From: Flavobacterium sp. YJ01
GTDB lineage: Bacteria > Bacteroidota > Bacteroidia > Flavobacteriales > Flavobacteriaceae
Length of the DNA stretch: 64,000 nt
Assembly: GCF_029320955.1 (NCBI RefSeq)
Contig: NZ_CP119757.1
Location: 4,216,001-4,280,000, forward strand
Direction: 5' to 3'
Below, one piece after another: positions 1 to 64,000 of this stretch. A program made the position numbers and the translations under genes. Within the stretch, counting starts at the first letter, position 1, and each line of letters starts with the position of its first letter. Below the pieces are notes generated by a model that was not told where the DNA came from, did no database searches, and saw nothing but the letters and a program-made list of their open reading frames with translations.

Positions 1-65
1 AATGTCTACTAATTCTATAGAGTATATCTAATATGAAAAATAAGTTTAATTTTAATAAAGGTCAA

Positions 66-107
66 ATGCACGCAAACATGCGAATGTGCTGCTGTTGTTG
101 TTGCTAA
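66..107 (+). CDS. Polycysteine leader peptide (13 aa)
   Basis: A 14-codon ORF reads MHANMRMCCCCCC and then TAA, with six consecutive Cys codons (TGC TGC TGT TGT TGT TGC) directly before the stop. A purine-rich AAAGG lies a few bases upstream. It ends 53 bases before the dioxygenase start. Runs of a single amino acid in a short upstream ORF are the hallmark of ribosome-mediated attenuation, and polycysteine leaders responding to cysteine supply are known in actinobacteria. Attenuation here is inferred: I see no clear terminator hairpin between 107 and 161, so control could instead act through coupling or mRNA stability. A chance ORF is possible, but six Cys codons ending exactly at a stop is unlikely by chance. 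Confidence 0.6.
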   Translation: MHANMRMCCCCCC

Positions 108-160
108 CCTTTTATATAAAATTACAAACACTATTATTTCATCTATTAAATATATTTATC

Positions 161-967
161 ATGGTATCTACATATAAAACATTTACCCTTACTGAGCAAT
201 TAACAAATGAGCAAATTGCCTTTTTTAACGAACATGGTTTCATTCACTTCAAAAAATTTATAAATCCAGAAACGGTTTCGTCCATTATTGATGCATCGAA
301 ACAAGTTGAGCAAAATTGGATTGAAAACGATCTTCAAAAAATAAACGGTGTCCCAATTAAATTCGGAAAAGATTTAGATGGTTCTCCTATTGTACAACGT
401 TTTGCTTTTATCAATCAGCATCATCAAGCCTTGAGCGGTCTTCTGCTTGATCCGAGATTTAATGGTTTGTTACCATTGGCAGGCGATGGCGCCAGATTAG
501 GAACGGAAGAAAAAGACGGAATGGTTTTTAATCATTATATCAACGGACCAGAAAGTAAGTTTACTAAAATGGGTTGGCATACAGATGGCTTAAGAGATAT
601 TTTTTATGGAGGAAAATTAAATCCGATGTTAAATGTGGGTATTCACTTGAGCACCTTGAGACCTGAAAACGGTGGACTTAAAATTATTCCTGGAACTCAT
701 AAGCAAAGTATTTATCAAATGCTTTTCCGTAAAAAATACTTTTTAGATAATAAAGCCGATCCGGAGGAAGTTTCCATCATTCCAGAGGCTGGAGATTTAA
801 CCATTCATGATGGTCGTTTATGGCACAGAGTTGCAGAATCATCTGTTCGTGGCGAAGAAAGCAGAAGAAGAGTTATTTATATTCCAATTATAGCAGGAAA
901 ATACGCTCCTAAAAACGAGAACAGTCCAACGGTTTTCTATCAACGTTTTGCTGGTATTGTTAAATAA
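161..967 (+). CDS. Phytanoyl-CoA dioxygenase (PhyH) family protein
   Basis: A 268-residue protein of the Fe(II)/2-oxoglutarate-dependent PhyH family, which hydroxylates small molecules or lipids. The metal triad is visible: H140 and D142 in GWHTDG and distal H222 in DGRLWHRV, with an arginine-rich stretch after it (RRRVIYIP) for 2-oxoglutarate. There is no signal peptide, so it is cytoplasmic. An in-frame GTG at 86 would add a leucine-rich tail read through the polycysteine leader in another frame, so the ATG at 161 is preferred. The gene is first in a close-packed cluster with a CDP-alcohol phosphatidyltransferase and a GtrA protein, which suggests modification of a lipid or surface molecule. 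Substrate unknown; PhyH relatives include enzymes acting on sulfur-containing compounds, which would suit a cysteine-sensing leader (inference). Confidence 0.85.
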   Translation: MVSTYKTFTLTEQLTNEQIAFFNEHGFIHFKKFINPETVSSIIDASKQVEQNWIENDLQKINGVPIKFGKDLDGSPIVQRFAFINQHHQALSGLLLDPRFNGLLPLAGDGARLGTEEKDGMVFNHYINGPESKFTKMGWHTDGLRDIFYGGKLNPMLNVGIHLSTLRPENGGLKIIPGTHKQSIYQMLFRKKYFLDNKADPEEVSIIPEAGDLTIHDGRLWHRVAESSVRGEESRRRVIYIPIIAGKYAPKNENSPTVFYQRFAGIVK

Positions 968-969
968 TT

Positions 970-1119
970 ATGCTGATTGTTATCGCGTTTAGTTATCTGG
1001 TTAGATCAGGTAAGCTAAAAAGTACCACAGATTTTTTTAAAAATAGTCAGAGAAAGATAAAACTTAAAATAGCAAAACTAGAATTGGCGATAGTTTCAGG
1101 TTTACAAATACTGAGCTGA
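970..1119 (+). CDS. Possible small protein (49 aa)
   Basis: An ATG ORF of 49 codons fills the gap between the dioxygenase and the phosphatidyltransferase almost exactly: its start is two bases after the upstream TAA and its TGA lies two bases before the next ATG. The peptide begins with a short hydrophobic stretch (MLIVIAFSYLV) followed by a Lys/Arg-rich region (KNSQRKIKLKIAKLE) that could form an amphipathic helix. I recognise no family. The spacing favours a translated operon member, but it could be a degenerate remnant or chance. Confidence 0.4.
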   Translation: MLIVIAFSYLVRSGKLKSTTDFFKNSQRKIKLKIAKLELAIVSGLQILS

Positions 1120-1121
1120 TA

Positions 1122-1808
1122 ATGGGAAAGGAAACACTGAATGAAGATTATAGTTCAATTGCACAAAGAACATTTTCTGACCGTAAGCGCACTAATATTT
1201 TGAAAAAAGCGGAACAGTCAACTATTGTATTTCTGCTGCCAAAAGTGCCTAAATTCATTTCACCAAATTTACTCACTTTAATTGGGGCACTTGGTTCGGG
1301 TTTCGTTTTTTTAGCTTTTGTTTTAGGAACCTATATAACAAATTGGTATTTGCTTTTAGGGATTATTGGTTTGATTATAAATTGGTTAGGTGATTCTTTA
1401 GACGGAAGATTGGCTTATTATAGAAATATTCCACGTCGCTGGTATGGCTTTGCACTCGACATTATCGCCGATTGGATTGGTATTGTACTTATTGGTTTTG
1501 GCTACTACATTTATGCTAAAAATGGTACACAAATAGTAGCCTTTGCTTTTGTTGCATTGTATGGTTGGTCTATCATCATCAGTCAGTTACGCTACAAAAT
1601 TACAAATGAATACAGTATAGATTCGGGAGCTGTTGGTCCAACGGAGCTTAGATTTATTATTGCTTTAATTTTAATTACAGAAGTTTTATTTCACGGATCA
1701 ATAACCTATTTTGCTGGTTTAATTAGTGTTATATTGCTTGTAATCAATCTTGTAGATAGCTTTAAACTCTTAAAGTTAGGTGATTTAAAAGATAAAAATC
1801 AAGTCTGA
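1122..1808 (+). CDS. CDP-alcohol phosphatidyltransferase family protein
   Basis: A 228-residue integral membrane enzyme with about six hydrophobic helices. It carries the metal-binding signature of the family in slightly altered form: DSLDGRLAYYR at about residues 89-99, followed by GFALDIIAD, giving the four conserved aspartates (DxxDG...GxxxDxxxD). Family members transfer a phosphoalcohol from a CDP-activated donor, as in phosphatidylglycerol or phosphatidylinositol synthesis. The AR normally found after DG is shifted here (RLAYYR), so the acceptor cannot be named. It sits between the small ORF and GtrA with gaps of one or two bases, so the three genes are very probably co-translated. Its partner dioxygenase hints at a modified polar lipid. 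Confidence 0.85.
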   Translation: MGKETLNEDYSSIAQRTFSDRKRTNILKKAEQSTIVFLLPKVPKFISPNLLTLIGALGSGFVFLAFVLGTYITNWYLLLGIIGLIINWLGDSLDGRLAYYRNIPRRWYGFALDIIADWIGIVLIGFGYYIYAKNGTQIVAFAFVALYGWSIIISQLRYKITNEYSIDSGAVGPTELRFIIALILITEVLFHGSITYFAGLISVILLVINLVDSFKLLKLGDLKDKNQV

Positions 1809-1809
1809 A

Positions 1810-2241
1810 ATGTTCAATAAAAAGTCTATTTATACTTTTCTACAAGCTCAAGTTGCAGCATTTGTAGGCGGCATTACCGATTATGGCTTAATGATTTTAC
1901 TGACAGAAGTATTTAAACTGCATTTTACCTTTTCTATATTAATCTCAGGAACTATTGGTGCAATTATCAATTTTAGCATTAATAGATTTTGGGTGTTTAA
2001 AAATCAATTTGGTTATAAGAACCGAATTAATAGTCAGCTTTTTAAATTTGCATTGGTTGTACTAGGAAGTATTTTTTTGAAATCACTTGGTACGCTTATT
2101 CTGCAAAAAACATTTCAAATCGATTACAGAATCGGAAGATTAATCACGGATAGTTTTGTTTCTTATGGATTTAATTATCCTCTGATTAAATATTGGGTTT
2201 TTAAGGTAAACGAAAAACAGAATGTAATCGAATCAAATTAA
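1810..2241 (+). CDS. GtrA family membrane protein
   Basis: A 143-residue, four-helix membrane protein of the GtrA/DPMS3 family. These small proteins are thought to flip or hold polyprenyl-linked sugars for O-antigen or teichoic-acid glycosylation. Family features visible are the glycine-rich first helix (VGGITDYGLMILL), the conserved NFSINRFWVFK segment around residues 55-65, and the closing YPLIKYWVF motif. It starts one base after the phosphatidyltransferase stop, so the two are translationally coupled. The context suggests handling of a lipid-linked intermediate at the inner membrane. No glycosyltransferase is next to it, which is unusual for GtrA. Confidence 0.85.
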   Translation: MFNKKSIYTFLQAQVAAFVGGITDYGLMILLTEVFKLHFTFSILISGTIGAIINFSINRFWVFKNQFGYKNRINSQLFKFALVVLGSIFLKSLGTLILQKTFQIDYRIGRLITDSFVSYGFNYPLIKYWVFKVNEKQNVIESN

Positions 2242-2457
2242 TCTGTTGGAAATAATTCAAAAAAAAAACAATTCAACAGATAGAAGCATAGGTTTTTAGA
2301 TTCGTAAAAAGAATTTGAAAAATAAACTAGTTTCTTAACTCGTAGCTATGTTTGTTACTAGTAGTGAAACGTCTTTATAAGTTTACAATATCTATTATGC
2401 TATGTGTTAGAAAAAATACAGCCAACTTGTTAAAATTAGAATATAAGTATTTCATTT

Positions 2458-3036
2458 ATGAATAAATTACCATTTAAATATTTTAGAAAATCACTAATCA
2501 TTATATTGATCTTATTGAATTTAATTTCAGAAAATTTATTGGCGCAATCTAGAAATCCATCGCCATTAAATTTTCCGACGCCTAAAAATATAGATAATAT
2601 GTTATTTTATATTCAGCGCGATCCAAATATAAATACTGCTATATATGCCTTAAATTATCAAGAAAATGGAAAAATAGAAAAAAGTAATCCTATAAAAGGA
2701 TATTGGATTCGATATGCTGAGAAAGGAGAAAAAAAAGATTTTAGTTATATGCAACGCAAATTTGCATATGGAATAGAAAGCAAAGCCTTAAATAATGAAG
2801 AGTTTGAACTTCAATTTGTATCATACAAAAAGTTGTCTTTAACGTTGAAAAAGCTAGATTCAGATCAAAAATATCATGTTTTTGTAAATATAAATCAGAG
2901 AAAAATACAAGTGGAGAAAATATTTGTGCGAATTGAAGGAGGTTCTTTTTGGTTGCCAAATGTAAAGTATGCCGAAATTACTGGTATTGATGTTTCCTCA
3001 AATAAAACAATTACGGAAAGAATAGTATTAAAATAA
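2458..3036 (+). CDS. DUF4833 domain-containing secreted protein
   Basis: A 192-residue protein with an N-terminal signal peptide (hydrophobic segment about residues 12-30, probable cleavage after LAQ). The remainder matches the DUF4833 pattern as I remember it: NMLFYIQRDPN, then KGYWIRYAEKG, then YMQRKFAYGIES. The function of this Bacteroidetes family is not established. It stands alone: 216 bases separate it from GtrA, and a 12-bp inverted repeat follows at 3120-3148. It is rich in Lys and Ile and predicted to be periplasmic. Confidence 0.7.
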   Translation: MNKLPFKYFRKSLIIILILLNLISENLLAQSRNPSPLNFPTPKNIDNMLFYIQRDPNINTAIYALNYQENGKIEKSNPIKGYWIRYAEKGEKKDFSYMQRKFAYGIESKALNNEEFELQFVSYKKLSLTLKKLDSDQKYHVFVNINQRKIQVEKIFVRIEGGSFWLPNVKYAEITGIDVSSNKTITERIVLK

Positions 3037-3119
3037 AATATCTTTTTACTTGAATTGATAGAGATTTAGAATTCATGAACAGAGAAATGTTTAAATAGAA
3101 TTTTAGAAATTATGGGTAA

Positions 3120-3148
3120 AACTAATTTAACACAAAGTTAAATTAGTT
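3120..3148 (+). terminator. AT-rich hairpin, possible terminator
   Basis: A perfect 12-bp inverted repeat, AACTAATTTAAC and GTTAAATTAGTT, with a 5-base loop, sits 83 bases after the DUF4833 gene and 48 bases before the sigma factor start. A T-rich stretch follows a few bases later. It is low in GC, so termination would be weak; it could also mark an operator for the sigma factor gene. Confidence 0.4.
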
Positions 3149-3196
3149 TCTTAGGTATTTTTTATCAGTTCCTTTTCATTTGTTTTTTTTAATAAC

Positions 3197-3784
3197 ATGG
3201 AAAAAGATCTTTTGAAAATGCAAGACGATGAACTTCAAAAATTAATTTTTGAAGGGAATGATGCTGCGTTTTCAATTATTTTTAATCGCTATTGGAAAAA
3301 ACTTTATTCGTACGCATTTAAAATCTACAAAGACGAAGCAATTTGCGAAGATATAGTTCAGGAAATTTTTATAAGTCTTTGGAAAAACGCGACTAGCGCT
3401 GTAATTCTAAATCTTGAAGCTTACCTTTTTAGAGCTGTAAAATACAAAATTGCGAATCAGATCAGAAATCTGAAATTTGATCAGCAGCATATTGAAATAT
3501 TAGAAAGCATTCCAGATCCAAGTTTGACTATTAATGATCTCGAGTACATTGACTTGGAGAAAAACATCAACGATCAGATTAGTAAACTAACTCCCAAATG
3601 TAGAGAGGTTTTTCTGCTTAGCCGTATCGAACATTTCACAAATGCTGAAATTGCGGCAAAACTTAATTTGTCAATTCATACGGTAGAAAAACATATCAGC
3701 AACGCTTTAAAGCAACTTCGATTAAACAACGCATCTTATAATTATCTTCTTTTTTACTGGGCAGCGTTCTTTTATGTTAACTAA
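3197..3784 (+). CDS. ECF RNA polymerase sigma-70 factor (Bacteroidetes FecI-type)
   Basis: A 195-residue extracytoplasmic-function sigma factor. Region 2 is visible at about residues 20-90, including ICEDIVQEIFISLWKN for -10 recognition and core binding. Region 4 spans about 130-180 with the helix-turn-helix AEIAAKLNLSIHTVEKHIS. It is followed by a FecR anti-sigma gene and a SusC gene with an STN signalling domain, the standard arrangement in which substrate binding at the outer membrane releases the sigma factor to transcribe the transporter operon. The C-terminus ends in a hydrophobic, aromatic tail (YNYLLFYWAAFFYVN), as in several relatives. Controlled targets are inferred to be the genes at 4.9-12.3 kb. 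Confidence 0.92.
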   Translation: MEKDLLKMQDDELQKLIFEGNDAAFSIIFNRYWKKLYSYAFKIYKDEAICEDIVQEIFISLWKNATSAVILNLEAYLFRAVKYKIANQIRNLKFDQQHIEILESIPDPSLTINDLEYIDLEKNINDQISKLTPKCREVFLLSRIEHFTNAEIAAKLNLSIHTVEKHISNALKQLRLNNASYNYLLFYWAAFFYVN

Positions 3785-3852
3785 AAAATACTCGTTTTAA
3801 GAAAACGTTAAGCCTTTATTTTCGACTACTTGTTCGATTCAAAAAATGTGAC

Positions 3853-4797
3853 TTGTATATAAAAGCACATATTTTGAAAAAAGAAATCTTTTTGCAATTA
3901 GCAAAAAAATACGAAGAAGGTACCTGCACACCTGAAGAAAAAATAACAGTCGAATCATTTTTTGATAAGATGCAGGATCAATCATTAGATATTGAATTAT
4001 CTGATGAAAAAGGGGATGAAATTCTAAATAAGATATTTTTAGAACTACAGGTAAAACCAAAAAAATATACAATTAGGAAAGCACTAAAAGTCGCAGCAGT
4101 TTTAGTAGCCGGACTTACAATTGCATTTACTGTAGCCAAGTTTGCATTCAAACCTGCAGCAATTACTCAAATTACTGCCAAAGGAGAAAAGAAAGAAATT
4201 TTCCTTGAAGATGGGAGTGTCATTGTACTAAACTCAAACAGCAGTATTACTTATCCCGAACAATTTGAAGACACAAGAAATATACAGCTTGTTGGACAAG
4301 CTTATTTTAAGGTTTTTAGAGACATAAAACGACCTTTTATTGTACAAACACACGATGTAATAGTGAGAGTGCTTGGAACTTCATTTGACATTAATTCCTA
4401 TGAACATCACAACACCAAAGTAAGTGTTATCAGCGGAAAAGTGGAAGTCAGTTCGCCAACTGGAAAAAAAGTGCAGATTATTAAAGATCAGCAAGCCGAT
4501 TTGATAAAGAATTCAGATTTACAGATTTCTACAGAAAACAGCGAAGATAAAATCGCTTGGATAAGTAATACGATCATGCTTAAAAACACTACGCTTTCTG
4601 AAACGGTAAAAATTATCGAAAACTGGTATAATGTAGATATTACAATTGAAAATCAAGAACTAAATAATCTTACGATTTCTGGAAAGTTTAAAGACGAAAA
4701 ACTGGAAAACGTACTAGAAAGTATTGCCTATTTGAAAAACCTAAAAATAAATTACACAACTAAAAACCAAATAACTATAAGAAAAAAGACACCTTAA
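3853..4797 (+). CDS. FecR family anti-sigma factor
   Basis: A 314-residue single-pass membrane protein: cytoplasmic N-terminal sigma-binding part (about residues 1-70), one transmembrane helix (about 76-97, LKVAAVLVAGLTIAF), a FecR domain (about 105-210, with GQAYFKVF and DVIVRVLGTSFDINSY), and a C-terminal DUF4974-like domain (about 245-312). It would hold the upstream ECF factor until the STN domain of the next SusC signals. The start is unclear: there is no in-frame ATG before residue 39, which would remove much of the sigma-binding region, so a TTG at 3853 or 3874 is the likely initiator. An ATG at 3846 in another frame is followed at once by TGA. Confidence 0.9.
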   Translation: MYIKAHILKKEIFLQLAKKYEEGTCTPEEKITVESFFDKMQDQSLDIELSDEKGDEILNKIFLELQVKPKKYTIRKALKVAAVLVAGLTIAFTVAKFAFKPAAITQITAKGEKKEIFLEDGSVIVLNSNSSITYPEQFEDTRNIQLVGQAYFKVFRDIKRPFIVQTHDVIVRVLGTSFDINSYEHHNTKVSVISGKVEVSSPTGKKVQIIKDQQADLIKNSDLQISTENSEDKIAWISNTIMLKNTTLSETVKIIENWYNVDITIENQELNNLTISGKFKDEKLENVLESIAYLKNLKINYTTKNQITIRKKTP

Positions 4798-4813
4798 AAA
4801 CAGAAAAAACAAA

Positions 4814-4839
4814 CCCGCTTCCGGTGCAACGGAAACGGG
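4814..4839 (+). promoter_or_regulatory. GC-rich hairpin between fecR and susC genes
   Basis: CCCGCTTCCG and CGGAAACGGG form a 10-bp stem with one mismatch around a 6-base loop, in the 84-base gap between the anti-sigma and transporter genes. It is much more GC-rich than its surroundings. The right arm is followed by CGATTTT rather than a long T-run, so it may reduce read-through or protect the downstream mRNA end rather than stop transcription. Confidence 0.5.
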
Positions 4840-4881
4840 CGATTTTAAAAGACTAAAAATAAAATTTATAGCCTAATAGTA

Positions 4882-7800
4882 ATGAATACGAAACTACAAT
4901 TTTTTTTCAATAAGTATATAAAGATGAAAAATCTTTACTTAATGATTTTATTAATTTTTTCCTTTAAAGGATTTGCCTCAGGACAGTCAGGCAAAGATGT
5001 TCAGATTAGCCTTAATCTGAAAGATGCTGCAATTACAGAGTTCTTTAGTGCAGTTGAACAAAAAACGACTTTTACATTTGTTTTTGACGAAAAGATATCT
5101 GGAAGTTCACAGCGCATTTCAATTTATGCAGAAAAAGAAAGTCTTGACGGAGTGCTTGCAAAAGTTGCTTCTAAAACTGGGCTTTCATTTAAAAAACTGA
5201 ATAATACTATTACAGTTACCAAAAATCTTCGTGCGCAAATGAATGTTCGAGGAAGAGTTCTGGACGAAAGCGGTATGCCGATGCCAGGAGTTACCATTCT
5301 TGAAAAAGGAACAAAAACAAACACAATGACAGACATGGAAGGAAATTTCAGCTTTGCTGTAAATGCTTCGGCTGTTCTTGTGGTTTCTTATATGGGATAT
5401 GTTTCTCAAGAGGTTTCAGCAAGTACTAATCCGATTACGATTGTAATGAAGTTAAGTACAAGTGAACTTAATGAAGTTGTTGTAACGGCTTTGGGAATTA
5501 AAAGAGAAGAAAAAAGATTAGGATTCTCGCAACAGACTATCAAATCTGAAAACTTATCGCAAGGAAGACCAAACAACTGGTCATCTGGATTAAAAGGAAA
5601 AGTGGCAGGTTTAAGCATTACTTCTACAGGTTCTGGTCCGTTAAACTCACAGCAGATTACACTGAGAGGAAACAGGTCATTAAGTCCAAAAGGAAATTAT
5701 GCGCTAATTGTTGTAGACGGTGTTCCTGTAAATGCAGAGATGACAACTTCGGGTTCAAGTAGCGCTTACATGGGAGAAGATTCTCCAATTGATTACGGAA
5801 ACGGAATTTCTGATCTTAATCTAGATGATATTGATGCAGTTACGGTTCTTAAAGGTGCAGGTGCAACTGCGCTTTATGGAAGCCGTGCAGCAAACGGTGC
5901 TTTGATTATTACCACAAAATCTGGAAAGAAAAACAAAGGTTTAGGAATCTCAATAAATACAGGAGCTACTTTTGATGTAATTCAAAGATGGCCTGATTAT
6001 CAGTACAAGTACGGACAAGGAACCGGAAATTCGCCAGATGCTTCGGGGAATCAATATTATTCTTACGGAAATTCTGCAGACGGAACTTCAACCAGCGGAA
6101 CAAGCAGTGCTTGGGGGCCAGCATTTACAGGACAGAATTTCTATCAATATGACCCTACTTTAGAAGGACAGTCAGCGCAGAGATTGCCTTGGCAGCCTTA
6201 TAGAGATAACCGAAAAGATTTCTGGAGAACTGGTATGACATTAAACAATAATGTTTCTATTCAAGGTGGCGACAACAAAGGATCAATGCGTCTTTCTGTT
6301 GGAAACCAAAAGAATGAATGGATTATGCCAAATACAGGTTTTGACAGAGTTACAGCGGCTGTTAATGCCAACTATCAAGTATCTGACAAAATTAAATTGG
6401 GAACTGCGATAAATTACAATACAAGGAATAGTGATAATTTGCCTTCTACAGGTTACAACAATGGATCTATTGCTTATTTCATGATTTTTCAGCAGCCAAA
6501 TATCGATTTAGATTGGTATCGTCCAATTTGGGTAAAAGGCAAAGAGCAAATCGAACAGTTGCATCCTTTTAGTTCTTTTATAGACAATCCGTATTTAATT
6601 GCTTATGAAGCGACAAATATATTAGACAGTGATCAGATTGTGGGTAATATTTTTGCCAATATTACTTTGTCGTCTAATCTGGAATTAATGCTTCGTTCGT
6701 CTATGAACACTTACAATCAGACAAGAGAACAAAAAAGACCATATAGCATCAATAGATATGCGAAAGGATTTTATGAAAGACAGGATGTTTTCAAACAAGA
6801 AATCAACTCCGACTTTTTACTTTCTTATAAAAAAGATTTCGGTAGTAAATTCTCTCTTGCTGCTTCGGCCGGAGGAAATGCTATGAGTTACAAATACAGA
6901 AGAACAGAAGCAGAAGTAACAGGTTTAGTTGTGCCAGGAGTTTACAAGCTTTCAAATGGATCAAGTGCACCAATTTTGACTTTAGGCGATGCTTACAAAA
7001 AAATGAGCAGTTTATATGGCTTAGTTTCCATGTCTTATGCTGATATGCTTTTTGTTGATATTACAGGAAGAAATGACTGGACAAGTACGCTTCCGGTTGA
7101 GAATAATTCATTCTTCTATCCGTCGATTAATACAAGTGCCGTTATTTCTGAAATGGTTACACTTCCAAAATCAATTGATTTCTTAAAATACAGACTTTCA
7201 TTTGCTCAAGTAGGAAATGATACAGAACCTTATAAAACGCAGAAATATTACGGACAAAGCGCTTTTCCAAGTTCGGCGCAGACTTTAACGGTTTTATATA
7301 ATGATCATTTTAAACCTGAAATCACAACAAGTTTTGAGACCGGTTTTGAAATCAGAATGTTTAAAAACCGACTTACAGCTGATGCTACCGTTTACGAGAG
7401 TGTAACGAAAAACCAAATTATCGATATTCCGATGGATTTTTCAACAGGTTATAGCGGTGCAGTTTTAAATGGAGGAAAAGTTAGAAACCGAGGAATCGAA
7501 CTTACCCTTGGCGGAAAAATTATTGATGGAAATAATTTCAAATGGAATTCAACTGTAAACTGGTCACGTAACTGGAATAAAGTAATGGAATTACCAGAAG
7601 GTATCGATGGTCAGCAGATTATCGGTACTGGAGGAACAGCTTCTATCATTGCAAAAGTAGGCGGAACTACAAGTGCTATTTACGGTTTCGGATTTGTGCG
7701 TTCTCCTGATGGTCAAATCGTTTATGATAATGCAGGTCTTCCGGCATATCCTGAAGAAATTCAATATATCGGCGATGCAAGTCCAAAATGGAAAGCGGGT

Positions 7801-8319
7801 TTTACCAATAGTTTTTCAATCGGAAATTTTACTATGAACGTAACAATTGACGGTCAATACGGTGGTATTATTTATTCTCAGACACACCATAAACTTTCTG
7901 AACAAGGAAAATTAAATTCAAATAGTATGGGGAGAGAAACCGGCTTTATCACTGGAGAAGGTGTGGTTCAAAATGCAGATGGATCTTATTCTCCAAATAC
8001 GAAACAAGTAAAAACTGCTGATTGGTATACACGTTACTACCGAAGAGCAAACATAGAATCAAATTCTTTTGATGCTTCTTTTGGAAAACTTCGTGAAATC
8101 AGTCTTCAATACAATATGCCAAAAAGATGGCTGAAAAATTCAGGAATCCAGTCACTTCAATTTTCAATTTTCGGAAGAGATTTGGCAACTGTTTCAGATT
8201 TCCCAATTTATGATCCTGAGACAGCAGCGTTAAATGGAGATACGATTTTGCCAGGTATCGAAATGGGGCAAATGCCATCTCCAGCTACTTACGGTTTCAA
8301 TTTAAGTTTGACTTTATAA
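4882..8319 (+). CDS. SusC/RagA TonB-linked outer membrane protein with STN domain
   Basis: A 1145-residue TonB-dependent transporter. Order of parts: signal peptide (a second ATG at 4924 gives a cleaner one), STN signalling domain (about residues 40-110), carboxypeptidase-regulatory-like domain (about 120-200, MNVRGRVLDESGMPMPGVT), the SusC-type NEVVVTALGIKREEKRLG segment, plug domain (about 210-350, with IVVDGVPVN), then the beta barrel. The STN domain is what couples transporters to FecR/ECF pairs, and both lie just upstream. It forms a lidded transporter with the SusD-like protein encoded 7 bases later. The phosphoesterase genes behind it suggest that the ligand is a phosphate ester rather than a polysaccharide (inference). 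Confidence 0.95.
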   Translation: MNTKLQFFFNKYIKMKNLYLMILLIFSFKGFASGQSGKDVQISLNLKDAAITEFFSAVEQKTTFTFVFDEKISGSSQRISIYAEKESLDGVLAKVASKTGLSFKKLNNTITVTKNLRAQMNVRGRVLDESGMPMPGVTILEKGTKTNTMTDMEGNFSFAVNASAVLVVSYMGYVSQEVSASTNPITIVMKLSTSELNEVVVTALGIKREEKRLGFSQQTIKSENLSQGRPNNWSSGLKGKVAGLSITSTGSGPLNSQQITLRGNRSLSPKGNYALIVVDGVPVNAEMTTSGSSSAYMGEDSPIDYGNGISDLNLDDIDAVTVLKGAGATALYGSRAANGALIITTKSGKKNKGLGISINTGATFDVIQRWPDYQYKYGQGTGNSPDASGNQYYSYGNSADGTSTSGTSSAWGPAFTGQNFYQYDPTLEGQSAQRLPWQPYRDNRKDFWRTGMTLNNNVSIQGGDNKGSMRLSVGNQKNEWIMPNTGFDRVTAAVNANYQVSDKIKLGTAINYNTRNSDNLPSTGYNNGSIAYFMIFQQPNIDLDWYRPIWVKGKEQIEQLHPFSSFIDNPYLIAYEATNILDSDQIVGNIFANITLSSNLELMLRSSMNTYNQTREQKRPYSINRYAKGFYERQDVFKQEINSDFLLSYKKDFGSKFSLAASAGGNAMSYKYRRTEAEVTGLVVPGVYKLSNGSSAPILTLGDAYKKMSSLYGLVSMSYADMLFVDITGRNDWTSTLPVENNSFFYPSINTSAVISEMVTLPKSIDFLKYRLSFAQVGNDTEPYKTQKYYGQSAFPSSAQTLTVLYNDHFKPEITTSFETGFEIRMFKNRLTADATVYESVTKNQIIDIPMDFSTGYSGAVLNGGKVRNRGIELTLGGKIIDGNNFKWNSTVNWSRNWNKVMELPEGIDGQQIIGTGGTASIIAKVGGTTSAIYGFGFVRSPDGQIVYDNAGLPAYPEEIQYIGDASPKWKAGFTNSFSIGNFTMNVTIDGQYGGIIYSQTHHKLSEQGKLNSNSMGRETGFITGEGVVQNADGSYSPNTKQVKTADWYTRYYRRANIESNSFDASFGKLREISLQYNMPKRWLKNSGIQSLQFSIFGRDLATVSDFPIYDPETAALNGDTILPGIEMGQMPSPATYGFNLSLTL

Positions 8320-8326
8320 TAAGACA

Positions 8327-9760
8327 ATGAAAAAGATAAAAATTACAGCAATTATCCTATTACTAACAGGAATTACAATTTCCTGCACAGGAAGTTACGA
8401 AGAGCTTAACGAGAATCCCAACCTTATTACAGAGATAAGTCCGGGAACTTTGTTAAATCCTATTATTTACGGAATTGCTTCTCAGAATGCCTCTCAAAGT
8501 GTAGATGTTACTTTCAATTTAATGCAGGTTTCACTTCCTTTTCCAAGTATTACAGGAGGTTTACACCGTTATGATGTAAGCAACAATATTGGAAACTCAG
8601 CATGGAATAATTATTACAAATGGCTAAACAATATCAGAGAAATGCGAATGGCTTCAGTAAAAGCTGGAGACGGCAATTACGAAGCCGTTGCATTAACCCT
8701 TAATGCTTTGGTGTACGCCAATCTTACAGATCTTTTTGGTCCAGTTCCTATGACTGAAGCAGCGCGTGGAGAAGATGGAATTTTGTACCCAAAGTATGAT
8801 ACGCAAGAGTTTATTTATGAAACAATTTTGGCAGATTTAGAAAGAGCCAATACACTTTATGATACAAGTAAAGCAATGATTTATACCGAAGATATTCTGT
8901 TTCAAAATAATGTTTTGAAATGGAAGAAATTCACCAATTCTCTAAAAATGAGATTGCTTTTACGAGTTTCTAATAGAACAGAAACAGGAGCTTTTGCAAA
9001 ACTAGCCTATATGGCAGATCATCCTGAAGTTTATCCTGTTTTTACAAATACTGCTGAAAGTGCTATTTTAAAAATTACAGGAGTTGCGCCAAATGTTTCT
9101 CCGTGGGGCAGACCTCAAGATTTTAACCTGAATATCAAAATGGCTTCTTTCTTTATTGATAATTTGAATACGCTTGAAGATCCGAGAAGAGCCATAATTG
9201 CAACTGGTGCTACAGCTTTGGTTACCAATGCACCAATCGGATTTAAAGGAATTACAAGTGCTTATGCTGGTTCAGATTCTCAGTTCAAATACAATGCTTC
9301 AACACTTTATAATGTGCAGGTACAAAACCCAATGCAGATATTTCTTTTAACGTATGCTGAGGTTGAATTTATTAAAGCAGAATTAGCGCAACGTGGTCTT
9401 ATTGCAGATGCTGCAGGACATTATGAAAAAGGAGTAAGAGCAGGCATAGAACAATTAAAAGCTACAACTCCAACCACTTATTTCAATAAACCAGAAGCGC
9501 AATATGATGGAACTTTAGAAAGGATAATGTTGCAAAAGTATTATGCTTTATATTTTACAGATTATCAGCAATGGTTTGAATATCGCAGAACAGGCTTTCC
9601 TGTACTGCCAACAACAACCGCAATGTTAAACAATGGAGTTATGCCGTCAAGGTTTACTTATCCGGATAATCAGCAAATCAAGAATACCGAAAACTATCAT
9701 AAAGCAGTTGAAATGGTTGGAGGAGATAATATCAATACAAAAGTTTGGTGGGATAAATAA
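8327..9760 (+). CDS. SusD/RagB family outer membrane lipoprotein
   Basis: A 477-residue lipoprotein with a type II signal (ITISC, lipidated Cys20) followed by the YEELNENPN motif common in the SusD-like_2 group. It is helical and TPR-like in composition, with the C-terminal YYALYFTDYQQWFEYRRTG segment typical of these proteins. It acts as the ligand-binding lid of the SusC partner just upstream. It belongs to the shorter SusD-like_2 branch rather than the canonical starch-type SusD, and such proteins occur in loci for non-glycan ligands too. Transcribed with SusC and the two phosphoesterases. Confidence 0.9.
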   Translation: MKKIKITAIILLLTGITISCTGSYEELNENPNLITEISPGTLLNPIIYGIASQNASQSVDVTFNLMQVSLPFPSITGGLHRYDVSNNIGNSAWNNYYKWLNNIREMRMASVKAGDGNYEAVALTLNALVYANLTDLFGPVPMTEAARGEDGILYPKYDTQEFIYETILADLERANTLYDTSKAMIYTEDILFQNNVLKWKKFTNSLKMRLLLRVSNRTETGAFAKLAYMADHPEVYPVFTNTAESAILKITGVAPNVSPWGRPQDFNLNIKMASFFIDNLNTLEDPRRAIIATGATALVTNAPIGFKGITSAYAGSDSQFKYNASTLYNVQVQNPMQIFLLTYAEVEFIKAELAQRGLIADAAGHYEKGVRAGIEQLKATTPTTYFNKPEAQYDGTLERIMLQKYYALYFTDYQQWFEYRRTGFPVLPTTTAMLNNGVMPSRFTYPDNQQIKNTENYHKAVEMVGGDNINTKVWWDK

Positions 9761-9770
9761 AAAGTAAAAG

Positions 9771-11345
9771 ATGAAAAAGACATTTATATATAGCGCAATA
9801 CTGTTTTGTGGTGTTTTAACAGCGCAAACAACCGTAAAAGGAATCGTATTTGAAGATTTAAATCAAAATGGTAAAAAGGAAAAAAAAGAAAAAGGAATTG
9901 CAAATGTTGCCGTAACAAACGGTCGAGAAGTTGTTGTAACCGATAAAAAAGGAAACTACGAATTGCCATTGCAAAACGATGCCATTATTGCCGTAATCAA
10001 ACCTTCTGGGTATAAAATTCAGGTTAATAAAGATAATCTGCCTCAGTTCTTCTATAATCATAAACCAGCGGGTTCTCCTAAAGGAAAGTTTGAGGGAGTT
10101 GCACCAACAGGAAAATTGCCAGAATCTGTAGATTTTGGATTGCTTCCGCAGAAGGAGACCAATGATTTTACGGCTCTTATTTTTGGAGATCCGCAGCCTT
10201 ATAATCTAGAAGAAGTTGATTTTTTTGCGAGAGGAATTGTTGCCGAAGTTGAAGGCATTAAAAACATTCCGTTTGGATTAAGTATGGGAGATTTGGTTGG
10301 AAACGATCTTAGCTTATTCAATCCATACATTCAAGCAGTAAAAAAAATCGGAATTCCGTGGTACAATCTTTTAGGAAACCATGATTTAAATTTTGATGCC
10401 AAAGAAGATAATTTGGCAGATGAAACCTACGAAGCTCATTTCGGACCTGCAAATTATGCTTTCAATTACGGAAAAGTGCATTTTATTGTAGTTGACGATG
10501 TTTTGTATCCAGATCCAAGAGATCATGAAGGATATTGGGGCGGATTTACAGACGAACAAATGCAGTTTATTGCAAACGATCTTAAAACAGTTCCAAAAGA
10601 CAATTTAATTGTGTTGGCTTTCCATATTCCGATAAGCGAACCTGACAGTAAAGACGATTCTTTTAGAGATGAAGACCGTCAAAAATTATTTGAATTGTTG
10701 AAAGATTTCCCAAATACACTTTCGCTTTCGGCGCATACACACATGCAAAGACAAGATTTTTTCGAAAAGAAAGATGGCTGGTTACAGGAAACTCCACATC
10801 ATCATTATAATATCGGAACAACATCTGGCGATTGGTATTCAGGAAAATTAGATGAGAAAGGAATTCCAATTTCGGTTATGCGAGACGGAACTCCAAAAGG
10901 TTATGCTTTCATTCATTTTAATGGAAATAAATATACTGTCGATTATAAAGTAGCGGGAAAACCAGAAAATTATCAAATGAAAGTTTTTGCTCCAAAAGTG
11001 GTAGCCAAAGCAAAACGCACCAAATCTGGCGTATTTGCCAATTTTTTCATGGGAAGTAAAAAAGACAAAGTTCTTTACCGAGTAGATCAAGGAGATTGGA
11101 AAGAAATGGAATATGTAGAAGTGCAAGATCCATCTTATGTAGAATTGGTTTACGAATGGGAATTATCTGAAGTGCTTATGCCTGGAAAACGTTCTTCAGA
11201 TCCTGAAAAAAGTACGCACGTATGGAGAGGAAATATTCCTTCTGATCTTGCTATCGGAGAACATGCAATTGAGATTAAAGCGACAGATATGTTTGGTAAA
11301 ACGCATACTGCAAATACGACTTACAGAATTGATAAAGTGAAATAA
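9771..11345 (+). CDS. Calcineurin-like metallophosphoesterase
   Basis: A 524-residue secreted enzyme: signal peptide (about 1-18), N-terminal beta-sandwich domain (about 20-110, VFEDLNQNGKKEKKEKG), a calcineurin-type phosphoesterase core (about 130-360), and a C-terminal accessory domain (about 370-520). Metal ligands appear in FGDPQPY (Gln in place of the usual His of GDxH), MGDLVGND, GNHD, AFHIP and SAHTH. The GDPQ variant is common in this domain arrangement. It probably removes phosphate from an ester brought in or trimmed by the operon. It is 10 bases after susD and one base before the glycerophosphodiesterase start, so the two hydrolases are made together and may act in sequence. Confidence 0.9.
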   Translation: MKKTFIYSAILFCGVLTAQTTVKGIVFEDLNQNGKKEKKEKGIANVAVTNGREVVVTDKKGNYELPLQNDAIIAVIKPSGYKIQVNKDNLPQFFYNHKPAGSPKGKFEGVAPTGKLPESVDFGLLPQKETNDFTALIFGDPQPYNLEEVDFFARGIVAEVEGIKNIPFGLSMGDLVGNDLSLFNPYIQAVKKIGIPWYNLLGNHDLNFDAKEDNLADETYEAHFGPANYAFNYGKVHFIVVDDVLYPDPRDHEGYWGGFTDEQMQFIANDLKTVPKDNLIVLAFHIPISEPDSKDDSFRDEDRQKLFELLKDFPNTLSLSAHTHMQRQDFFEKKDGWLQETPHHHYNIGTTSGDWYSGKLDEKGIPISVMRDGTPKGYAFIHFNGNKYTVDYKVAGKPENYQMKVFAPKVVAKAKRTKSGVFANFFMGSKKDKVLYRVDQGDWKEMEYVEVQDPSYVELVYEWELSEVLMPGKRSSDPEKSTHVWRGNIPSDLAIGEHAIEIKATDMFGKTHTANTTYRIDKVK

Positions 11346-11346
11346 A

Positions 11347-12255
11347 ATGCTAAAATTCAAAAAGATACTCTTTGTTTTAACGGCTGTATTATGTTCATAT
11401 TTCGGTAATAGCCAAAATGCAATTGCATCGAAAAGAACGATAGAAGTACAGGGACATCGCGGCGATCGCGGTAATTTTCCTGAGAATTCTATTCCAGCTT
11501 TTATAAGTGCTGTAAAAAAAGGTGCAGATGTTGTAGAATTGGATGTCGTGATTTCTAAAGACAAGAAAGTAATTGTTTCTCATGAGTCTTTTATGTCTTC
11601 GCAATATATGCTTGATAGCGAAGGAAATCCAATTACTAAGGAAAAAGAAAAGAGTTATAACCTATACGAAATGACGTATGACAGCATTAGAAAATTTGAC
11701 GGCGGTTCAAAAGGAAATACTGCTTTCCCGATGCAGCAGAAACAAAAAACGTATAAGCCTTTATTGTCAGAAGTTATAGATAATGTTGAAGAGTTTATTG
11801 CCAAAAACAATTTGAAACCAGTTCGATACAATATCGAAATCAAATCTGAAAAATCGGATTACGGCAAAAGACAACCAGAACCAGAAGCTTTTACAGATTT
11901 GGTGATGAAAATCATTAAAGAAAAACGTGTCGAAAAGAAAATCAACATTCAATCTTTTGATCCGACTGTTTTAAATGTGATGCACAAAAGATATCCAAAA
12001 ACAAAAATTGCTTATTTGGTTGGAGAAGGCAGCATAGCTAAAAATCTCTCTCTGCTTGATTTTAAACCAGAAATTTACAGTCCGCATTATAAATTGTTAA
12101 ACCAAACAGAAGTCGATTCACTTCGATTGATGAAGATGAAAATTATTCCTTGGACCGTTAATGATGACAAAGCAATTGACAATATGATACAGCTTCAGGT
12201 AGACGGAATAATTACGGACTATCCTGAAAATGTATTGCAAAAACTGAATTTGTAA
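11347..12255 (+). CDS. Glycerophosphodiester phosphodiesterase
   Basis: A 302-residue secreted enzyme of the GDPD family (TIM barrel, Ca2+-dependent), which splits glycerophosphodiesters into an alcohol and glycerol 3-phosphate. Visible motifs are QGHRGDRGNFPENS with catalytic HRG, VELDVVISKD with the metal-binding ExD, VSHE with the second catalytic His, YNIEIKSE, and the closing PWTVND and GIITDYPE. A signal peptide (about residues 1-22) places it in the periplasm or outside. It follows the calcineurin-type phosphoesterase by one base. The pair suggests stepwise use of deacylated phospholipid head groups such as glycerophosphoinositol (inference). Confidence 0.92.
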   Translation: MLKFKKILFVLTAVLCSYFGNSQNAIASKRTIEVQGHRGDRGNFPENSIPAFISAVKKGADVVELDVVISKDKKVIVSHESFMSSQYMLDSEGNPITKEKEKSYNLYEMTYDSIRKFDGGSKGNTAFPMQQKQKTYKPLLSEVIDNVEEFIAKNNLKPVRYNIEIKSEKSDYGKRQPEPEAFTDLVMKIIKEKRVEKKINIQSFDPTVLNVMHKRYPKTKIAYLVGEGSIAKNLSLLDFKPEIYSPHYKLLNQTEVDSLRLMKMKIIPWTVNDDKAIDNMIQLQVDGIITDYPENVLQKLNL

Positions 12256-12296
12256 AACAATATTTTTTGAATAATTAATTTAATAAAGAAAATTTA

Positions 12297-12590
12297 ATGA
12301 ATGGAATAAGCGCCAGAGAGCATCGGACTATTGCGGCGGCCTTTGATAAATTTGAATCTATGTCTTCGGTATTTTCTTATGTATTAGAAGAATCACAAGA
12401 TTCAGAGATTCGAGAAGGCATGGAATCGCTGGAAAAGTTATATGAGCAGTATAATAAGCTTTACAGTGAACTCGAAAAATGTATTAAAGAATATGAAGGA
12501 AAGAAAAAAAGAGTGAGAATGGCTGTAAATAAAGGAAACCGAAAATTGCTTTCTGAATTGCAAAAAAATCCACCGCTATTAAATTTTTAA
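12297..12590 (+). CDS. Small coiled-coil protein of unknown function
   Basis: A 97-residue, highly charged, soluble protein with no signal peptide. A long amphipathic helix from about residue 35 to 80 (EGMESLEKLYEQYNKLYSEL, then KCIKEYEGKKKRVR) predicts a coiled coil. I do not recognise the family. It lies 41 bases behind the glycerophosphodiesterase and before a terminator at 12620-12650, so it may be the last gene of the sigma-controlled operon or a separately expressed gene. Confidence 0.6.
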   Translation: MNGISAREHRTIAAAFDKFESMSSVFSYVLEESQDSEIREGMESLEKLYEQYNKLYSELEKCIKEYEGKKKRVRMAVNKGNRKLLSELQKNPPLLNF

Positions 12591-12619
12591 TTTCAATTAT
12601 CAAATAAATATAATCATGA

Positions 12620-12650
12620 AACCTTCAAGCGTTTAAGCTTGGAGGTTTTT
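12620..12650 (+). terminator. Intrinsic terminator
   Basis: AACCTTCAAGC and GCTTGGAGGTT pair over 11 bp (one G-T wobble) around a 6-base loop and run into a T tract. It closes the transcript of the organophosphate operon and the 97-residue gene. Confidence 0.85.
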
Positions 12651-12847
12651 GTGTCTTTCACCTTTCTTTTAACTGTTGTCAATTTTTGAAATACAATTTC
12701 AGCACAAATTGCTAAGATAATATTATGTTATCAATAGATTATTTTTTGGTTAATTGCTTGTTTTTCTGATGAAATAGAAGAAAATTAATGACTTTAATTT
12801 ACGAAGTTAGTATTGTTAATTCAGTTTTAACCCTCAAAATATAAAAC

Positions 12848-14869
12848 GTGCATAATCATCTTATTCCATCGGAAATCTCTTGGCTTTCTTTCAATAATTG
12901 TATTTTGGATGAAGCAGAGGACTTAAATAATGCAGTATATGACAGAATTAAATTTCTGGCTATTCATTCTTCTAATCTGGATGAGTTTTTCAGGGTTAAA
13001 ATAAATAAGCTGCAAAAAAAGAAGACGAAGAAAAACAGCGATCTATTAGAAGATGTGCTAAAGGAAGTAAATCTGCAGCAAAATAGATTTGGAAAAATAT
13101 GGAGTTATTCCATTCTTACTGAATTAGCCTTAAATGATGTCATATATTATGAGTACCAGGAATTGTTGCCAGAACATTTAAATGAAATTGAATATTATTT
13201 TAAAAGTATTATTCTTTCTTATATTCAGGTTGTTTACATTACTTTAAATCAGCCAAAAACTTATTTTTTAAATAACCGAAGTTTATACTTTTTAGTAAAA
13301 ATAAAAGACAGTAAAGGCAATTATAATTTCGCTTATTTAAATATTCCATCAGATAAACTGGAACGTTTTAAGCAGTTGCAAAGCATAGAAAATACACATT
13401 ATATTATTTCAATCGATACCATAATTAGAAAATGTTTAACATTGATATTTACAGGATCCAAAATCATTTCTTGTAATGCCATAAAATTAAATCGTGATGA
13501 AAATTATCTGATTGAAGACGAAAATACAGGAGATTTAATAGCTAAAATTGAAGAAAAAATCGAAGAACGAAAACGAGGTTCTGCGACAAGATTTCTTTAC
13601 GATTCGAATATGGATGCAGATTCTTTTTCGGTTTGTAAAAAAGCCTTCAAACTTTACAAAAGTGAAATGATAAAGGGCGGGAGTCATCATAATTTTTTCG
13701 ATTTATTCAAATTCCCAAATCCAGTTAAGCCAAAATTACAGGGAAAGTATTATCCTAATCTGCCTCATTTGCCATTTGAAAACACTATATCAATTTTTGA
13801 TGTTATTAAAAAGCAAAACCAATTACTTCATTTTCCTTATCAATCGTATTATTATGTACTTCAGTTTTTTAATCAGGCAGCAATTAATAAAAATGTTACC
13901 GAAATTAAAATTACTCTTTACCGTATTTCTTCTCAATCCCTAATTGCAAATGCTTTAATAAGCGCTGCAAAAAATGGGAAAAAAGTTACCGTTTTTGTTG
14001 AGGTAAAAGCACGTTTTGATGAACATAATAATTTGTTCTGGTCTAAAGAAATGAAAAACGCTGGTATCAAAATTATTCAAAGTCTTCCTAACTTAAAAGT
14101 GCATGCCAAAGCTGCTTTGATTACAATGAAAGACAAATATGGTAATAAAAAGAATTATGGTTATCTGTCAACAGGAAATTTTAATGAAAGCACGGCAAAT
14201 GTCTATTCTGATTTTGGTTTTTTTACAGCAGAAACAGCATATACTAATGATTTAAAGAAAGTATTTTCATTTTTAAAAACCAAGAAAAAAGGCACAGAGC
14301 CAAAACATATTTTAGCCGCTGGTTTTAATATGAAGGAAAAATTACTCGAATTGATAGATGTTGAAATAAAAAATAAAAAAGCAGGGAAACAGGCTTCCGT
14401 ATTTTTAAAAGTAAACGGACTCGATGAGAAAGACATAATTGATAAACTTATTGAAGCAAGCAAGGCAGATGTTGAAGTTACCTTAATAGTCCGTGGCATT
14501 TGCACATTGCTGCCAGGAATAAAAAAAGTATCTGAAAACATAAAAATCTATCGAATTGTAGATATGTTTTTGGAGCATTCCAGAATTTACAAATTTGCCA
14601 ATAACGGTCAGGAAAAAATCTATTTATCTTCTGCCGATATGTTAAGCAGAAATTTAAACAGAAGAATAGAAGTCGCTTTTCCATTATATGATGAAAAGCA
14701 TATTGAAGAGATAAATAAAATAATTCAGTTGCAGTTAGAAGATAATATCAAAAGAAGAATTATAAATAATCAGGGTAATAATGAATTAGGAATTGAAGAT
14801 AAAGAAATTCCAAGACGAGCGCAGACTGGTATTTACAATTGGATTGCTAATGCTAATAGAATATCCTAA
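12848..14869 (+). CDS. ppk1: Polyphosphate kinase 1
   Basis: A 673-residue PPK1, which makes polyphosphate from ATP through a phosphohistidine and can run in reverse. Family landmarks are SEISWLSFN at the N-terminus, HSSNLDEFFRVK, KVHAKAAL with the autophosphorylated His at about 419, YLSTGNFNE, LEHSRIYKF with the second catalytic His at about 577, and SSADMLSRNLNRR. The start is GTG at 12848 because the N-terminal motif begins almost immediately and no ATG fits. The length is slightly below the 690-700 usual for the family. No exopolyphosphatase is adjacent. It is preceded by a terminator and 200 bases of AT-rich sequence, so it is probably its own transcription unit. Confidence 0.93.
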   Translation: MHNHLIPSEISWLSFNNCILDEAEDLNNAVYDRIKFLAIHSSNLDEFFRVKINKLQKKKTKKNSDLLEDVLKEVNLQQNRFGKIWSYSILTELALNDVIYYEYQELLPEHLNEIEYYFKSIILSYIQVVYITLNQPKTYFLNNRSLYFLVKIKDSKGNYNFAYLNIPSDKLERFKQLQSIENTHYIISIDTIIRKCLTLIFTGSKIISCNAIKLNRDENYLIEDENTGDLIAKIEEKIEERKRGSATRFLYDSNMDADSFSVCKKAFKLYKSEMIKGGSHHNFFDLFKFPNPVKPKLQGKYYPNLPHLPFENTISIFDVIKKQNQLLHFPYQSYYYVLQFFNQAAINKNVTEIKITLYRISSQSLIANALISAAKNGKKVTVFVEVKARFDEHNNLFWSKEMKNAGIKIIQSLPNLKVHAKAALITMKDKYGNKKNYGYLSTGNFNESTANVYSDFGFFTAETAYTNDLKKVFSFLKTKKKGTEPKHILAAGFNMKEKLLELIDVEIKNKKAGKQASVFLKVNGLDEKDIIDKLIEASKADVEVTLIVRGICTLLPGIKKVSENIKIYRIVDMFLEHSRIYKFANNGQEKIYLSSADMLSRNLNRRIEVAFPLYDEKHIEEINKIIQLQLEDNIKRRIINNQGNNELGIEDKEIPRRAQTGIYNWIANANRIS

Positions 14870-15445
14870 ATTAATTTTAAAAAGTCGGAACATATTTTTG
14901 TAAAATCTTCTGATCCTATTTTCAGCCGAATAGTTTTTAGTGCTTTTTTAAAAATATTCCATAATCAGAGCCTTATCAAAAGCAGGTAAATTGGTTTGAG
15001 TTATCTGTGGCTTTACTCATATTTAACTCTAAAGAAAAGAAATTTAACACTGAGGATTCTTTTAATCTCATCAATAAATAAAATGTAGATTTGTAAATAA
15101 TTCTTAATCAGTTGTTTACTTATGTTATGCTAACACAATTATTGTAAATGTAGACTTTGAAATTTTTCAATTATATAATTACAAGCAGATTTAATATTTA
15201 AAGTGCAAATGGGAAAATTAATTAAAAAGTTTTTTGTTTTTTAAAGCCTTGATTTTTAGTTTTTTAATGTTTAAAATTGGTTTTGATTTTTGTATTTAAT
15301 AAGGAAAAAGCTCAAGTATGAGATCGGATTGGTTTAGCTCCTATTTGTTTCATTGTTAAGTTTTTATTACCAGCATTTTTGTGATATGATATTTATCTAT
15401 GTTTGTTTTAAAAAGTAATATTAATAATAAGCCGATAAAATAAAT
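14870..15445. other. AT-rich intergenic region, 576 bases
   Basis: No ORF with coding character and no strong hairpin was found. The only supported element is the promoter-like pair at 15378-15405 just ahead of the RraB gene. The rest is unexplained low-complexity AT-rich sequence. Confidence 0.5.
15378..15405 (+). promoter_or_regulatory. Putative Bacteroidetes-type promoter of the RraB gene
   Basis: TTTG (15378-15381) and TATGTTTG (15398-15405) match the -33 TTG/TTTG and -7 TAnnTTTG elements of Flavobacterium promoters with a 16-base spacer, slightly shorter than usual. The start codon follows 40 bases later. Confidence 0.45.
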
Positions 15446-15844
15446 ATGTTAAGTTTTCTAAAGCCAAAAAAACAAAAAAGATTAGTTTCTGATAATGATT
15501 TTAATGCAAATTTAGTGAAGCATTACAGACTTGCAACGGAATCTCTTGTTAGTCTGCGAGATGCTGGAATTGAAGAAGAAGATGAATTAAGAATAGATTT
15601 CTTTTTTTACGCTGATACCCGTCAAAAAGCTGAAGCATTAGAAATGGGAATCCAAGAGAAGGATTTTAGCGCGAATTTTGAAACTGCACTGCATGATAAA
15701 AATCTTTTTATAATTTCTGGAAAAACAGGAAAGATTAAAATGATGCATGAAACCTTAAGTAAATGGGTTACTGAAATGTCTGAATTAGGATATGGTAATG
15801 ACTGTATTTTCGACAGCTGGAGCATTGATTCTGAGTTGAAATAG
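15446..15844 (+). CDS. RraB-like (ribonuclease E inhibitor B) domain protein
   Basis: A 132-residue cytoplasmic protein matching the RraB fold family: RIDFFFYADTRQKAEALEMG near residues 49-68 and MHETLSKWVTEMSELGY near 100-116 followed by DCIFDSWSID. In E. coli RraB binds and restrains RNase E. The Flavobacterium target is unknown and the inhibitor role here is carried over from the family name only. It is monocistronic, with a promoter-like element just upstream. Confidence 0.8.
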   Translation: MLSFLKPKKQKRLVSDNDFNANLVKHYRLATESLVSLRDAGIEEEDELRIDFFFYADTRQKAEALEMGIQEKDFSANFETALHDKNLFIISGKTGKIKMMHETLSKWVTEMSELGYGNDCIFDSWSIDSELK

Positions 15845-16042
15845 CCCAACTTAGTATCTATAGAATTGAATTTTTACAAATAGAATAGAGGCGTCTTTTT
15901 TTAAAAGGAAGATCTTATTTAATTTCAAGAAAATTTTAGAATAAAATTTTGATGAATTGGTGACAAAATAGTTTATTGCTATGTTTTTTTAGTGATTTAT
16001 CAACAATAAAAACACCAACGAAATTGCCAACCAAAAAAAAAC

Positions 16043-16077
16043 AAAAAGCCTGTAAACATTAAGTTTACAGGCTTTTT
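16043..16077 (-). terminator. Terminator of the tmRNA gene (possibly bidirectional)
   Basis: A perfect 15-bp stem, AAAAAGCCTGTAAAC and its complement, surrounds a 5-base loop. On the minus strand it starts three bases after the tmRNA 3' end and runs into a T-rich tract. T runs also flank it in the plus direction, so it can serve the RraB gene as well. Confidence 0.9.
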
Positions 16078-16079
16078 TG

Positions 16080-16475
16080 TGGAGTCGCCGAGAATCGAAC
16101 TCGGGTCCAAACAAGCAACTAAAGAGCTTTCTACACGCTTATTTCCTGATTAGATTTTCGATGTTAAGCTAGGCCAGAAACAGCCACCGAACACTTATCT
16201 TCTTAATTTTCGAAACCCACCCGAAGCTCATGGATATCTAGGTTTATTTTTACGGTTCCCCTGAACGGAACGCCACAAACCAAGGCTTTCCAGGAGAATC
16301 CAGCTTCTCTACCTTGTAGAGACGTGGCGCAATCGTACTATGATTCGGATTATGCAGCTAAAGCGTAATTATTTTCGCCGTGTAAAAGTTCGAGATCTTA
16401 TATTTACGAGCAAGGTCTCAATGCTCGACGTGCTTACTGTTCAATTCGACTTGCTGTCAAAACCAGTCGACCCCA
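16080..16475 (-). ncRNA. ssrA: Transfer-messenger RNA (tmRNA)
   Basis: The minus strand begins GGGGTCGACTGGTTTTGACAG and ends CGAGTTCGATTCTCGGCGACTCC plus A. The termini pair as an acceptor stem (GGGGTCG with CGACTCC) and the T arm carries GTTCGATTC. The 3' CCA is not encoded. The tag frame at 16379-16350 reads GENNYALAA and TAA, the usual Bacteroidetes-type degradation tag. The RNA rescues stalled ribosomes and marks the unfinished proteins for proteolysis. Length about 396 nt, normal for a one-piece tmRNA. Confidence 0.95.
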
Positions 16476-16533
16476 AAAATAAGTCTGCAAATTTAGAGTA
16501 TTTGAAATTACTTTCTATTAAAATTTTTAAAAA

Positions 16534-16658
16534 AAAGTCATAAAGTCAAAAGTCGAAAGTCAAAAAGTCAACCAAATGTTGTAGAAAAAATAATATAGAC
16601 ATCATTTTTAAGACTTTACAACTTTCGACTTTTGACTTTTGACTTTCGACTTTCGACT
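16534..16658. repeat. Heptamer-type repeat with opposed arms (AGTCAAA/AGTCGAA)
   Basis: Left arm 16534-16569 holds about five near-copies of AAAGTC(A/G)A; right arm 16611-16658 holds the complementary GACTTT(T/C) units. The arms could fold into a long imperfect hairpin. It lies between the serine hydrolase and tmRNA genes and codes for nothing. Confidence 0.75.
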
Positions 16659-16664
16659 ATAATC

Positions 16665-17867
16665 TTACTCTTCGTCTTTAAAATTAAAAGGATAATCTCC
16701 AAATATTGGCGCTAATTTGCGGACAGCATACGTATTTCTCGTCATCTTGTTTGAAAGCGCAATAATTGTAACGCCTTCTTTCATTAAAGTAATGTAAGAT
16801 GAAGTGTTTCCGTGCCACCAACCGTTATGAAAATAGAAATTTTGTCCCGTTTCCCAGTTGATCATTCTAATTCCAAGACCATAATTTTTAGTTCCTTTTC
16901 GCTCATTGCTATAACCTGTATAAACTTGTTTTAGTAATTCAGGTTTTAAGAAATCTGGCGATTGTCTTGCACGATCAAATTTTAAAAGATCTCGTGCTGT
17001 AGAAAATACGTTTTTGTCACCATAAACATTATCTAAATAGTCAAATCCTATTTCTACGCCATTTCCTTTATAAGAAGGAACAATTTTTTTTCGGTCTTTA
17101 TCATCGTCAAAAACATAGGTGTTTTTCATTCCAAGAGGTTTGAAAATCATTTCTGACATTGCTTCTTTATAACTTAAACCAGTAATTTTTTCTATAATAA
17201 GAGCCAACATTGCATAATTGGTGTTGCAATAACTAAAACGTGTTCCTGTCTTAGATTCTAACCCAATATCTTTTGTTGCCAGAATGTCAAGAATGTCTTT
17301 GTTAGTCAATTGGTTATGGCGATCCCAGATCGATTTATCTCGATCTGTAAAATAAGCATAATTACGCATTCCGGTACGATGACTTAGCAACATTCTAATG
17401 GTGCAATCTTCATAAGGAAATGTTTTTAGAATCGTATTTACTTTTTGGTCCAAATCAATTTTACCTGCATTTACCAATTTTAAAATGGCAGTTGCAGTTA
17501 AAACCTTACTCACCGAGGCAATCTGAACTGGGGTTTCTGCCGTTATTTTTGTTCCTTCATTTTTATTGGCAAATCCGTTGTATTTTTCAAAAATTATCTG
17601 ACCATTTTTGGCTACTAGAAAGCTTCCGTTCATGGTATTATTAGGCCAGTTTTTATTATAAAAGTGATTTATTCTACCAACAACCGAGTTTATATAGGCC
17701 TGAGAAATTTTCTTTTCTGCGCCTAAAGGCTTCATTTTAGGTAATGTATCTTCGACTGTTTGTGTAGTATCTGTTGCTGTTTTTTTGTTTTGACCACATG
17801 AGCTTAAAACTAATACTGAGAAAAGTATTTGTGGTATCTTTGTTTTTTTAAGGAAAATCATTTGCAT
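16665..17867 (-). CDS. Serine hydrolase lipoprotein (class C beta-lactamase fold)
   Basis: A 400-residue lipoprotein (VLSSC, Cys24) with the penicillin-binding/beta-lactamase fold. The active site shows S118-x-x-K121 in QIASVSKV, a YxN-type motif in FSYCNTNY, and HNG in FYFHNGWWHG, which replaces the KTG of true beta-lactamases. Members act as esterases or D-amino peptidases. Genuine antibiotic hydrolysis is not implied. It probably faces the periplasm or cell surface. It stands alone on the minus strand, divergent from the Lys1-like gene, and is flanked downstream by the AGTCAAA repeat. Confidence 0.88.
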   Translation of the reverse strand: MQMIFLKKTKIPQILFSVLVLSSCGQNKKTATDTTQTVEDTLPKMKPLGAEKKISQAYINSVVGRINHFYNKNWPNNTMNGSFLVAKNGQIIFEKYNGFANKNEGTKITAETPVQIASVSKVLTATAILKLVNAGKIDLDQKVNTILKTFPYEDCTIRMLLSHRTGMRNYAYFTDRDKSIWDRHNQLTNKDILDILATKDIGLESKTGTRFSYCNTNYAMLALIIEKITGLSYKEAMSEMIFKPLGMKNTYVFDDDKDRKKIVPSYKGNGVEIGFDYLDNVYGDKNVFSTARDLLKFDRARQSPDFLKPELLKQVYTGYSNERKGTKNYGLGIRMINWETGQNFYFHNGWWHGNTSSYITLMKEGVTIIALSNKMTRNTYAVRKLAPIFGDYPFNFKDEE

Positions 17868-17880
17868 CGTTCTTTAAAAA

Positions 17881-17888
17881 CAAATATA
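17881..17888 (-). promoter_or_regulatory. Putative -7 element for the serine hydrolase gene
   Basis: The minus strand reads TATATTTG, matching TAnnTTTG, 13 bases upstream of the start codon, so the leader would be only a few bases long. No good -33 element is visible. Confidence 0.35.
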
Positions 17889-18047
17889 TCGAATTCAATT
17901 TTGTTGTTTTCTCAATTCTGAGGCTTTAATTTGCGGTTTTTAACATTTTTTTAAGAGTTGTAAAAATTAGTCGTTTGTTTTTCAGGTTTTAACGAATTTG
18001 AAGCATTCTAAATAGAATTTTAGAAACAAAATTTTAACTAAATTTGT

Positions 18048-18055
18048 TATATTTG
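18048..18055 (+). promoter_or_regulatory. Putative -7 element for the Lys1-like gene
   Basis: TATATTTG matches the Flavobacterium TAnnTTTG element and lies 50 bases before the ATG. The -33 half is not convincing. Confidence 0.4.
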
Positions 18056-18105
18056 AAACAAATACTGTTTTAAAAGTTATATTATTGAATATTAAAATTA
18101 CTAAA

Positions 18106-19308
18106 ATGAAGTTCGGAATTATAAAAGAAAGAAAAAATCCACCAGATAGAAGAGTTGTATTTTCTCCTGATGAATTAGCAAAATTAAAGCAGGTTTATCA
18201 TCAAGCTTCAGTTGAAGTTGAAAGTTCTGATATTAGGATTTTCAGTGATTCAGAATATAAAAATATGGGAATTACGGTTACAGAAGATATTTCAAGCTGT
18301 GACGTTTTATTTGGTGTGAAAGAAGTTCCAATCGAAAATTTAATTCCAAAAAAAGCGTATTTTTTCTTTTCTCATACCATTAAAAAACAGCCTCACAACA
18401 GAAAATTACTTCAGGCGATTTTAGAGAAAAATATCGATTTATACGATCATGAAACCATTGTAGACGAATTGGATCGACGTTTAATTGGTTTTGGAAGATA
18501 TGCTGGAATGGTTGGAGTTTATAACGGAATTAGAGCTTTCGGAATTAAATTCGAATTATTTAAACTTCCAAAGGCAGAAACTCTTTCTGGAAAAGAAGAT
18601 TTAATAAAGCATTTAAAGCGAATCACAATGCCAGCCTTGAAATTTGTAGTTACAGGCACAGGAAAGGTTGGGAGCGGAGCTAAAGAAATTTTAGATGCCA
18701 TTAAAATAAAAGAAATTACAGTTGATAATTATTTGACTAAAACATATGCCCAAGCTGTATATGTACAATTGGATGTTTTAGAATACAATAGAAGAAAAGA
18801 TGGTCAGGTTTTAGATTTTACCGATTTTATTCAGCATCCTGAAGAATACGAATCTGATTTTGAGAAATTTACGAAGGTTTCCGATATTTATTTTGCTGGA
18901 CATTTTTATGCAAGCAATGCGCCCATGATTCTAACAAAAGAAATGCTGAATGCAAGTGATTGCAAACTAAAAGTGGTAGCCGATATTTCGTGTGATGTAA
19001 ACGGACCAATTGCATGTACAGTTCGTTCTTCAACAATTGCAGAACCTTTATATGGATATTTTCCTTTAGAAGATAAAGAGGTAGATTTTTTCCATCCCGC
19101 AGCCGTTGCGGTTATGGCGGTTGATAATTTGCCTTGCGAAATTCCAAAAGATGCAAGTATTGGTTTTGGAGAACAATTTATGGAACACGTAATTCCTGCT
19201 TTCTTCAATGGAGATAAAGACGGAATTTTAAAACGCGCTAAAATTACTGAAAACGGAAAATTGACAGAACGATTTAGTTATTTGCAGGATTATGTTGATG
19301 GGAAATAG
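18106..19308 (+). CDS. NAD(P)-dependent dehydrogenase, alanine/saccharopine dehydrogenase (Lys1) type
   Basis: A 400-residue cytoplasmic enzyme. The N-terminal domain begins FGIIKERKNPPDRRVVFSP, as in the alanine dehydrogenase/pyridine nucleotide transhydrogenase and Lys1 families. A nucleotide-binding stretch appears at about residues 178-190 (FVVTGTGKVGSGA), then VADISCDVNGPIACT, which resembles Lys1-type saccharopine dehydrogenases. The specific amino acid substrate cannot be fixed from sequence. The ATG at 18106 is chosen because the conserved start follows immediately; a TTG at 18085 is less likely. It converges with fumC across a bidirectional terminator. Confidence 0.85.
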   Translation: MKFGIIKERKNPPDRRVVFSPDELAKLKQVYHQASVEVESSDIRIFSDSEYKNMGITVTEDISSCDVLFGVKEVPIENLIPKKAYFFFSHTIKKQPHNRKLLQAILEKNIDLYDHETIVDELDRRLIGFGRYAGMVGVYNGIRAFGIKFELFKLPKAETLSGKEDLIKHLKRITMPALKFVVTGTGKVGSGAKEILDAIKIKEITVDNYLTKTYAQAVYVQLDVLEYNRRKDGQVLDFTDFIQHPEEYESDFEKFTKVSDIYFAGHFYASNAPMILTKEMLNASDCKLKVVADISCDVNGPIACTVRSSTIAEPLYGYFPLEDKEVDFFHPAAVAVMAVDNLPCEIPKDASIGFGEQFMEHVIPAFFNGDKDGILKRAKITENGKLTERFSYLQDYVDGK

Positions 19309-19316
19309 TTTTTTTT

Positions 19317-19448
19317 GTTTCAAGTTTCAGGTTTCAAGTTTCAAGTTAAAAAGGGGAAAACTTTTAAAAGTTTTTCCCTTTTTAACTAAGTTGATCTTTA
19401 TTCATTCAGTATTTCAACTTCAAACCTGAAACAAATCAAACTTGAAAC
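19317..19448. repeat. TTTCAAG-type repeat with opposed arms around a terminator
   Basis: Left arm 19317-19345 has four heptamer units (GTTTCAA, GTTTCAG, GTTTCAA, GTTTCAA); right arm about 19417-19448 has the complementary TTGAAAC/CTGAAAC units. The pair encloses the terminator hairpin at 19345-19386. Built like the AGTCAAA element at 16.6 kb but with a different unit. Confidence 0.75.
19345..19386. terminator. Bidirectional terminator between convergent genes
   Basis: Two 21-base arms meet without a loop and differ from perfect complementarity at one position (a wobble). T-rich on both sides, it serves the Lys1-like gene and fumC. Confidence 0.85.
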
Positions 19449-19456
19449 AAAAAATC

Positions 19457-20842
19457 TTAAACCATATCTTCAGGTTTCACCCAAGCGTCAAAATCTTCTG
19501 CGGTTACGTATCCTAAACGAACAGCTTCTTCTTTAAGAGTAGTTCCGTTTTTGTGAGCCGTTTGAGCGATTTCTGCTGCTTTATAATACCCAATTTTAGT
19601 ATTTAGAGCAGTTACAAGCATTAGTGAATTATCAACCAATTCTTTGATTCGTTTGTAGTTTGGTTCTATTCCTTGCGCACAATGTTCGTCAAAAGAAACA
19701 CAGGCATCGCCTAATAATTGCGCCGATTGTAAAAAGTTTGCCGCCATTACAGGTTTAAAAACATTCAATTCATAATGTCCTTGCATTCCGCCAACCGCAA
19801 TCGCCATATCGTTTCCGATTACTTGAGCGCAAACCATTGTCAAAGCTTCACATTGCGTCGGGTTTACTTTTCCTGGCATAATAGAAGATCCTGGTTCGTT
19901 TTCAGGAATGTGAATTTCTCCAATTCCAGAACGTGGTCCAGAAGCCAACATTCTTACGTCGTTAGCAATTTTATTTAAAGAAACGGCCAATTGTTTTAAT
20001 GCTCCGTGTGTTTCTACAATGGCATCGTGTGCCGCAAGTGCTTCAAATTTGTTTTCAGCAGTTACAAACGGATGATTTGTAAATTGAGCAATATATTCGG
20101 CAACTTTTACATCGTAGCCTTTTGGTGTGTTTAATCCAGTTCCTACCGCGGTTCCGCCAAGCGCGATTTCAGATAAATGTGCTAAAGTATTTTTTAAGGC
20201 TTTTAATCCGAATGCTAATTGAGAAGCATAACCAGAAATTTCTTGACCAAGTGTTAATGGTGTTGCGTCCATTAAATGTGTACGTCCAATTTTTACAACA
20301 TCTTTAAATTCATTGGTTTTTTTCACTAAAGTGGCATGTAGTTTTTCAACTCCCGGAATTGTAGTTTCTACAACCATTTTGTACGCAGCAATGTGCATTC
20401 CAGTCGGAAAAGTATCATTTGATGATTGCGATTTGTTTACGTCATCATTTGCTTTGATAAATTGTTCGCCTTCGCCAATTTCAAAACCTTTTAGAACTTG
20501 AGCACGATTTGCAATTACTTCGTTCACATTCATATTACTCTGTGTTCCAGAACCGGTTTGCCAAATTACAAGTGGAAACTGATCGTCTAGTTTTCCTTCA
20601 AGAATTTCATCGCAAACAGCGGCAATTGCATCTCTTTTTTCTATCGGTAAAACACCTAAATCGTAATTAGCATAAGCGGCAGCTTTTTTTAAATAAGCAA
20701 AACCTTCAATAATTTCTTTAGGCATAGAACCCGAAGGTCCGATTTTGAAGTTATTTCTTGAACGTTCTGTTTGCGCACCCCAATATTTATCGGTTGGGAC
20801 TTGAACTTCGCCCATGGTGTCTTTTTCTATTCTGTATTTCAT
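19457..20842 (-). CDS. fumC: Class II fumarate hydratase
   Basis: A 461-residue cytoplasmic TCA-cycle enzyme interconverting fumarate and malate, iron-independent. It shows the superfamily signature [26 protein letters not shown], the catalytic TGMHIAAY region and [16 protein letters not shown]. Start at 20842 ([16 protein letters not shown]) matches the normal FumC N-terminus; the frame is open 25 codons further upstream but that part is not family-like. Length is standard. Single gene converging on the Lys1-like gene. Confidence 0.97.
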
Positions 20843-20910
20843 TTTGTTGTATAATATGTTGTTTGTAAAAATGTATTCTGTGAAATTTGTAAATATCCGT
20901 TGAAGTGATT

Positions 20911-20963
20911 GGAACACTGATGGAACAGATTTACTTCGTAAAAACGCGGATTGAAACGGATTT
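20911..20963. repeat. Short intergenic repeat (GCGGATT / ACGGATT type)
   Basis: Contains GGAACACTGATGGAACAGAT and then CGCGGATTGAAACGGATT, with GGATT and GGAACA units recurring at short distance. It resembles noncoding repeats seen widely in Flavobacterium and lies in the gap upstream of fumC. Confidence 0.45.
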
Positions 20964-21002
20964 TTTTATTTTTAATCTAAAATTTCTTTTGAAAACGAAA
21001 AA

Positions 21003-21086
21003 TTAGCCCCGATAGAAGTGAAAATCCTTTTATGTTTTTTCTTTAAAAACATAAAAGATTGTAACGGATAGCGGGAAATAGCTCCT
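21003..21086 (+). ncRNA. Possible Flavo-1-type structured RNA
   Basis: The stretch begins TTAGCCCCGATAGAAG and ends CGGATAGCGGGAAATAGCTCC. AGC/GCT and CCCG/CGGG can pair as outer stems around an inner hairpin with arms TTTTATG(T)TTTTT and AAAAACATAAAA. I recall this conserved frame recurring in intergenic regions of Flavobacterium and related genomes, and it may be the Flavo-1 motif, but orientation and identity rest on memory, not on a search. Function unknown. Confidence 0.5.
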
Positions 21087-21262
21087 TAAAATACTCATAT
21101 TCTTTTAATTTAAGCACTTGAATAATATTCGGAAAAAATCCTTATTTAAAATGAGTATAAATATACGGATAAATGTTATTTAACGAAAATTGATTTAGAT
21201 TTTATTGCTGAGAAAAAATATATACCCTACATTTGTCCTAACATTCAAAAATTCCGGAAAAC

Positions 21263-21436
21263 ATGTTTGAATTTTCACAGTACTTAGGCTTTTTACTTTT
21301 CTTAACCATTCTTACTATAGGATTTTGGTTAATGTTTTTCTTGGTTGGTTTCGTATCTTATTGGGTTACTGGAGCAAGCTGGGAAATGTTCAAAGAAAAG
21401 AGAGCTAAAAGAAGACAAGAAGAACAATCTATTTAA
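21263..21436 (+). CDS. Small membrane protein (57 aa)
   Basis: A 57-codon ORF: MFEFSQYLG, one or two membrane helices (FLLFLTILTIGFWLMFFLVG and the following FVSYWVTGA), then a strongly basic and glutamine-rich tail (FKEKRAKRRQEEQSI). It is followed 20 bases later by a clear intrinsic terminator. The helix-plus-basic-tail design and the terminator support a real gene. Family and role not recognised. Confidence 0.7.
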   Translation: MFEFSQYLGFLLFLTILTIGFWLMFFLVGFVSYWVTGASWEMFKEKRAKRRQEEQSI

Positions 21437-21456
21437 TTTTAGATTGATGTCATAAG

Positions 21457-21488
21457 AAAAGGACCCGTTTATACGAGTCCTTTTTTTT
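21457..21488 (+). terminator. Intrinsic terminator
   Basis: AAAAGGACCCG and CGAGTCCTTTT pair with one mismatch around a 6-base loop and run into eight T. It ends the small membrane protein transcript and lies just beyond the 3' end of the oppositely directed OmpA-family gene, which it may also serve. Confidence 0.8.
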
Positions 21489-21508
21489 ATTATAAATTAT
21501 TCTAGATT

Positions 21509-23434
21509 TTACATTTTTGTAATGATAAATTCACTTCTTCGATTCATTTGATGCTGTGCGTCGGTACAAGGAACACCATTCGAACAATTGTTAATCAATT
21601 GAGTTTCTCCATAACCAATGGCGCTTTCTATGCGTTCTGCTGCTATTCCTTGCGAAATAATATAATCTCGGGTTGCTTTTGCTCTTCGATCGGAAAGTTC
21701 TAAGTTGTATTGATCGTTGGCACGAGAATCGGTATGCGATTCGATTTTAATCACGACAGTTGGATATTGTGTCATCAGGAGAACAACTTTATTTAGTTCT
21801 ATTGCAGCATCATAACGAATGTCAGACTTGTCTAAATCGAAGAAAATAATTCCGATTTTGATTTTAAGAAGTCCATTTTCGCGGGCAATTAATGCAGGAT
21901 CTAAACCAACAAGTGCTTCGGTTTTTCCAGAACTGTTTGCGGTTATAACTGCTTTGGTATTATTGTTATAATTTTCTTTTGAGACTTCAATGGTATAAGG
22001 CATATTGCAATCTACATTATTATTAAAATCATATTTTCCGTCAAGCTGAGAAACAGTTTCTGCGACTTTTATTCCGTTGGCATTTTTTAAGGTTACCATA
22101 GCACCAGCGATTCTGTTGTTTGAAATAGCATCAAAAACATAACCGTTTATCGCTTGATTACAAGAGCGTTCAAACGAATAAATATCGTCATCGCCTTTTC
22201 CTGTTTTTCTGTTCGAACAAACAAAACCTTTATTGGTTGCTTCGTTAACGATATAACCAAAATCATCTCGATTGCTGTTTAATGGCGCGCCTAAGTTAGC
22301 TGGAATATCAAAAACACCTTCATTTATTCTGCTTTCGAAAACATCCAAACCTCCTAAACCTAAGAATCCATCAGAAGAAAAGTAAAGTGCCTGATCGGTA
22401 ATGTAGGGAAACATTTCGCGACCAGTAGTATTTATTTTTTCGCCCAAATTTTTTGGTTCCGAAAATTGATTATTTCCTAAAATATCAACTACAAATATAT
22501 CTGTCGAACCAATTGTTCCCGGCATATCAGAAACAAAATACAGCTTTTTGCCGTCTTTGCTTACAGAAGGATGACCAACTGAATAATTATCGCTGTTAAA
22601 AGGCAGTTCTTTAATGTCTGTCCATTGCGTTTTTCCGTTTTGATTTTCTACAGCTGTAGCCGAGTAAATTTTGAGATTATTAATGCCTTTGCTGTCGCGT
22701 TTTAGTTTTCCGTTATAATTGTTTCGCGTAAAATATATTGTTTTTTCATCTGGAGAAAAGGCAATGCAAGCTTCGTGATATTGCGTTGTGATTTCCTTTC
22801 CGAAACGCTCTTTAAAAGTCACATTAGATTGTGTTTCGCTAATTTTTCCTAACTGCATATTTAAATAAGGCTGATCGTTCCAACCGTATTTGTCTGTTTT
22901 TACATAAGAAGAATCAATTGTGGTAGAATATACCAAATCGCCTTTATAATACATTGGAGCAAAGTCAGAATAGGCAGAATTGATTTCTAAATTTTCGAGA
23001 ATAAAAGAGGGTTTAATATTTTCAATATCTTCAAGAGTTATATTTTTAAGTGAAAAATTTTGCGCTCTTTTATCGTTTGCTTTTTTTTCTGCGAAAGTTT
23101 TCATCCATTTTTTGGCGAGTTCATAATTCTGAATTCCCTGCAATGATTGTGCATAACGAAATAAATATTCTGCTGAAACCTCGTTTGGATATTCTGCAAT
23201 TAATTTTCCATACCATTTAGACGCACTTGTCATTTTGGTATTAAAATAATAGGCATCTCCAAGCCTCTGAAGTATTTCTTTTGAATTATCACCATTATTT
23301 ATCGAGAACTCATAAGACTTTGCTGCTTCAACATAATACATTTTGTCAAAAAGTGCATCGGCAGTTTTGTTTTTGGTTTGTGAGTAAATCAGCTGAAAAA
23401 CCAATATTGCGAGTATAGTAATTGTTCTTTTCAT
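21509..23434 (-). CDS. OmpA family protein with TPR and PD40 propeller (gliding/T9SS-associated type)
   Basis: A 641-residue outer-membrane-associated protein. Parts: signal peptide (1-18), TPR-like helices (about 20-120), a PD40/WD40-like propeller (about 150-410; repeated FSPDEKTIYFTRNN-, KKLYFVSDMPGT- and ALYFSSDGFLGLGG-like strands), a carboxypeptidase-regulatory-like domain (about 425-510), and a C-terminal OmpA peptidoglycan-binding domain (about 525-641; FFDLDKSDIR, IESHTDSRA, LSDRRAKATRDYI, MNRRSEF). It is the last of three minus-strand genes with PorP/SprF and the giant adhesin. The same trio occurs around sprB in F. johnsoniae, so it probably anchors or assists adhesin export. Confidence 0.92.
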   Translation of the reverse strand: MKRTITILAILVFQLIYSQTKNKTADALFDKMYYVEAAKSYEFSINNGDNSKEILQRLGDAYYFNTKMTSASKWYGKLIAEYPNEVSAEYLFRYAQSLQGIQNYELAKKWMKTFAEKKANDKRAQNFSLKNITLEDIENIKPSFILENLEINSAYSDFAPMYYKGDLVYSTTIDSSYVKTDKYGWNDQPYLNMQLGKISETQSNVTFKERFGKEITTQYHEACIAFSPDEKTIYFTRNNYNGKLKRDSKGINNLKIYSATAVENQNGKTQWTDIKELPFNSDNYSVGHPSVSKDGKKLYFVSDMPGTIGSTDIFVVDILGNNQFSEPKNLGEKINTTGREMFPYITDQALYFSSDGFLGLGGLDVFESRINEGVFDIPANLGAPLNSNRDDFGYIVNEATNKGFVCSNRKTGKGDDDIYSFERSCNQAINGYVFDAISNNRIAGAMVTLKNANGIKVAETVSQLDGKYDFNNNVDCNMPYTIEVSKENYNNNTKAVITANSSGKTEALVGLDPALIARENGLLKIKIGIIFFDLDKSDIRYDAAIELNKVVLLMTQYPTVVIKIESHTDSRANDQYNLELSDRRAKATRDYIISQGIAAERIESAIGYGETQLINNCSNGVPCTDAQHQMNRRSEFIITKM

Positions 23435-23446
23435 AGACTATCCGTA

Positions 23447-24382
23447 TTAAAAGAATCTTGGTGATTTTAGTCCCTTTTTACGAGAAACCAGTTCAAATCG
23501 AAGTACAATTTCGTGCGTACCGCTATTGTAATTCTGTAATTCTGTTGTGGTGTAATCATAAGAATATCCGACCATAAACATTGGTGAAATCTGAATTCCT
23601 GCAAGTGCACTTACAGAATCTGATGTACGATAAGAAGCTCCTAAAGTAAAAGCATTGTTGAACATGAAATTAGCGGAGAAATCGGCAATAATAGGAGCAC
23701 CAGCAACATATTTGACCAAAACGGCTGGCTTGAATTTAGTATGAGCCGAAAGATCGAAAACAATACCTCCAATAAGATACAAGTGTATTCTCTGATTGAC
23801 TAAATCTTCACTAATCTCATCGTAAGTATAACGTTCTTTGGTCATAAAATTCGGAATAGAAAGTCCGATATAATCTCTTTCGCCGTGCCAATACAATCCT
23901 GCGCCAACAACAGGAAGAAATTTATTGGTTATGTTTTCGCGAAATTGCACATCAGGATCTCTGTAACTTCCTTTCGACCAATCGATATTAATAACGCGTC
24001 CGCCACCTTTTATTCCGAATGAAAGTTTATGTGTTTCGCCAGATTTAATGGTATAAGAGAAATTGGCATCTAAATATTGTTCTTCAGAAGGACCTATTTC
24101 TTCGTTTACGATAGAAAGCCCTAGACCAACATTTTTTCCGACAGGCGTATCTAATGAAAAACTTTGAGTATCTGGAGCGCCTTCAATTCCTACCCACTGT
24201 GTTCTGTAAAGTCCAGTTATGGTTAAATGCCCTAATGAACCTGCATAAGCAGAATTCACGGTCAATGTATTATACATGTACTGCGTATATTGCGGATCCT
24301 GTTGCGCCAAGGCTTTGTATCCTGAAAATAGAATCAGAGTAATTATCGCGAAAACCTTTTTTATATTTTTAATCATAGCCAA
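23447..24382 (-). CDS. Type IX secretion membrane protein, PorP/SprF family
   Basis: A 311-residue outer-membrane beta-barrel protein. After a signal peptide it begins with the family hallmark QQDPQYTQYMYN, then VNSAYAGSLG and GLYRTQWVGIEGAPDTQSFS. SprF of F. johnsoniae is needed to export SprB, and PorP-like proteins pair with type B C-terminal domain cargo. Its gene lies between the adhesin and the OmpA-family gene with gaps of 45 and 12 bases, so it is probably the dedicated export or attachment partner of the adhesin encoded upstream. Confidence 0.93.
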   Translation of the reverse strand: MAMIKNIKKVFAIITLILFSGYKALAQQDPQYTQYMYNTLTVNSAYAGSLGHLTITGLYRTQWVGIEGAPDTQSFSLDTPVGKNVGLGLSIVNEEIGPSEEQYLDANFSYTIKSGETHKLSFGIKGGGRVINIDWSKGSYRDPDVQFRENITNKFLPVVGAGLYWHGERDYIGLSIPNFMTKERYTYDEISEDLVNQRIHLYLIGGIVFDLSAHTKFKPAVLVKYVAGAPIIADFSANFMFNNAFTLGASYRTSDSVSALAGIQISPMFMVGYSYDYTTTELQNYNSGTHEIVLRFELVSRKKGLKSPRFF

Positions 24383-24427
24383 TTTTATTTTGGTTAATCC
24401 GATTTTTTAATTTTAATACTGTTTGGT

Positions 24428-27400
24428 TTATTTTAGATAAAGCCAGCCAGAGGTTTTTTTAGAGCCATCTCCTAAATCAAGAATATAGAAATAAGTACCT
24501 TCAGGAAGCGTTTTGGCAGAGCCGTCTGCTTTTCCGTCCCAAGTATTGTTGTAGCCTTTTTTATAGTAAACTAAATTCCCCCAGCGGTTAAATATCTCAA
24601 GATGATTATTCGGATATCTGTCAATACAATCAATATAGAAGAAGTCGTTTTGTCCGTCATCATTTGGTGAGAATTCATTATAAATTTTCAAACAACTTGG
24701 CGAAACAGTGGCGCTGTCTTGATTGTTAGATGAATTTGTATCTATTTGATCTAGTTTAATTAAATGTGCTGTATTGAGATAATCATTAAAATCAACCACT
24801 TTTACCGTAATTGTAAGTGTTTGTAAAGCCCTAGAATTAATTGATGGAATGTTCCAAATACCCGTTTGAGGATTGTAAGTTCCTGAAGTTAAAGCTGAAT
24901 CTACAAATGTGTATCCTTTTGGAAGTAGATCTTGAACTTCGACATTGGTAGCCGTTATGTTTCCAAGGTTTTCTGCAGTAATGGTAAAAATTACTTGACT
25001 GCCCATAGGAACATCGGTTTTATCAACTTCTTTATTAATAGCCACATCGGTAGAAGGGATATTGATAAATTCTGAATCTTCATCATCTTCGCTCTGATCT
25101 CCATTATCATTATTTGGAGTAGAATCTGGATCAAATTGATTGCTTGCCGTTACTTGGGTAATATTGACATAATCAACGCTTTCAAGTCCAAGCGGATTTG
25201 CAACTGTAGCCTGATAGGTCAATGAAATACCGCCTACAGGAACTGTTAAATTAACCCATTTAATAGTGTTTAGACTAAAAATACCGCCGTTGTTAATATT
25301 GGAAATGTTTTTGTAACCAAGCGGAATAATATCTTCTACTGCAACACCTGTCGCGACACTCGGGCCTTCATTTTTAAGCTGTAAGGTGAATGTTATGACT
25401 TCATTGACATTAGCGTTTTTGTTGCTGACTGTTTTTTCCAGACTTAAATCCGCGACAGCGACATTAATGGCTAAACTATCATAATCATCTTCTGTTATAA
25501 CGCCGTTATTTGGCGTCGAATCTGGATCAGGCAGATTGCTGGCAATAACTTCAGTTGTGTTTGTATATTCATTTACTGTTCCCGATGGAGGATTTACACG
25601 AGTATAAACATCGAGTGACTGATCGGTTCCGTTAGCAATATTGCCAACATTCCAAACTCCCGTAACATAATTATACAAACCACTTGTCGGACTGCTTGTT
25701 AAATAGGTAAATCCTGGAGGAAGTAAATCTTTAACCATTACACCGCTTGCATTTGCAGGACCATCATTTTTGACTGTAACGGTGAAAATAACTGTTGAAC
25801 CAACATCATAAACCTCATTTTGATTTAATGCCGTTTTGGTAATTGATAGATCTGCCATAACAATTACTGGTGTCACAGAAATTCTATCATAATCATCTTC
25901 TGTAGTAACGCCATTTCCTGGTGTACTATCGGGATCAAATTGATCAGAAGTCATTATTTCGGCAATGTTTAAATATTCATTTGACGTTCCGGTTGGACTT
26001 TTTACATTAACATTTAGCAATAAAGTATGGCTATTTCCGGGCAGGATAATTCCAGGATTCCATTCGCCTGTTGCGCGATCGTATGCTCCTGAAGTAGAAT
26101 TGTAAAATATATAATCATATCCTGAAGGAAGAATATCTTTTACAGTTACTCCCGTAGCGATACTTGGACCTGAGTTGGTTACAGTAATCGAGAATGTAAT
26201 TTGCGATCCTACATTTGGCGTTAGAATGTTGTTAATTACTCTTTTTTCTATAGAAAGATCAGCTACTGCCGGAACTGGACTCAATAGTACAGAACTAATA
26301 TCGTCTTCGCTACTGTTGTTATTGTTTGGAGTTGAATCTGGATCTAATTCGTTAGAAGCATAAACTTCGGCTACGTTTTGATAAACTCCTGTGGTATTTA
26401 CTTTTGCGCCTATTAATAAAGATTCAGACGCTCCGTTTGCTATTGTTCCAACATCCCAAATACCCGTTGTGCTATAATATTGTCCAGCTGTCGAGCTGTA
26501 AACGACATATTCATAACCGCTTGGTAAAAGATCTTTTACTTGCACACCAGTTGCATTTTGCGGGCCGCTGTTGGTTACGGTTATTTCGAATGTGATTGTT
26601 GCTCCAAATATTGGACTTAAATTACCGCCAACGACTGCTTTTACAAGAGATAAATCGGCCATTGGAACTGTTGGAGTAGTAATCGCACTCGCGTAATCAT
26701 CCTCAGTTGTGACTCCGTTATTTGGTGTTGAATTTGGATCAGGAAGACTGCTATTTGTAACTTCGGCTGTATTTAGATAATTTCCAGTTGCATTTATAAT
26801 GGCCGTTAATTGCAGTGTTTGTGAATCTCCGTTTACCAAAGAACCAATATTCCATTTTCCTGTGGTATTATTATAAGTTCCTTTTGTAGAAGTAAAACTG
26901 CTAAAAGTATATCCAGAAGGCAATAAATCGGTTACCTCAACAGCTGTTGCATTTTGCGGACCTTGATTGGTAATGACGATTTCAAAAGTTACAGAAGATC
27001 CGATTAATGGAGTGGCATTATTAACTGTTTTGGTTAAAGATAAATCTGCCGATTGTCCTAACGGAGCTGTTGTCGCTGTTCCGTAATCGTTTTCAGTTGG
27101 AATTCCGTTTCCTGGTGTCGAATTTGGATCTGGTAAACTACTTGCGGTTACTTCAGCAATATTTACATAATTTCCTGTTGCATTAACAATGGCAGTTATT
27201 CTTAAAACTTGTGAATCTCCGTTAAGGAATGATCCAATAGTCCATTTTCCAGTTACGGCATTATAAACACCTTTTGTTGCGCTGTAATTTACAAAAGTAT
27301 ATCCCGAAGGAAGCAAATCTGTTACTTCGACTCCAGTTGTATTTTGCGGACCATTATTAGTTGCAATTATTTCAAAAATAACTGGTGAACCTACTAAAGG

Positions 27401-30400
27401 CGTAGCATTGTTAACAGTTTTACTTAAAGCTAAATCTGAAGCTTGGGCATTTGGAGTAACTGTTGCCGTTGCATAATCATCTTCGGTTGTAACTTGATTA
27501 TTTGGAGTGGAGTCAGGATCGTGAAGCGCACTCGAAGTTACTTCTGCAACGTTTATATAATTTCCTGTCGGATTTACTACAGCAAGAATTTGCAAGGTTT
27601 CTGATTTGCCATTAATCAAATTGCCTACTGTCCATAAACCTGTGGTAGGATTGTAAGTTCCTGTAGAAATTGTAAAATTAGAATAAGTATAACCACTCGG
27701 AAGCAAATCGGTAACCGTTACGCCAGAAGTATCTTGTGGACCATTATTGGTTACAATTACTTCAAAAGTCACTAAAGAACCCATTAACGGATTAGCATTG
27801 TTGACTGTTTTAGTTAAAGATAAATCTGCTGATTGTGCCGTTGGAGTAATAGTAGCTGTTGCATAATCATTTTCTGTTGGAACACCATTATTAGGAGTTG
27901 AATTAGGATCAGGAATATTTGCAGCCGTTACTTCAGCAATATTCAGGTAATTTCCTGTAGCATTTACAATTGCCGTTATTTGCAGTGTTTCTGATTCTCC
28001 ATTGGCTAAATTTCCAACATTCCAAATTCCAGTTAATGGATTGTAAGTTCCTGTAGAAACTGTAAAACTACTGTAGTTGTATCCTGAAGGCAATAAATCG
28101 GTTATTTGAACTCCTGTATTATCTTGTGGACCGTTATTAGTAACAACAACGGCAAATGTTACAGGCGATCCTGCGATTGGACTAGTATTGTTAACTGTTT
28201 TGGTTAATGACAAGTCAGAAGATTGGGCAGTTGGCGTTGTTGTAGCTTCTGCATAATCATCTTCTGTAGTAATTCCGTTATTTGGATTAGAATCAGGATC
28301 TGGTTGACTGCTGGATGTAATTTCTGCGCTATTGGTATAATTTCCTGTTGCATTAACTATTGCTGTTATTTGTAACGTATGAGTTGATGCAACGGGCATG
28401 CTTCCAACTGTCCAAATTCCAGTTGAGGCATCGTAGCTTCCAGCTGTTGCAGTATAAGAAATATAATTGTAACCAGAAGGAAGTAGGTCAGTAACAGCGA
28501 CATTATCTGTGGCTTGTGGTCCTGAATTGTTCACCTGAAGACTAAAAGTTACTTGCGAACCTACGAGCGGTGTAGTATTATTTACAGTTTTAATTAAAGA
28601 TAAATCTGCCGAAGTCGCAATAGGAGTTGTTGTCGCTTCAGCGTAATCATCTTCAGTCGTAATTCCGTTATTTGGAGTAGAATCAGGATCTGGTTGACTG
28701 CTGGCTGTGATTTCTGCACTATTGGTATAATTTCCAGAAGCATTGACTAAAGCTGTTATTTGTAAAGTATAAGAATCTGAAACGGGCATATTTCCAACTG
28801 TCCAAAGCCCTGTTGCAGGATTATAACTTCCTGTTGTTGCACTATATGATGCATACGTATATCCAGTTGGCAGTAAATCGGTAACGGTTACTCCATTTGC
28901 TTCTTGCGGACCAGAATTTGTTACCTGAATACTGAATGTTACTAACGAACCTACAATAGGAGTTGAATTGTTTACCGTTTTGGTTAAAGATAAATCGGCT
29001 GATGTTGGAACTGGAATAGTCGTAGCTTCTGCATAATCATCTTCGGTTGTAATGCCATTATTCGGAGTTGAATCAGGATCGGGAAGATTGGCAGCCGTAA
29101 TTTCTGCACTATTAGTGTAATTGCCCGTCGGATTTACCGTTGCAATAATTTGAAGAGTTTCTGAATCTCCATTTACTAAATTACCAACAGTCCATAAACC
29201 GGTTGTCGAATCATAAGTTCCAGTTGAAGCAGTAAATCCGGCAAAGGTATATCCTGATGGAAGTAAATCAGTTACCTGAACGCCAAAATTATCTTGCGGA
29301 CCATTATTGGTTACTACAATTTCGAAAGTAGCAAGCGAACCAACCAGTGGAGTTGTATTATTGACAGTTTTAGTCAAAGACAAATCAGAAGATTGCTGAA
29401 TTGGAGTAGTCGTAGCAGTTGCGTAATCATCTTCAGTCGGAATTCCATTATTTGGTGTAGAATCCGGATCAGGAGTATCACTATTTGTAACTTCGGCAAC
29501 GTTTGTATAATCGCCAGTTGGATTAACGATTGCATTAATCTGTAGTGTTTCAGATTCGCTGTTTGCTAATATATCCAATGTCCATAAACCTGTACTACTA
29601 TCGTAAGTACCACTTGTTGCATTAAAACTGCTAAAAGTATAACCCGAAGGCAATAAATCTGTTACTCGAACAAAAGCTGCATCTTGAGGACCACTGTTTG
29701 TTGTAATGATTTGAAAAGTAACAATAGAACCAACTAATGGAGTCGAATTGCTTACTGTTTTGGTTAAAGATAAATCTGCTGATGGCTGAGCAGGCGTTAC
29801 AACTGCATTATCTTCATCATCTTCACTTTGATCTCCGTCGTCGTTATTTGGCGTACTATCAGGATCAGGAAGATTGCTGGCTGTAACTTGAGCTACATTA
29901 AGATAATTCCCTGTAGACAATACTCTAACATCCAAAATGAGCGATTCTGAAACCCCCACATCCACTGTACCTACATTCCAAATTCCTGTTGCGCTATCGT
30001 ACAAACCAGCAGATGAACTATAGTTTACATATTGAAAACCAGAAGGCAGTAAATCAGTTACTTGAACTCCAGTTGCATTATTTGGACCATCGTTTGAAAT
30101 TACAAGTTCAAAAGAAACTTGACTTCCAACCACTGGACTTGTATTGCCAGCGACAACATTTTTAACTAAAGATAAATCAGCAGATGGACCGATAAAAGTA
30201 ATTTCGGCATTATCCTGATCGTCTTCTGTCGCAATATTATTATTTGGAGTTGAGTCAGGATCAGGTAAATCGCTAGCTGTTATTTGAGCGATGTTTAGAT
30301 AATTTCCTAAAGGATTAACAAGTGCGCTGAAAGTCAGATTTACATTAGAATTAGCTGGCAGATATAAATCTCTCCATTCTAAACTAGCTGTTGCAACTTG

Positions 30401-33400
30401 ATAAGTTCCTCCAGATGAAACAGATCCCGGAATAAGCGTGTATCCAACTGGAATTACATCTTGCACATCAACTCCAGTTGCATTTCCAGGGCCTCTATTT
30501 AATACATTAATAGTAAAATCTACTTGTTGTCCAGCTGACGCAGAAGTTGGGGATACACTTTTTGTAAGTTCTAAATCGGCAGGTTTTAAAGAAACAGTCG
30601 CACTTGCCATATCGTCTTCAGGAAGTCCATTTCCGGGTGTGCTGTCAGGATCAAGCTGTTTCGCGGTTTCTATTTTTGCAACATTGATGTAATTGTTACC
30701 AGTTGAAACAACATTTACTTTAGCTGTAATCTGTAAAGCAAGCGAGTTTCCATTATTTAGATTTCCAACATTCCAAATTCCAGTAGTATTATTATATTTT
30801 CCAGCACCATTATCGCTTACATAAGTATAACCGGGAGGCAGTTGGTCTGAAACCGTAATCCCGCTTGCATTATTAGGTCCGCTGTTGGTCACTCGAATGG
30901 TAAAAATAACATTGTCATTGATACTTACCGTTGCAGGTGAAACGGTTTTCTGCAATGATAAATCGGCTATATCTAATATTATTGAAGCATCGTCTTGATC
31001 GTCTTCGGTTGCAATATTATTATTTGGCGTACTATCGGGATCAAATTGGTCTGAAGCAATGATTTCGGCATTATTGACATAAGATCCAGTTGATTTAATT
31101 ACTGCTTGAAAAGACAGTGTTAATCTGCTTCCAACAGGGATTGTAAGATTGTTCCAAGTTACAGTATTGTCACCTACATTATAAATTCCCGCTAGGTTTA
31201 CAGAACCAGGCACTATGGTATAACCAGACGGAATGTAATCTCGTACAGAAACTCCAGTTGCAGTTACTGTTCCTCCCAATGAATTATTGTTAAAAACTTG
31301 AAGATTGAAAGTAACTGTATCTCCAGCACTTCCTGTAACAGGATTAACAGATTTGGTTAATTCTAAATCAGCAACAGATAATATAGTTAATGTCATCGTG
31401 TCTGATGAAACAGCACAATTACCATTGCTTACCGTCCATTCTAAAACATATACTCCAGAAACAGTTCCTGTTACTGCTGTAGTTGGAGACGCTGCATCTG
31501 TAAAGCCTACAATACTTGGTCCAGAAACTTGAGTCCAAGCTCCAGTACCAATTGTTGGTACAGAAGCATTCATGTTAACAGGCGAAAATTGCGGAATTAT
31601 TTGATTCGGACCTGCATTTGCGGTAGAGGGTAAATCGTAAATTGTAATGATAACTCTATCTTCAGAAGTACATCCTGTTGTTGCAATTGTCCAGCTGAAT
31701 TCATAAGTTCCAGCAACCATTTGTAGTATTAGCGAATTTGGATTTGTTGGAGATGCTATTGTAGCTGTATTTGGTCCAGAAATTTGAGTCCATGTTCCCG
31801 TGCCAATAGTTGGTGTATTAGCAGCCATAGTCACAGAAGCTACATTACATAATTCTTGATCTGGTCCAGCATTTGCAACCGTTGGCGGATCATCGTTAAA
31901 AGTTATATTTACTGTGTCTGAAGATGGCTGACATAAAGATGGACTTGTAAAAGGTCCATTTGTAACAGTCCATGTTAACGTATAAGTTCCTAATACAGTA
32001 ACATTAGAAAGAGTTGTAATTGGACTATTAGGACTGTCTATCACTGCTGAAGCTCCCGGAGGCTGACCTGTGATTGTCCATGTTCCAATACCAACCGTTG
32101 GAGCTACAGCGGCTGTCTGATAAGTGGTTTGACAAGCTACGGCATCATCAGGTCCTGCATCTGCTGTACTTGGTGCAGCATTCATTTCTATTCTAACAAT
32201 ATCGGATAAAGTTCTGCAAGAATTACTTGAGAAAACCCACTCTAAAATATACAAACCGGGAACAGTTAAATTTGTAACTGTTGTTAATGGAGCTGAAGGA
32301 GTAGTGATAACTGCGACACTTCCCGGAGGTTGAAATGCAAAACGCCATTGGGCACTAGAAACATCGGGAGGTGGCATGTTTCCTTGCAGAGTAGCAGTTC
32401 CGCCAACATCACTTATACAAAGCGTCTGATCTGGACCTGCATTTGGATCAATACTTGCTCCGCTGAAAATAGTTACATTTACAGAATCTGAAGAACCTGA
32501 ACAAGTACTGCCATCAGGAAAAGTTGTTGAACTAGTCGTATAAGTAAAAACATAATCATTTCCTGGAACTACAGTTGCATTAGCAATATAGCTATTAGAA
32601 GGCGATTGTGTTATAGTAACATCTGCTGTATTTCCAGTCGTGCTAGTAAGTGTCCAAGTTCCTGTAGAGTTTTCGTTCCCTTTAAGCTGAATACTTGTTA
32701 CATCACAATACGTTTGATCAGCTCCCGCATTTGCCGTAGGCGTTACCGTCACAATCATATCATCAAAAGTACCTTGACACAAAAAGATGCTTTTAGCAGT
32801 TATTGTCCATCTAAAAGTGTAAGTTCCCGCTACAAGTCCGTTAATTACCGTATTAGGATTAGACGGATCAACAATAGTTGGCTGATTTGGAGCACCCGTG
32901 AGAACAGACCATTGTCCAGCTTCGAAGAAACTATCATAAGTACTTCCCGCCATAGTAACACTTGTATTGTTACATACATTTTGATCTGGTCCAGCAACAG
33001 CCTGATTAGGCGGAATACCAATTGTTAGATTGATATCGTCGAACGCTTCACCGCAGACTTCGGCATCTACAGTCCATCTAAAAATATAATAACCACTATA
33101 TGTAAATGTAAATACAGCATTTGGATCATGAATATCGCTTATCGTATAACCTCCCACACCAGAAATTCTAGTCCAAGTGCCCACAGCTCCACTGCTGCTT
33201 GTTGCTGCCATTGTTATAGTATTACCGCAAATATCTTGATCAGGTCCTGCATTTGCAGCAGGCGGTGTGTCTGCTATTGTAACTGACACTTCACTTGTAT
33301 TGGGAGCGCAAAGTCTTGTAATAGTTTCTATAGCCCATGTAAAAGTGTAAGTTCCGTTTCCAGGAACAGTTACCAAAGTATTTGGATCGCTGGAATCAGC

Positions 33401-35614
33401 AAAAATAACTCCAGCAGAAGGAGTTACAGACCATAGGCCAATTTCAAAAATTCCTGGAGTATTTCCGCTAAGATTAAAAGATGTAGTACCAGCAGGATAA
33501 CAAGCATCTGGACCTGCATCAGAATTGGATGAAGCTGTAGCATTATTGGTTATAATTGTCACGTTATCAGAAACAGCTGCGCTACAAGATGGTCCTGGAT
33601 GAAGATAAGAAACAGTCCATTGTAATTCATATTGCGATGTATTCGATGTAAAGCCTGTCGCGACTGCATTAGGATCATTTACATTAGAAAAAGAAATCGT
33701 GTTTGGTCCTGATACTTGGCTCCACGTTCCAATTTCTCCACTTTGTGCGGGTGTCGCTGCAAGACGCACCTGAGCATTAGCACAGACTATTTGATTTGGA
33801 CCTGCATCTGCAGTGCCTAGCGAACTATCAGAAACATAAATTGTTACTGTTGAAACCGAAAAGCCACAGGTAGCACCGCCACCTTTTGTTATGTACTGAA
33901 AAACATAAGTTCCAGGAATAAGTCCTGTAACTTGAGTATCTACAGCAAAATTATCAGCTATAACGGCTTCATTTGGACCACTAAGCTGACTCCAAAAATG
34001 CATTCCATCACCAGTTGCAACTCCTGATAACATTGTACTGGTATCTCCACAAGGCAAGCTTACATCAGAACCTGCATTTGAAGGGGTTGGATCTCCAGAA
34101 ACTAAAATGTTTAATGTATCAAAACCAAAATCACAACCAACAGGAAGTGTTCCATTTTGACTTCGGATAAATTCAACAGTATATTCTCCTGATTCTGTAA
34201 GTGTTAAGGTTAGTGAATTTTCAACATTTTGTAATGCAGTAGGAAAGGGCGCTAAAGGGGAAGTACTTGGCCCGTTTACAATTCGATATTGATTTACACC
34301 TGTTCCAGTAACGGTAAGCGGAATTGTAAATACCGTTGCATTACAACTTCCAGCAATATCGTTACCATTATTAGCCACAATAGTTCGTGTTGCTCCATTA
34401 TATTGAATATTGTAATCTTTTGTAAAAACACAGCCAGTATTAGCATTGGTGAGTGTATATCTAAATTTATAAGGATCACCAGAATCTGAAATATTGGTAA
34501 CCAAAGTTGTCGGATTTGTTGGAGAAACAATCACAGCACCCGTATCTCCAGATATCTGTGTCCATTGTACAGTTTCGCCTGCGTAAAGCGGAGTTTGTGC
34601 TACAAGAGTAACCTGAGTAATAGTATTATCACAAAAGAAAATATCTTCATCACCGCCTGGCAGATTTGTTACATCTTGCGTTGCAGCAGGAACTGTAATA
34701 GTCACTAAGTCATTTCCTGAAGCGCAAGGTCCCGTAACGGTCCATCTAAAAGTATAAGTACCTTGTACAAGGTTAGAAATTTGTGTATTACTAGAGCCTG
34801 GACTTCCTATTGTTGGCGTATTTGGACCACTTACAAATGTCCATTGACCACTTTGTCCGTTTAAACCGCAGCCACCATAAGCTCCAGTAAGATTAGTACT
34901 TTGAGTAGTAGTATAGCAATTGCTTAAGGTTTGATCTGCACCCGCAGAAACAGGCGTAACACCTCCATAATTAGTTACAGTAATTTGAGAAGTTGTTCTA
35001 CAGCGTTGTCCTGGAGCATATTCAGCACCTTCAATAACCCATTGAAGTGTAGTTACACCGCAGCTTGTTGCAGGTAAAGTTATCGTTGAGGTAGGCAAAT
35101 TGGGAAAATTAATTACAACTCCTGAATTATTGGCACCTACTATTTCCCAATGACCAGTTTCTCCCGTATTTTGTGGAGCATTGGCAGTAATAGACAGATT
35201 TCCGTTACTATTTGGACAGCTTGCAATATTGCCGCCTGCATTTGCAATCGTAATGGGTTGCACATTAACAACTTTATCCTGATATGTAAAAACACCGTCA
35301 CCACAAGTTGCACTATATCTAAATATATAAGTATTTCCTCCCGTATATCCTGTTACAATAGTGCTAGAACTATTTGGAGTATCAATTACTACAGCTGGAC
35401 CAGATATTTGTGTCCATGAAACATTTCCAATAATCGGAGATGGATTATTACCGCTTAAAACCAACGCATCAGTTTCGCAAATAGTAACATTTAAAACTCC
35501 AGCATTTACTGTACAGTTCTGGCTATAAATTGATGCAGAAAAAATAAAAGCCGTTATGGTTAACTTTAGCTTTTTAAAATAATTTTGATAAGGTATAGTT
35601 TGATCCATAAGCAT
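24428..35614 (-). CDS. Giant SprB-like adhesin with T9SS type B C-terminal domain
   Basis: A 3728-residue secreted repeat protein. Layout: signal peptide (about 1-32, ending SASIYSQ); fifteen Ig/PKD-like repeats of about 95 residues (about 33-1410) with motifs such as NAGPDQ, GTWTQISGPN and YTFRWT and several cysteines; seventeen DUF11-like repeats of about 130 residues (about 1411-3640) beginning ADLSLTKTV and holding YTNSAEIT; and a gliding-motility-type C-terminal domain (about 3640-3728; NEFSPNDDGQND, IFNRWGNLVY, GTYFYILDLGDG) that directs T9SS type B secretion. The SprF and OmpA genes follow. By analogy with SprB it would move along the cell surface or bind substrates. It is shorter than SprB (about 6500 residues) and its repeat make-up is different. 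Confidence 0.93.
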   Translation of the reverse strand: MLMDQTIPYQNYFKKLKLTITAFIFSASIYSQNCTVNAGVLNVTICETDALVLSGNNPSPIIGNVSWTQISGPAVVIDTPNSSSTIVTGYTGGNTYIFRYSATCGDGVFTYQDKVVNVQPITIANAGGNIASCPNSNGNLSITANAPQNTGETGHWEIVGANNSGVVINFPNLPTSTITLPATSCGVTTLQWVIEGAEYAPGQRCRTTSQITVTNYGGVTPVSAGADQTLSNCYTTTQSTNLTGAYGGCGLNGQSGQWTFVSGPNTPTIGSPGSSNTQISNLVQGTYTFRWTVTGPCASGNDLVTITVPAATQDVTNLPGGDEDIFFCDNTITQVTLVAQTPLYAGETVQWTQISGDTGAVIVSPTNPTTLVTNISDSGDPYKFRYTLTNANTGCVFTKDYNIQYNGATRTIVANNGNDIAGSCNATVFTIPLTVTGTGVNQYRIVNGPSTSPLAPFPTALQNVENSLTLTLTESGEYTVEFIRSQNGTLPVGCDFGFDTLNILVSGDPTPSNAGSDVSLPCGDTSTMLSGVATGDGMHFWSQLSGPNEAVIADNFAVDTQVTGLIPGTYVFQYITKGGGATCGFSVSTVTIYVSDSSLGTADAGPNQIVCANAQVRLAATPAQSGEIGTWSQVSGPNTISFSNVNDPNAVATGFTSNTSQYELQWTVSYLHPGPSCSAAVSDNVTIITNNATASSNSDAGPDACYPAGTTSFNLSGNTPGIFEIGLWSVTPSAGVIFADSSDPNTLVTVPGNGTYTFTWAIETITRLCAPNTSEVSVTIADTPPAANAGPDQDICGNTITMAATSSSGAVGTWTRISGVGGYTISDIHDPNAVFTFTYSGYYIFRWTVDAEVCGEAFDDINLTIGIPPNQAVAGPDQNVCNNTSVTMAGSTYDSFFEAGQWSVLTGAPNQPTIVDPSNPNTVINGLVAGTYTFRWTITAKSIFLCQGTFDDMIVTVTPTANAGADQTYCDVTSIQLKGNENSTGTWTLTSTTGNTADVTITQSPSNSYIANATVVPGNDYVFTYTTSSTTFPDGSTCSGSSDSVNVTIFSGASIDPNAGPDQTLCISDVGGTATLQGNMPPPDVSSAQWRFAFQPPGSVAVITTPSAPLTTVTNLTVPGLYILEWVFSSNSCRTLSDIVRIEMNAAPSTADAGPDDAVACQTTYQTAAVAPTVGIGTWTITGQPPGASAVIDSPNSPITTLSNVTVLGTYTLTWTVTNGPFTSPSLCQPSSDTVNITFNDDPPTVANAGPDQELCNVASVTMAANTPTIGTGTWTQISGPNTATIASPTNPNSLILQMVAGTYEFSWTIATTGCTSEDRVIITIYDLPSTANAGPNQIIPQFSPVNMNASVPTIGTGAWTQVSGPSIVGFTDAASPTTAVTGTVSGVYVLEWTVSNGNCAVSSDTMTLTILSVADLELTKSVNPVTGSAGDTVTFNLQVFNNNSLGGTVTATGVSVRDYIPSGYTIVPGSVNLAGIYNVGDNTVTWNNLTIPVGSRLTLSFQAVIKSTGSYVNNAEIIASDQFDPDSTPNNNIATEDDQDDASIILDIADLSLQKTVSPATVSINDNVIFTIRVTNSGPNNASGITVSDQLPPGYTYVSDNGAGKYNNTTGIWNVGNLNNGNSLALQITAKVNVVSTGNNYINVAKIETAKQLDPDSTPGNGLPEDDMASATVSLKPADLELTKSVSPTSASAGQQVDFTINVLNRGPGNATGVDVQDVIPVGYTLIPGSVSSGGTYQVATASLEWRDLYLPANSNVNLTFSALVNPLGNYLNIAQITASDLPDPDSTPNNNIATEDDQDNAEITFIGPSADLSLVKNVVAGNTSPVVGSQVSFELVISNDGPNNATGVQVTDLLPSGFQYVNYSSSAGLYDSATGIWNVGTVDVGVSESLILDVRVLSTGNYLNVAQVTASNLPDPDSTPNNDDGDQSEDDEDNAVVTPAQPSADLSLTKTVSNSTPLVGSIVTFQIITTNSGPQDAAFVRVTDLLPSGYTFSSFNATSGTYDSSTGLWTLDILANSESETLQINAIVNPTGDYTNVAEVTNSDTPDPDSTPNNGIPTEDDYATATTTPIQQSSDLSLTKTVNNTTPLVGSLATFEIVVTNNGPQDNFGVQVTDLLPSGYTFAGFTASTGTYDSTTGLWTVGNLVNGDSETLQIIATVNPTGNYTNSAEITAANLPDPDSTPNNGITTEDDYAEATTIPVPTSADLSLTKTVNNSTPIVGSLVTFSIQVTNSGPQEANGVTVTDLLPTGYTYASYSATTGSYNPATGLWTVGNMPVSDSYTLQITALVNASGNYTNSAEITASSQPDPDSTPNNGITTEDDYAEATTTPIATSADLSLIKTVNNTTPLVGSQVTFSLQVNNSGPQATDNVAVTDLLPSGYNYISYTATAGSYDASTGIWTVGSMPVASTHTLQITAIVNATGNYTNSAEITSSSQPDPDSNPNNGITTEDDYAEATTTPTAQSSDLSLTKTVNNTSPIAGSPVTFAVVVTNNGPQDNTGVQITDLLPSGYNYSSFTVSTGTYNPLTGIWNVGNLANGESETLQITAIVNATGNYLNIAEVTAANIPDPNSTPNNGVPTENDYATATITPTAQSADLSLTKTVNNANPLMGSLVTFEVIVTNNGPQDTSGVTVTDLLPSGYTYSNFTISTGTYNPTTGLWTVGNLINGKSETLQILAVVNPTGNYINVAEVTSSALHDPDSTPNNQVTTEDDYATATVTPNAQASDLALSKTVNNATPLVGSPVIFEIIATNNGPQNTTGVEVTDLLPSGYTFVNYSATKGVYNAVTGKWTIGSFLNGDSQVLRITAIVNATGNYVNIAEVTASSLPDPNSTPGNGIPTENDYGTATTAPLGQSADLSLTKTVNNATPLIGSSVTFEIVITNQGPQNATAVEVTDLLPSGYTFSSFTSTKGTYNNTTGKWNIGSLVNGDSQTLQLTAIINATGNYLNTAEVTNSSLPDPNSTPNNGVTTEDDYASAITTPTVPMADLSLVKAVVGGNLSPIFGATITFEITVTNSGPQNATGVQVKDLLPSGYEYVVYSSTAGQYYSTTGIWDVGTIANGASESLLIGAKVNTTGVYQNVAEVYASNELDPDSTPNNNNSSEDDISSVLLSPVPAVADLSIEKRVINNILTPNVGSQITFSITVTNSGPSIATGVTVKDILPSGYDYIFYNSTSGAYDRATGEWNPGIILPGNSHTLLLNVNVKSPTGTSNEYLNIAEIMTSDQFDPDSTPGNGVTTEDDYDRISVTPVIVMADLSITKTALNQNEVYDVGSTVIFTVTVKNDGPANASGVMVKDLLPPGFTYLTSSPTSGLYNYVTGVWNVGNIANGTDQSLDVYTRVNPPSGTVNEYTNTTEVIASNLPDPDSTPNNGVITEDDYDSLAINVAVADLSLEKTVSNKNANVNEVITFTLQLKNEGPSVATGVAVEDIIPLGYKNISNINNGGIFSLNTIKWVNLTVPVGGISLTYQATVANPLGLESVDYVNITQVTASNQFDPDSTPNNDNGDQSEDDEDSEFINIPSTDVAINKEVDKTDVPMGSQVIFTITAENLGNITATNVEVQDLLPKGYTFVDSALTSGTYNPQTGIWNIPSINSRALQTLTITVKVVDFNDYLNTAHLIKLDQIDTNSSNNQDSATVSPSCLKIYNEFSPNDDGQNDFFYIDCIDRYPNNHLEIFNRWGNLVYYKKGYNNTWDGKADGSAKTLPEGTYFYILDLGDGSKKTSGWLYLK
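24710..31375 (-). repeat. Seventeen DUF11-like repeats within the adhesin gene
   Basis: Units of about 390 bases (about 130 codons) follow one another without linkers. Units 5 to 12 are the most alike, sharing LSLTKTVNN, VTDLLPSGY and TGNYTNSAE, while the first four and last five are more divergent. Sixteen of the seventeen end in a DPDSTPNN-like acidic cassette; the last has a degenerate IDTNSSNN. Gradients of similarity suggest expansion from the middle. Confidence 0.85.
31380..35530 (-). repeat. Fifteen Ig/PKD-like repeats within the adhesin gene
   Basis: Fifteen units of roughly 90-100 residues, most starting ANAGPDQ-like and containing a W(T/S)xxSGP core and YxFxWT strand. Nearly all have one to three cysteines, in contrast to the DUF11 stalk that follows. 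Divergence between units is high, so this is an older array than the DUF11 one. Confidence 0.8.
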
Positions 35615-36019
35615 AAAGGATATGAAATTTATTTAAAGACAAAGCACTTGATTTGCTAATCAAACTTTGGTTTTCTTTAAAAAATTAGAGTTTACTTATA
35701 GTGAAATGAGAACCTATCAAATTTACGTAAAGATTAATCTGAGTTTTATTTTTATATGTTTCAGATTATAATTTGCAACCATTTTTACCAATTTGAACAA
35801 CTAGGGAAATGTAAAAAATAAGATGAATTTTGGTAGATTTTAAAGCAAATAAACTTTGGCAATAAAGATTTCGTAATATTAAAATTAGATGAAACTAAGT
35901 TTTAATAATAAAAAAAAGACATCTTATCAAGCTTATCTTTTTTGACGGTTTTTGACAATTTTCGCCTTAAATTAGCTTATAATTGTACTATTGCTACTGA
36001 AATAAAATAATAATATACT
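35615..36019. promoter_or_regulatory. Divergent control region, adhesin operon and hybrid regulator
   Basis: This 405-base AT-rich gap separates two divergent starts. On the minus strand TAAATTTG (35725-35718) matches the -7 element about 100 bases before the adhesin ATG. Near the regulator, TTTTTGACGG and TTTTTGACAA repeat in tandem at 35939-35958, a possible operator. No ORF is seen. Confidence 0.4.
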
Positions 36020-39000
36020 TTGAAGAATTTTGTTTTATATCTATTCTTGCTGCTGGGTTTAAGTCCGGTTACATATTCGCAGGATTATCCTGTAAAATTT
36101 CTAGATATATCAGATGGTTTGTCTAACAATTCCATCATTACTATTTATCAGGATAACGAAGGTTTTATGTGGTTTGGAACTTACGATGGTTTAAACCGAT
36201 ATGACGGATATAATTTTAAAGTCTTCCGAAATCGAATCAACGATCCAAAATCATTGTCCTTTAATACAATTTATAATGTTGAGGGAGATTCTAAGAATAA
36301 TATTTGGGTGGGAGGAACTAACGGAATCTGTGTTTACGATAAGAAAAAAGCAATATTTCACCCGGTTCGTTATAGGAAATCAGATAAAAAAACAGAATTA
36401 CTTCAGGGCATTATACATCAAATGCGCTCTGTTTCTGATAAACTTGTTTTAGTAGCTTCGCAAAAATTAGGATTATTAGCTTTTCAAAATGGCTCTTTCG
36501 TAGGAAATCAAGTTCCGTTAAAAGCATTAGAAAATAAAATCAATATTAATAATTATGATGCTGTTGCCATTCAAGAAAACAAGGAAAAATCTGGATGCTG
36601 GATTTATGTTCGAAATGTTGGAGTCTGTGGTTATGATTATAGAACTAAAGATTTAAAAATAGTTTTCCCACTTTCTATAGAAGTAAAAGCAATGAAATTG
36701 GCAACTGACGGAAATCTTTTATTAGGAACAGATGAAGGTCTTTTTCTTTTAAATACCAAAACGGGTTCCGTTTCAGATAATTATTTTTCGAATAAATGCA
36801 GCGTAACCGATGTTTTAATAGACAGAAAAGGAAAAACTTGGATTACAACTGATGGATGCGGGATTTTTTACATAGATCAAAAAAGTAAAAAGCTTCTTTT
36901 TTATAACGAACAGCTGGCAAAAAGCAATTCAGTTTGGAGTCTTTACGAAGATAAATCAGGTAATAAATGGTTTGGTTCGCTTCGTGGCGGAATCAGTATG
37001 TTAAGTGATACGCCAAAGTATTTTAAAAGCATTAGATACAATTCAAAAGAACCTGCGGATAATTTTATTTTATCATTTTGTGAAGATGAAAAAAAGAATC
37101 TTTTGGTAGGTACAGATGGAGCAGGATTAAAATATTGGAACAGAGCAAATAACACTTATTCGAATTACGGAATTTCGCTTTCAAGCAGTTTTATAACCGG
37201 AATAGTCCATGATGACAATAATGATATCTGGGTTTCTACTTGGGCAGGAGGCATTAATCGCATAGACAAAAAAACAAATAGCGTCAAGAATTATTCTTGT
37301 TATAATCCTTTTACAAAGCAGATTGAAAAAAATATCTGGTTTGTGTTTAAAGATTCAAAATCAAATATTTGGGCAAGCGCAACAAACGAAGGTTCGTTAT
37401 ATTTTTTAGATAGAAAAACAGACAGTTTTGTGCTTTTTGATAAAAGTATTGAAAATCTGCAATGCATGTTTGAAACTTCAGACGGAAAATTGTGGGCAGG
37501 AAATTACACTTCGCTTTTATCTATTGAAAAAAATACTAGAAAAATAACCAAGAAAGCCATCGGAAATCCAATTCGATGCATTTACGAAGATAAAGACAAG
37601 AATCTCTGGATTGGAACACAAGAAGGAGGTTTATTATTGTTTGATCGAAAAACGAACACTTTTAAAAGATTAACAATAAATGATGGTTTGCCGTCAAATA
37701 CTATTTTAAGATTACTCGAAGATAAATACGGAAATTTATGGATGAGTACGTACAACGGAATTTGTCGTTACGATAAAAAAAGCAAAACATTCCGCAATTT
37801 CTCTATAAACGACGGACTTCAGAGCAATCAGTTTAGTTTTAATGCCGGAATAAAACTTTCTTCGGGAGAGTTTCTTTTTGGAGGAATTAACGGTTTTAAT
37901 ATTTTTTATCCAGAAGCAATAAAAGGTTTCAATCAGAAGAATAATGTTTTATTGACCGATTTTTACGTCAACAATCAATTAATTGAAGAAAGTAAAGCCG
38001 AAGTTGATATTGATTCAGATAAAGTAAAAGATGTGAGTTTAGAATACGATCAAACTACATTATCTCTAGAATTTGTTGCACTTGATTATAATAACTCAGA
38101 CAAAATTAACTACGCTTATTTTTTAGAAGGCTGGGACGAACAATGGAATTACGTCGGACAAACCCGAAAAGCAAATTACTCGAGACTTCCAGAAGGAAAA
38201 TATACTTTTAAAGTAAAAACAACCAATTTTAAAGGCGGCTGGAATAAAGAAGTCAGTTTGGTTTCGATAACAGTTTTACCGCCTTGGTACAGAACTTGGT
38301 GGGCTTATACTCTTTATTTAGCAGCAATTGGCGGCATTTTATTTTTGTATTTAGATTACAATAAAAATAAAGAAAAACTAAAGTATAAAGTCAAAATTGC
38401 CGAACTGGAAAGCAAAAAAGAAAAAGAGATAGCCGAAAAACAGGCGTCAATGTTTACCTATATTTCGCATGAATTTAGAACACCGCTTTCGCTAATTATC
38501 AATCCATTAAAAAAAGCGGTTCAGAAAGAAATTGTCGAAAATGGTTCTTCTGGAAGCGATTTGGCAATTGCACACCGAAACGCCAGAAGACTTTTAAGTT
38601 TGGTAGATCAATTGCTGTTATTGCGAAAAGCTGAAAATGATGCCGATTCTTTACGATTGTCTCCAATTAATGTAAATAATCTTTCTAATGAAGTGTATCA
38701 ATGTTTTGTTAATCAGGCAAAAGAAAAACAGATTTCGTATAATTTAAATATTCCATCTAATGAAATCACTATTATTGGAGATTATGAAAAAGTAGAAATT
38801 TCGTTATTTAATTTAATGTCAAATGCTTTTAAATACACACCAATTGGAGGCGAAATCAATTTGACAATATCCGAAAATGAAAATGAAGTTTTTCTAGAAA
38901 TAACCGATAGCGGAGACGGAATTGATAAAAAAGATATTGAGGTTATTTTCGAAAAATTCAAACAGATTAATTCGAAAGTTTCTGTTGGAACAGGTTTCGG

Positions 39001-40045
39001 AATTGGACTTTATATTGTTAAATATTTTGTTGACAAACACAAAGGTTCTGTAACCTGCAGCAGCGAAACTGGTAAAGGCAGTACTTTTAAATTGGCCTTC
39101 TTAAAAGGAAGCAATCATTTTGAAAACGCTGAAATAACAAACGAAAAATCACAGAGAAGCCAATTATTTGACGAATTGATTCCAGACGAAATTGAAGAAC
39201 CAACAGTTGTCAATTTGGTTTCAGAAAGCGACTTTAAAAAGACAATGTTAACCGAAAAACGCACTGTTTTAATTATTGATGATAATGCAGAGATTCGAAC
39301 CTATTTAATTAAATTATTTTCGGCAAATTATATAGTTTATAGTGCAGAAAATGGAGAAGAAGGATTAGAATTGACCAAAAAACACATGCCAGATCTCGTT
39401 ATAAGTGATATTACGATGGAAGAAATGGACGGTTTAGAATTATGTCGAAAAATTAAAGAAGACAATGCTTTATCTCATATTCCAGTTATTTTATTGACAG
39501 CTTCTAAAAATCCTGAAACGCATTTGCAGGGAATCAATGAAGGTGCAGACGATTATATTACCAAACCTTTTGATGATGATATTCTAACGGCACGAGTAGA
39601 ATCTTTATTAAGAAATCGACATAATCTGCGCGCTTATTTCTTAGATAGCATTACGCTAAAAGAAAACACGCAGAAAGTTCCCGTAGAATATCAGCAGATG
39701 CTGAAAAAATGTATTGATATCGTTGAAGCTAACATTCATAAAAAAGATTTTACGATTCGAACTTTTGCTCTCGAAATGGGAATGAGCCACAGAACGCTTT
39801 ACACTAAAATCAAAATTATTTCTGGACAGACTTTAAATGCTTTTATTCGATCATTACGAATTCGAAGAGCTGCCATGTTAATGTTAACTGAAGAAATGAA
39901 TATTGCGCAAGCAAGTGCCGAAGTTGGTTTTGAAGATCCTAAATATTTCAGACAGCAGTTTGTAAAACTTTTTGGAATGACTCCATCAGAATATATTAAA
40001 AAGTATAAAAGTTCCTTCAATTCGGACTTAAATATCATCAAATAG
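36020..40045 (+). CDS. Hybrid two-component system sensor/regulator (HTCS)
   Basis: A 1341-residue single-chain sensor and DNA-binding regulator. Parts: signal sequence (1-20); periplasmic two-propeller sensor (about 25-680, repeated NIWVGGTNGI-, LWIGTQEGGL- and LWMSTYNGI-like strands); Y_Y_Y domain (about 690-755); transmembrane helix (about 760-780); HisKA with phospho-His at about 817 (SHEFRTPLS); HATPase (about 900-1030); receiver domain with phospho-Asp at about 1130 (VISDITMEEMDG); and a C-terminal AraC-type helix-turn-helix (about 1237-1330). Such proteins bind breakdown oligosaccharides and switch on the neighbouring glycan locus. The start is TTG at 36020, because the signal peptide begins there. 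It stands directly upstream of the GH30/GH2/GH97 locus. Confidence 0.95.
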   Translation: MKNFVLYLFLLLGLSPVTYSQDYPVKFLDISDGLSNNSIITIYQDNEGFMWFGTYDGLNRYDGYNFKVFRNRINDPKSLSFNTIYNVEGDSKNNIWVGGTNGICVYDKKKAIFHPVRYRKSDKKTELLQGIIHQMRSVSDKLVLVASQKLGLLAFQNGSFVGNQVPLKALENKININNYDAVAIQENKEKSGCWIYVRNVGVCGYDYRTKDLKIVFPLSIEVKAMKLATDGNLLLGTDEGLFLLNTKTGSVSDNYFSNKCSVTDVLIDRKGKTWITTDGCGIFYIDQKSKKLLFYNEQLAKSNSVWSLYEDKSGNKWFGSLRGGISMLSDTPKYFKSIRYNSKEPADNFILSFCEDEKKNLLVGTDGAGLKYWNRANNTYSNYGISLSSSFITGIVHDDNNDIWVSTWAGGINRIDKKTNSVKNYSCYNPFTKQIEKNIWFVFKDSKSNIWASATNEGSLYFLDRKTDSFVLFDKSIENLQCMFETSDGKLWAGNYTSLLSIEKNTRKITKKAIGNPIRCIYEDKDKNLWIGTQEGGLLLFDRKTNTFKRLTINDGLPSNTILRLLEDKYGNLWMSTYNGICRYDKKSKTFRNFSINDGLQSNQFSFNAGIKLSSGEFLFGGINGFNIFYPEAIKGFNQKNNVLLTDFYVNNQLIEESKAEVDIDSDKVKDVSLEYDQTTLSLEFVALDYNNSDKINYAYFLEGWDEQWNYVGQTRKANYSRLPEGKYTFKVKTTNFKGGWNKEVSLVSITVLPPWYRTWWAYTLYLAAIGGILFLYLDYNKNKEKLKYKVKIAELESKKEKEIAEKQASMFTYISHEFRTPLSLIINPLKKAVQKEIVENGSSGSDLAIAHRNARRLLSLVDQLLLLRKAENDADSLRLSPINVNNLSNEVYQCFVNQAKEKQISYNLNIPSNEITIIGDYEKVEISLFNLMSNAFKYTPIGGEINLTISENENEVFLEITDSGDGIDKKDIEVIFEKFKQINSKVSVGTGFGIGLYIVKYFVDKHKGSVTCSSETGKGSTFKLAFLKGSNHFENAEITNEKSQRSQLFDELIPDEIEEPTVVNLVSESDFKKTMLTEKRTVLIIDDNAEIRTYLIKLFSANYIVYSAENGEEGLELTKKHMPDLVISDITMEEMDGLELCRKIKEDNALSHIPVILLTASKNPETHLQGINEGADDYITKPFDDDILTARVESLLRNRHNLRAYFLDSITLKENTQKVPVEYQQMLKKCIDIVEANIHKKDFTIRTFALEMGMSHRTLYTKIKIISGQTLNAFIRSLRIRRAAMLMLTEEMNIAQASAEVGFEDPKYFRQQFVKLFGMTPSEYIKKYKSSFNSDLNIIK

Positions 40046-40674
40046 CAAAATCACCATTATTTTTTGTTGCATTTTTTCTTTGAATTTTGACTAAACGATT
40101 AAAATCTTCTACAACTTTTAATCGTTTAGGTTGAAAAAATACTGTTTTTTCAATAATTGCAAATAATGCAAAAATCCATAGCTATTTTTAAATACTCAGT
40201 AAAAAATATTTCGAAATTATGGTTAATTACAATTTTGACCTCCTTTTTTTTCGAATTTACCCCTCCTTATAAGTGTGAATTAAACATTTCTTTGCACTTA
40301 TAGCAATCGGTTATTATACAATTGCTGTTAGTCATAAGTGTTAGTTTCAAGATAAAGTTTTATCTCTTTTTAAAGAGCTGAGCACTCTTTAAAATTCTAA
40401 AAGTAGTGGTTGGTTACATTACTTTTTGAACCCGCGGCTTAGAAGTAAGCTGCGGGTTAATTTAAAAACACTTATTAATAGATAGAAATAAAAAAAGAAA
40501 AAAATAGTAAAACAATTAACCAAACTCAATTCAATATGAAAGTAACCACATAATTAATTGCAACTGTTTTCCGCATAAGGAAAAACAGAAAAACCAATCT
40601 CGACTTAAACCTGCGAGAATAAAAACTTTCGCTTTAGAAAGAAAACTAACTAACTAAACCTTAAAACTTAAGAA
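40046..40674 (+). promoter_or_regulatory. Long structured leader/control region of the glycan locus
   Basis: This 629-base gap holds four notable elements. ATAAGTGT occurs at 40269-40276 and again at 40334-40341, and its complement CACTTATA at 40295-40302 forms an 8-bp inverted repeat with the first copy (TATAAGTG). A perfect 10-bp hairpin lies at 40368-40377/40385-40394. A 13-bp GC-rich hairpin with a 4-base loop and one wobble lies at 40429-40441/40446-40458. The repeats are candidates for binding by the upstream HTCS, and the hairpins would lie in the untranslated leader of the glycan-binding protein mRNA. Confidence 0.5.
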
Positions 40675-42072
40675 ATGAAAAAAAATGTATTTTTATTTTT
40701 TCTTGCTCTTTTTGGCATTCTTTTTACCGGCTGCCAAAATAACGAATCAGGATTTCCAAGTTCTGATAACCCTACGGTGGTAGTTTCGACAAAAGAAATT
40801 TACGGAGCACCAAGTAGAAAATTTGAAATCAAAGCAGCCCTTGCCGATGATTTAGGATTAAAAAGTGTAGAGATTCAAATTCCAGAATTATCATTAGATA
40901 AAACAATCAGTTTTGCTACAAATCCTCTTTTAGAATCGTATGATCTTAGTTACTTTTTTGAGGTCCCAGCTGGAAGAGGAACATCAGAAACATTCAAAAT
41001 AAAATTAATCATTACAGACGTTTCTGGTAATGTCGTAAACGAAGAAATCAATTTACGTCTTGATGGCGAGTTTGCTGCGCCGAGTATTTCTATGATTACT
41101 CCAAAAGAAGGCGCCGTTATTTTATTGTCCACAAGCAATAAAATGCCAGTAAATTTTGTGGTAAATGACGATTCAGGAATCGATTATATTCAGATAAAAT
41201 GTACCGAACTTGGTATTGATGAGACTGTGCAATTGGTTGGATCTCCACAATCTTATACGTTCAATAAAACCTATACTTTACCAGTTACGGCAGCAAATTA
41301 TGTCTTAACGATTACGGCTAAAGATAAATTTGCGATTCCAAATACTGGATCCTTAAACATCAATATTGTGGCAACAAATGAATATCCAGCAATTTATTTA
41401 TGCGATCAGCCAAAAGGAACTAATTTGACGACAGATGCAGTGGGTGTTCCGATGTATTTCCACGAAAAAACTGGACAAGATTTCGAATTTAAATATTATG
41501 CTGACAAAGACAATAAAGAAATTTACTTCTTAGGTCAAGAATCAGATTTTGCGCCGCATTGTTTTGGTTTAAATGCTTCAGGAGAATTGGTTGATGATGT
41601 GGCTTCAACAGCGATTATTTTACCAACAAAGGGCTATTATAAAATTAAAGTAAATCCGAATACTTTAAAATATACTGCCGAAAAATATACGCCTTCAAGC
41701 AAAGTTTGGGCAGATGTTGCAAACGGTTTATGGCATGATGTTGAGGCGCAGAGAAAACCTTTTGTTAGTGTTTGCGGTGGCGGAATTCAAGGAGCAACTT
41801 GGGACACTTGGGATGCGTGGATGCAAAAAGGTTTACACTTAGCCAATAATGCTGCAAATCCTTATCAGTTGGTTGGAGAATATACTTTGACAGGTACTAT
41901 GGAAGCTACTTTTACAGGTCAATGGTGGAGTCCATCATGGAGATTGATCAAAAACGGAATTGCGACAATGTCTCCAGGAGAAAATGGCAATGCAAAATAT
42001 CCAGCGGCTCCAGGCGTATACAAAGTGGTTTTAGACACCGAATTAGAAAGAGTGTTTATAACAAAAAAATAG
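40675..42072 (+). CDS. Surface glycan-binding lipoprotein (SusE/SusF-like, putative)
   Basis: A 465-residue lipoprotein (LFTGC, Cys20). The N-terminal half has two Ig-like beta-sandwich repeats (about 30-130 and 135-235; NPTVVVSTKEIYG and ISMITPKEGAVI). The C-terminal half (about 240-465) is rich in Trp and Tyr (VWADVANGLWHDVEAQ, WDTWDAWMQKGL, TGQWWSPSWR), as expected for a carbohydrate-binding face. It sits at the head of the susCD operon, in the position usually held by SusE/F or SGBP genes (usually downstream of susD, so the order here is inverted). Glycan specificity cannot be told. Confidence 0.75.
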   Translation: MKKNVFLFFLALFGILFTGCQNNESGFPSSDNPTVVVSTKEIYGAPSRKFEIKAALADDLGLKSVEIQIPELSLDKTISFATNPLLESYDLSYFFEVPAGRGTSETFKIKLIITDVSGNVVNEEINLRLDGEFAAPSISMITPKEGAVILLSTSNKMPVNFVVNDDSGIDYIQIKCTELGIDETVQLVGSPQSYTFNKTYTLPVTAANYVLTITAKDKFAIPNTGSLNINIVATNEYPAIYLCDQPKGTNLTTDAVGVPMYFHEKTGQDFEFKYYADKDNKEIYFLGQESDFAPHCFGLNASGELVDDVASTAIILPTKGYYKIKVNPNTLKYTAEKYTPSSKVWADVANGLWHDVEAQRKPFVSVCGGGIQGATWDTWDAWMQKGLHLANNAANPYQLVGEYTLTGTMEATFTGQWWSPSWRLIKNGIATMSPGENGNAKYPAAPGVYKVVLDTELERVFITKK

Positions 42073-42118
42073 TTAGTTACAACCTTATTGTAGCAATTAA
42101 CAAATAAAACAGCTTAAT

Positions 42119-45100
42119 ATGAAATTTAAATATATAGGATTTTTTATTGCCCTTTTGTGTACTGCTGTATCCTTTGGACAAATAAAAATAAAAGGAACTG
42201 TAAAGGATAAAGCCAATGTGCCGATTCCGGGAGTAAATGTATTGGTAAAAGGAACTTCAACTTCAGCAGCAACTGATTTTGATGGTAATTATGTGCTTAA
42301 TGTACCAAATAAAAATGCACAGCTTGAATTTACTTTTGTTGGTTTTACAACCAAAGTAGAGTCAATTGGAGATAAAACAGAAATTAATGTTGTGCTTGAA
42401 GAATCTAGCCAGGCATTAGATGAGATAGTTGTAGTAGGTTATGCGGCTGTAAAAAAGAGCGATGTAACGAGTTCAATTTCTTCTGTAAAAGGAAAAGAAT
42501 TACAGACTATGACTGTTGGTAATGTTACAGAATCATTACAGGGGAAAGTTTCCGGTGTCCAAGTTACGGGGGCTGGAGGACCGGGAGCTCAACCTAGAGT
42601 TTTAATTCGTGGTATTTCGACTTTAAACTTAAATACAGATCCGCTTTACGTTGTAGACGGAATCCCGATGGGAACGAGCATCAATTTCTTGAGTAATAAT
42701 GAAATTGAATCTATGGAGGTTCTGAAAGATGCTTCTGCAAGTGCGATTTATGGTTCTCGAGCTTCAAACGGGGTTATTTTGATTACTACGAAAAAAGGAA
42801 AAGTGGGTAAAACAAGATTCAATTTTGATTTGAGTTCGGGTATGCAGATGATGAATAATCCGTACAATATGGCTGATGCAGAAACTTACGCTAGAATCAT
42901 GAATACGGCTAACAACAATTCTGGTTATGCTGATTATCTGCCAAATCCTTCTCAATACAGAGGGAAAACAACAGATTGGTGGAAAGCAGGAATTAGAAAA
43001 GCTTCTCCCGTAACGAATGCTTCTTTTGGTGTAGCAGGCGGTTCAGATAAACATACTTATGCCATTAGTTTAAACTATTATAATGCAGAATCAATTTATG
43101 AAGTTGGCGGATGGGAAAGAGTGACGATGAGAATTGCCAATGATTTCAAATTTTCGGATAAATTCTCAGCAGGAATCACTTTAAATCCACGTTACGAGAC
43201 TTGGGGTTCACCTAACAATTGGGCAGATTTTGATAAAATTGATCCCATTACACCAATTTACAAACCAGCTGATCAATTAACAGGATTAGAAAACGAATAC
43301 AGTATTTATGCACGTTCTCCTTCTTATGTTTGGAATCCTGTTGCAGCTGTAAAAAGATACGATGATTTTACGAATCAGTACAATTTAAATACAAATGGAT
43401 ATTTACAATACGAACCAATAAAAGGTTTAGTAATTCGTACACAGGCATCTATTGAAGTTGGTGATAAAACACAAAGTATTTTCAGACCAGATTTTATAAT
43501 TGATGCAGCGCACGAAAAAGCAGAAATTAATAGTGTTGAAAGAAGAAACACTACAAATGCAGACTGGACTTGGCAAACAACAGCAACTTATAGCAGAACT
43601 TTTGCCGAAAAACACAACGCTTCTTTTATGATTGGTAGCACTATGGAGGAATACAATGCCAATGATGTTTGGGGTTATGGCGAAGGAGTTCCTAATAATT
43701 CTGACTTAATGAGAGAAGTGAGCGCTGCTACAAAAAATCGTAATAGCAGTGGTACTAGCTGGTCAAGTTCATTGATGTCTTATATTTCGCGTCTTTCTTA
43801 TAACTACGACGGAAAGTACTATTTTACAGGAACGTTTAGACGTGATGGTTCTTCTAAATTTATGGCAAACAATAAATGGGCAAATTTCCCATCGGCCTCT
43901 GCTTCATGGAGAGTTTTAAATGAAGGATTTATGGAATCTGCAAAAGATGTTTTAAGCGATCTTAGATTTAGAGCAGGTTGGGGTAAAGTAGGTAATCAAG
44001 GTTTGCCTGATGCGGTTTATCAATCAAATATCGGACAAGGATATTATGTGATTGATGGTCAGGTGGTAGATACTTCTTATCCATCGACTATGGCAAATAA
44101 GGATATTAAATGGGAAACTGTAGAAGATATGAGTTTTGGTATCGATTATGGATTTTGGAAAAACAAATTGTCTGGATCTATAGAATATTACCAAAAGAAA
44201 ACAAAAGATATGTTGTTCTTAAAACAATTTCCAACTTATAGCGGATTTCCTGGATATTCAACTATGTGGACAAATGTGGGTTCGATGAAATCAAGCGGTA
44301 TCGATTTATTGATTTCATTCAAAGATAAAAAAGGTGATTTCTCTTATGGTGCAGATTTAACTTTTACAACTGTCGATGTAGAAATGATTTCATTATCTGC
44401 TGACGGAGAAAGATTATACGGTTCAAGCAATAGAACCTTAACGGTTAAAGGTGATGAACCTGGATATTTTTACGGTTATGTTGCTGATGGTTTGTTCCAA
44501 AACCAAACAGAGTTAAATTCTCATACAGATGAACACGGAACTAAATTACAGCCTTATGCACAAGTAGGTGATGTTCGTTTTAAAGATATAAATGGCGACG
44601 GAAAAATAGATGACAAAGACAGAACTAAAATTGGTTCTCCTTGGGCAGACTACAATATTGGTTTGAACTTAAACTTTGCTTACAAAAACTTTGACATAGT
44701 AGCGAATTTTTATTCAAGTATTGGAAATGAAATCGTTAATCAGAATATTTCAGATTTATATAATGGTGCAAGTTTGACCAACAAGGTAAGTGGATTGGAA
44801 CAAATGGCTTGGCATGGCGAAGGAACTTCAAACTATATTCCGAGATTATCAAAAGATGATAACAATGAGAACTTTACAAAATTCTCTTCTTTGTATGTAG
44901 AAGATGGATCTTTCGTTAGAATGAAAAACCTTCAAATTGGTTATTCCTTCTACAATAAATTTGGTTTAGATAAATTAAGATTATCACTATCAGGACAAAA
45001 TTTATGGACATGGACAAACTATTCAGGAGTAGAACCTGAAGTTGGGGCAGGAGATCCAAATAATGGAGACAGAGTAAAAGGATCAGGTTTTGGAGGATGG

Positions 45101-45151
45101 AATTATCCAGTACAGCCAACAATTCTGATGGGACTTAATGTTGCATTTTAA
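42119..45151 (+). CDS. SusC/RagA TonB-linked outer membrane protein
   Basis: A 1010-residue TonB-dependent glycan importer: signal peptide (1-20), carboxypeptidase-regulatory-like domain (about 22-100; IKGTVKDKANVPIPGVNV), the DEIVVVGYAAVKKSDVTSS segment (about 100-118), plug (about 120-235, with YVVDGIPMGTS and SRASNGVILITTKKG), then the barrel. It has no STN domain, consistent with control by the HTCS rather than an ECF/FecR pair. It is followed 11 bases later by the SusD partner. It imports oligosaccharides made at the surface by the GH30 enzymes. Confidence 0.95.
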   Translation: MKFKYIGFFIALLCTAVSFGQIKIKGTVKDKANVPIPGVNVLVKGTSTSAATDFDGNYVLNVPNKNAQLEFTFVGFTTKVESIGDKTEINVVLEESSQALDEIVVVGYAAVKKSDVTSSISSVKGKELQTMTVGNVTESLQGKVSGVQVTGAGGPGAQPRVLIRGISTLNLNTDPLYVVDGIPMGTSINFLSNNEIESMEVLKDASASAIYGSRASNGVILITTKKGKVGKTRFNFDLSSGMQMMNNPYNMADAETYARIMNTANNNSGYADYLPNPSQYRGKTTDWWKAGIRKASPVTNASFGVAGGSDKHTYAISLNYYNAESIYEVGGWERVTMRIANDFKFSDKFSAGITLNPRYETWGSPNNWADFDKIDPITPIYKPADQLTGLENEYSIYARSPSYVWNPVAAVKRYDDFTNQYNLNTNGYLQYEPIKGLVIRTQASIEVGDKTQSIFRPDFIIDAAHEKAEINSVERRNTTNADWTWQTTATYSRTFAEKHNASFMIGSTMEEYNANDVWGYGEGVPNNSDLMREVSAATKNRNSSGTSWSSSLMSYISRLSYNYDGKYYFTGTFRRDGSSKFMANNKWANFPSASASWRVLNEGFMESAKDVLSDLRFRAGWGKVGNQGLPDAVYQSNIGQGYYVIDGQVVDTSYPSTMANKDIKWETVEDMSFGIDYGFWKNKLSGSIEYYQKKTKDMLFLKQFPTYSGFPGYSTMWTNVGSMKSSGIDLLISFKDKKGDFSYGADLTFTTVDVEMISLSADGERLYGSSNRTLTVKGDEPGYFYGYVADGLFQNQTELNSHTDEHGTKLQPYAQVGDVRFKDINGDGKIDDKDRTKIGSPWADYNIGLNLNFAYKNFDIVANFYSSIGNEIVNQNISDLYNGASLTNKVSGLEQMAWHGEGTSNYIPRLSKDDNNENFTKFSSLYVEDGSFVRMKNLQIGYSFYNKFGLDKLRLSLSGQNLWTWTNYSGVEPEVGAGDPNNGDRVKGSGFGGWNYPVQPTILMGLNVAF

Positions 45152-45162
45152 TCAAAACGATC

Positions 45163-46764
45163 ATGAAAAAAATAATAGTATCAATAATAGCTTTTTCTCT
45201 ATTTTCGGCATCTTGCAGTGATTTTATAGAAAAAGACCAAAGAGGAACTCAGACTTTAGAAAATTATTTTCAAACAGTACAAGAATGCGAGAATTATACC
45301 AATGAATTAACGCAACGTTTACTGTTAGCAAAAGAATGGTGGGTATTAACTGCTCCTAGAGTAACCAACGAAATGGCAACAGATGATGCCTGGATGGGAA
45401 ATACCGGTCAAGATAATAGTGCACATAGACCTTGTTCGCAGTATATTATTACTCCTGATAATATGGGAGATATGAACGGTATCTACACAGCACATTTTTA
45501 CACGATTCAATCTGCAAATGTTGGTCTAGAAAGAATGGCACTTTCTCCGCTTACAGATGCCCAAAAAAATCAATATATGGGCGAATCTTTATTTGTCCGT
45601 GCATATTGCTATTATGAATTGGTAAATCTTTTTGGAGGAGTTCCGGTTTATACAAAATCTTTAGGAACTGGCGATTTAACGTTATCACGTAATACAGCAG
45701 CAGAAGTATATACTCAAATAGAAACCGATCTTAAAGAGGCAGCGGCAAAACTAGAAAGCGCTCCTGTAGCAAGAAATGGTAGAATTAACAAATGGGCGGC
45801 TTATGCTTTACTGGCTCGTGTGTCATTGTTCCAAGAAAAATGGGCAGAAGCAAAAACATATTCTAACAAAGTAATTACAGAAGGTCCTTTTCAGTTAGAA
45901 GCTGATTTCTTAAATATCTGGAATGTTAACAATCATAACGGAATTGAATCTATTTTAGAAGCGCAATCCTCTTCTGTTCAGGATAGAAACTTAGGTGCAG
46001 CGTTGCCAACTTTATCTGGAGCAAGAGGAGAAGACAAAAAGAATTTTCCAAGTAATGATGCAGCCGATGTTTTGGATGGTTGGGGATGGTGTATGCCGAC
46101 AAGTGATTTAGAAAATGCTTATTTGTCTGAAAATGATGTTATCCGCCGCAGAAGCACCATTACAAAATGGGGAGAAGCAGCTTACGGAGATGAGGTTTTA
46201 AATCCGACACATAAATTCAGTTTAAACGATAATAAATCTGGACGTATCTGCCGTAAATATTATATCCCGATTGCGACACGTCGTGCATTAGATAAAAAAG
46301 ACGGTCACTTGCCATTAAACATTCCGTTGATTCGTTTGGCAGAAATGTATTTAACTAGAGCTGAAGCAAATTATCATACAGGCGGTGATGCTTTAGCAGA
46401 TATTAATATCATCAGAGCACGTGTAAAATTAGATCCGAAAACAGGAATTTCTGGACCAACCCTTTTAAGACAGATTTACAAAGAACGTCGTTTAGAATTG
46501 GCTTTTGAAGGATTGCGTTTATTTGATATTCGCCGAGAAAAAGATCCAACAACTGGAAGACCGGTGATCGAATCTTTGATGGGACCAAACGGAACTTTTG
46601 TACAATACAACTTGAGTTCTACAGATCCTTACGAAACCACAAACTTGAGAGAATCTCAGGATAAAGGAATCAATTTTAATCCTGCAAAAAACTTATTGTG
46701 GCCAATTCCACAATTAGAAATCGATTTGAGCGGTGGTGTAATTAAACAAAATCCTGGATACTAA
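45163..46764 (+). CDS. RagB/SusD family outer membrane lipoprotein
   Basis: A 533-residue lipoprotein (ASCSDF, Cys18) of the canonical SusD/RagB family with TPR-like helices. Family markers are YTAHFYTIQSANVGLERM, FVRAYCYYELVNLFGGVPV, RINKWAAYALLARV, LIRLAEMYLTRAEANY and IYKERRLELAFEGLRLFDIRR near the C-terminus. It is the glycan-binding lid over the adjacent SusC barrel. Translation is probably coupled to the GH30 gene that begins one base after its stop. Confidence 0.95.
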   Translation: MKKIIVSIIAFSLFSASCSDFIEKDQRGTQTLENYFQTVQECENYTNELTQRLLLAKEWWVLTAPRVTNEMATDDAWMGNTGQDNSAHRPCSQYIITPDNMGDMNGIYTAHFYTIQSANVGLERMALSPLTDAQKNQYMGESLFVRAYCYYELVNLFGGVPVYTKSLGTGDLTLSRNTAAEVYTQIETDLKEAAAKLESAPVARNGRINKWAAYALLARVSLFQEKWAEAKTYSNKVITEGPFQLEADFLNIWNVNNHNGIESILEAQSSSVQDRNLGAALPTLSGARGEDKKNFPSNDAADVLDGWGWCMPTSDLENAYLSENDVIRRRSTITKWGEAAYGDEVLNPTHKFSLNDNKSGRICRKYYIPIATRRALDKKDGHLPLNIPLIRLAEMYLTRAEANYHTGGDALADINIIRARVKLDPKTGISGPTLLRQIYKERRLELAFEGLRLFDIRREKDPTTGRPVIESLMGPNGTFVQYNLSSTDPYETTNLRESQDKGINFNPAKNLLWPIPQLEIDLSGGVIKQNPGY

Positions 46765-46765
46765 G

Positions 46766-48403
46766 ATGAAACAGTATAATCAAAATAAAGTAGGTCTGCT
46801 ATGTGCAGGCTTACTTTTCGCAAGTTCTTTTTTTGTAAGCTGTGATTCTGAAAAATCTGAAAATTCAGGTTCAGAAAATGCTGTAACAGAATTAAATGTA
46901 AGTTTAGATATGAATCTTCAAACTATGGAAAGTTTTGGAGCTTCAGACGCTTGGCAGTGTAATTTTATTGGAAAAAACTGGCCAACTGATAAAAGAAATA
47001 AAATAGCCGATTTATTGTTCAGCCAAGGTTTAGATGCTGACGGAAATCCAAAAGGAATCGGATTATCCTTATGGCGTTTTAATCTTGGAGCAGGAAGTGC
47101 AGAACAAGGTGAAGCTAGTGATATTACAGATGAATGGAGAAGATCGGAATGTTTTACCAGCAATGGAGTTTCGTATGATATGAACAAACAAGCGGGACAG
47201 GTTTGGTTTATGAAAGCGGCAAGAGAACGCGGTGTTGATAAACTTTTGGCTTTTGCAAACAGTGCTCCGGTTTATTTAACCCAAAACGGAAAAGCGCATG
47301 CTTCTATCAAAGAATTTTATAATTTGAAAGATGGAAAAATGACTGATTTAGCTGACTTTTGGACTACATCTTTAGAAAAATTAAAAACAGAACACGGCTT
47401 AACTATCGATTATGTAAGTCCGTTTAACGAACCTCAATATGAATGGGACGGATCTGGGCAAGAAGGTTCTCCAGCAACTAATGCAAACATTTACAGTTTC
47501 GTCAACATTTTATCTCCAAAACTGCAAGCCAAAAATTTACAAGCTAAAATTGTTGTAGGAGAAGCTGGAGCTTATGAACCGCTTTATAAAACAGTTTCTG
47601 GAAAAGAAAGCAGATCAAACCAGATTGATTATTTCTTTGCTGCTAATTCTTCTAAAAATATCGGAAATTTAAGCAATGTAAAAAGAACTATTTCCGGACA
47701 TAGTTACTGGCAAGCTTGGCCGTTAAGCACTTTGGTTTCATCAAGACAAGAAGCAGCTGCGAGAACACAATCTGTTGGCGGATTAAGTCTTTGGTCATCG
47801 GAATATTGTGTTTTAGAAAGTCCGGGAACTGCAGAACTTCCGGGTGGAGCAGGTTCAGGAAGAGATTTAGGAATGTCATTGGCACTTTGGACAGCTCGTA
47901 TTATTAGTACAGATATTGCCATTGGAGGCGTAACTTCTTGGCAATGGTGGACAGCAATTAGCCGTGGCGATTACAAAGATGGATTAATTCATGTGGATGA
48001 TGGAGCAAGCAACGGCGCAGGAAATGCAGATTATTGTAAAAATGATGGATATATTAGAGATTCAAAAACACTTTGGGCTTTAGGAAACTTTTCATTTTTC
48101 GTAAAACCTGGAATGGTTCGAGTTCAAATTCCAAGCATTGACAATACCTCAGAATTAAATAATGTTATGGTTACAGCGTATAAAGATGTAGCAAATAAAA
48201 AGTTAGTTGTGGTTGCAGTTAACATCAGCAAATCAGCGAAAGCTTATAAATTGAATCTTGCTGGCGGAACAGTAACTGATAATAAATTAACACCTTACAT
48301 AACTTCTGAAACACTGAGTTTGAAAAAAGGAATAGCGGTTGATGTTTCTGGTTTTGAAATTCCAGCGAGATCTATAGTAACCTACGTAGGGACGTATAAA
48401 TAA
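46766..48403 (+). CDS. Glycoside hydrolase family 30 lipoprotein
   Basis: A 545-residue GH30-type (beta/alpha)8 barrel with C-terminal beta domain. Catalytic acid/base Glu222 lies in SPFNEPQYEW and nucleophile Glu346 in LWSSEYCVLE. The lipobox VSC (Cys26) is followed by DSEKSE, an acidic run resembling Bacteroidetes surface-export signals, so it probably acts on the cell surface as the first cut. It is the tandem paralogue of the next gene. GH30 includes endo-beta-1,6-galactanases, xylanases and beta-glucosylceramidases; the subfamily cannot be fixed by eye. It directly follows susD. Confidence 0.85.
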   Translation: MKQYNQNKVGLLCAGLLFASSFFVSCDSEKSENSGSENAVTELNVSLDMNLQTMESFGASDAWQCNFIGKNWPTDKRNKIADLLFSQGLDADGNPKGIGLSLWRFNLGAGSAEQGEASDITDEWRRSECFTSNGVSYDMNKQAGQVWFMKAARERGVDKLLAFANSAPVYLTQNGKAHASIKEFYNLKDGKMTDLADFWTTSLEKLKTEHGLTIDYVSPFNEPQYEWDGSGQEGSPATNANIYSFVNILSPKLQAKNLQAKIVVGEAGAYEPLYKTVSGKESRSNQIDYFFAANSSKNIGNLSNVKRTISGHSYWQAWPLSTLVSSRQEAAARTQSVGGLSLWSSEYCVLESPGTAELPGGAGSGRDLGMSLALWTARIISTDIAIGGVTSWQWWTAISRGDYKDGLIHVDDGASNGAGNADYCKNDGYIRDSKTLWALGNFSFFVKPGMVRVQIPSIDNTSELNNVMVTAYKDVANKKLVVVAVNISKSAKAYKLNLAGGTVTDNKLTPYITSETLSLKKGIAVDVSGFEIPARSIVTYVGTYK

Positions 48404-48413
48404 GAATAAAAAA

Positions 48414-48507
48414 TTAACCGCAAAGTCGCAAAGACAAACCGCAAAGTTCGCAAAGCTTAAATTAAACTTTGAGAACCTTGCGAAAAACTTAGCGCCTTTG
48501 CGGTTAA
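48414..48507. repeat. CGCAAAG repeat element with 12-bp terminal inverted repeats
   Basis: The ends TTAACCGCAAAG (48414-48425) and CTTTGCGGTTAA (48496-48507) are perfect inverted repeats. Inside the left half CGCAAAG occurs four times (48419, 48427, 48440 and 48449). The element nearly fills the gap between the two GH30 genes and could form a hairpin in their mRNA. Confidence 0.8.
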
Positions 48508-48525
48508 ATAAAAACAAAAAAATAA

Positions 48526-50109
48526 ATGAGAAAAGTATATCTCTCACTTTTATTGGTAATCAGTTCGCTGTCTTTTGCACAGCGAACGATTACTATCAGC
48601 ACAGATAATGTAGTACAAACCATGGATGGTTTTGGAGGTTCTGATGCTTGGCGAACACAATTTGTAGGTAAGAATTGGCCAGAACAGAAAAAAAATGCCA
48701 TTGCAGATTTACTATTTAGCAAAGAAATCGATGCAAACGGAAATCCAAAAGGAATCGGACTTTCGATCTGGCGATTTAATCTAGGAGCTGGAAGCACGGA
48801 ACAAGGAGAAAACAGTAAAGTTTCTGACGAATGGAGAAGAAGCGAATGTTTTCTAAATGCTGATGGAACTTATGATTTTTCTAAACAAGAAGGTCAGAGA
48901 TGGTTTTTGCAAGCAGCTAAAAAAAGAGGAGTTGAAAAATTTCTTATTTTTACTAATAGTCCACCCGTTTATTTGACAAACAACGGATTGTCTTTCGCTT
49001 CTCAAAAGAATAAACTGAATCTAAAAGATGGCGCAATTCCACAATTTGCCGATTTCTTAGTTCAAAGTATTCAAGGTTTGGAGAAAAAAGAAGGAATTAA
49101 ATTCGACTATGTGAGTCCGATCAACGAACCGCAATGGGAATGGATGCCAAAAAATGGAGATACCAATAGTCAAGAAGGAACTCCAGCAACCAATCAGGAA
49201 ATTTATGATTTAACCAAATCTCTTTCGGAAAAGCTAAAAGCTAAAAAAATGAATACCGAAATCGTCATTGCAGAAGCAGCGCAAATCGATTATTTGTATG
49301 AAAATGTAAATGCTGAAAACCGCGACAATCAGATTGATTTTTTCTTTGGAAAAACAAAAACCAATGTGACGAAATTCTCGAATATAAAAAATGTAATACT
49401 TGGACATAGTTATTTTACAACATGGCCAATTGAAAAGCAGGTTTTAAGCCGAAAATTAATTGCCGCGGAAGTGGAACAAAAGCCAGAATTAAAATATTGG
49501 CAATCTGAATACTGTATTTTAGAAAATCCAGGAGAGAATGAAATTCCGGGAGGATCTGGCGGGGGAAGAGATTTAGGAATGCAGACCGCATTATTCGTCG
49601 CAAGATTAATTCATAATGATATTGCAGTTGCCAATGCCGCTTCATGGCAATGGTGGACTTCGATTACAAGAGTAGATTACAAAGACGGATTAATTTATCT
49701 GGATGACGGAAAAAGCAACGGAGGAACGGAGCCAAATTATGTAAAAAATGATGGTGAATTTCACGATTCAAAACTGCTTTGGGCATTAGGAAATTATTCG
49801 CTTTTTGTTCGTCCGGGAATGCAGCGAGTTGATATTCCAAACCAAAAAGAATTAGACGCAGCAAATGATGTAATGCTGACAGCCTACAAAGATGTTCAAA
49901 ACAAAAAACTGATTGTAGTAGCAGTAAATTGTGGTAAAGAAACTCAGAAATACAAATTTGATCTTTCAAAAGGAACTTTAAAAAACAATGAATTTACGCC
50001 CTACATCACTTCGGATAAATCAAATTTAAAAAAAGGCGAAATTCAAAAAAACAATAATTTAGAAATACCTGCAAGATCTGTGGTGACGTTTGTAGGGGAG
50101 ATGCTTTAG
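48526..50109 (+). CDS. Glycoside hydrolase family 30 protein (second copy)
   Basis: A 527-residue GH30 enzyme clearly homologous along its whole length to the preceding one (shared GKNWP, GNPKGIGLS, WRFNLGAGS, DEWRRSECF, SWQWWT). Acid/base Glu201 is in SPINEPQWEW and nucleophile Glu328 in YWQSEYCILE. Its signal peptide ends SLSFAQ with no lipobox, so it should be periplasmic or secreted, in contrast to the lipoprotein copy. A division of labour, with surface cutting and then periplasmic trimming, is likely. Arose by tandem duplication. Confidence 0.85.
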   Translation: MRKVYLSLLLVISSLSFAQRTITISTDNVVQTMDGFGGSDAWRTQFVGKNWPEQKKNAIADLLFSKEIDANGNPKGIGLSIWRFNLGAGSTEQGENSKVSDEWRRSECFLNADGTYDFSKQEGQRWFLQAAKKRGVEKFLIFTNSPPVYLTNNGLSFASQKNKLNLKDGAIPQFADFLVQSIQGLEKKEGIKFDYVSPINEPQWEWMPKNGDTNSQEGTPATNQEIYDLTKSLSEKLKAKKMNTEIVIAEAAQIDYLYENVNAENRDNQIDFFFGKTKTNVTKFSNIKNVILGHSYFTTWPIEKQVLSRKLIAAEVEQKPELKYWQSEYCILENPGENEIPGGSGGGRDLGMQTALFVARLIHNDIAVANAASWQWWTSITRVDYKDGLIYLDDGKSNGGTEPNYVKNDGEFHDSKLLWALGNYSLFVRPGMQRVDIPNQKELDAANDVMLTAYKDVQNKKLIVVAVNCGKETQKYKFDLSKGTLKNNEFTPYITSDKSNLKKGEIQKNNNLEIPARSVVTFVGEML

Positions 50110-50110
50110 G

Positions 50111-50162
50111 GTTCAGTCGCAGTTTTCAGCCAGCAACTGTAAACTGTGACTTCGACTGAGAA
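50111..50162. repeat. CAGTCGCAGTTT-type imperfect inverted repeat
   Basis: TCAGTCG (50113) pairs with CGACTGA (50153), and CAGTTT (50120) with AAACTG (50141). ACTG units recur with short spacing, and it sits just after the second GH30 stop and before GH2. Similar in design to the other repeat elements in this window. Confidence 0.55.
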
Positions 50163-50210
50163 CTAATTCAAAAATGCAAGAAAAATAAATTAACTAAAAA
50201 ATAGAATATA

Positions 50211-52634
50211 GTGTTAACTAAGAAAATTTTAATCCCCGTTTTACTCTTTTCATGTTTGTCTGCAAGCAGTCAGATTTCGTTTGGAGATTCAAAAAAAATC
50301 AATGATAATTGGAAGTTCAATCTTAAAGATGTTTCCGATGCAAAAAATGCCACTTTTGATGATAACAAATGGCAGAACGTAAATGTACCGCATGATTGGA
50401 GCGTAAAAGGACAATTGAGTCCAACGCTGGCAAGTTGTACAGGATATTTGCCTGGGGGAATTGCTTGGTACAGAAAATCAATCAATATTCCGGAAAGTAA
50501 ATCGGGCGAAAAAGTTTATTTATATTTTGAAGGTGTTTACAACAGAAGCGAAGTTTTTATCAACGGAAAATCGTTAGGAAAACGTCCAAACGGATATATT
50601 TCTTTTGCTTACGATGCAACTCCGTTTGTAAAATTCGGTGGCGAAAACACCATTTCTGTTCGCGTAGATCACAGTCAAAGTGCCGATTCAAGATGGTACA
50701 CTGGTTCTGGAATTTACAGAAATGTTTGGTTGGTATATGCAAATCCGGTTCATATTGCGCAATGGGGCATTTACGCTTATCCTGAAGTTAAAAAAGGAAC
50801 AGGAACTCTTAATGTTGAGGTTGATGTAGAAAACGGTTCTTCTTCAAAATCATCTTTGACTGTTGTAAATGAATTGTTTTCAAAAGACGGAAAATCAGTA
50901 GCAAAAACCTCTTCAAAAGTGGAAGTTGCAGCAAAACAAAGCGGAAAAATTTCGACAAAAATCAATGTCAAAAATCCACAATTGTGGGATTTAGACAATC
51001 CGAATTTGTATGAACTGAAAACAACCGTTTTACAAGACGGAAAAGAAATCGATAAAACAGTAACACAAACTGGTTTCAGAAGTTTTACATTCGATCCAAA
51101 CAATGGTTTTGCCCTAAACGGAAAAGGAATGAAAATGAAAGGAGTTTGTTTGCACCACGATGCTGGAGTTTTAGGATCTGCAGTTCCAAGAGAAGTTTGG
51201 AAAACAAGATTGCAAACGCTGAAAGAAATTGGAGTAAATGCCATTCGTACAAGTCATAATCCGCAGGCGCCAGATTTTTATGAGCTTTGCGACGAATTAG
51301 GATTATTGGTTTTAAATGAAGCTTATGACGAATGGGAATTTCCAAAACGTAAATGGTTAGAAGGTTGGAATTATGGAACTCCAGGTTTCCAAGGTTCATT
51401 TGATATTTTTGCCGATTATGCCGAAAAAGATTTAGAAGATTTTGTACGCCGTGACAGAAACCATCTTTCTGTATTCGGATGGAGTATTGGTAACGAGGTA
51501 GATTATCCAAATGATCCATATTCTCACCCTGTTTTAGACAAAGGAAAAGACGGTTTCGGACAAGCGGCTTATGGCGGTTACAAAAAAGATGCGCCAGATG
51601 CCATGCGTCTTGGAGCAATTGCAAAACGTTTGGTTGCTGCAGTAAAAAAATACGACAAATCACGCCCTACAACAGCAGGTTTAGCTGGAGTTGCGATGTC
51701 TAACGAAACAGAATATCCAGGTGCTTTAGACATTACAGGTTACAATTATACGGAAAGCAAATACAAATCAGATCACGAAAAATATCCGAAAAGAGTCATT
51801 TACGGAAGTGAAAATGTTCATGACATGGAACCTTGGTTAGACGTAAAAAACAACAAATTTATTTTTGGTCAGTTTCTTTGGACAGGAATTGATTATTTAG
51901 GAGAATCAGGTAGATGGCCTTCAAGAGGATTTTACTCTGGTTTAGTTGATTTTGCTGGAGTTATCAAACCAAGAGGTTATTTCCGTCAGTCACTTTGGTC
52001 AGATAAACCAATGGCTTACGTTGGAACTTATCCTTTAGTAAATGAAAAAGATATTTCTAAAGACGCTTGGGCAATCTGGAATTACGAAAACGGACAAAAA
52101 ATCCGTGTGGTTTGTTATACCAATGCTGCTAAAGCACGTTTAGAATTGAACGGAAAAGTAGTAGGCGAAACCAAATTATACGACGAAAAAACGGGAATTA
52201 TATATTGGGATATTCCGTTTGCTGCTGGAAAATTAGAAGCAATTGGTTTAGATAAAAACGATAAAGAAGTAAGCCGTTATGCCATAAATTCGACACAACA
52301 ACCAGTTGAATTAACTATTGCTGATAAAAATATCACAATCAGCAAAGATAAAGGAGTTGCTAAAATCATGGTTCAGGTTAAAGACCAAAACGGACTTCCA
52401 GTAATGCTTTCTGATAATGAAGTAACTTGCACAATCAGCGGTCCAGGAACATTATTAGGACTTGAAGCTGGAAACAACAGCGATATGACCGATTATGCAG
52501 ATAACATACAAAGAGTATTTCACGGACACATTGCGGCTTATATTCAAGCAAAAGGAGATTGGGCTGAACCTATAAAAGTTAAATTTACAAGTCAATGGCT
52601 AAAACCAGTTGAGGTAATTATTAATTTGAAGTAA
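50211..52634 (+). CDS. Glycoside hydrolase family 2 protein (beta-galactosidase/glucuronidase type)
   Basis: An 807-residue enzyme: signal peptide (about 1-22), sugar-binding jelly roll (about 25-180; VNVPHDWSV and SRWYTGSGIYRNVWL), Ig-like domain (about 185-290), TIM barrel (about 295-580), and C-terminal DUF4982-like and Ig-like domains. Acid/base Glu429 lies in SIGNEVDYP and nucleophile Glu534 in VIYGSENVHD. The GTG at 50211 is the only start that keeps the signal peptide. It would act in the periplasm, most likely on beta-galactosides or glucuronides released by the GH30 pair. The exact sugar is uncertain. Confidence 0.9.
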   Translation: MLTKKILIPVLLFSCLSASSQISFGDSKKINDNWKFNLKDVSDAKNATFDDNKWQNVNVPHDWSVKGQLSPTLASCTGYLPGGIAWYRKSINIPESKSGEKVYLYFEGVYNRSEVFINGKSLGKRPNGYISFAYDATPFVKFGGENTISVRVDHSQSADSRWYTGSGIYRNVWLVYANPVHIAQWGIYAYPEVKKGTGTLNVEVDVENGSSSKSSLTVVNELFSKDGKSVAKTSSKVEVAAKQSGKISTKINVKNPQLWDLDNPNLYELKTTVLQDGKEIDKTVTQTGFRSFTFDPNNGFALNGKGMKMKGVCLHHDAGVLGSAVPREVWKTRLQTLKEIGVNAIRTSHNPQAPDFYELCDELGLLVLNEAYDEWEFPKRKWLEGWNYGTPGFQGSFDIFADYAEKDLEDFVRRDRNHLSVFGWSIGNEVDYPNDPYSHPVLDKGKDGFGQAAYGGYKKDAPDAMRLGAIAKRLVAAVKKYDKSRPTTAGLAGVAMSNETEYPGALDITGYNYTESKYKSDHEKYPKRVIYGSENVHDMEPWLDVKNNKFIFGQFLWTGIDYLGESGRWPSRGFYSGLVDFAGVIKPRGYFRQSLWSDKPMAYVGTYPLVNEKDISKDAWAIWNYENGQKIRVVCYTNAAKARLELNGKVVGETKLYDEKTGIIYWDIPFAAGKLEAIGLDKNDKEVSRYAINSTQQPVELTIADKNITISKDKGVAKIMVQVKDQNGLPVMLSDNEVTCTISGPGTLLGLEAGNNSDMTDYADNIQRVFHGHIAAYIQAKGDWAEPIKVKFTSQWLKPVEVIINLK

Positions 52635-52695
52635 TAATCAAATACAAGTGTTGTCTCAACGTGACATCTCAATTTTATATATATCATAGATAGAA

Positions 52696-52712
52696 ATGTC
52701 CCATTGGGACAT
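52696..52712. repeat. Perfect palindrome ATGTCCC-ATT-GGGACAT
   Basis: Seven-base arms with a three-base centre, 22 bases before the GH97 start. It could be an operator or a hairpin in the leader; no family of binding site is recognised. Confidence 0.5.
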
Positions 52713-52734
52713 TTTGTCTGTAAAAACATTCGTA

Positions 52735-54648
52735 ATGAAAGCAAAAAGAAACATATTGATTTTAGGGGTATTATTTAATTTCTTTTTTTCAAGCGCACAA
52801 GAACTTGTGTCTCCAAACGAAAAAATTAAAGTAGAACTCCAAGCTGAAAAGGGAAAAATGGATCGGGTTTATTTTAAAATATCATATAAAAATAATGACG
52901 TTTATACCGAAGTTTTGCCATTATCTCAGCTAGGAATTTTACAAAAAAATGAACGTTTTGATAGTTTGGAATTTATTGGAGAATCTAAAATTGTCGAGAT
53001 ACAAGATGATTATCAAATGATTTGTGGCAAACGCGCACATTGCGAAAATTTTGGAAGTGAGAAAAAGTTTAGTTTTAAAAACAAAAATAATCAGAAACTT
53101 GATATTGTTTTTAGAGCTTACAATAATGGTGTTGCGTTTCAGTATGTTTTTCCAAATCAATCAGAAAAGAAAATTAATATAACGGAAGAACTTACAACTT
53201 ATAATATACCAGAAGGAACTTCTAGATGGATTCAACCATTTCAAGTTTCCTATGAAGAGTTTTTTCCGCAAAGCAATACAGGAATCAATCCTCAAAAAAA
53301 TAGCGATTGGGGTTTTCCAGCTTTATATAAGGTAAACGAAAAACCAGTTTGGGTACTTATTTCTGAGGCAGGAATTACAGAAAATCATTGTGCTTCGATG
53401 CTGAATAATTCACAAAAACCATCTGAATACAAAGTAACTTATCCTGCTGTAAGAGATGATTTTAAGCAGATTGGTGTTGTAACCAAATTACCTTGGAGTT
53501 CTCCGTGGCATACGTTTGCAATTGGAAATTTATCAGACATTGCAGAATCAAACTTGGTTACAGATGTTAGTAAACCCAATGAATTAAAAGATACAGATTG
53601 GATAAAACCAGGGGCTGTTTCTTGGATTTATTGGGCGTATAATCATGGCTCAAAAGATTATAAAAAAGTGGTTGAATATGTAGATTTAGCTGTTGAAATG
53701 AAATGGCCTTACGTGTTAATTGACTGGGAATGGGATGTTATGGCAAATGGCGGAAATTTAGAAGATGCATCTAATTATGCTAAAAGTAAAGGAATAAAAC
53801 CACTTATTTGGTACAACTCAGGAACAAGTTGGCTCGAACCAACCCCAGTCGACAGATTGCTTACTGCGGAAAAAAGAAAAAAAGAATTTGAATGGCTTAA
53901 TAAAATTGGCATCTACGGTATAAAAGTTGACTTTTTTGCTGGAGACCAGCAGGATATGATGCAATATTATATTGATATTTTAAAAGATGCTGCAAAATAT
54001 CGTTTATTAGTCAATTTTCATGGAGCAACTGTTCCGCGTGGTTGGGCAAGAACGTATCCAAACTTAATGACAACAGAAGCAGTTTACGGCGCCGAATGGT
54101 ACAATAATAAAGCCGTTTTAACAGATAAAGCCGCTGTTCATAATACAACACTTCCATTTACAAGAAACGTTGTAGGTTCGATGGATTATACGCCTGTCAC
54201 TTTTTCTGATAGCCAACATCCTCATATTACATCTTTTGGACATGAATTAGCTTTATCTGTAGTTTTTGAATCAGGTTTACAGCATTTTGCAGATCGCCCT
54301 TCGGCTTATTATGATTTGCCTACAGCACCAAAAGAGTTCCTCAAAAACTTCCCGACTACTTGGGATGATACAAAATTGATTGATGGATTTCCGGGAGAAA
54401 AAGTAATTATGGCTCGCAAGAAAAATAATCTTTGGTATATTGGAGGTTTAAATGGAAAAGACAGCGCTCAGACTTTAACTCTTAACTTTGATTTTCTAGA
54501 TAATGGAAATTATGAATTACAGTTAATTACAGATGGAAAGGATAGTAAATCTTTAGATTCTAAAATATTGAAAGTTAAAAAAGGAGAAACTATTAAAATT
54601 GATTGTCTTTCCAGAGGTGGTTTTGCAGGTGTGTTAAAAGCGAAATAA
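52735..54648 (+). CDS. Glycoside hydrolase family 97 protein
   Basis: A 637-residue enzyme: signal peptide (about 1-20), N-terminal beta-supersandwich (about 20-280), TIM barrel (about 285-560; SWIYWAYNHGSKDYK, VLIDWEWD, GIKVDFFAGDQQ), C-terminal domain. GH97 contains Ca2+-dependent alpha-glucosidases (inverting) and alpha-galactosidases (retaining). Asp399 in KVDFF is where the retaining group places its nucleophile, which favours an alpha-galactosidase-type mechanism (inference). The ATG at 52735 is preferred to the in-frame 52696 because the signal peptide begins there. It is the last member of the contiguous enzyme set. Confidence 0.88.
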   Translation: MKAKRNILILGVLFNFFFSSAQELVSPNEKIKVELQAEKGKMDRVYFKISYKNNDVYTEVLPLSQLGILQKNERFDSLEFIGESKIVEIQDDYQMICGKRAHCENFGSEKKFSFKNKNNQKLDIVFRAYNNGVAFQYVFPNQSEKKINITEELTTYNIPEGTSRWIQPFQVSYEEFFPQSNTGINPQKNSDWGFPALYKVNEKPVWVLISEAGITENHCASMLNNSQKPSEYKVTYPAVRDDFKQIGVVTKLPWSSPWHTFAIGNLSDIAESNLVTDVSKPNELKDTDWIKPGAVSWIYWAYNHGSKDYKKVVEYVDLAVEMKWPYVLIDWEWDVMANGGNLEDASNYAKSKGIKPLIWYNSGTSWLEPTPVDRLLTAEKRKKEFEWLNKIGIYGIKVDFFAGDQQDMMQYYIDILKDAAKYRLLVNFHGATVPRGWARTYPNLMTTEAVYGAEWYNNKAVLTDKAAVHNTTLPFTRNVVGSMDYTPVTFSDSQHPHITSFGHELALSVVFESGLQHFADRPSAYYDLPTAPKEFLKNFPTTWDDTKLIDGFPGEKVIMARKKNNLWYIGGLNGKDSAQTLTLNFDFLDNGNYELQLITDGKDSKSLDSKILKVKKGETIKIDCLSRGGFAGVLKAK

Positions 54649-54717
54649 TTCTTATTGAAACCCAGAAAAGCGAAATTATTTTAAAAACTGGACTGGCTGT
54701 AAGTTATTGTTCTTGAG

Positions 54718-54725
54718 TAATTTTG
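54718..54725 (+). promoter_or_regulatory. Putative -7 element for the thioredoxin-fold gene
   Basis: TAATTTTG fits TAnnTTTG and lies 33 bases before the ATG at 54759. No clear -33 element at normal distance. Confidence 0.35.
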
Positions 54726-54758
54726 AATAGTAAATTTTAGGATCAAAAAATTTTAATC

Positions 54759-55376
54759 ATGTCAAAATTTCATCTCAATATCAAAGAATTAGTTCAAGGA
54801 GAATTTAAAATAAACAAAGTAAACTTAGCTTTTGTTTTTCAGGTAAATTGTCCCGGTTGTTTTATCTACGGAATTCCTATTGTGAACGAGCTTTACAGAT
54901 CATTTGGTGATAAAGTTGGTTTTATTGGAATAGCTACTGCTTTTGAGGATTTTGAATACAATAATGAGGAAAGTTTAAAATTACTGCTGGAAAAAGGAGC
55001 ATTAGTTGGCGAAACAAAAAAATATTACACGACAAACTATGGAATTTCGAACTACGGGGAAATGCTGAATTTTCCAGTCGCTTTTGATAGTTTGGTTTCT
55101 TCTCAAGAGTTTATTAATTCGGGTAAAGTCGAATTAATTTGTGACGCCATTCCTAATTTTGAAAATTTTCGTGAAAAGGAAAAAGAAATTGTAGTGCAAA
55201 AAGTAAAAGAATATTATTCTCAGATGCCTTTATTAGCAGAAACTTTTACACTTAATCAATTAAAAGGTACGCCTTCATTTATTATTTTTGATGACAATTA
55301 TACTGTTTTGGGAAATTATTTTGGTCATCAAAATTTAGAAATCTTAAAAACTAAAATAGAAGATTTATTGGGTTAG
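54759..55376 (+). CDS. Thioredoxin-fold protein (TlpA/redoxin-like)
   Basis: A 205-residue soluble protein with a thioredoxin fold: strand LAFVFQV, CxxC motif in VNCPGCFIYG (about residues 33-38), then a cis-proline loop GTPSFIIFDDNY near residue 170. There is no signal peptide, so it is cytoplasmic, which is unusual for TlpA-like proteins. An insertion between the two motifs (about 50-160) is longer than in plain thioredoxin. Probably a disulfide reductase or peroxidase-like helper. Separate from the glycan enzymes by 110 bases and its own promoter-like element. Confidence 0.75.
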   Translation: MSKFHLNIKELVQGEFKINKVNLAFVFQVNCPGCFIYGIPIVNELYRSFGDKVGFIGIATAFEDFEYNNEESLKLLLEKGALVGETKKYYTTNYGISNYGEMLNFPVAFDSLVSSQEFINSGKVELICDAIPNFENFREKEKEIVVQKVKEYYSQMPLLAETFTLNQLKGTPSFIIFDDNYTVLGNYFGHQNLEILKTKIEDLLG

Positions 55377-55510
55377 TTTAAACTTTTCTATGTTGCGAAA
55401 TTTTTCTGTTTCTTAATAAACATTGTAATTCATCATTGAACAATCTTTTTTTTAAGTTTTAAGAAATAGATAGAAATAAAAAAAATAAAAATATTACTAG
55501 TATTTTTCGT

Positions 55511-55533
55511 ACTACAAAATATATATTTGTAGT
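55511..55533 (+). promoter_or_regulatory. Palindrome over a leaderless promoter
   Basis: ACTACAAA (55511-55518) and TTTGTAGT (55526-55533) form perfect 8-base arms with a 7-base AT centre. A TATATTTG -7 element (55522-55529) lies within the right half, and the ATG of the CPBP gene follows at 55534, so transcription should begin at or next to the start codon. A repressor bound here would block the promoter. Confidence 0.5.
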
Positions 55534-56325
55534 ATGAAAAAAATAATCAGCTTTTATATTAAGGCATTTCTACAGATCTCTTTTATTTCTATACCTTTTA
55601 TTTTTTTAGCTTTTCCTGATTTGAATAAAAATGAATTCACGTATAAAATTTGGATTTGTTCTTTTTTTCCTCAGTTAATGTACATCATATACTTATTCAA
55701 AAAAAATAATTTATACGGCTCCTTTAAAACAGCTCTCTTTTATAAATTATATGATTTTAAAGCTTATATATTTACTTTTCTTCTACCGTTTATAATCTAT
55801 TATTCTTTGATTGGTCTAGAACTGATAAGAGTCAGTAAAGAATTCCATTGGGATATTGATATTCTCTTTTTCTTTATAATGATATTTTTTTCGGCCTTAT
55901 TAGAAGAGATATTATTTAGGTTTATACCTTATTCTTTTTTAAGTAATGAATTTACACTCAAAAAGATACTTTTAATTTCGTCATTTTTTAGTGTATTTCA
56001 CTTATTCAATCCAAATATTACTATTATTGGCGCTGTTAATATTATTCTTGCGGGTGTCTTTTTTAGTTTAATATATTTAAAAAGCAATTCACTTTTTTTA
56101 GTAACCGTAATTCATGCTTTTTGGAATTTTACAATAGGATGCTTACTCGGAAGTAATATTAGTGGAATGAAAATTAAAAGTATTTTGAAATATATTCCTC
56201 AAAAACAATTTATTTGGAGCGGAGGTGAATTTGGTTTTGAAGGATCAATTGTTACTACAATGTTCTTTTTAGGCAGTTCTATTTTTTTATATAATTTAAA
56301 AACAAACCGAATATTTAATTATTAA
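55534..56325 (+). CDS. CPBP family intramembrane protease
   Basis: A 263-residue polytopic membrane protein (about eight hydrophobic segments) of the CPBP/Abi family, glutamate-type intramembrane proteases related to CAAX-prenyl peptidases. The three motifs are present: EEILFR (EExxxR) near residue 129, FSVFH (FxxxH) near 151, and HAFWN (HxxxN) near 194. Bacterial members process lipoproteins or signals and some give bacteriocin immunity; the substrate is unknown. A second, smaller CPBP gene follows 32 bases later, so they form a pair. Confidence 0.85.
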   Translation: MKKIISFYIKAFLQISFISIPFIFLAFPDLNKNEFTYKIWICSFFPQLMYIIYLFKKNNLYGSFKTALFYKLYDFKAYIFTFLLPFIIYYSLIGLELIRVSKEFHWDIDILFFFIMIFFSALLEEILFRFIPYSFLSNEFTLKKILLISSFFSVFHLFNPNITIIGAVNIILAGVFFSLIYLKSNSLFLVTVIHAFWNFTIGCLLGSNISGMKIKSILKYIPQKQFIWSGGEFGFEGSIVTTMFFLGSSIFLYNLKTNRIFNY

Positions 56326-56357
56326 TAACTCAAAATTTTTTTAAAAATTAGTCCATA

Positions 56358-56825
56358 ATGATTGCAAAAATAAAAAGTTTTATACTTGATCTTAAATATT
56401 GGCAACTTATACTGCTTGTAATTCTTTTAAATTTTTTAAACAATTATATTTTTTCTGTTGTTTCAGATTTATTTGATGTTCCTTTAAACGAAGGTTTCAA
56501 TGATCATTACACTATTAAAGAAAAAATAGTTTTATTTATTATTGTTGCTCCTTTGATTGAAACTTTACTATTTCAGTATCTTGTTATTGAAATTTCAAAG
56601 AGTATAAAATTGGCATTGAAATATTGCTGCCTTGCGTCTGCCTTTGCTTTTGCAGCATTTCATCTCTACAATGTTTTTTATTTCTCCTATACATTCGTGG
56701 CAGGCTTACTGTTTGCTTATTTATATACAAGAGGTAAAAATCAAAGAAGTGCAATATTACTACCATTCATTGCTCACGTAATTTACAATGGTATTGTTTT
56801 TATAGGGAAATATTATTTCGCTTAA
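56358..56825 (+). CDS. Small CPBP family intramembrane protease, variant motif
   Basis: A 155-residue membrane protein with about four to five helices. Two family motifs are intact (FAAFH near residue 98 and HVIYNG near residue 141), but motif 1 reads ETLLFQ instead of EExxxR, so the second Glu and the Arg are replaced by Thr and Gln. Proteins with this ETxxFQ pattern occur in Bacteroidetes (from memory), so it may be a working subtype. It follows the larger CPBP gene by 32 bases and is ended by a strong terminator. Confidence 0.75.
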   Translation: MIAKIKSFILDLKYWQLILLVILLNFLNNYIFSVVSDLFDVPLNEGFNDHYTIKEKIVLFIIVAPLIETLLFQYLVIEISKSIKLALKYCCLASAFAFAAFHLYNVFYFSYTFVAGLLFAYLYTRGKNQRSAILLPFIAHVIYNGIVFIGKYYFA

Positions 56826-56861
56826 ATTATTTTTAAAATATTTCAAAATCTCTAAGAATGC

Positions 56862-56895
56862 AAAAAAGTCCCAATCTTTTGATTGGGACTTTTTT
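56862..56895 (+). terminator. Intrinsic terminator
   Basis: A perfect 15-bp stem, AAAAAAGTCCCAATC and its complement, with a 4-T loop and a terminal T run. Ends the CPBP pair. Confidence 0.93.
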
Positions 56896-57123
56896 GTGCT
56901 AGGAACAAGATTCGAAGCAATTATATCAAATCTGCATTTTTTAATGGAAATAAATTGATTTTTGACATGATTCGTTGAAAAATAACACGATATGTAAATA
57001 CAGGTAAAGATTATCTTATTTTATTTTGCATATACAAGGTATTTAATTCAATGATAGAATGCCTTATTTTCAAAAAAGCAAAATCCTAAATAATTTTTTC
57101 GTAATAAATTAAAATCTGTTTCT

Positions 57124-59850
57124 ATGATTAAGAGAATAATTCTTCTTTGCCTTTTGCTACAAATAGTAATGGTAAAAGCGCAAACACAAGTAACGAATCT
57201 AACTACAGAAGGTCTTACAAATCCGTTAGGGATTGATAATCTGCAACCGCATTTTAGCTGGCAGTTAATAGCCAAACAACGTAATACCATGCAGCTTGCC
57301 TATGAAATCAAAGTTGCAGAAAGTGAAACTGGATTTAATAAAGATTTATTATGGACAACAGGTAAAGTTATATCCGATCAATCAATACATATTCCTTATA
57401 ACGGTAAACCTTTAGAAGCCGGAAAACGTTATTATTGGCAGGTAAGAATATGGGATAACAAAGGCAAATTAACAACATGGAGCAATGTTGCTTATTGGCA
57501 GATGGGTTTGTTGAAAGAAAATGACTGGCAAGCTCAATGGATATCTCCGGGTTACGAAGAAGAAAATGATCGTCCATCGCCACTTTTAAGAAAAGAATTT
57601 AAAATCAATAAAAAAGTAAAATCTGCAACGGCTTATATTACTGCACACGGACTTTACGAAGCACAGATTAATGGAAAAAAAATTGGAGATAAGTACTTTA
57701 CACCAGGTTGGACAAGCTATAAAAAGCGTCTTCAATATCAGGTTTATGATGTTAGTGATATGTTTACTAATGGTAATAATGCAATAGGAGTAATGCTGGG
57801 CAGCGGATGGTATCGAGGTTATTTCTCGCTTGGAAATTTCAAAGACATTTATGGTAGTGACATAAGTCTATTGTTTCAGTTAAACATTACCTATACAGAC
57901 GGTAGTACAGAAACTATAATTTCAGATGGAAGTTGGAAATCTTCGACAGGTGCCGTACGAAGTTCAAATATATACGCGGGTGAAGTTATAGATGCACGTC
58001 TCGAAAAGCTTGGTTGGGCTACACCAGAATTTAATGATAAGGACTGGTCTGGAGTTAAGGTACAGTCTTTTCCTAAAAATATATTAATAGGCACTTATAA
58101 TGAATCGGTTACACGACACGAAAAATTTATTCCTAAAAAGATTTTTACCACTCCTAAAGGTGAGCAAATAATTGATTTTGGTCAAAATCTTGTTGGCTGG
58201 GTTACTCTCAAAGTTAAAGGCGAGGCCGGTCAAAAGATAACAATTTCTCATGCAGAAGTATTAGATAAAGAGGGGAATTTTTATACCGAAAATCTGCGAA
58301 TAGCAAAGGCACAGGATGTTTACATTTTGAAAGGAGGGAAACAAGAAATTTTTGAGCCGCATTTTACATGGCATGGCTTTCGTTATGTAAAACTGGAAGG
58401 ATTTTCTGGAGAACTTAAGCCAGAAGATTTTGAAGCTTGTGCATTGTATTCGAATATGGAAAAAAAGGGTAGTTTTACAACTAGTAACGAACTTATAAAT
58501 CAATTACAGCATAATATAGAATGGGGACTTAAAGGTAATTTTCTGGATGTTCCGACCGATTGTCCGCAGCGTGACGAACGTCTTGGTTGGACTGGAGATG
58601 CTCAAGTATTTTTTCGAACTGCTTCTTTTTTAAGAGGAGTTAATAATTTTTTTGTCAAATGGATGAAAGATCTCGCAGCAGATCAATTTCCTGACGGAAG
58701 TGTCACGCATGTCGTTCCAAATGTCTTAGCCGATTTTGAAAGAGGCAGCAGTGGCTGGGGCGATGCTGCAACTATAATTCCATGGAATATGTATTTAGCT
58801 TATGGAGACAAACGTATACTTGAAACACAGTATCAAAGCATGAAAAATTGGGTAAATTATATTCAATCACAAAGTAAAAATAATCTCTGGAAGCAAGGAA
58901 GACATTTTGGCGATTGGTTGTTTTATAATGTTCAAGATGATCTTTTTGGAGATTCTGCTATTACAAACAAATATCTTATAGCACAATGTTTTTATGCTCA
59001 TTCTGTTCAATTACTTATAAATGCGGCAGAAGTACTTGGCAAAACTGATGATGTGAAAGCATATAATTTATTGCTTCAAGAAATTAAAGATGCTTTTTTA
59101 AAAGAATATACAACTGCTAATGGCGCTACAGTTTCAGATACACAAACATCTTATGTTTTGGCGCTTCATTTTGACATGTTGCCTGAGAAACTTCGCCAAC
59201 AGGCAGCCGACAGACTTGCTGCAAATATTAGAAGATATGATACTCATCTAACAACAGGGTTTTTAGGAACACCGTATCTTTGTCATGTGCTAAGCCGATT
59301 TAATTATACTGACTTGGCTTTCGAATTGTTGTTGCAAAAAACTTATCCTTCTTGGTTATATCCCGTTACAAAAGATGCAACAACTATATGGGAACGTTGG
59401 GATGGAATTAAACCTGACGGCAGTTTTGAGAATTCTGATATGAATTCTTTTAACCATTATGCCTATGGCGCTATTGGCGACTGGATGTACCGTGTTGTAG
59501 CCGGTATTGATATAGAAGGTGATGGTATAGGATATAAAAAGATTCGTATTCATCCGCATATAGGTGGCGACTTTAATTATGTTTCTGCTGATTACAAAAC
59601 TCCATATGGAAAGCTTTCTTCAAACTGGAAAATAAATGGCAATAGATTAAATTTGAAAACCGAAATACCACCGAATACGGTAGCTTACATAAATATTCCT
59701 ACGTCATCATTGGAAGGTATTACAGAAAGCGGAAAGAATTTATCCGCAATTAAAGAGATTGAAATTGTAGAGAAAAAAGAGAATATTGTTATAGTTAAAG
59801 CAGGTTCAGGAATATATGAATTTAGTATTCCTTATACAGTGAAGAAGTAA
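57124..59850 (+). CDS. Glycoside hydrolase family 78 alpha-L-rhamnosidase
   Basis: A 908-residue enzyme: signal peptide (1-19), N-terminal beta domains (about 25-330, with VTNLTTEGLTNPLGIDN and WQAQWIS), an (alpha/alpha)6 barrel (about 440-800), and a C-terminal beta domain. Candidate general acid Glu485 lies in CPQRDERLGWTGDAQ and base Glu757 in TIWERWDG. It removes terminal L-rhamnose by inversion, in the periplasm or outside. It lies 2.5 kb after GH97 as a single gene between two terminators, so it is expressed separately, perhaps with the AraC regulator downstream (which has its own leader). Confidence 0.93.
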   Translation: MIKRIILLCLLLQIVMVKAQTQVTNLTTEGLTNPLGIDNLQPHFSWQLIAKQRNTMQLAYEIKVAESETGFNKDLLWTTGKVISDQSIHIPYNGKPLEAGKRYYWQVRIWDNKGKLTTWSNVAYWQMGLLKENDWQAQWISPGYEEENDRPSPLLRKEFKINKKVKSATAYITAHGLYEAQINGKKIGDKYFTPGWTSYKKRLQYQVYDVSDMFTNGNNAIGVMLGSGWYRGYFSLGNFKDIYGSDISLLFQLNITYTDGSTETIISDGSWKSSTGAVRSSNIYAGEVIDARLEKLGWATPEFNDKDWSGVKVQSFPKNILIGTYNESVTRHEKFIPKKIFTTPKGEQIIDFGQNLVGWVTLKVKGEAGQKITISHAEVLDKEGNFYTENLRIAKAQDVYILKGGKQEIFEPHFTWHGFRYVKLEGFSGELKPEDFEACALYSNMEKKGSFTTSNELINQLQHNIEWGLKGNFLDVPTDCPQRDERLGWTGDAQVFFRTASFLRGVNNFFVKWMKDLAADQFPDGSVTHVVPNVLADFERGSSGWGDAATIIPWNMYLAYGDKRILETQYQSMKNWVNYIQSQSKNNLWKQGRHFGDWLFYNVQDDLFGDSAITNKYLIAQCFYAHSVQLLINAAEVLGKTDDVKAYNLLLQEIKDAFLKEYTTANGATVSDTQTSYVLALHFDMLPEKLRQQAADRLAANIRRYDTHLTTGFLGTPYLCHVLSRFNYTDLAFELLLQKTYPSWLYPVTKDATTIWERWDGIKPDGSFENSDMNSFNHYAYGAIGDWMYRVVAGIDIEGDGIGYKKIRIHPHIGGDFNYVSADYKTPYGKLSSNWKINGNRLNLKTEIPPNTVAYINIPTSSLEGITESGKNLSAIKEIEIVEKKENIVIVKAGSGIYEFSIPYTVKK

Positions 59851-60353
59851 TCAAAAGTCTTTGTTTTTATTTTTAAAAAGTACTTTCTAAGATGTAGAGT
59901 ATGCTAAGTTTAATAAAAGAGCTATTTTGAAAGTACTGATTTTTGAAAATTATATTTAGAATGTTATGTAAAAGATCCTAATCAAACGATTAGGATTTTT
60001 TTGTGGGAAGAACAGCCTTAGCTTTTAATTTGTGATTGTTTTGTCTTTCCGTATTCACAATAAAAAAATGTGAGCATAAAGCTTGAAAAAATTAAATTTT
60101 TGTAAATAATATTTTTATTTTTGCCGCAAAATTTACCCCAGATTTTTGCAGTATTTAAAGTTTATTTTTTTATAAAAAATATATTTTAACTACTTTTCCT
60201 ACCGTGATTTTTATGTGAAATACTTTCGGTTTGCCGAAATTTTTCTTATTTTAGTCATATGTTCCTATCTTTTTCTTAGACAGGAAAAATTTATGTTTTA
60301 GTATATACGCCTTTAAAAGTTTGCTTAAGCAGATTTTTATAAAATTTTATTAT
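59851..60353. other. Intergenic region between rhamnosidase and AraC regulator
   Basis: Apart from the terminator at 59971-60002 this 503-base region holds AT-rich sequence with TATTTTTG at 60116-60123, a weak -7 match with poor -33 spacing. No ORF or hairpin is supported. Confidence 0.4.
59971..60002 (+). terminator. Intrinsic terminator of the rhamnosidase gene
   Basis: AAAGATCCTAATC and GATTAGGATTTTT pair around a 4-base loop (one wobble) and continue into a T run. Confidence 0.88.
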
Positions 60354-61418
60354 ATGACCATAGAGAATTGGCCTAAACATATTCAGAAATATCTTTTTCT
60401 GCTGAAAGATGGTTTTTTTCAGTTTCCTTACCTGTCTAATTCGCCACAGATAATGATTGACAGTATACTGAAACTACCCATAATTAAGCATTTCCCATTA
60501 AAAAACCGTATTGATTTTAATACCTCTTTATGCAGTGCAAAGATGTATTATAGAGAATTTGAAAAGGGTTTCTGGTTGATCACTTTTTACATGACGCTGA
60601 GAGAAAATATCATGGCTTTGTCAAGTTATGATAAAAGTAAATCGAGTGACTATTATCTGTTAACCTTTTCTATTTTCGAATATCAGTTTCCTCTAGGAAA
60701 TGGTGATTTTTTAACTCTTCTAAGTACATGTTGGACTATCAGTAAACCAAATACAGAGATTTCTAGCTATTTTTATAAAGGATCTGATGGTAAATTTTTT
60801 ACCATTGCAATGACAAAAGAGTGGGTAAAAAACAATTTTACCTCTAAAAAGTTTAAAGAGCGAAAAGCAATTTTAAACTTTTTAAATGGCGAAAAAGGTT
60901 CTTATACTTGGCTTGATATTTCTTCTAAAGCACATGAAATTGCAGCAGATTTATCACAATTACTAGAAAGTGAGAAAAATGAAGAATCAGATATTGCATT
61001 AATGCGAAAAAAGATTATGAAACTTATGACAAATTTTTTCGATAATGCCTTTAATGATAGCCGCATTACGGATAATATTTCATTAAGCAACATCGACTAT
61101 TTGAATGTTTCGAAAGCTGAAAGAATTATTCTACAACATTTAAATCTTCCATTCATAGGAATTGAGTTTATAGCTAAAGAAGTTAACATGTCTGCAACGA
61201 AATTAAAATCAAATTTTAAAGCTGTTTTTGGTTTTTCGATGCTACAATATCATAAAGAAAAAAACCTTGTGCTTGCAATGCAATTGATAGAAAAATCTGG
61301 TTTTAATATTCAGGAAATAGCTGCTATTACGGGCTATGATTCTGCCGGAAGATTTGCATCAAGTTTTAAAAAACGATTTGGAAAACTTCCGTCAGAAGCA
61401 CGTTTTTTTTCGACGTAA
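60354..61418 (+). CDS. AraC family transcriptional regulator
   Basis: A 354-residue cytoplasmic protein with a C-terminal AraC/XylS helix-turn-helix (about residues 255-350; IEFIAKEVNMSATKLKSNFK and IQEIAAITGYDSAGRFASSF). The N-terminal 230 residues contain no sensor domain I recognise; aromatic-rich strands (EFEKGFWLITFYMTL) suggest a small ligand-binding or dimerisation domain. The ATG at 60354 is preferred to an in-frame TTG at 60321. Downstream of the GH78 gene, it may respond to rhamnose-related signals, but its target could equally be the secreted proteins at 61.8 kb onward. Confidence 0.85.
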   Translation: MTIENWPKHIQKYLFLLKDGFFQFPYLSNSPQIMIDSILKLPIIKHFPLKNRIDFNTSLCSAKMYYREFEKGFWLITFYMTLRENIMALSSYDKSKSSDYYLLTFSIFEYQFPLGNGDFLTLLSTCWTISKPNTEISSYFYKGSDGKFFTIAMTKEWVKNNFTSKKFKERKAILNFLNGEKGSYTWLDISSKAHEIAADLSQLLESEKNEESDIALMRKKIMKLMTNFFDNAFNDSRITDNISLSNIDYLNVSKAERIILQHLNLPFIGIEFIAKEVNMSATKLKSNFKAVFGFSMLQYHKEKNLVLAMQLIEKSGFNIQEIAAITGYDSAGRFASSFKKRFGKLPSEARFFST

Positions 61419-61816
61419 TGCCAGTTTTTTTTCGTAAAATATTATATTTCTTACTTATTTATAACCAATTAGTATATTCTTCTATTTGAGTTATTGTTTT
61501 GTATTTCAATGATTTAAAATTTTTAAGATATCTCTTTTTTGTGGGATTTTTTTTGCTTTTATTTTGTTTTTTCTAAACCGCAAAATATGTCCGAATTGAC
61601 TATCTATCACTCAGATTTTCAGCTACATTTGGTTTCGAAAAAAAAGGGGATTGGCATTTTTCATGATCAGCTAATATGATCGTCAATCCTTACTCTTAGC
61701 TGAATTTTCAGCATTATAAATTTTATTAAACATCAAAAAAAATGCGGCGATATAAAAATCGTGCGTAGTGTCTTTGTTGTGCTTTTTTTTGCCCCGAATC
61801 TTAATTTATTTATTAT
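61419..61816. other. Intergenic region upstream of the secreted-protein pair
   Basis: 398 bases with no convincing gene. Between 61650 and 61690 several short inverted repeats overlap: GGATTG/CAATCC and GATCA/TGATC. A 30-codon ORF at 61587-61679 has no recognisable feature. Transcription start and function unknown. Confidence 0.35.
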
Positions 61817-62614
61817 ATGGTGAACTTTACTTATCTAAAAAATTTAATGTTGAATAAAGAACGGATTCTAAAATCTTCCGACAGTTCTTTATTGCTGTTA
61901 TCTGCTGATAAGGATATAAGGCAGATAAGAAAAGAAAGTTTAAAGTCTTGGAAATTACAGACTGTATTTCTTTTATTTTTTGTTTTAGTTGGCAGTTTTA
62001 AATCTGTTGCACAAAATATCGGCAGCACAGATTCAAACCAGTATTTTAGAATAATTTCATTTGGAGAAAAAGTTGATTTAGGGGAAATTGATCCAGCAGT
62101 ATCTTGGACAATCAGCAACTCCAAAAATAATGTTTTTACTTCTTTACATGGAAATGAAATCAACAGTTTTGTATTTCAGGATCCAGGTAGCTATGATGTT
62201 ACATATCAGGAGAATAAAAGTCATGAGGGAGAATGCGATCACTCAGCATTTCCTCAAAAGTTCAGCATTAAAGTTGATGCGACCAAAATGGTATATGATT
62301 TTTCAAAAATTTCATTTTCTGAAAAACTGGAGAGAGGAAGAAATTATACAGATTTGATAATTACTGTTCCTGCAAAAATTACTACAAAAGAGAATTCCAT
62401 TACAAAATTACCTGCACCAAATATGTCGGTTGCTGGGTTAGGAGTTTCATTTACAGTTGAAGCATTAGAAAAAGAAATTGTTATTGGCAATAAAATACAA
62501 TTGTTGAGATATAAATTGTCAGGCGTTGTTAATCAAGAAACTTATTTAATGTTTGATTTTCATGATTTCAACAATCAGGTTCAGACCTACAATCTTCATC
62601 AGATAATAAAATAA
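61817..62614 (+). CDS. Secreted protein of unknown function
   Basis: A 265-residue protein with an unusually long N-terminal region (about 50 charged residues) before a hydrophobic segment (about 52-68, VFLLFFVLVGSFKSVAQ), so the signal anchor sits far from the start and a later start is possible. The exported part has a beta-rich character (SFGEKVDLGEIDPAVSWTIS, then NSFVFQDPGSYDVTY, resembling a PKD-like strand pattern). I do not recognise the family. Eleven bases separate it from the RCC1-like gene; they probably form an operon. Confidence 0.65.
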   Translation: MVNFTYLKNLMLNKERILKSSDSSLLLLSADKDIRQIRKESLKSWKLQTVFLLFFVLVGSFKSVAQNIGSTDSNQYFRIISFGEKVDLGEIDPAVSWTISNSKNNVFTSLHGNEINSFVFQDPGSYDVTYQENKSHEGECDHSAFPQKFSIKVDATKMVYDFSKISFSEKLERGRNYTDLIITVPAKITTKENSITKLPAPNMSVAGLGVSFTVEALEKEIVIGNKIQLLRYKLSGVVNQETYLMFDFHDFNNQVQTYNLHQIIK

Positions 62615-62625
62615 TCAAGTTCTTT

Positions 62626-64000
62626 ATGATAAAAAACTACTTTAATTTTAATAGCATACTCAATGTAAAAAAGGCAATTGCTTTATTTTTTGTTTTTTTT
62701 ATATTTAGTCAGGTATCTAATGCACAATGTGCGATTCCTGTCCAAGGATGTTCTGGTACCAATTTATCTAATTTTGGTGCCGATTCTAATAACGATGCAT
62801 CATCAATAGAATACGATAATTTTGTATCAAGTTTTCATAGTACTATTGTAAGAACTTCAGATGGCTCTCTTCAAGTTTGGGGAGAGAAAATGGATAATGA
62901 CGGAACATCCAGTTTACTAACATCACGAACAATAAACCGAACGAATTTCCCTGCATTAAGTGCTGGAGCTACAGTACTAAAAGGAGCATTGGGGAGCAGC
63001 TCTTCAACTTATACTCAAGGAATAGTTTTGGCTACAGACGGATTGTATGCATGGGGTACAATGGGTGGAGTTTTAGCCACCAGTCTTACTACCAGTACAA
63101 CATTTCAGAAAATCACAATTGCTGGAAATGCTACAGGATTACCAACAGGCGTAAATCCAAGTGATGTGAAAATGATGTTTGCAACCTATAGAACATTAGC
63201 TATCACGACTTGTAGTGGCGATGTATGGGTTATTTCTCAAACTGCAAATGTTAGAGGAAATGGAGCTTCAGGTGATTCTTTAAATTGGTACCGAGTAACT
63301 ACGACAGAGAATGGTAATCCATTTTTGACCAACGTTGTTGCTTGTAGAGGAAGTAATAACTCTTTGATGGCTTTGAAATCAGATGGTACAGTATATGTTT
63401 GGGGAAATAGTGTTTATTTAGGTGATAATAATCCCAGCGGCAATCAGACTAGAGCTGCACGAATGACGCTTCCTGCTTCGATAACTCCAAAAATGATTGG
63501 TTCAACAGGAGCAGACGGTGCAAAATCTTATTATGTCTTAGCAACTAATGGTAATTTGTATGGTTTAGGAAGAAATGCAGAGAAACAGTTAGGTGATTGG
63601 GATACAGCAAACAGATCATTTTGGGTACAGCCAAGATACAATTCTTCAGGCGGTCCTGTCATGAATAATATTAAATGGTTTAGTGTACAAGAACATGATA
63701 CTGGATATGGCGCTGTGAATGTCATAAATAATAGTTATAATCTATATGCTTTCGGGCAAAATAATAGGAGTTTAATTGGGGGCGGAAGTACTAACGAGAC
63801 TGTAGATCCTATGATGCCCGCAGGTGTATCTGCATCTGATAAAATTTTAGCTGTGGAAACTGGAGGACATACTTCGATGATTGTTAAAGCCTGTGAATCA
63901 AGATTTGGTTATGTTGGCCACAGGGTTAATGGTAGTATGGGAAATAATTCAACAGATAACACAAATGTGACCTCATATAATTTTACTACTGCTAATGTAC
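62626..64000 (+). CDS. Secreted RCC1-like propeller protein (partial, runs off the window)
   Basis: An open frame from ATG 62626 with no stop to base 64000 (458 codons). Signal peptide about 1-37 (VFFIFSQVSNAQ). Then repeated propeller blades of the RCC1/alpha-tubulin-suppressor type: LQVWGEKMDNDG, LYAWGTMGG, VYVWGNSVYLGDNN, LYGLGRNAEKQLGD and LYAFGQNNRSL, each a y-x-W/F-G strand followed by a glycine/asparagine loop. In bacteria such proteins are exported and their ligands mostly unknown. C-terminal parts (a sorting domain would be expected for a T9SS cargo) lie outside the window. Function not assignable. Confidence 0.85.
   Translation, partial: MIKNYFNFNSILNVKKAIALFFVFFIFSQVSNAQCAIPVQGCSGTNLSNFGADSNNDASSIEYDNFVSSFHSTIVRTSDGSLQVWGEKMDNDGTSSLLTSRTINRTNFPALSAGATVLKGALGSSSSTYTQGIVLATDGLYAWGTMGGVLATSLTTSTTFQKITIAGNATGLPTGVNPSDVKMMFATYRTLAITTCSGDVWVISQTANVRGNGASGDSLNWYRVTTTENGNPFLTNVVACRGSNNSLMALKSDGTVYVWGNSVYLGDNNPSGNQTRAARMTLPASITPKMIGSTGADGAKSYYVLATNGNLYGLGRNAEKQLGDWDTANRSFWVQPRYNSSGGPVMNNIKWFSVQEHDTGYGAVNVINNSYNLYAFGQNNRSLIGGGSTNETVDPMMPAGVSASDKILAVETGGHTSMIVKACESRFGYVGHRVNGSMGNNSTDNTNVTSYNFTTANV

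Follow-up and report, generated by a model that had tools for sequence, protein, structure and literature searches.

Organization of the locus

The window analyzed here, a 64,000-nucleotide stretch of the Flavobacterium sp. YJ01 genome, carries near its first position a short open reading frame (ORF) that runs into a series of cysteine codons and is followed by a tight operon of four genes, all on the forward strand. Positions 66-107 read ATG CAC GCA AAC ATG CGA ATG, then six TGY codons (87-104) and a TAA stop (105-107). The first-pass annotation described a 13-residue ORF with six terminal Cys residues. The Cys codons and the stop stand as described, but an ATG at position 33 lies in the same frame and yields MKNKFNFNKGQMHANMRMCCCCCC*, an ORF of 24 codons (33-107) that is conserved in relatives. 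Translation probably starts at 33 rather than at the alternative in-frame start at 66, in which case the 13-residue version would be the 3′ part only. The leader peptide has zero matches in NCBIfam, and comparison with Rfam gave no meaningful score, the single match (E = 0.69) being to a family of human lncRNAs and falling short of the gathering score of that family.

The 53 nucleotides (108-160) that the earlier annotation placed between this ORF and a PhyH dioxygenase gene can be read directly from the sequence. That gene (161-967) encodes a PhyH-family Fe(II)/2-oxoglutarate dioxygenase of 268 amino acids (PF05721, E = 1.1e-14), in which the residues of the HxD...H iron site (H140, D142, and H222) are invariant in 13 sequences. 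It is followed by a small reading frame of 49 amino acids without assigned function (970-1119), a CDP-alcohol phosphatidyltransferase of 228 amino acids (1122-1808; PF01066, E = 1.4e-07), and a GtrA/DPMS-type membrane protein of 143 amino acids (1810-2241; PF04138, E = 5.7e-15). A fold search with a structure model of PhyH (pLDDT 66.5) returned only the general 2-oxoglutarate oxygenase fold, and its sequence has a single weak match among PDB entries. For the transferase, NCBIfam models resembling phosphatidylinositol-phosphate synthase scored far below their cut-off.

All 688 residues of the four proteins are free of Cys (P = 0.008 at the rate of the window), and PhyH lacks Cys in all unique orthologs (65/65 and 24/24). 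We considered a sulfur-sparing operon and set the idea aside as weakly supported, given that six of the 31 ORFs in the window are also Cys-free and that the transferase and GtrA proteins of relatives often contain Cys.

A short-chain dehydrogenase (SDR) gene lies just 5′ of the operon in Flavobacterium and in most Pedobacter loci. Its frame is broken in the YJ01 genome (from position 9157 of L005 onward, just 5′ of the window), and relatives include some with an intact copy. Because an SDR gene is found 3′ of PhyH in 14 of 23 more distant homologs (among L225-L246), the arrangement suggests that PhyH and the SDR form a functional pair.

Conservation of the cysteine run

Four TGY codons followed by a stop occur four times in the 5.48-Mb YJ01 genome, and only the occurrence in the PhyH leader has an in-frame ATG. 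The stricter pattern ATG-Arg-ATG-(TGY)3 is present once per genome in 8 of 150 genomes of the genus, each time directly 5′ of PhyH, and its reversed control matched nowhere in the same 150 genomes. The association with PhyH holds when the gene itself is the starting point. Protein searches (E ≤ 1e-30) identified PhyH in 35 of 299 genomes of the genus, and all 35 carry a leader with four to nine consecutive Cys codons and an in-frame ATG. A species-wide scan with one genome per species gave at least 567 confirmed PhyH loci. Among the best 80 of these 567, comprising 56 Flavobacterium-type and 24 Pedobacter-type loci, a run of three to nine Cys codons with a preceding in-frame ATG is present in 80/80. 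In both surveys the leader frame was taken to be that of the longest TGY run upstream of PhyH (140 to 40 nucleotides upstream in the same-genus set, 300 to 20 in the species scan). The search upstream of PhyH genes that the first-pass annotation had proposed thus finds the Cys run kept in related genomes, and the leader is evidently more than a product of chance.

Leader and operon are alike in the Pedobacter loci, where most leaders conform to M[SY]NKT..FYF..PNHS.MRMCCCCA*. Of 396 genomes sampled across the class, 40 encode PhyH at E ≤ 1e-80, ten of which yielded no locus. Seven genomes of this sample have a Cys-run leader, four from the same genus, two Pedobacter-like, and one from another genus. 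The last (locus L223) represents a third genus-level variant, MRMPFAKRVLCSCCC*, which retains only the Cys end. Among the 23 more distant PhyH homologs with a locus, none has a Cys-run leader, with the gene start misplaced in at least five, and one is preceded by an unrelated CC-containing mini-ORF. Given that these distant homologs are without it, the leader is an acquisition of one branch.

In 18 of the 35 Flavobacterium genomes (L102-L105, L111-L114, and others), the leader frame continues beyond the Cys codons and stops 43 nucleotides inside PhyH, in a different frame from that gene. The possibility that this long form specifies a second peptide was rejected, as its pN/pS of 1.3-1.6 bears no sign of selection.

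Selection on the leader peptide

The run of six Cys codons (87-104), which we propose to be a sensor of charged Cys-tRNA, is strongly constrained. Across 61 Flavobacterium sequences, pN/pS is 0.05 for the six codons after the MxM motif (with pS saturated), and the N-terminal part gives 0.83 in Flavobacterium and 0.56 in Pedobacter. PhyH itself has a pN/pS of 0.08. Codons within the run toggle between TGT and TGC (261 and 145) with almost no other swaps. Cys is thus retained as an amino acid, with most of the peptide close to free. This pattern, in which Cys is kept as the rest of the peptide drifts, suits a sensor of tRNA more than a peptide with a function of its own.

It is nevertheless worth considering that the peptide itself acts, either by binding a metal or a thiol or as the precursor of a RiPP that is tailored by PhyH. 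The peptide is rich in Met, His, and Cys and adjoins a 2-oxoglutarate oxygenase, and the ATG-CGA-ATG ahead of the Cys run is kept in both genera. However, an N-terminus that is nearly unconstrained (the pN/pS of 0.83) is not the conserved leader of a RiPP precursor, the number of Cys residues varies from three to nine, and NCBIfam holds no matching family. Furthermore, PhyH homologs lacking the peptide are common, and a similar Cys end is seen on peptides of no relation to it, encoded 5′ of SusC and metY genes. With modification genes considered within the operon, we regard an acting peptide as highly improbable.

One feature next to the run is a puzzle. Wherever the codon before the run (window 81-86 and its counterparts in relatives) specifies Arg, it is CGA, in 40/40 and 22/22 or altogether 62/62 sequences, and CGA is rare in PhyH, accounting for 11/777 and 19/302 Arg codons.

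A promoter element common to PhyH and sulfate assimilation genes

Promoter comparison revealed a conserved 20-bp element, TCTACTAATTCTATAGAGTA, at positions 5-24 (+). The sequence TAcaTTTG just before the window is presumably a Bacteroidetes-type −7-like box, to judge from the promoter consensus. Since this box lies 8 nucleotides before the element, the predicted transcription start is about 30 nucleotides upstream of the ATG at 33, and the element, which is the probable operator of a sulfur regulator, would be just 3′ of it. A strict regular expression finds the element in 34 of the 35 same-genus PhyH promoters, and a relaxed match finds it in 54/56 Flavobacterium-type and 24/24 Pedobacter-type loci. 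The 8-nucleotide spacing from the TTTG box is kept in 40/56 and 24/24 promoters of the two types.

The YJ01 genome has three exact matches to the element, namely in the PhyH promoter, in the promoter of cysH-cysD-cysN (2359035), and at 5456577, where msrA and a SufS-like gene flank the site. The PhyH and cys sites served to define the pattern, and these two matches are not independent of it. The same 8-nucleotide spacing separates element and TTTG box in the cysH-cysD-cysN promoter. Allowing up to two mismatches, 12 genomes contain 145 sites compared with 49 for the reversed pattern, so that about a third may be chance. Weaker matches precede an O-acetylhomoserine sulfhydrylase gene and two SusC genes, one of which is followed by sulfatase-like genes. 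A gene some 1.1 kb away from the cys site (2360189-2360599) reaches the cut-off of the Rrf2 superfamily; against CymR (NF047409), the closest named NCBIfam model, it scores 78.1 bits, below the cut-off of 195.

Because the element is common to the PhyH and cysH-cysD-cysN promoters and the latter lies beside an Rrf2 gene, the PhyH operon is probably a member of a sulfur regulon. This bears out the connection to sulfur metabolism that the first-pass annotation had anticipated. The tie to sulfonolipids that it also suggested would be speculative; the Pedobacter loci share both leader and operon. By the same reasoning from the promoter site held in common with the sulfate-assimilation operon, the transcriptional layer of control is probably set by a sulfur regulator, of the CymR-like Rrf2 type.

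Perhaps, then, only the DNA element matters, with a sulfur regulator controlling transcription and the Cys run a by-product of a conserved 5′ untranslated region (UTR). The element is indeed kept at least as widely as the run (the 54/56 and 24/24 loci given above). However, the third codon base toggles between T and C within the run as the amino acid stays constant, and all loci read preserve the Cys frame with its ATG even though the position of the run and the sequence downstream of it vary. We judge this explanation to be very unlikely.

The spacer and a predicted RNA hairpin

The spacer between leader and PhyH (108-160) is almost free of G, with none in its last 50 nucleotides. The G content of the spacer is 2.2% in Flavobacterium and 1.5% in Pedobacter, compared with 12.9% upstream of the 31 ORFs of the window, and its C content is 10% and 22%, respectively. 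A terminator scan of L005 from 9500 to 12400 gave one terminator-like match, located in the upstream SDR region, and none between leader and PhyH. By itself the spacer of Flavobacterium folds less than its shuffles do (mean z of +1.53). We therefore rejected a classical transcription attenuator, in which an antiterminator competes with a terminator and T tract.

These features invite a different form of attenuation with the same sensor, in which Rho loads onto the G-free spacer once the ribosome has left the leader and ends transcription unless a ribosome stalled on the Cys codons shields it. Such a mode might operate in Pedobacter. It would accord with the lack of an intrinsic terminator between leader and PhyH and with a spacer that is nearly G-free in both genera, at the C contents given above. 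However, the spacer measures only about 44-58 nucleotides, which would be short for a rut site, and G-poor gene starts are common in this group. Moreover, Rho would leave the complementarity between leader and spacer in Flavobacterium unexplained. Even with the precedent that the same mode has been proposed for mycobacterial Cys leaders, in the part of that literature consulted (PMC1262725), we consider Rho-dependent control of the operon unlikely.

That complementarity takes the form of a long predicted hairpin. Averaged pair probabilities for Flavobacterium place its 5′ arm at 7-61 (core 29-61), in the 5′ UTR and first leader codons, and its 3′ arm at 109-166 (core 109-148), in the spacer and the start of PhyH, with 162-166 pairing with 7-11. 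The PhyH start would thus be included in the hairpin and the Cys codons would occupy its loop. Duplexes between the 5′ half of the leader and the spacer are more stable than those of separately shuffled arms (z < −2) in 30/39 short-form and 21/26 long-form Flavobacterium sequences, compared with only 1/24 in Pedobacter. The cells of the hairpin are paired in 89.3% of cases, compared with 42.7-51.2% in slid controls.

Evolutionary evidence for the pairing is less clear. Two-sided changes affect 6 pairs and 12 cells. These numbers exceed what column shuffles give (28 and 11 of 500) but stay within the range of slid controls (4-9 pairs and 7-18 cells), and the sequences counted are those that had yielded the structure. 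RNAalifold gave zero consensus pairs for 48 Flavobacterium sequences (47/56 loci plus the window, aligned with MAFFT), and for 22 of the 24 Pedobacter loci it gave local hairpins only, with an unfavorable covariation term; in both alignments, loci were omitted for offset starts, near-identity, or convenience. In the window the PhyH start is paired in both the minimum-free-energy and the centroid structure, and this fold alone is mildly stable (z = −1.45, with 17 of 200 shuffles equally stable). Overall, the long leader-spacer hairpin is plausible in Flavobacterium, and true covariation in its favor is weak. The earlier statement that there is no antiterminator hairpin therefore holds for the classical terminator/antiterminator arrangement, but it overlooks the possible long hairpin that joins leader, spacer, and PhyH start in this genus.

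We also considered a general hairpin just before the Cys codons and rejected it, since z falls below −1.5 in 17/24 Pedobacter sequences but in only 4/39 and 0/26 Flavobacterium sequences. A small hairpin of variable sequence is seen directly 5′ of the Cys codons in L178, L223, and Pedobacter loci.

Cysteine-codon mini-ORFs at other genes

Short ORFs with Cys codons are not confined to PhyH. In the YJ01 genome, the O-acetylhomoserine sulfhydrylase gene metY (L094, 2370003-2370760, minus strand) is preceded by two tandem Cys/Met-rich mini-ORFs, MNLVAKNMCCMMSELSAE* and MKNSTVNKMMMCCKMPMCIQSCCCQK*. Judged by eye, both have a terminator-like hairpin and its T run directly 3′ of them. All ten same-genus metY loci have a Cys mini-ORF; among other metY loci three are without one and six were not parsed. 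SusC genes of the genus that have the promoter element form a second group. There, 8 of 13 parsed loci (17 fetched) have a mini-ORF of the form MK..C(2-4)[KR]*, and Cys-containing mini-ORFs of other kinds occur in three further loci. Because Cys mini-ORFs stand independently before metY and SusC, cysteine sensing is the most economical reading.

Several individual loci deserve mention. Two SusC genes of the YJ01 genome, at 4518371 and 335182 (L097 and L096), have the upstream mini-ORFs MKTMQTCCCK* and MKKRMCR*, with Cys near the end. The SusC mini-ORFs (L096, L097, and L247-L263) are followed by a CCATTTCTG...CAGAAATGG hairpin, the 3′ side of which contains the start of another mini-ORF. One Pedobacter genome (G691, locus L198) has a second leader, MRMCCCYA*, 5′ of a SusC-like gene. 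At 4304802-4305188 of the YJ01 genome (L098), two Cys-containing mini-ORFs, MKNYSRNIMMSFNCSFAMCCMLNHVLKWR* and MRTNRNMKILMRRCLIKIPCCVNFKR*, are separated by a terminator-like hairpin and precede a gene that, from its reading, we take to be Glu/Leu-dehydrogenase-like.

A proposed mechanism for cysteine sensing

We consider it likely that the leader gauges how much charged Cys-tRNA is available and governs the PhyH operon, with translation the most probable level of control, through a hairpin that sequesters the start and a queue of ribosomes that opens it. The two parts of this proposal differ in strength. Cysteine sensing by the leader is well supported by inference, and the hairpin switch is only moderately supported by the folding predictions.

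In the resting mRNA of Flavobacterium, the spacer and PhyH start would be base-paired with a stretch that spans the 5′ UTR and the leader's first half, leaving the Cys codons looped out. When Cys-tRNA is ample, ribosomes would finish the leader and depart, the hairpin would re-form, and PhyH would be off. When Cys-tRNA is scarce, a ribosome would stall within the Cys run, and those lined up upstream of it would mask the 5′ arm and free the PhyH start. The queue would be a needed step, as the 5′ arm ends about 25 nucleotides upstream of the Cys codons and the stalled ribosome itself would not reach it. We infer leader translation, the cysteine response, its direction, and queueing from the arrangement of these elements. 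If they hold, the leader probably lets the bacteria turn the operon on when cysteine is short.

For the long-form leaders (18/35), ribosomes passing the PhyH start would fit a lower rate of PhyH initiation at ample cysteine. Pedobacter is without the long pairing and would therefore need a different read-out, perhaps one that involves Rho.

Relation to known systems and significance

The classical trp and his attenuators have a leader ORF with codons for the regulated amino acid. Both the metY and the PhyH leaders would share this trait, but the terminator-like hairpins and T runs seen by eye at metY are lacking at PhyH. In translational attenuators of the ermC type, a stalled leader ribosome opens a hairpin that hides a downstream start. 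The PhyH leader would be alike in having a start-hiding hairpin that is opened by stalling, with the differences that the proposed signal is uncharged tRNA and that queued ribosomes would mask the 5′ arm.

Polycysteine ORFs in mycobacteria that are leaderless were reportedly described by Canestrari in 2020. The Flavobacterium ORF would not be leaderless, judged by its predicted start site. Cysteine leader peptides are known from Actinobacteria, and the portion of the published account consulted (PMC1262725) supports several comparisons. Like those leaders, the Flavobacterium leader is a short ORF with a terminal Cys run that lies just 5′ of a probably sulfur-linked operon and has no terminator hairpin. 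Unlike those leaders, which belong to another phylum, it precedes a dioxygenase and lipid-type enzymes, and it has a possible long leader-spacer hairpin and a preceding DNA element of sulfur type. The link of the Flavobacterium operon to sulfur consists of the common promoter element only, its genes being PhyH, CDP-alcohol transferase, and GtrA by Pfam. In Rhodobacterales, uORFC-8-2 precedes cysS and has been proposed to sense Cys-tRNA through tandem Cys codons; as portrayed in the sections of that report consulted (PMC8632094), its Cys codons number only two and it is accompanied by an intrinsic terminator, whereas the PhyH leader has three to nine Cys codons and no terminator. Within the Bacteroidota, the literature searched, as far as excerpts convey it, describes no Cys-codon leaders. 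The nearest report is a Flavobacterium psychrophilum transcriptome whose consulted parts give clues to leader peptides before amino-acid biosynthesis operons, with cysteine unnamed (PMC9723704).

Taken as a whole, the leader is real and conserved, and it is very probably responsive to cysteine. More tentatively, and with somewhat more doubt than confidence, we propose that Bacteroidota have a two-layer response to sulfur supply, in which a promoter site for an Rrf2-type repressor is combined with Cys-codon leaders in the mRNA (poly-Cys, Cys/Met-rich, or tandem mini-ORFs). At least two read-outs would be in use, intrinsic terminators at metY and a translational hairpin opened by queued ribosomes at PhyH, and the dioxygenase/CDP-alcohol operon would be under cysteine control, possibly for remodeling of envelope lipids or for release of sulfur in times of scarcity.

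If cysteine sensing by the leader is true, then a genetically tractable genus would offer an attenuator that works without a terminator, and an uncharacterized operon of dioxygenase and phospholipid-type enzymes would be tied to the response to sulfur supply. The leader would also be a convenient marker of genes that respond to sulfur supply.
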